Assembly (NCBI GenBank): GCA_025929855.1
Contig: JAICPK010000005.1
Location: 1 to 15,036, forward strand
Source: Nitrososphaera sp.
Lineage (GTDB): Archaea > Thermoproteota > Nitrososphaeria > Nitrososphaerales > Nitrososphaeraceae
Reading direction: 5' to 3'
Length of the DNA stretch: 15,036 bases
The notes under the pieces are model-generated. The model saw only the letters and a list, made by a program, of their open reading frames with translations. It was not told where the DNA came from and searched no databases. The translations under genes were made by a program, and so were the position numbers. Shown piece by piece: positions 1 through 15,036 of the stretch (its first letter is position 1; each line of letters starts with the position of its first letter).

Positions 1-2
1 AC

Positions 3-110
3 ATTGTGCAGCAGGTTAGAGTAGTGAGAGGGGTAGGCCCACGGATATACCAGATAGTGGCTGATGTTTCAGTGAAAACTAGCCGGGCTTTTCCTCTTCC
101 CTTGGCGCAG
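3..110 (+). CDS. possible 3' end of an unidentified rightward ORF (partial)
   Basis: This frame is open from the window edge to a TAA at 108-110 and reads roughly IVQQVRVVRGVGPRIYQIVA, then a short Pro/Leu-rich tail. The Val/Arg-rich strand pattern faintly recalls the C-terminal domain of cation diffusion facilitators, but the usual Ala-His segment after it is missing, so I assign no function. It overlaps the 3' end of the leftward membrane-protein gene by about 30 bp. The neighbouring minus-strand frames are also partly open, so this may not be a gene. Confidence 0.25.
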
Positions 111-300
111 TAAGCATTGTATATCCTATCCACCCAAGCACTGCCAGAAGGATTGTTACTGCAGCTAAGGCGGTAAACTGTAGTATCAACATACTCCATT
201 CTGTTGCTAGCAGGAAATATGCATAAGCGATAAACACTGCAATAGATGTAAAAAGAAGGACAGCACCGGCTCCTTTGCCTCTCTTCCTTTTAACATTCAT
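79..300 (-). CDS. small two-span membrane protein, unknown function
   Basis: This is a 73-residue protein with a Lys/Arg-rich N-terminus (residues 1-10), two hydrophobic segments (about 13-32 and 37-63) and a charged C-terminal tail ending REEEKPG. The basic N-terminus predicts that both ends lie in the cytoplasm, with a hairpin in the membrane. The start is ATG at 298-300. A TATA-like element at 323-332 is centred about 27 bp upstream, so the gene probably has its own leaderless promoter at the end of the upstream acetyltransferase gene. I do not recognise a family. The hydrophobicity pattern and the promoter make it a credible gene. Confidence 0.65.
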   Translation of the reverse strand: MNVKRKRGKGAGAVLLFTSIAVFIAYAYFLLATEWSMLILQFTALAAVTILLAVLGWIGYTMLTAPREEEKPG

Positions 301-322
301 AGCGGAGAGGCATTTGTAGCAT

Positions 323-332
323 CTTAATAATC
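323..332 (-). promoter_or_regulatory. TATA box of the small membrane protein gene
   Basis: Read on the minus strand this is GATTATTAAG, centred about 27 bp before the ATG at 300. That spacing fits a leaderless archaeal transcript. It lies just before the stop codon end of the acetyltransferase gene (336). Confidence 0.5.
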
Positions 333-335
333 TTT

Positions 336-833
336 TTAGCTCAGCTCTAGCGCCATAAGGTAGGCATCCTCACCGTCTCTGTAATAAGATCGCAATCTAG
401 ATTTTATCTCAAAATGTAATTTCTGATACATTTTGATTGCGCTTGTATTGCTGACTCTTACCTCTAGGTATATCTCGTCAGCTTTTCTATACATTACGCC
501 GTTAATTCCTTCAACCATCAGTGCCTTGCCAATGCTCTTACCTCTGTGCTCTTCTAACACTGCAACAGAAACAACGTGGCCCTTCTTAACAAAGCCCAGT
601 TTGCGAAAGTTTGAAAACCCAAACTCGATCTTGCACATGATGTAGCCGACTATTTTGTTGTTCAGCTCTGCAAGGATGAACGCCTCTGGAAGCTCTCGCA
701 GAATCGATTCAAAAAAGTAGTCTGAGTAGTGCTCTGGCAGAGCGGCCATGTTAATATCTATTACTGCTTGGAGATCACTTGCTTCACAGCGGCGTATAAC
801 ATAGTCGCCTACTTTTCGCAGAGCTGTTTGCAA
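336..833 (-). CDS. GNAT-family N-acetyltransferase, RimI/Ard1-like
   Basis: A 165-residue GNAT protein resembling archaeal N-terminal acetyltransferases (Ard1/Naa10, RimI), which move acetyl from acetyl-CoA to protein N-termini. Family landmarks include LPEHYSDYFFE (32-42), IVGYIMCKIE (61-70), the beta-4 strand GHVVSVAVLEEHR (85-97), LEVRVSNTSAIKMYQKLHF, and the C-terminal YYRDGEDAYLMAL. The acetyl-CoA pyrophosphate loop reads R97-G-K-S-I-G102, where the usual R/Q-x-x-G-x-G has serine in place of the first glycine. The start is TTG (831-833); an upstream in-frame stop lies at 861-863 and no ATG is available. A TATA-like element at 861-870 supports this start. Substrate specificity cannot be read from sequence. 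Confidence 0.88.
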   Translation of the reverse strand: MQTALRKVGDYVIRRCEASDLQAVIDINMAALPEHYSDYFFESILRELPEAFILAELNNKIVGYIMCKIEFGFSNFRKLGFVKKGHVVSVAVLEEHRGKSIGKALMVEGINGVMYRKADEIYLEVRVSNTSAIKMYQKLHFEIKSRLRSYYRDGEDAYLMALELS

Positions 834-860
834 AGTAATAATTACAACAACAGAAACACA

Positions 861-870
861 CTATTTAACC
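861..870 (-). promoter_or_regulatory. TATA box of the GNAT gene
   Basis: GGTTAAATAG on the minus strand is centred about 33 bp before the TTG start at 833. It belongs to a 97-bp divergent intergenic region that holds a separate rightward element for the M50 protease. Confidence 0.45.
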
Positions 871-894
871 TTACATATCTCCTGACTGATAACA

Positions 895-905
895 ATATTT
901 TAATT
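895..905 (+). promoter_or_regulatory. TATA box of the M50 protease gene
   Basis: ATATTTTAATT is centred about 31 bp before the GTG at 931. This supports GTG 931 as the start of a nearly leaderless mRNA. Confidence 0.45.
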
Positions 906-930
906 GGATTAAAGCCAAAAGAAATCTTCA

Positions 931-2091
931 GTGGCTACTACTTTCCTGAACAGCGATTATTCTCGTGTAATTCCAATAGTTTCATCATTCTTTACATTAA
1001 AAGATACACAGCTAAATGTCAGGGAAGACTACATTGAGTTTCTGATAGCCGATACCAACATCAAAGATAAGTTCCCAATCTTGCTCAAAGAGCTAAGCAA
1101 GATTGGCATGGTCGCCACTGCCCGAAGGCAGAAATATTTCTCAAGACTGATGCCTGCCTTGTCGTCCGCAATAAGGCTCCAGATAGCAGATGGCATAGTT
1201 ATCGCAATATTTAAGGTTCCAAAACAAAAGATTAGAGTCAAAAGAAAACTGCCTTTGCATCTTATATTCTTTGCAATTGCCGTGACCTTTGTATTCTATG
1301 ACGGTTTCATGCGGTCAAGCAGTATATTTGCAAAGACCTATGTAAGTGATCCTGTCCTGCTTGCAGGAGCTTACACTATTTCGCTCATGGGTATACTGGG
1401 TATACATGAGCTTGGGCATATGATAGCTCTCAAGCATTATAATATCAAGGCGTCATGGCCATACTTTATACCAGGTGTTCCCGGCCTTATACCGACATTT
1501 GGTGCTTTGATAACCCAGCAGAGCCATATGCCCAACAAAAATGTCATGTTTGATGTAGGTGTTGCTGGACCAATTGCAGGATTGATAATAACGATAATTG
1601 TATCGATTTACGGCTCTTCTATATCTACTCTCATACCTATACAGGAGTACCAGAACCTATCTGAGGAAAACCGGCTATTTTCATTCGATACATGCCTGCT
1701 CATGATTGCTACACTCCATATGACCGACAAGGTGGTGGAGAACATGGTTCTAGTAATGTCGCCTCTTCTTTTTGCTGCCTGGATAGGATTTGCACTTACG
1801 TCCATCAACCTCATCCCTGCTTGGCAGCTTGATGGTGGGCATCTTGCTCGTGCTATGTTTGCAGAGCGCTGGCATAGGATTATTACCTATGCAGGCATAG
1901 GAGCGCTGTTCCTGATGGGTTTTTGGCCAATGGCACTACTAGTACTAATACTTAGCCAGAGGATGCCTAGTAATGCTCCCTTAGATGATGTCACATCACT
2001 CTCCCAAAGGCGCAAGATGCTCTTTTTCATAACCCTTGGCATTGCCGCAGTGACTGCACCCATCCCAAGCTCTATCCTGCCTTGGGCTTGA
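931..2091 (+). CDS. M50-family (site-2 protease-like) membrane metalloprotease
   Basis: A 386-residue intramembrane zinc metalloprotease. After a soluble N-terminal region of about 105 residues come several hydrophobic spans. The zinc motif HELGH lies at 159-163, and the second conserved motif NLIPAWQLDGGH (293-304) supplies the third, Asp, ligand. The loop with PTFGA near 188-192 and the AGPIAG turn at 212-217 are typical of the plant EGY/bacterial branch of M50. Such proteases cut membrane-spanning substrates, often to release regulators; no substrate can be inferred here. The start is GTG at 931, chosen because a TATA-like element lies about 31 bp upstream. The 3' end overlaps the convergent LarA-like gene by 20 bp. 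Confidence 0.9.
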   Translation: MATTFLNSDYSRVIPIVSSFFTLKDTQLNVREDYIEFLIADTNIKDKFPILLKELSKIGMVATARRQKYFSRLMPALSSAIRLQIADGIVIAIFKVPKQKIRVKRKLPLHLIFFAIAVTFVFYDGFMRSSSIFAKTYVSDPVLLAGAYTISLMGILGIHELGHMIALKHYNIKASWPYFIPGVPGLIPTFGALITQQSHMPNKNVMFDVGVAGPIAGLIITIIVSIYGSSISTLIPIQEYQNLSEENRLFSFDTCLLMIATLHMTDKVVENMVLVMSPLLFAAWIGFALTSINLIPAWQLDGGHLARAMFAERWHRIITYAGIGALFLMGFWPMALLVLILSQRMPSNAPLDDVTSLSQRRKMLFFITLGIAAVTAPIPSSILPWA

Positions 2092-3193
2092 GTAGGGTTA
2101 TGTCTGCATTTGATAAGACGAGTGTCCTGAAGTGCTTGCCATGCTTTTCTTGCAATTTTTGCAAGATGTCTTTTGTGCCGGAGTAAGTGGCAAAACCAAG
2201 TTTTGTCTTGGCATAATAATGGGGAAGGGTAGAGACAAGCCCTATCTCATATTTCAGCCGCAGCTGTTCTATAAACAGCAAATGTTCAAGACCGTCAATG
2301 TAGGGGCTTAGATGCAGCTGCTCTGGCTTGAGCCGTCCCTCTATGAACATCTGAAGCGCTCCGCCCCCAACTCCTTCACGGGTTTCTGCAAGCAGTATTG
2401 CCGTACCACCGTCCTTGACGATGTGGATAGAGTTCCAAAGTGAGTTGAGCGCATTGACAAGCGTCGAATGTGTGCTGGCTTCGTCGCTAGCGCTTATTAT
2501 AGCACATTTGACCGGCTCAGCCTCTACAGTCGAGATTGACTGAAGTTGTGCAATTGCTTTGTCAAACGCTTCCTTGATGCTTCCGATATGGATTCCCACC
2601 ACATTGTCACCGTTAGCCACAAGTTCAATAGATATCGCCGGTATGCTCTCAATTGCATACATGGCGACCTTGAGAGGATCTCCTTCAACTCCCGGTGCTG
2701 GCCTGTTGTCCTTTCTTGCCTTGAACGCCTCTGCCATCTGGTCCGCAAGCAAGTTACGCAGTAAAGTAGTCGGCGCACCTGCGAATCCAAATAGCGGATC
2801 GTATGCTACAGTTGAAACAATGATGGTACTCTGGAACTTGGCCATTCGCTCATTCAGTGACTGGTAGTTAATGCGATTGATTGAGATTGTTTCAATGCCA
2901 GTCAAGTTGGCGCGCAGGCTGCTTGCGATCTTGTGCGGAACATCGATTGTAAAGCTAAACCCTCTTGTATGGGCTTCTTCTGCAAGCATCATTATAATCT
3001 TGGCCGCAGCCTTTGAGCCAGACAATCCTAGAAAGAGCATTCTATCAGTTAGGGGTACACCAGATGTTATTGCTGTCTTCAAATCTAGTTCCAGTGGCAT
3101 CTGAAATGTAGAAGAGATCTGGCTTGCTAAGTTTTCAAACTTGATGTCAAGCACTACATCGGTAGTGCCATATCTTAGCCAAATCTCTGGCAT
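2072..3193 (-). CDS. LarA-like (DUF2088/nickel-dependent racemase fold) protein, probably divergent
   Basis: A 373-residue protein whose layout recalls the LarA lactate racemase superfamily. It has an N-terminal YGTTDVVLDI strand (8-17) like the YG..ELxL opening, an IVSTVAYDPLFGFAGAP stretch (125-141) matching the family's 'GFSGG' region, a VVGIHIGSIKEAFDKAI segment (198-214) like 'V.GvfaGd..eAh..A', and GGTAILLAETREGVGGG (262-278) like the C-terminal 'GG.IilvaE..eGvG'. In LarA, conserved His and Lys residues bind the nickel-pincer cofactor. Here the GFAGAP region has no His or Lys, and the usual D-x-T-R-P segment is replaced by TDRMLFLGLSGSK (49-61). It may not racemise hydroxyacids. The start is ATG 3193, about 28 bp from a TATA-like element shared with pyrE. 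The family call comes from remembered motifs. Confidence 0.6.
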   Translation of the reverse strand: MPEIWLRYGTTDVVLDIKFENLASQISSTFQMPLELDLKTAITSGVPLTDRMLFLGLSGSKAAAKIIMMLAEEAHTRGFSFTIDVPHKIASSLRANLTGIETISINRINYQSLNERMAKFQSTIIVSTVAYDPLFGFAGAPTTLLRNLLADQMAEAFKARKDNRPAPGVEGDPLKVAMYAIESIPAISIELVANGDNVVGIHIGSIKEAFDKAIAQLQSISTVEAEPVKCAIISASDEASTHSTLVNALNSLWNSIHIVKDGGTAILLAETREGVGGGALQMFIEGRLKPEQLHLSPYIDGLEHLLFIEQLRLKYEIGLVSTLPHYYAKTKLGFATYSGTKDILQKLQEKHGKHFRTLVLSNADITLLKPKAG

Positions 3194-3215
3194 AAAGTCT
3201 CTGTGTTATGAAGGG

Positions 3216-3226
3216 TTAAAATAAAT
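3216..3226. promoter_or_regulatory. shared TATA element between the LarA-like gene and pyrE
   Basis: TTAAAATAAAT is the only strong A/T element in the 44-bp divergent gap. Its centre (about 3221) is 28 bp from the leftward ATG at 3193, 17 bp from the pyrE ATG at 3238 and 26 bp from an in-frame pyrE GTG at 3247. It may fire in both directions. Confidence 0.45.
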
Positions 3227-3237
3227 CCTTTTTTTAC

Positions 3238-3882
3238 ATGTACGATGTGTCAATACCGCCCAAGGACTTTGTGCTTCAGTTTGCATCCTTTCTACTCAAG
3301 AGCAACTCTCTGAGGTTTGGTGTGTTCACTCTTGCAAGCGGCAAGCAGAGTGCTTACTACATAGACCTGCGAGTGCTGCCTAGCTTCCCGGGATATTTTC
3401 GGCTGGGGATAAGTGCATTGAAAGACATGGTAGCAGAAAAGATAGGTCGGTTTGATACCTTTGCCTCGGTGCCCACCTCTGGACTTGTGTTTGGCTCTGC
3501 CTTAGCCTATGAAATGAACAAACCCTTCATTTATGTCAGAAAGGAGCCTAAAGCCTATGGCATCAACAAAATGATTGAAGGCTTCTTAGAACCGGGTTCA
3601 AAAATTATTATTGTAGATGATGTTGCAACGACCGGTACCTCTCTTAGCAGTGCAGTCGAAATAATACGGGCGAACAGCGGTATCGTGGAAGATGTAGTGG
3701 CACTTGTAGACCGACACGAAGGTGCGGAAGACAAATTAAAGAAGATGGGGGTAAAACTGAGCGCAGTGACAGGCATCAACGACATTGTAAACGCTTTGTA
3801 CAAGGCCGGCTTAATAGACGAAAATGCACTGGAATCGGTACTGAAACAAATGGTTACACAGGGAGAGTATGAAATAGACTAA
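3238..3882 (+). CDS. pyrE: orotate phosphoribosyltransferase
   Basis: A 214-residue enzyme that joins orotate and PRPP to make orotidine 5'-monophosphate in de novo pyrimidine synthesis. The N-terminal FGVFTLASGKQSAYYIDLR block (27-45) is the family's orotate/PRPP signature. RKEPKAYG (101-108) is the mobile catalytic loop, and IIIVDDVATTGTS (123-135) is the PRPP-binding motif with the Asp pair at 127-128. Length is normal for a stand-alone OPRT; there is no fused OMP decarboxylase and no other pyr gene nearby. The annotated start is ATG 3238. An in-frame GTG at 3247 (Val4) fits the TATA spacing better and cannot be excluded. Its stop (3880-3882) directly abuts the stop of the convergent TBP gene. 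Confidence 0.95.
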   Translation: MYDVSIPPKDFVLQFASFLLKSNSLRFGVFTLASGKQSAYYIDLRVLPSFPGYFRLGISALKDMVAEKIGRFDTFASVPTSGLVFGSALAYEMNKPFIYVRKEPKAYGINKMIEGFLEPGSKIIIVDDVATTGTSLSSAVEIIRANSGIVEDVVALVDRHEGAEDKLKKMGVKLSAVTGINDIVNALYKAGLIDENALESVLKQMVTQGEYEID

Positions 3883-4446
3883 CTAACCCTCATAGATCAT
3901 TAGGTTCTTCTCTTCCAATAGTGTGTGTAGGTTATGCACAGCTCGATATACTTCACTTTCTTTCTTCGCACCTGTACACACCAGCTTGCCGGATGCAAAC
4001 AGCAGTATGACAGTCTTGGGATCCAGCATTCTGTGAATAAGACCCGGGAACTGCTCGGGCTCATACATACTCCTCGGCAGCACTCTTGCGGCAAGCTCTA
4101 AGTGGATCTTACCTCCAAGGCTTGCCGATGCCACTATATTTTGGATCTCGATCTGGGGTTCATGCTCAAGGGGTATTCCTCCCTTTTTAAGCTTCAAAAC
4201 AACGCTCTTGACAGCCTGAATTGCCATCTTTTCAGACTTGGCGCCTGTGCAGACCATCTTGCCAGAGCTAAATATCAAAGTCGCAGTCTTAGGTGATCTC
4301 AGCCTAAAAACCAAGCCGGGGAACTGATCAGGATGATATTCCACATCTGGAAATATCTGAGTAATTAGGTTGAGGTTGACAGTCTGGTTCACTGTAGCAG
4401 AAGCTACCACATTCTCAATGCTTACAATTGGCTTGGTCTGCGGCAT
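3883..4446 (-). CDS. tbp: TATA-box-binding protein
   Basis: A 187-residue archaeal TBP, the general factor that bends promoter DNA and recruits TFB and RNA polymerase. Two direct repeats form the saddle: about residues 6-90 and 97-180. Each contains FPGL followed by a hydrophobic strand and SGK-V-TGAK (SGKMVCTGAK 61-70, SGKLVCTGAK 152-161). The four phenylalanines expected to intercalate into the minor groove are present at 42, 59, 133 and 150. Tyr in the usual 'FPGLIYRM' of repeat 2 is His here (FPGLIHRM, His138). The start is ATG 4446. The promoter is unusual: a 10-bp TA run at 4467-4476 about 26 bp upstream, followed by a perfect palindrome reaching almost to the start codon, which suggests regulation. 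Confidence 0.97.
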   Translation of the reverse strand: MPQTKPIVSIENVVASATVNQTVNLNLITQIFPDVEYHPDQFPGLVFRLRSPKTATLIFSSGKMVCTGAKSEKMAIQAVKSVVLKLKKGGIPLEHEPQIEIQNIVASASLGGKIHLELAARVLPRSMYEPEQFPGLIHRMLDPKTVILLFASGKLVCTGAKKESEVYRAVHNLHTLLEEKNLMIYEG

Positions 4447-4448
4447 AT

Positions 4449-4466
4449 GCGCCTTTATAAAGGCGC
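4449..4466. promoter_or_regulatory. perfect 18-bp palindrome (candidate operator) in the tbp promoter
   Basis: GCGCCTTTATAAAGGCGC is a perfect inverted repeat ending 3 bp before the tbp start codon and directly abutting the TATA run. Its core TTTATAAA is itself TATA-like. The position covers the expected transcription start, where a bound protein would block initiation. It could bind a repressor or TBP itself (autoregulation). As RNA it could form a hairpin only if transcription starts upstream of it. Confidence 0.6.
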
Positions 4467-4476
4467 TATATATATA
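4467..4476 (-). promoter_or_regulatory. TATA box of tbp
   Basis: An uninterrupted TATATATATA run is centred about 26 bp before the tbp ATG. It is the strongest TATA element in the window and predicts a leaderless mRNA. Confidence 0.7.
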
Positions 4477-4487
4477 CCTGCTTGCTA

Positions 4488-4507
4488 CAATTTTCGGCCA
4501 AAAATTG
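4488..4507. repeat. inverted repeat upstream of the tbp TATA box
   Basis: The arms CAATTTT (4488-4494) and AAAATTG (4501-4507) are exact reverse complements around a 6-bp centre. The repeat lies 12-31 bp upstream of the tbp TATA run, where an activator or second repressor site could sit. Confidence 0.4.
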
Positions 4508-4520
4508 GTACATCAAGGAT

Positions 4521-4540
4521 ATAAATAAAATTTAGATTTA
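4521..4540 (-). terminator. T-rich terminator candidate after the yjbQ-family gene
   Basis: On the minus strand this reads TAAATCTAAATTTTATTTAT, about 40-60 bp past the stop of the YjbQ-family gene. Archaeal transcription commonly ends at such T-rich tracts. No stem is visible. The tract is weak, so some read-through into tbp is possible. Confidence 0.3.
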
Positions 4541-4578
4541 GCTTCAAAGATATGCCGTTTCCTATCTGCTGGTGGTGA

Positions 4579-4995
4579 CTATTCGCCGATTATCTTTATT
4601 AGCACTCGCTTTTGTCGCTTGCCATCAAACTCGCCATAAAATATTTGCTCCCATGGCCCAAAATCAAGCTTGCCTTTTGTTATTGCTACTACCACCTCGC
4701 GCCCCATTATCTGTCGCTTCAGATGAGCATCAGCGTTATCCTCGCCTGTACAATTGTGCATATAGCTTTCCGGGGAATAGGGCACAAGCTTCTCCAGCCA
4801 TCTATCAAAATCCTGATGCAAGCCGCTTTCATCATCATTGATAAAGACGCTAGCAGAGATGTGCATTGCATTGACAAGACAGAGGCCCTCTTTGATGTCA
4901 CTTTCTGTCACTATATTTGCAACCTGTGGTGTGATATTAATAAATGCACGCCGAGTTGACGTGTTAAATATAAGGTATTCAGTCTTGGACTTCAT
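4579..4995 (-). CDS. YjbQ/UPF0047-family protein (secondary thiamine-phosphate synthase-type)
   Basis: A 138-residue protein of the widespread YjbQ (UPF0047) family. Hallmarks are the His-rich block [19 protein letters not shown] (45-63), [12 protein letters not shown] (87-98) and the C-terminal [20 protein letters not shown] run starting at 108, which together build the conserved pocket. E. coli YjbQ has weak thiamine-phosphate synthase activity, but the physiological reaction of the family is not settled. The ATG (4993-4995) overlaps the signal peptidase TGA as ATGA, so the two genes are an operon with coupled translation. No purine-rich ribosome-binding site is visible before it, which fits re-initiation. 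Length is normal for the family. Confidence 0.92.
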
Positions 4996-5561
4996 GTCGG
5001 CGGCGGCTTGTCGGAACTGTCAGCTGCAGCAGGCGCTGCATCCTTGTCGCTGTTGTTCTTTTTGCCAAGCCTATTAAAGAACAAGATCGCAAGGATGATC
5101 GCAATTATGATATAGTTGACAGGTGGACTGATTACTTTTGTTATTATACCGATGCCGGGAATGACATAGATCACTTTGCCGATATAATCATCCTGCCTAA
5201 TGGGGTAGTCGGTACCTGGTATCGATGCAGGATTGGCATCTCCCCTTGTCCTAACCACCCTGTCGCTGTCGCTGTCAACATCAATATCAACTATACGGTG
5301 GACTATGACCCTGTCACCACCTTCCGGCCTATCGAATACGATGATGTCACCTATCGTGAGATCCTCCCAAGACCCGCCATCTCTGACAATAAGAACGTCA
5401 TTGACTTTGAGCACAGGCTCCATGCTACCGCTTGAGACAACGTAAAACGGGTTAGCCCCAAACGCAAACCAAATGCCAAGCCAGACTACAATAACACCGA
5501 TGCCAATGATTATAACATCCTTAATGGCAACGGGCAGCCTTGACTTATCCTTATCTAGCAA
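4992..5561 (-). CDS. type I signal peptidase, archaeal/Sec11-like
   Basis: A 189-residue membrane protease that removes signal peptides from exported proteins. A hydrophobic anchor spans about 14-36. Box B is SSGSMEPVL (43-51) with nucleophile Ser46. The bacterial lysine is replaced by His88 in VIVHRI, the Ser/His arrangement of archaeal and ER enzymes. Box E is RGDANP (106-111), with Asp108 and possibly Asp118. A second hydrophobic segment (about 148-163) precedes a charged Pro/Ala/Asp tail (164-189). The DVDSDSD stretch (94-100) is a low-complexity insertion before box E. The start is TTG 5561, supported by a TATA-like element about 29 bp upstream. It is followed by the overlapping YjbQ-family gene. 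Confidence 0.93.
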
Positions 5562-5585
5562 TGGAGAAAGTAATCATGCCACTCG

Positions 5586-5595
5586 TTAGATAAAC
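5586..5595 (-). promoter_or_regulatory. TATA box of the signal peptidase operon
   Basis: On the minus strand GTTTATCTAA is centred about 29 bp before the TTG at 5561. An ATG between them (5575-5577) is out of frame and soon stops, so the TTG is the better start. Confidence 0.45.
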
Positions 5596-5604
5596 TTTTA
5601 CACT

Positions 5605-5919
5605 CTAACGCATGTCAAATTCTTCCATTATTGACATACGAAGTCGTGGCATCTCCGACATCATTATCGACAAAAGATCTATTATTTCATCCTTGTCAAG
5701 TTGCCTCCCATTCCTATTCTGAAATTGTGTGATAAAATTGCCCATAACCATGCCGGAGAGAAGGCCGTATGCAAAATCCTCGATGTTGCCCTGATTTGGC
5801 ACCATCTTGCGAGCAAGCCCTACTGGCATCTTTGGGTCGCGAGTAGCTGCCTTGATAAGCGATTCCAGTTCCTTCCTATCGCCGTCTGTTAGACCCATTA
5901 TGTAGGTATCACTATGCAT
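5605..5919 (-). CDS. small acidic-helical protein of unknown function
   Basis: A 104-residue soluble protein with no family I recognise. It is predicted helical and Met-rich, with a polar N-terminus, a central YGLLSGMVMGNFI segment that is Gly/Met-rich, and a C-terminal half with LDKDEIIDLLSIMMSEMPRLR. No Cys motif, transmembrane helix or signal is seen. The start is ATG 5919, about 26 bp from a TATA-like element; an in-frame ATG at 5895 (Met9) is a less supported alternative. It is transcribed divergently from nop5 and appears to share its promoter element, and it lies upstream of the signal peptidase operon on the same strand. Context hints at housekeeping status but not at function. Confidence 0.7.
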   Translation of the reverse strand: MHSDTYIMGLTDGDRKELESLIKAATRDPKMPVGLARKMVPNQGNIEDFAYGLLSGMVMGNFITQFQNRNGRQLDKDEIIDLLSIMMSEMPRLRMSIMEEFDMR

Positions 5920-5940
5920 GTTTGTTTAATAATGCTAACA

Positions 5941-5950
5941 TTTTTTATTA
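5941..5950. promoter_or_regulatory. shared bidirectional TATA element of the 104-residue protein gene and nop5
   Basis: TTTTTTATTA (TAATAAAAAA in reverse) is centred at about 5945.5, which is 26.5 bp from the leftward ATG at 5919 and 27.5 bp from the nop5 ATG at 5973. A weaker A/T patch lies at 5926-5934. The symmetry suggests that one TBP site serves both genes. Confidence 0.5.
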
Positions 5951-5972
5951 GCTAATTGTTGTAGGTTCTCAA

Positions 5973-7259
5973 ATGGGAAACGACACCTGCTCGGTGGTTC
6001 TGTTGGAACTTGGTATGGCCGCATTTGACCAAGGTGGTAGCCTCCTAGTGTCAAAAAAGTTCGATAATGCAATACGGTCTTATAGGCTGCTCAAGAGCGG
6101 AGTGAACCTTGATGAAATAAGATGGTTTATTGAAAAATTACGTTCATTTGAGCCTGTATCAACAAATGATGCAAGCATTGTCTCCGTACTACGACAGGCC
6201 GGCTTGAATAGTCAGCTGATGCCAGAGGATCAGCAGCAATATATCCAAAACAGCAAGCCAACTCTTATAGTAAAGGCCGGCTTTGCCAACAATGAGCAGG
6301 ATGCAATGCAAGCCCTGCGAGAATTTGCCATAAACCTCTCATCGTCAAGAGTAAAGGAGGCATCCGAGAAGCTCGATCTTCATATCATCCAGTCAATCAA
6401 TGCACTAGATGAGCTTGACAAGATAATCAACACAGTGGGTGCAAGAATGAGAGAGTGGTACGGGCTCCATTTTCCAGAGCTTGATAATCTTCTATCAAAC
6501 CTTGTTATGTACTCTGAGATCGTAAGCAAAGCTGGTTTGCGAGAGAATATCGTTGTAGAAATTTTACAAGGCATTGGCTTGCAGGACAAAAAGGTTGAAG
6601 TTATACTTGATGCAGCAAAGCGCAGCAAAGGTGGCGACATGACTCCGGAAAACCTTGCAATTGTCAAACGGCTTGCAGATGAGGTCATTGCACAGTCGGA
6701 TCTACGCAGGGTGCTTGCAGACCACATTGAAGCTGCAATGGAAACTGTGGCTCCGAACGTCAAAGAATTACTAACTGCGGCGGTGGGCGCAAGGATAATC
6801 TCTAAGGCAGGCAGTTTGGCCCGACTTGCAGCGTTGCCTGCGAGTACAATCCAGATACTGGGTGCCGAAAAGGCGCTCTTCCGTGCTCTTAAGACAGGTG
6901 CCAGGCCGCCGAAGCATGGGTTGCTGTTCCAGCATCCCCTCATTCATTCTGCGCCCAAGTGGCAGCGAGGCAAGATAGCAAGAGCAGTCGCATCAAAGGT
7001 CGCAATAGCAGCGAGAATCGACTATTACCGCCACAGCGGCAAGGACAACACCGTTTATAATAAGTTGAAAATCCGCATCGATGAAATACGAGAGAAATAC
7101 CGGGAGCCAATGCCTGAGAAGGAGCGGGACAGGAAATACAAGGAGCACATTCAGCGTCAGCAGCAGTATAGAACTGGCCGTGATGTGACAAGAGATAAAC
7201 ATGATAAGAGAAAGAAGAAGGACAGAAGAAAGAGATTTGGAAAGCGACGACGCTATTAG
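5973..7259 (+). CDS. nop5: C/D-box RNP core protein Nop5 (Nop56/58 homologue)
   Basis: A 428-residue scaffold of the archaeal box C/D RNP, which links guide RNA and L7Ae to fibrillarin for 2'-O-methylation of rRNA and tRNA. The N-terminal domain (1-120) binds fibrillarin. A coiled-coil region (about 130-230) contains the conserved REWYGLHFPEL (160-170). The Nop domain (about 240-345) carries VGARIISKAGSLARLAALPA (271-290) and GAEKALFRALKTGARPPKHG (297-316), the RNA/L7Ae-binding signature. A Lys/Arg-rich tail follows (about 385-428). The start is ATG 5973 with a TATA element about 27 bp upstream. The last 19 codons overlap the fibrillarin ORF in another frame. Confidence 0.95.
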   Translation: MGNDTCSVVLLELGMAAFDQGGSLLVSKKFDNAIRSYRLLKSGVNLDEIRWFIEKLRSFEPVSTNDASIVSVLRQAGLNSQLMPEDQQQYIQNSKPTLIVKAGFANNEQDAMQALREFAINLSSSRVKEASEKLDLHIIQSINALDELDKIINTVGARMREWYGLHFPELDNLLSNLVMYSEIVSKAGLRENIVVEILQGIGLQDKKVEVILDAAKRSKGGDMTPENLAIVKRLADEVIAQSDLRRVLADHIEAAMETVAPNVKELLTAAVGARIISKAGSLARLAALPASTIQILGAEKALFRALKTGARPPKHGLLFQHPLIHSAPKWQRGKIARAVASKVAIAARIDYYRHSGKDNTVYNKLKIRIDEIREKYREPMPEKERDRKYKEHIQRQQQYRTGRDVTRDKHDKRKKKDRRKRFGKRRRY

Positions 7260-7911
7260 ATGGATTTCTATAAATGGCGAGAAAAATACCGCCACCCTCA
7301 ATCTAGTAAAGGGACACAATATCTATGGAGAAAAGCTAGTAAAATATGAGGGCGAGGAATACAGGATTTGGGATCCTTTTAGAAGCAAACTTGCTGCTGC
7401 ACTCAAAAAGGGAATGAAGAATATGCCAATAAAGAATGGCAGCAAAGTACTGTACCTTGGCGCATCTACTGGGACAACTGTGAGCCATGTATCTGATATC
7501 GTCGGGCTGTCGGGCCTAGTCTTTGCAGTTGAGCCAGCGACAAGGGTTGCAAGAGAACTCATTGAAAATGTTGCTTCAAAGCGCAAGAATGTACTTCCAA
7601 TACTTGAAGATGCAAGAAAACCGCACTCATATTTTGCAGTATTCGGCAAAATAGATGTCGTCTACTGCGACATTGCGCAGCCTGACCAGACAGACATTGC
7701 GATAGCAAATTGCTTGATGTATTTGAAGACAGGAGGTATAATGCTGTTGGTAGTCAAGACAAGGAGCATAGATGTGACCATGGATCCGCGAGCGGTAGTG
7801 GCACAGGAGGCAACTAAGCTCAAAGAGAGTGGTTTTCAGATAGATCAGATAATTAACCTCGAGCCTTTTGACAGGGATCACGGCATGATATATTGCATCT
7901 ACAAGTCTTAG
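7201..7911 (+). CDS. flpA: fibrillarin-like rRNA/tRNA 2'-O-methyltransferase
   Basis: A 236-residue SAM-dependent methyltransferase, the catalytic subunit of box C/D RNPs. The archaeal opening NLVKGHNIYGEKLVKYEGEE (34-53) leads to YRIWDPFRSKLAA (54-66). The SAM motif I is VLYLGASTGTTVSHVSDIVG (83-102), followed by FAVEP (108-112) and IDVVYCDIAQPDQ (151-163). The C-terminal VVKTRSIDVT (184-193) is characteristic. The full ORF starts at ATG 7201, inside the nop5 tail (59-bp overlap). TTG 7237 is an alternative that would remove a 12-residue charged N-terminus absent from many homologues. Tight overlap implies co-expression with nop5. Its TAG overlaps the TAA of the convergent RNase HII gene. 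Confidence 0.95.
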   Translation: MIRERRRTEERDLESDDAIRWISINGEKNTATLNLVKGHNIYGEKLVKYEGEEYRIWDPFRSKLAAALKKGMKNMPIKNGSKVLYLGASTGTTVSHVSDIVGLSGLVFAVEPATRVARELIENVASKRKNVLPILEDARKPHSYFAVFGKIDVVYCDIAQPDQTDIAIANCLMYLKTGGIMLLVVKTRSIDVTMDPRAVVAQEATKLKESGFQIDQIINLEPFDRDHGMIYCIYKS

Positions 7912-8570
7912 AGCCTGCAGTGAATTATGTCATCAAGCATAATCCGAAGAGGCTTCCACGACTTTCTTGTAAACTCCGGCGCAGAACCATTCTTGGCTAC
8001 CCAATCTCGGATAAACCGCATTGTGCGCTCATCCGAAGGATAGCCGCTGCCTATACTTCCATACTCGCTACATATATGTTGGATCTCTTGGTCCCTTGTT
8101 ATCTTGGCAATTATCGATGCAGCCGATACAACCATATTAATTACATCTGCGTGGTGCATAGAGTATAACCTTGGCTTGCATGTAAGGTGACATTCCATGT
8201 ACTCTCTATATCTCTGAGGGTTGACATCGCAGCAGTCAACATAGACTTCGTCTACTCCAATATTGTTGATCACACTGGCCATAACTTTTGCTTCAAGCCT
8301 GTTGAGTCCCTTAAGTGATACGCTGCCATCGACTTCGACAGGGTCTATCTTGTAGATGCAAACCGAGTCGATTACCTTCATTATTTCGTCAAAAAGCCTA
8401 GCACGCGATTTGGGATTTAGAGCCTTGGAATCCTTGACACCCATCTTGCGCAAAAGAGCAATCTTTGATTCGCGGATACCGATCCCTGCAACAACAAGGG
8501 GTCCAACAATAGAGCCGCGGCCTGCCTCGTCAACACCACCAACCAGAATACTGTTACCTTGACATAACAA
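7908..8570 (-). CDS. rnhB: ribonuclease HII
   Basis: A 220-residue endonuclease that cuts RNA in RNA/DNA hybrids, including single ribonucleotides in duplex DNA. The active-site acids are all visible: Asp14-Glu15 in GVDEAGRGSIVGPLV (12-26), Asp112 in VYVDCCD (109-115) and Asp142 in HADVINMVVSAASIIAK (140-156). DSKAL (47-51) and RRD-like TRD (158-160) are family landmarks. Several Cys residues (3, 71, 113, 114, 127, 131) are more than usual. The start is TTG 8570; no upstream in-frame ATG is seen and the nearby ATG is out of frame. A TATA-like element at 8601-8610 lies about 36 bp upstream. Its stop overlaps the fibrillarin stop by sharing the bases TTAG. Confidence 0.95.
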   Translation of the reverse strand: MLCQGNSILVGGVDEAGRGSIVGPLVVAGIGIRESKIALLRKMGVKDSKALNPKSRARLFDEIMKVIDSVCIYKIDPVEVDGSVSLKGLNRLEAKVMASVINNIGVDEVYVDCCDVNPQRYREYMECHLTCKPRLYSMHHADVINMVVSAASIIAKITRDQEIQHICSEYGSIGSGYPSDERTMRFIRDWVAKNGSAPEFTRKSWKPLRIMLDDIIHCRL

Positions 8571-8600
8571 AATTGTCGACTGATATACTTGTACGTGGGT

Positions 8601-8610
8601 CTTTATATTG
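8601..8610 (-). promoter_or_regulatory. TATA box of rnhB
   Basis: On the minus strand CAATATAAAG is centred about 36 bp before the TTG start, giving a leader of roughly 10 bases. AAGTATATCA at 8581-8590 is too close to serve as the TATA box. Confidence 0.4.
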
Positions 8611-8650
8611 TTGCTTATGTTTACAAAACGAGAATGCCGTTTTTTCTGCT

Positions 8651-8660
8651 GTTATAAATA
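8651..8660 (+). promoter_or_regulatory. TATA box of trm1, fixing its start
   Basis: GTTATAAATA is close to the archaeal consensus and is centred 28 bp before the ATG at 8684. It lies inside the longer upstream open frame (from 8573), so that longer frame is not transcribed from this promoter. Confidence 0.65.
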
Positions 8661-8683
8661 GCGTGCTATTGCAGAGCTGTAAT

Positions 8684-9817
8684 ATGGCAGAATTTGTTAG
8701 GACGGTTGAGGGTAGAACGATACTTATGGTTCCAAAATCCTCACTTACCGCCAAAGTTCCTTCGAAGATGCCTGCTTTCTTCAATCCTGCTGCAAAGCTT
8801 AACCGCGACCTCTCGATACTGGCCTACAGTGCTTTTGTAGCATCATCTGGAAAAAAGACATTTGCAGATTCGTTCGCCGGTATTGGGGCACGCGCTCTTA
8901 GGGTTGCAGTCGAGGTCCCGGAAGTAGAGCAGGTTTACTGCAATGATATTAACTCTGTTGCAATAGAAGCTGCTAAAGAGGCCGCTGCGCTTAATTCTGT
9001 AACCGGCCGCTGCCATTTCTCAATTGAGGAGGTATGCAAGTTCCTTCTAAAAGGCGACAAGGACGGTGACCGCTATTCTATAGTTGACCTAGACCCTTTC
9101 GGAACTCCCGCTAGGCATGTAGACTGTGTACTGCGGTCTGTACTCGATGGCGGGCTTGTCTCGATAACTGCGACAGATACCGCAGTCTTGTGGGGCATTT
9201 ACCCTAAGGTGTGTCTGCGCCGCTATTATGGAAGGCCGCTCAACAATAGCTATGGCAATGAAACTGCGATCCGGCTGCTGCTTTCACTGACCGCGTTGAC
9301 CGCCTCAAGGCTTGAACTTGCGATCAAACCAGTATTTGTACATGCCACGAAGCACTACCTTCGTGTCTATGCGAAGGTATCAGTCAGCAGCAGTCAAGCA
9401 AATGAGGTTTATAACAGCATCAGCTATGTGATGCACTGCTTTCAGTGCGGCCACCGTTTCAATACTAAAGAATATGGAAAGGGTAAATGCGAGCTGTGCA
9501 ATACCGGCTTGGCTGTCGCAGGCCAGCTGTGGACAGGGTCACTGTATGACAAAGAATTTGTTAAGAAAATGTTAGAGCAAGACCCAGATAGACAGTGCAA
9601 AAAGGTGCTGGAAGCGGCCTTAGAAGAAGCAAGCGAAATACCTTATTATTTCCGGGCTGATGAAATTTCATCAAAGCTCAAATCAAACACACATTCAGTG
9701 CAAAGGATAATTGAAAAGCTGCATGCAGCCGGCTTCGTCGCGTCAAAGACTGCACTGAATACTAGCGCATTCAAGACAGACGCAAGGATCAACTCGATTC
9801 TTGATGTCGTGAGCTAG
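8684..9817 (+). CDS. trm1: tRNA (guanine26-N2)-dimethyltransferase Trm1
   Basis: A 377-residue enzyme that uses SAM to methylate G26 of tRNA at N2, once or twice. The start is ATG 8684, from TATA spacing and from MAEFVRTVEGRTILMVP matching the family N-terminus; the frame is open back to 8573, which would add 37 Cys-rich residues that look non-coding. Landmarks are FFNPAAKLNRDLS (32-44), SAM motif I DSFAGIGARALR (62-73), CNDIN (86-90), the catalytic DLDPFGTP (135-142), a zinc finger with Cys252, 255, 269 and 272, and a C-terminal FKTDA (363-367). Its TAG forms a CTAG shared with the TAG of the convergent membrane-anchored protein gene. Confidence 0.95.
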   Translation: MAEFVRTVEGRTILMVPKSSLTAKVPSKMPAFFNPAAKLNRDLSILAYSAFVASSGKKTFADSFAGIGARALRVAVEVPEVEQVYCNDINSVAIEAAKEAAALNSVTGRCHFSIEEVCKFLLKGDKDGDRYSIVDLDPFGTPARHVDCVLRSVLDGGLVSITATDTAVLWGIYPKVCLRRYYGRPLNNSYGNETAIRLLLSLTALTASRLELAIKPVFVHATKHYLRVYAKVSVSSSQANEVYNSISYVMHCFQCGHRFNTKEYGKGKCELCNTGLAVAGQLWTGSLYDKEFVKKMLEQDPDRQCKKVLEAALEEASEIPYYFRADEISSKLKSNTHSVQRIIEKLHAAGFVASKTALNTSAFKTDARINSILDVVS

Positions 9818-10302
9818 ATAGGCACAGCATTTATCGAGTTGTTGACATAGCCTTCCCATTCTTGCTTTAGGTCATCTAATCTAACATTGGAATCAGGCAT
9901 TCCGTCATTCCCTTCAAGGATTGTTTGCATGAGATCAAGGTATGCTAGAAAGCTGTCAAGTGCCTGAATGTAGAAGTCAAAGCTTTGTTGCCATTCTTGA
10001 GCCGGCGAGGCGCTATCAAGCTGCTGTCGCATATTCTGTATATCTGACCGATTAAGGCTTATCTGACTCAGCATGTCACTAGAGGTCACCTCACCACTTT
10101 TCCATTGCTCAAACTTTGACTCAATGTTGACTGCAAGGCTTTGATGATGAGAATACACACCAGAAATAATACTATTGTCGTCACGGGGGAGCTCAGTCAT
10201 GTTGCCAGGACTACTCTGGGGTATCAGCCATATCAGAAAACTCGATCCAACTATTGCTGCTGCAATGACTGCTGTTATGGCTACGCCCTTCTTGCTCGCC
10301 AA
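9814..10302 (-). CDS. membrane-anchored extracytoplasmic protein, unknown function
   Basis: A 162-residue protein with a short basic N-terminus (MASKKG), one hydrophobic segment (about 7-27) and a polar helical remainder rich in Gln, Ser and Asp. It is probably a signal-anchor protein with its main domain outside the cell. There are no cysteines after the hydrophobic segment, so it is not a classical lipoprotein. Residues 50-135 look like a helical bundle or coiled coil (repeated Leu/Ile with Gln, Ser). No family is recognised. The start is TTG 10302, with a TATA-like element about 27 bp upstream; the ATG at 10308-10310 is out of frame. The 3' end overlaps trm1 by 4 bp. Confidence 0.7.
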   Translation of the reverse strand: MASKKGVAITAVIAAAIVGSSFLIWLIPQSSPGNMTELPRDDNSIISGVYSHHQSLAVNIESKFEQWKSGEVTSSDMLSQISLNRSDIQNMRQQLDSASPAQEWQQSFDFYIQALDSFLAYLDLMQTILEGNDGMPDSNVRLDDLKQEWEGYVNNSINAVPI

Positions 10303-10324
10303 ACCAGCATAACTCTAGTCTGCT

Positions 10325-10334
10325 CTAATAAAAA
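10325..10334 (-). promoter_or_regulatory. TATA box of the membrane-anchored protein gene
   Basis: On the minus strand TTTTTATTAG is centred about 27 bp before the TTG at 10302, which decides this start over the out-of-frame ATG. Confidence 0.45.
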
Positions 10335-10341
10335 GGATATC

Positions 10342-10349
10342 AACATATA
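10342..10349 (+). promoter_or_regulatory. TATA-like element of the flavin reductase gene
   Basis: AACATATA is centred about 27 bp before the ATG at 10373. It is weaker than the leftward element at 10325-10334, with which it shares the 70-bp divergent gap. Confidence 0.35.
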
Positions 10350-10372
10350 CTCTATCCCTAGACATTGTAAAT

Positions 10373-11209
10373 ATGAGTCTAGGTGAACACGCGCCACCTC
10401 ATATAGGCACGATAAACTATCGCAAGAACCTGACTCCAGATCTTGCAATAATTAGGGTGCAGCCGGCTGATGGAAGACCCGTGCCTGACTTCAAAGCTGG
10501 CCAATTCGTGGCACTTGGGCTTAAACTGAATGGTCATCACAACATAACATACAGGCCGTACTCACTATCGTCGCCTCCTGAAGAAAAGAGGTACTTCGAG
10601 TTTTACATAAAGTCTGCATCAGAACACGTATTGAGCGGGTTTACAAGCACCCTTTTCAAAATGTTTGAAGGTGATCTCATTTACTGGCGCAACCCTGCTG
10701 GCGCGTTTACCCTTGAGGACAAAAAGGCCGATGGGGCTCCCGATACAAGACGACTAGTATTGGTTGCATCAGGAACAGGTCTTGCGCCTTTTATCAGCTA
10801 TGTCCTACATTTGAAAAATAATAATTCAAAGAGAGAAATAGTACTGCTTCATGGAGCAAAATACGTCCAGGAACTTGGCTATTGCGACATGCTTAAGAAC
10901 CTGTCTGCAAGCGATGCGAATTTCAAGTACTTGACAACTGTAAGCAGACCGGACCATGAGCTATCGCGTGATTGGCGGGGAAATGTAGGTAGAGTAGAGA
11001 CCTTACTTGAAGGCAAAGACGGTTGCAAATCTCAACTTGAAAAAGCAGTTGGCGAAAAAGTTACTCCTGAAAATTCTTTCTTCCACATATGCGGCTACCC
11101 TGGAACCGTCAATGCAGTCATTTCGATCCTGAGTCCACTTGGGTTTGTCCCCAACCGCAAGAAGCGGGAGGACGGATCATTTGACATCAAGATTGAAACC
11201 TACATCTAA
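10373..11209 (+). CDS. FAD-dependent ferredoxin-NADP(+) reductase-type oxidoreductase
   Basis: A 278-residue member of the FNR superfamily, moving electrons between NAD(P)H and ferredoxin or another one-electron carrier. The FAD-binding barrel comes first, with the isoalloxazine/phosphate motif RPYSLSS (61-67). The NAD(P)-binding domain follows, with LVLVASGTGLAPFISYVLHL (128-147) and the C-terminal CGYPG (240-244). It ends in IETYI, whose near-terminal Tyr may stack on FAD. There is no fused iron-sulphur domain, so the partner is a separate protein. Ferredoxin-NADP reductase is the likeliest role, feeding NADPH to biosynthesis; nitric-oxide or other reductase roles cannot be excluded. The start is ATG 10373. 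A DUF424 gene follows 71 bp downstream. Confidence 0.85.
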   Translation: MSLGEHAPPHIGTINYRKNLTPDLAIIRVQPADGRPVPDFKAGQFVALGLKLNGHHNITYRPYSLSSPPEEKRYFEFYIKSASEHVLSGFTSTLFKMFEGDLIYWRNPAGAFTLEDKKADGAPDTRRLVLVASGTGLAPFISYVLHLKNNNSKREIVLLHGAKYVQELGYCDMLKNLSASDANFKYLTTVSRPDHELSRDWRGNVGRVETLLEGKDGCKSQLEKAVGEKVTPENSFFHICGYPGTVNAVISILSPLGFVPNRKKREDGSFDIKIETYI

Positions 11210-11280
11210 TGATGATAGCAAAACCCTCATTATGTTGTGCTGCCAATTAGCGACAGTTGTCATATTATGCAGCGAGAACT

Positions 11281-11565
11281 ATGCGATACCAGGGCTCAAT
11301 GATGGTCGACATCTGCGATATCGACTTGATTGGGACAAAACTGGAGCAGAATGGCCTTGTAGTTCACCTTACAAAGGAGTATTACCAACAGGAAGTGATC
11401 GAGCAGACATATGCCCGGCTCCTTCTCCAGAAATGCGATATTGCAAACCTTGTAGGCAATAGGATAATAAAACAAGCAATTGAGATGAAACTGGCAAAAG
11501 AGGTTAGTATAAGAAAGATTGGTGGTGTGCCTTTTCTCATGATCTACAAATTTCAACACCGATGA
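11281..11565 (+). CDS. DUF424-family protein
   Basis: A 94-residue protein matching the archaeal DUF424 pattern: an N-terminal strand ending in VDICDIDLIGTKLEQ (9-23, the CD..LiGk motif), the Tyr-containing helix TKEYYQQEV, then CDIANLVGNRIIKQAIE (52-68, the ...aNivGe.aV motif) and IRKIGGVPFLMI. Function is unknown; the fold is small alpha/beta and the family is broadly conserved in archaea. The start ATG 11281 places the CD motif at the family's usual distance. TTG 11257 would add eight residues and has a weak TATA-like CATTATG at about the right distance. It lies downstream of the flavin reductase on the same strand, possibly in the same unit. Confidence 0.8.
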   Translation: MRYQGSMMVDICDIDLIGTKLEQNGLVVHLTKEYYQQEVIEQTYARLLLQKCDIANLVGNRIIKQAIEMKLAKEVSIRKIGGVPFLMIYKFQHR

Positions 11566-11660
11566 AAAAATCTCTATTTCGAATGCAAAATCAACATAAT
11601 AGAGAATGTTCTAATATCTAAAAGGGCAAGTGCTTGATTACAGCCATATCTGTTTATCGA

Positions 11661-11670
11661 TTTTTGTTTT
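11661..11670 (+). terminator. T-rich terminator candidate after the DUF424 gene
   Basis: TTTTTGTTTT about 95 bp after the DUF424 stop resembles the T-tracts that end archaeal transcripts. No stem-loop precedes it. Confidence 0.4.
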
Positions 11671-11877
11671 CTATATCAATTAGTGTGTCTTTTGCTTGTT
11701 CTTCTTTGCCTCTTCATTTCAAACAGAAGTCTTACATTATGTCTGCCTTTGCCTTCCATGGTTTTGTATCATGTGCAGAATTTCGGGAAGCACTCCTGTG
11801 AATGGAGAGGGAAGATGAGACTGTTACTTTGTGCTTTATGTTTTTAATTTGAATATCATTGCCTGCCTAGCATTACA

Positions 11878-11887
11878 CATATAATTA
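11878..11887 (+). promoter_or_regulatory. TATA box of the RIO1-Dim2 operon
   Basis: CATATAATTA is centred about 24 bp before TTG 11906 and 26-27 bp before TTG 11909. Either of the two adjacent TTG codons could be the first codon of a leaderless mRNA. Confidence 0.55.
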
Positions 11888-11905
11888 AAGAGCACTAGCT
11901 TTTGC

Positions 11906-12733
11906 TTGTTGTCAGAAGAAGAGCCTGACGAGCAGCTGCCGAGAGAGGAGAAGCGCAAGGCCGCAGATCGAGCTGATAGATGGCTCTCAAAATATGAACG
12001 CAAAAGTAGATTTCTAAACAAGATGTCTGAAGATTACGACGTTTTTGATAATGTATTTGACCTGCCTACCCTTATGGCGATAAACGAACTGAGGAGCGAT
12101 GGCGTTATACAGTATATAAAGAGCTCACTTGCTGCAGGTAAAGAGTCTAAAGTATATCTTGCAGTTGCACCAGATGGCTCACTTCGAATAGCCAAAATAT
12201 ATCTCACAGTAAGTGCCGAGTTCAAAAAGCGGCTGCAATACATCGCTGGTGATCCTAGATTTTCTGACTTAAAGCCGGGATCTCGCAGCCTTATAATGAC
12301 ATGGGCTCGAAAGGAGTTCAAGAACATGCATACAGCTCATGCTGTCGGAGTAAGGGTACCTCTGCCGATAGCAGTCAAGAAGAATGTGCTTGTAATGGAG
12401 TTTGTAAGTGACAGCGAAGGTAATCCTGTGCCGGCACTAATAAATACAGAAGAGATCACATTGAACGACTATCAGCAGGTGATCGAGCAAATGACTATGC
12501 TGTATCAAAAAGCCAAATTGGTGCATGCTGACTTGTCAGAGTACAACATTTTCAAGACAGACGTAGGTATCATGTTGTTTGATTTTGGATCTGCTATCGA
12601 CATTCAACACCCAAATTCCAAACAATTTTTATTGCGTGATGTCATGAACATGAACAGGTTCTTTGAAAAACGAGGAATTGAGGTCCTCAACACTGCTCAA
12701 ACAGTAGAAAAGATTAGGGGTGATACAAAATAA
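11906..12733 (+). CDS. rio1: RIO1-type atypical serine kinase/ATPase
   Basis: A 275-residue RIO1 protein, an atypical kinase that acts as an ATPase switch in late small-ribosomal-subunit maturation. Landmarks are the nucleotide loop AAGKESKVY (76-84), the Lys97 strand IAKIY, the archaeal RIO1 block QYIAGDPRF (111-119), MTWARKEFKNM (131-141), hinge VLVMEF (161-166), catalytic loop HADLSEYN (207-214, Asp209 and Asn214) and metal/phospho-acceptor Asp226 in FDFGSAID. A highly charged N-terminal region (1-35) precedes the fold. The start is TTG 11906 (or the adjacent TTG 11909), supported by a TATA box and by normal family length; Met40 would cut the conserved N-terminal helices. Its TAA overlaps the ATG of the KH gene. 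Confidence 0.93.
   Translation: MLSEEEPDEQLPREEKRKAADRADRWLSKYERKSRFLNKMSEDYDVFDNVFDLPTLMAINELRSDGVIQYIKSSLAAGKESKVYLAVAPDGSLRIAKIYLTVSAEFKKRLQYIAGDPRFSDLKPGSRSLIMTWARKEFKNMHTAHAVGVRVPLPIAVKKNVLVMEFVSDSEGNPVPALINTEEITLNDYQQVIEQMTMLYQKAKLVHADLSEYNIFKTDVGIMLFDFGSAIDIQHPNSKQFLLRDVMNMNRFFEKRGIEVLNTAQTVEKIRGDTK
12716..12724 (+). promoter_or_regulatory. Shine-Dalgarno-like site for the KH-domain gene
   Basis: AGGGGTGAT lies about 8 bp before the ATG at 12733, inside the end of the RIO1 gene. It contains the GGTGAT core complementary to the archaeal 16S rRNA tail. This internal operon gene thus has an SD while the promoter-proximal genes do not. Confidence 0.55.
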
Positions 12734-13323
12734 TGAGCTTCCAGCATACGGTCAAGATCCCAAAGGAGAGGATAGGTGTCCTGATTGGCAAAGCCGGAAA
12801 AGTAAAGCAGCAAATTGAAGAAAGATGCGGCGTCAAAATCGAGATCGATAGCGAGACTGGCGATACTATGATAATAGGCAACAGCTCCGCTGATCGTTTG
12901 GAAGCTTTTCGGGCGATCGAAGTAATAACCGCAATTTCAAGAGGATTCTCTCCACAGCGAGCTTATCTGCTCTTTGAGGATGAGGAGTTAATATTCCAGC
13001 AGATCGATTTGCATGACTACACCGGCAAGTCTCCAAACGCCCTTGAGCGCATCAAGGGCAGGATAATCGGCGAAGGAGGCAAGGCGCGTCGAATGATTGA
13101 AGAGTTGAGCGGCTCATATGTATCTGTCTATGGCCATACTGTATGCCTTATCGGTAACTTTAGGGAGATAAAGCTAACAACTGAAGCAATTTCCATGCTC
13201 GCCAAGGGTAGCATGCACAAAACTGTCTACAATATGCTGCAGGGTGCAAAGAGGAAAGACAAGATAGACAAGATGCGCCTGTGGGAAGAAAGTCATGATG
13301 AAATTAAGTTCTCTGACTCTTGA
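12733..13323 (+). CDS. KH-domain ribosome-assembly protein, Dim2/Pno1-like
   Basis: A 196-residue protein with two KH domains. The first carries ERIGVLIGKAGKVKQQIEER (12-31; GxxG loop 19-22 GKAG). The second has the family signature GRIIGEGGKARRMIEELSG (109-127; GEGG 113-116) followed by SVYGHTVCLIG (131-141). This is the archaeal counterpart of eukaryotic Dim2/Pno1, which binds the 3' end of small-subunit rRNA and works with RIO1 and Nob1. MHKTVYNML (161-169) is a further family block. The ATG shares a base with the RIO1 stop (TAATG), so the two proteins are produced together, as in many archaea. A Lys/Glu-rich tail ends the protein. Confidence 0.92.
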   Translation: MSFQHTVKIPKERIGVLIGKAGKVKQQIEERCGVKIEIDSETGDTMIIGNSSADRLEAFRAIEVITAISRGFSPQRAYLLFEDEELIFQQIDLHDYTGKSPNALERIKGRIIGEGGKARRMIEELSGSYVSVYGHTVCLIGNFREIKLTTEAISMLAKGSMHKTVYNMLQGAKRKDKIDKMRLWEESHDEIKFSDS

Positions 13324-13485
13324 TGTAAGCATGATAGGGCTATAAGTCAATGATTAGTTTGCATTCTTTTTGATATGATCTATGCATGCCTATTCACCTA
13401 TATACTGCTATATCTTAAACTAGCTAGTGGTGTAAGATTTGGAATTTGGAATTCTTATGTCCTGCTTTCTTATTTTTTCTCTTTA
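13324..13485. other. 162-bp convergent intergenic region between the Dim2-like gene and ubiX
   Basis: This is the only convergent gap in the window with real space between the stops. It is A/T-rich. It holds CTTTTT near 13368-13373 and TTATTTTTTCTCTTTAC near 13469-13485, both possible rightward T-tract terminators. A short tandem TTTGGAA repeat lies at 13439-13452. No gene is seen. Confidence 0.5.
13469..13485 (+). terminator. T-rich terminator candidate of the RIO1-Dim2 operon
   Basis: A pyrimidine tract with six consecutive T ends at the ubiX stop codon. It lies about 150 bp past the Dim2-like stop; a shorter T-run at 13368-13373 is closer. Confidence 0.35.
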
Positions 13486-14043
13486 CTAGCCTCCACTCCA
13501 ACGTTTGAAAAGATTGTGGTCGATATTGAATTGATCAAGCACCTTACCTACCAGATGGTTTATCAGATCATCCATTGTCTTTGGCCTGTGGTAAAATCCT
13601 GGCATAGCGGGCAGAATTACTGCGCTGGTACTTGCAAGCTTGGTCATATTTTTTAGGTGTATCTTTGACAGCGGTGTTTCCCTTGGCACCAGAACAAGCT
13701 TACGCTGTTCCTTTATGCAAACGCCTGCTGCTCTTGAGACTAAGCTGTCGTCAAGGGCATTTGCAATACTAGCTAGTGTTTTAGTGCTACAGGGAATGAC
13801 AATCATGCCGTCGACTTTGAATGAGCCACTTGAAACAGGTGCGGCCATATTGTCGTCTTCATAATACTTCGTCGCAAGCGACTTAACATAGTCGACTGTG
13901 CTGTCAGTCTCTATCTTTATGTTCCTGGCGCCCCATTCTGTGATAATAAGATGTGTATCAATTTTCAGTCCCTTGAGTACCTCAAGTGTCCTTATACCAT
14001 AAATGACACCAGAAGCGCCGGTGATCGCAACGACTAGCCGCAA
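13486..14043 (-). CDS. ubiX: UbiX-type flavin prenyltransferase
   Basis: A 185-residue enzyme that joins a dimethylallyl group to FMN to make prenylated FMN, the cofactor of UbiD-family decarboxylases. Landmarks are AITGASGVIYGIR (6-18, flavin-binding loop), VIPCSTKTLASIANAL (82-97), LVLVPRETPLSKIHL (115-129) and ILPAMPGFYHRPKT (142-155). Length and motifs are complete. No ubiD gene is in the window, so the partner must be elsewhere. The role may be in quinone or aromatic-acid metabolism. The start is TTG 14043, with a TATA element about 29 bp upstream; the promoter region is divergent to the PfkB kinase. No T-run follows the stop, so its terminator is unclear. Confidence 0.94.
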   Translation of the reverse strand: MRLVVAITGASGVIYGIRTLEVLKGLKIDTHLIITEWGARNIKIETDSTVDYVKSLATKYYEDDNMAAPVSSGSFKVDGMIVIPCSTKTLASIANALDDSLVSRAAGVCIKEQRKLVLVPRETPLSKIHLKNMTKLASTSAVILPAMPGFYHRPKTMDDLINHLVGKVLDQFNIDHNLFKRWSGG

Positions 14044-14067
14044 GCAAATATGTGATTACGTTCTTTG

Positions 14068-14077
14068 CTATTTAATG
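14068..14077 (-). promoter_or_regulatory. TATA box of ubiX
   Basis: On the minus strand CATTAAATAG is centred about 29 bp before the TTG at 14043. Confidence 0.5.
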
Positions 14078-14088
14078 ATGCCTGCAAG

Positions 14089-14098
14089 CATTTAATAG
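14089..14098 (+). promoter_or_regulatory. TATA box of the PfkB kinase gene
   Basis: CATTTAATAG is centred about 33 bp before the TTG at 14127. It is nearly a mirror of the ubiX element 21 bp to the left (CTATTTAATG at 14068-14077 on the plus strand), so the divergent genes have matched but separate TATA boxes. Confidence 0.45.
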
Positions 14099-14126
14099 TG
14101 AAATTATGTTGGCTACCAAATAGGCG

Positions 14127-15029
14127 TTGCTGACGGTCTTTGGCACAGTGGCACTAGACACAACACGTACTCCTTTTCGGACAGAGACCAGAATACTAGG
14201 CGGTGCTGCCACCTTTGCCTCTGTTTCCTCAAGCATGTTTGCCCCCACCTCTATAGTGGCGGCAATAGGGTCAGATATGCCAGCTGAACATATAAGGGCA
14301 CTCAGCTCAAAGGGTATAGATACAAAGGGGATCATCATCATACAGGGGAGCAAGACTTTCCATTATGACTCTTCATTTGATTACGATCTGTCAAACAGGA
14401 CTACTAATAAGACTGAGCTTGGAGCCATAGCCGGCTTTGATCCTGTCATACCTGAAGAATATATAAAGTCTGATTACGTATATCTTGCAAACAATGACCC
14501 AAAGCAGAACATCAAGATTCTGCGGCATTTTCAGAAGCCTAGACTTGTAGTCTGTGACACTATAGAATTCTGGATAAATGGGAGCCGTGACGACGTAGTC
14601 AAGATGATAGAGATGACAGACGGAGTAGTGATAAATGACAATGAGGCAAGACTCTTGTGCAAGGAGGCTAACCTTGCAAAATGCGCCAAAAAGATAATGT
14701 CGTGGGGATCGAAATTTGCGATAATCAAAAAGGGTGAGAATGGTGCCATCCTATTTACTAAAGAGGGGCTGGTATTTCCAGCGGCAGCATTTTTTCTTGA
14801 CGAAATAGTCGACCCCACCGGAGCCGGTGACTCCTTTGCAGGTGGCTTTCTCGGTCACATTGCTCGCAAGGGCGTGACGGATTTCTCCACAATGAAGGAG
14901 GCGGTGATCTACGGCAATGTAATGGGCTCATTTGCTGTTGAAGACTTTGGAATCAAGCGCCTCCTGTCGATAACAAAGGATGACATAGAGGACCGCTACG
15001 AAAAATATTGCAATCTGGTGCAATTCTAA
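14127..15029 (+). CDS. PfkB/ribokinase-family kinase
   Basis: A 300-residue small-molecule kinase of the PfkB (ribokinase/adenosine kinase) family. The N-terminus reads LTVFGTVALDT (2-12), then the glycine pair region ILGGAATFAS (23-32). Asn and acid residues of the ATP/substrate cleft occur in VVINDNEARLL (167-177) and FAIIKKGENGAILF (197-210). The signature VDPTGAGDSFAGGFLG (228-243) carries the anion hole and catalytic base Asp235. YGNVMGSFAVEDFG near 265-280 completes the fold. The overall pattern strongly recalls a bacterial PfkB subgroup of unsettled substrate (sugar or nucleoside). The start is TTG 14127: an in-frame TAG at 14121-14123 blocks any longer protein. The gene is complete and divergent from ubiX. 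Confidence 0.9.
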   Translation: MLTVFGTVALDTTRTPFRTETRILGGAATFASVSSSMFAPTSIVAAIGSDMPAEHIRALSSKGIDTKGIIIIQGSKTFHYDSSFDYDLSNRTTNKTELGAIAGFDPVIPEEYIKSDYVYLANNDPKQNIKILRHFQKPRLVVCDTIEFWINGSRDDVVKMIEMTDGVVINDNEARLLCKEANLAKCAKKIMSWGSKFAIIKKGENGAILFTKEGLVFPAAAFFLDEIVDPTGAGDSFAGGFLGHIARKGVTDFSTMKEAVIYGNVMGSFAVEDFGIKRLLSITKDDIEDRYEKYCNLVQF

Positions 15030-15036
15030 TCTCTTG

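Follow-up and report, generated by a model that had tools for sequence, protein, structure and literature searches.

The DNA analysed, referred to here as the window, is a stretch of 15,036 nucleotides from a Nitrososphaera sp. contig (JAICPK010000005.1), and the feature under study lies immediately upstream of its tbp gene. This gene (3883 to 4446, minus strand) encodes a TATA-box-binding protein (TBP) of 187 aa and was identified by a PF00352 match (E 9.7e-58); ten NCBIfam TATA-box-binding-protein models match it as well, all below their own curated cut-offs. The start codon occupies 4444 to 4446 on the minus strand (CAT on the plus strand, hence ATG from 4446 to 4444) and full-length family matches start at the corresponding position. 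Reading of the sequence upstream of it confirmed an 18-bp perfect palindrome, GCGCCTTTATAAAGGCGC, at 4449 to 4466, as well as a 10-bp TA run, TATATATATA, which directly adjoins the palindrome at 4467 to 4476. Both had been described in the original prediction, where the palindrome was placed 3 bp from the ATG; the actual gap is 2 bp (4447 to 4448). The palindrome consists of the self-complementary TATA core TTTATAAA (4454 to 4461, centred 11.5 bp upstream of the ATG and hereafter called site 2) and of GC-rich 5-bp arms, and its centre is indeed TATA-like as first noticed. The TA run, hereafter site 1, is read on the minus strand as the presumed productive TATA box, with its centre 25.5 bp upstream of the ATG and with a BRE-like flank, CAAGCAGG, at 4477 to 4484 of the same strand. 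Farther upstream, and given here for context only, a yjbQ/UPF0047 gene (4579 to 4995, PF01894 and TIGR00149) lies on the same strand as tbp, 132 bp upstream of its start.

From a TATA run whose centre is 25.5 bp ahead of the ATG, RNA would be expected to start at or next to the ATG, which would put the palindrome at about -20 to -3; the palindrome had been thought to cover the expected start, and this would then be slightly off. The palindrome is the longest perfect one in the window. Its length by itself is only mildly unusual, since 0.077 palindromes of at least 18 bp are expected per 15 kb (300 first-order random sequences of the same make-up), so that of the improbability first claimed it is the placement that counts. 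Control genes from three related genomes have a perfect palindrome of 16 bp or longer in the 60 bp upstream of 0/244, 0/90 and 1/77 genes, and 13 of 170 tbp upstream regions carry one, several of the 13 being AT-only. A second palindrome of the window, TGATGAAATTTCATCA, is 16 bp long, perfect, and located at 9658 to 9673 within the ORF 8573 to 9817.

A pair of TATA-like boxes upstream of tbp

A tbp gene was found in 62 of the 70 family genomes and in 286 of the 300 class genomes. The family set comprises 59 upstream regions from 58 genomes (G049 twice), four of the 62 genomes (G020, G032, G033 and G059) being left out as their matches have no N-terminus. In G049, tbp is present twice on separate contigs (G049:C179 and G049:C275; L062 and L030), both copies having the same tandem boxes, as a result of duplication or of a mixed assembly. 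The class set comprises 124 upstream regions picked non-randomly among the matches listed, and 111 of them were used for the geometry counts; in the other 13 (f16, f17, f21 and part of f19) the match does not start at the start codon. For the phylum, 46 of 51 genomes were used (L196, L214, L216, L217 and L219, without N-terminus, as well as second copies, were left out). As control genes we took ORFs no shorter than 120 aa that have a gap of 60 bp or more, read from their first start: 244 from 400 kb of the congeneric genome G027, 90 from G161 and 77 from G136, and control counts are given in this order throughout.

A pair was defined as two TWTAWAWA sites that lie within 80 bp of the start, 12 to 17 bp apart, and that together deviate from the motif by no more than one mismatch. 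Such a pair is found in 59/59 family (f1) and 96/124 class upstream regions. By family, it is present in all upstream regions of f3 (6/6), f16 (4/4), f18 (4/4) and f20 (5/5), as well as of f11 (2/2) and f5 (1/1); it is partial in f2 (8/21), f17 (3/6), f4 (2/5) and f9 (2/3), and is found in 0/8 of f6, f10, f12, f19, f21 and f22 combined. Strict TWTAWAWA pairs, 11 to 19 bp apart and within the same 80 bp, occur in 65/124 class upstream regions. Most f2 genomes have several tbp paralogues (L079, L081, L082, L090, L091, L093-L099 and L101); many of their best-matching tbp genes are without a second good box, and a single TTTTATTATA stands about 24 to 27 bp upstream in 11/21 upstream regions.

On sequence comparison, the conserved unit is the palindrome core TTTATAAA, one of two TATA-like boxes. 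Indeed, among related tbp upstream regions, whose alignment had been proposed as a check, the full palindrome is missing in half of the closest relatives and the core is kept: TTTATAAA is present in 13 of the 14 upstream regions of the genus (g1) and persists across six genera. The 34 loci of these six family genera share one plan, namely an A-rich flank, TATATATA, 5 to 9 bases, TTTATAAA, 6 to 16 bases and the start codon; their box starts are 13 to 17 bp apart, with 5 to 9 bp between the two 8-bp boxes. The remaining family genera have different TATA variants and spacings, and outside the genus the core becomes TTTATATA or TTTAAATA in other genera, as is seen for TATA boxes. In other Thermoproteota a pair with at most one mismatch occurs in 13/46 tbp upstream regions, and among 80 named tbp loci, whose listing from one contig scan includes no euryarchaeal record, in 22, many of them Bathyarchaeota records; neither count has control genes from the same genomes, and no phylum-wide claim is made for the pair. 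Palindromic or near-palindromic TATA-like boxes just before tbp were also seen in other Thermoproteota families, at L182 (CCCCTTTATAAAGAGGGG), L208, L205, L193 and L197.

The position of the boxes was next considered. In G027 the control genes have their main peak of TATA-like 8-mers 25 to 33 bp upstream of starts, in G136 at 25 to 27 bp, and in G161 such sites are few; RNA starts near the start codon would give peaks of this kind. The tbp sites peak at 10 to 18, 25 to 30 and 37 to 39 bp (99 dereplicated class upstream regions). At 10 to 15 bp there are 3 sites in the 244, none in the 90 and 3 in the 77 control genes, and 2 in 30 upstream regions of Alba; a site at 10 to 20 bp by itself is found in 13/244, 0/90 and 11/77 control genes. 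Sites at 10 to 20 and 22 to 33 bp occur jointly in 68/111 class tbp upstream regions, including 44/59 of f1, 7/21 of f2 and 1/3 of f9, with 0/6 in f10, f11, f12, f19 and f22 combined and 0/1 in f6; the control counts for this arrangement are 1/244, 0/90 and 3/77. TATA-like 8-mers at 10 to 20 bp before tbp are also seen in further families, TTTATAAA is centred there in all 34 loci having TATATATA together with TTTATAAA, and three-site ladders are found in f3 (6/6) and f18 (4/4). The site at 10 to 20 bp is absent in 15 of the 59 family upstream regions (9/14 of g5, 5/5 of g10 and 1/1 of g8) and in 5/5 of f4, and in these groups the extra box is mostly upstream, 34 to 42 bp from the start.

Specificity for tbp and the flanks of the boxes

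In the control genes the pair was found in 2/244 (one of which is tbp), 0/90 and 2/77, and the strict pair in 1/244 (tbp), 0/90 and 0/77. Allowing any early start left the number of genes with tandem sites unchanged, both in the strict test and at 11 to 22 bp with at most one mismatch. Orthologous controls were drawn from 31 family genomes each, read from any possible start: the pair occurs in 0/30 Alba loci and in 5/29 TFB loci (30 read, one without a usable start), all five being one conserved tfb gene. Furthermore, 70 family genomes were scanned for the pattern GTATATATA-N3-9-TTTATAAA, also written GTATATATAN{3,9}TTTATAAA. It gave 39 matches in 37 genomes, of which 34 stand directly before tbp in the correct direction, and the reversed pattern, used as a control, gave 3. 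The other five comprise one in G002, in reverse inside the tbp promoter, one in G032 on a contig other than that bearing the tbp match, and those of G005, G013 and G059 away from tbp, the G013 match preceding the conserved tfb gene. Together, these comparisons support a second TATA-like site beside the tbp TATA box as a conserved, nearly tbp-specific feature: a TBP-type site overlaps the tbp promoter, and its downstream place is the one kept in the 44 family upstream regions counted above.

The conserved tfb gene itself is preceded, about 85 bp before its start, by two or three TATA-like boxes (L345, L346, L352, L356, L357, L358 and L359-L364; also L227), the best pairs being 16 to 19 bp apart. 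L358 is the same tfb gene, with a start that differs by one base, and is not counted here; of the other loci, 7/11 have a pair at up to one mismatch in total and 11/11 at up to two; the corresponding G027 control counts are 2/244 (one being tbp) and 13/244.

The two boxes differ in their flanks. A BRE-like motif, A[AG]CA or AA[AG]A, which was chosen after inspection of site 1 and of the Alba promoters, is found within 9 nt upstream of site 1 in 31/34 loci, while within 9 nt beside site 2 it is found in 0/34, on either strand. The Alba promoters carry AACATTATAT in 15/30 loci, and at the TATA-like sites of G027 control genes the motif is present in 18/48 at 24 to 33 bp and in 7/31 farther upstream. 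Site 1 therefore resembles a normal promoter, by its 25.5-bp centre within the control peak of 25 to 33 bp and by its flank, bearing in mind that the flank motif was chosen after inspection, and site 2 resembles a TATA box that would be unable to direct TFB.

Proposed function of the second box

The palindrome is best explained as the downstream member of a tandem TATA pair in the tbp promoter. What was observed is the pair itself, how it is spaced, conserved and nearly confined to tbp, and the difference between the flanks. Our leading reading, which we hold to be about as likely as not, is that TBP may keep down its own gene by occupying a TATA box that lacks a BRE at the place where the polymerase must load. 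Site 1, TATATATATA with its A-rich BRE-like flank, would load TBP, TFB and RNA polymerase and would drive a tbp mRNA with little or no leader. Site 2, TTTATAAA between GC-rich flanks and without a BRE-like flank, lies about 14 bp downstream of site 1, before the start, and would also be occupied when free TBP is in excess. TBP at site 2 would then get in the way both of TFB, where this makes contacts on the downstream side of site 1, and of the polymerase as it loads. With only 5 to 9 bp between the boxes, site 2 filled by TBP and site 1 filled by the complex of TBP, TFB and polymerase would be expected to be mutually exclusive states, so that surplus TBP would lower its own synthesis; tbp transcription would fall, giving a negative feedback on the TBP level. 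Repression of tbp by TBP had been suggested at the outset, and the second TATA-like site, conserved and nearly tbp-specific, fits it, the repression itself being our deduction.

Several points weaken this reading. In 15 of the 59 family upstream regions the downstream place does not hold the extra box; where it lies upstream, TBP on it could perhaps cover the BRE of the productive box, which is a guess. Moreover, according to the accessible part of PMC4041446, DNA bending by the TBP of S. acidocaldarius requires TFB and a BRE contact, although the M. jannaschii protein can do without the BRE. A requirement of the S. acidocaldarius kind might leave a BRE-less site empty, which counts against repression. 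To these points come the families outside f1 in which few or none of the upstream regions combine a 10 to 20 bp with a 22 to 33 bp site, the lone 10 to 20 bp sites of 13/244 and 11/77 control genes, which are not so rare, and the BRE-like motif, picked after inspection and present at only 18/48 of the G027 control sites.

A tentative extension is that of a TATA ladder, by which Nitrososphaeria might set the TBP level through extra TATA boxes spread over the tbp promoter in steps of about 13 to 15 bp, BRE-less where examined and filled only at TBP excess. It would form a homeostat without a dedicated regulator, and with a similar pair guarding the conserved tfb gene, both DNA-binding basal factors might sense their own level through surplus boxes.

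Alternative explanations

Because TBP is required for making TBP, the extra TATA box could instead act as an antenna that raises local TBP and keeps tbp expressed under TBP scarcity, a positive-feedback safeguard predicting the opposite sign from repression. Extra sites both upstream and downstream of the box at about -26 would suit it, and the eukaryotic model of positive TBP autoregulation, in the part of PMC2928763 accessible, has a second, zero-expression state; but site 2 stands, in 34 loci, where the polymerase must load and without a BRE-like flank, and we regard this safeguard as unlikely.

Quite unlikely, in our judgement, is that the TTTATAAA-centred dyad would be bound not by TBP but by another regulator, one that recognises a specific sequence and perhaps acts as a dimer. 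Such a regulator would account for the covariation of the arms within the genus, where 44/60 pairs match compared to a shuffle mean of 37.6 (P 0.009), or 49/72 compared to 39.8 when six positions are taken (P 0.0025), both for 12 distinct arm pairs and uncorrected for relatedness. It would also suit the 24-bp perfect palindrome of L002, ATAGCGCCTTTATAAAGGCGCTAT, the longest among the 170 tbp upstream regions. However, the GC-rich arms are not constant: perfect palindromes of 16 to 24 bp occur in 7 of the 14 genus upstream regions, with three kinds of arms, and the arm sequences differ between groups. A conserved dimer operator, as the original prediction allowed, is thus improbable and was rejected as the conserved unit, its half-sites being variable and imperfect in the other seven. 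The core moreover turns into TTTATATA or TTTAAATA in other genera, as a TATA box would, and a search of the assembly (1.0 Mb, 65% complete) that allowed up to 3 mismatches found no second genomic copy. On the tbp gene tree, perfect palindromes appear at three places, two of them neighbouring and with several nodes weak. Template-switch perfection of a quasi-palindrome is conceivable and would explain different perfect arms by group; it says nothing on the core. In g5, a different perfect palindrome, GAGTATTTAAATACTC, is present at the second TATA in 1/14 upstream regions (L041, about 15 to 30 bp upstream of tbp).

The two boxes might also be ordinary alternative promoters, each TATA with its own start, and in f4, where they lie at 25 to 29 and 36 to 41 bp, both could yield useful starts. 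But assuming a start about 26 bp from the box centre, a site at 10 to 20 bp would make the RNA begin some 6 to 16 bases inside the gene, without the conserved start codon. This holds for 34/34 loci having TATATATA and TTTATAAA, with f4, g8, g10 and the greater part of g5 as exceptions, and makes the reading very unlikely overall. A role of site 2 in the melting of a strong promoter, or as its proximal element, in place of a role in TBP binding, seems highly improbable: the site overlaps the region that the polymerase should open, and 13/244 and 11/77 control genes have a TATA-like 8-mer at 10 to 20 bp, but such sites are few at 10 to 15 bp in the controls and in Alba, and the GC-rich 3' arm lies within the region to be melted. 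An RNA hairpin in the tbp leader is hardly plausible either, in spite of a good fold (70 nt, -20.4 kcal/mol, z -2.64) and the arm covariation, as RNA that starts at or close to the ATG would not include the palindrome and the arms are imperfect in half of the genus upstream regions; as Rfam gave no match at gathering scores anywhere in the window and the palindrome is probably untranscribed, an RNA element was rejected.

Relation to known systems

The tbp promoter is like the archaeal core promoter (BRE and TATA, with the start about 25 bp downstream) in the A-rich flank of site 1 and in its distance to the start codon; it differs by the second, BRE-less TATA 13 to 17 bp downstream in 34 family loci (elsewhere the extra box is upstream), an arrangement rare outside tbp. 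Autorepression through operators overlapping an archaeal promoter is a known arrangement. Site 2 of tbp likewise falls between TATA box and start, a place at which a bound protein would prevent initiation, but the candidate repressor here is the general factor TBP and the putative operator a TATA box.

For Haloferax volcanii TBP2, the accessible part of PMC4895103 suggests an autoregulatory drop of the tbp transcript, reasoned from the promoter TATA box; more TBP with less tbp transcript resembles our proposal, whereas that part describes no second TATA box or mechanism. In the accessible part of the work on Halobacterium TBP and TFB genes (PMC2121645), nothing on tbp autoregulation was found. 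The model of a repeated-TATA ancestral promoter, as far as set out in the accessible part of PMC4802759, predicts that multiple TATA boxes should be selected against in archaeal promoters. It shares with tbp the tandem TATA boxes bound by TBP, such binding being presumed here, but at tbp the repeat is kept, against that expectation. No description of tandem TATA boxes or of TBP autorepression at an archaeal tbp promoter was found in titles and abstract starts of the open-access literature among the matches listed, a body from which subscription journals are mostly absent.

To the question by what means the TBP level is set in archaea, whose promoters depend on this factor, a conserved, nearly tbp-specific second TATA box would offer a concrete and easily tested answer in which no dedicated regulator is needed. 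It would also make tbp a natural case of archaeal tandem TATA boxes, where the published model, in the part of PMC4802759 cited above, expects counter-selection.
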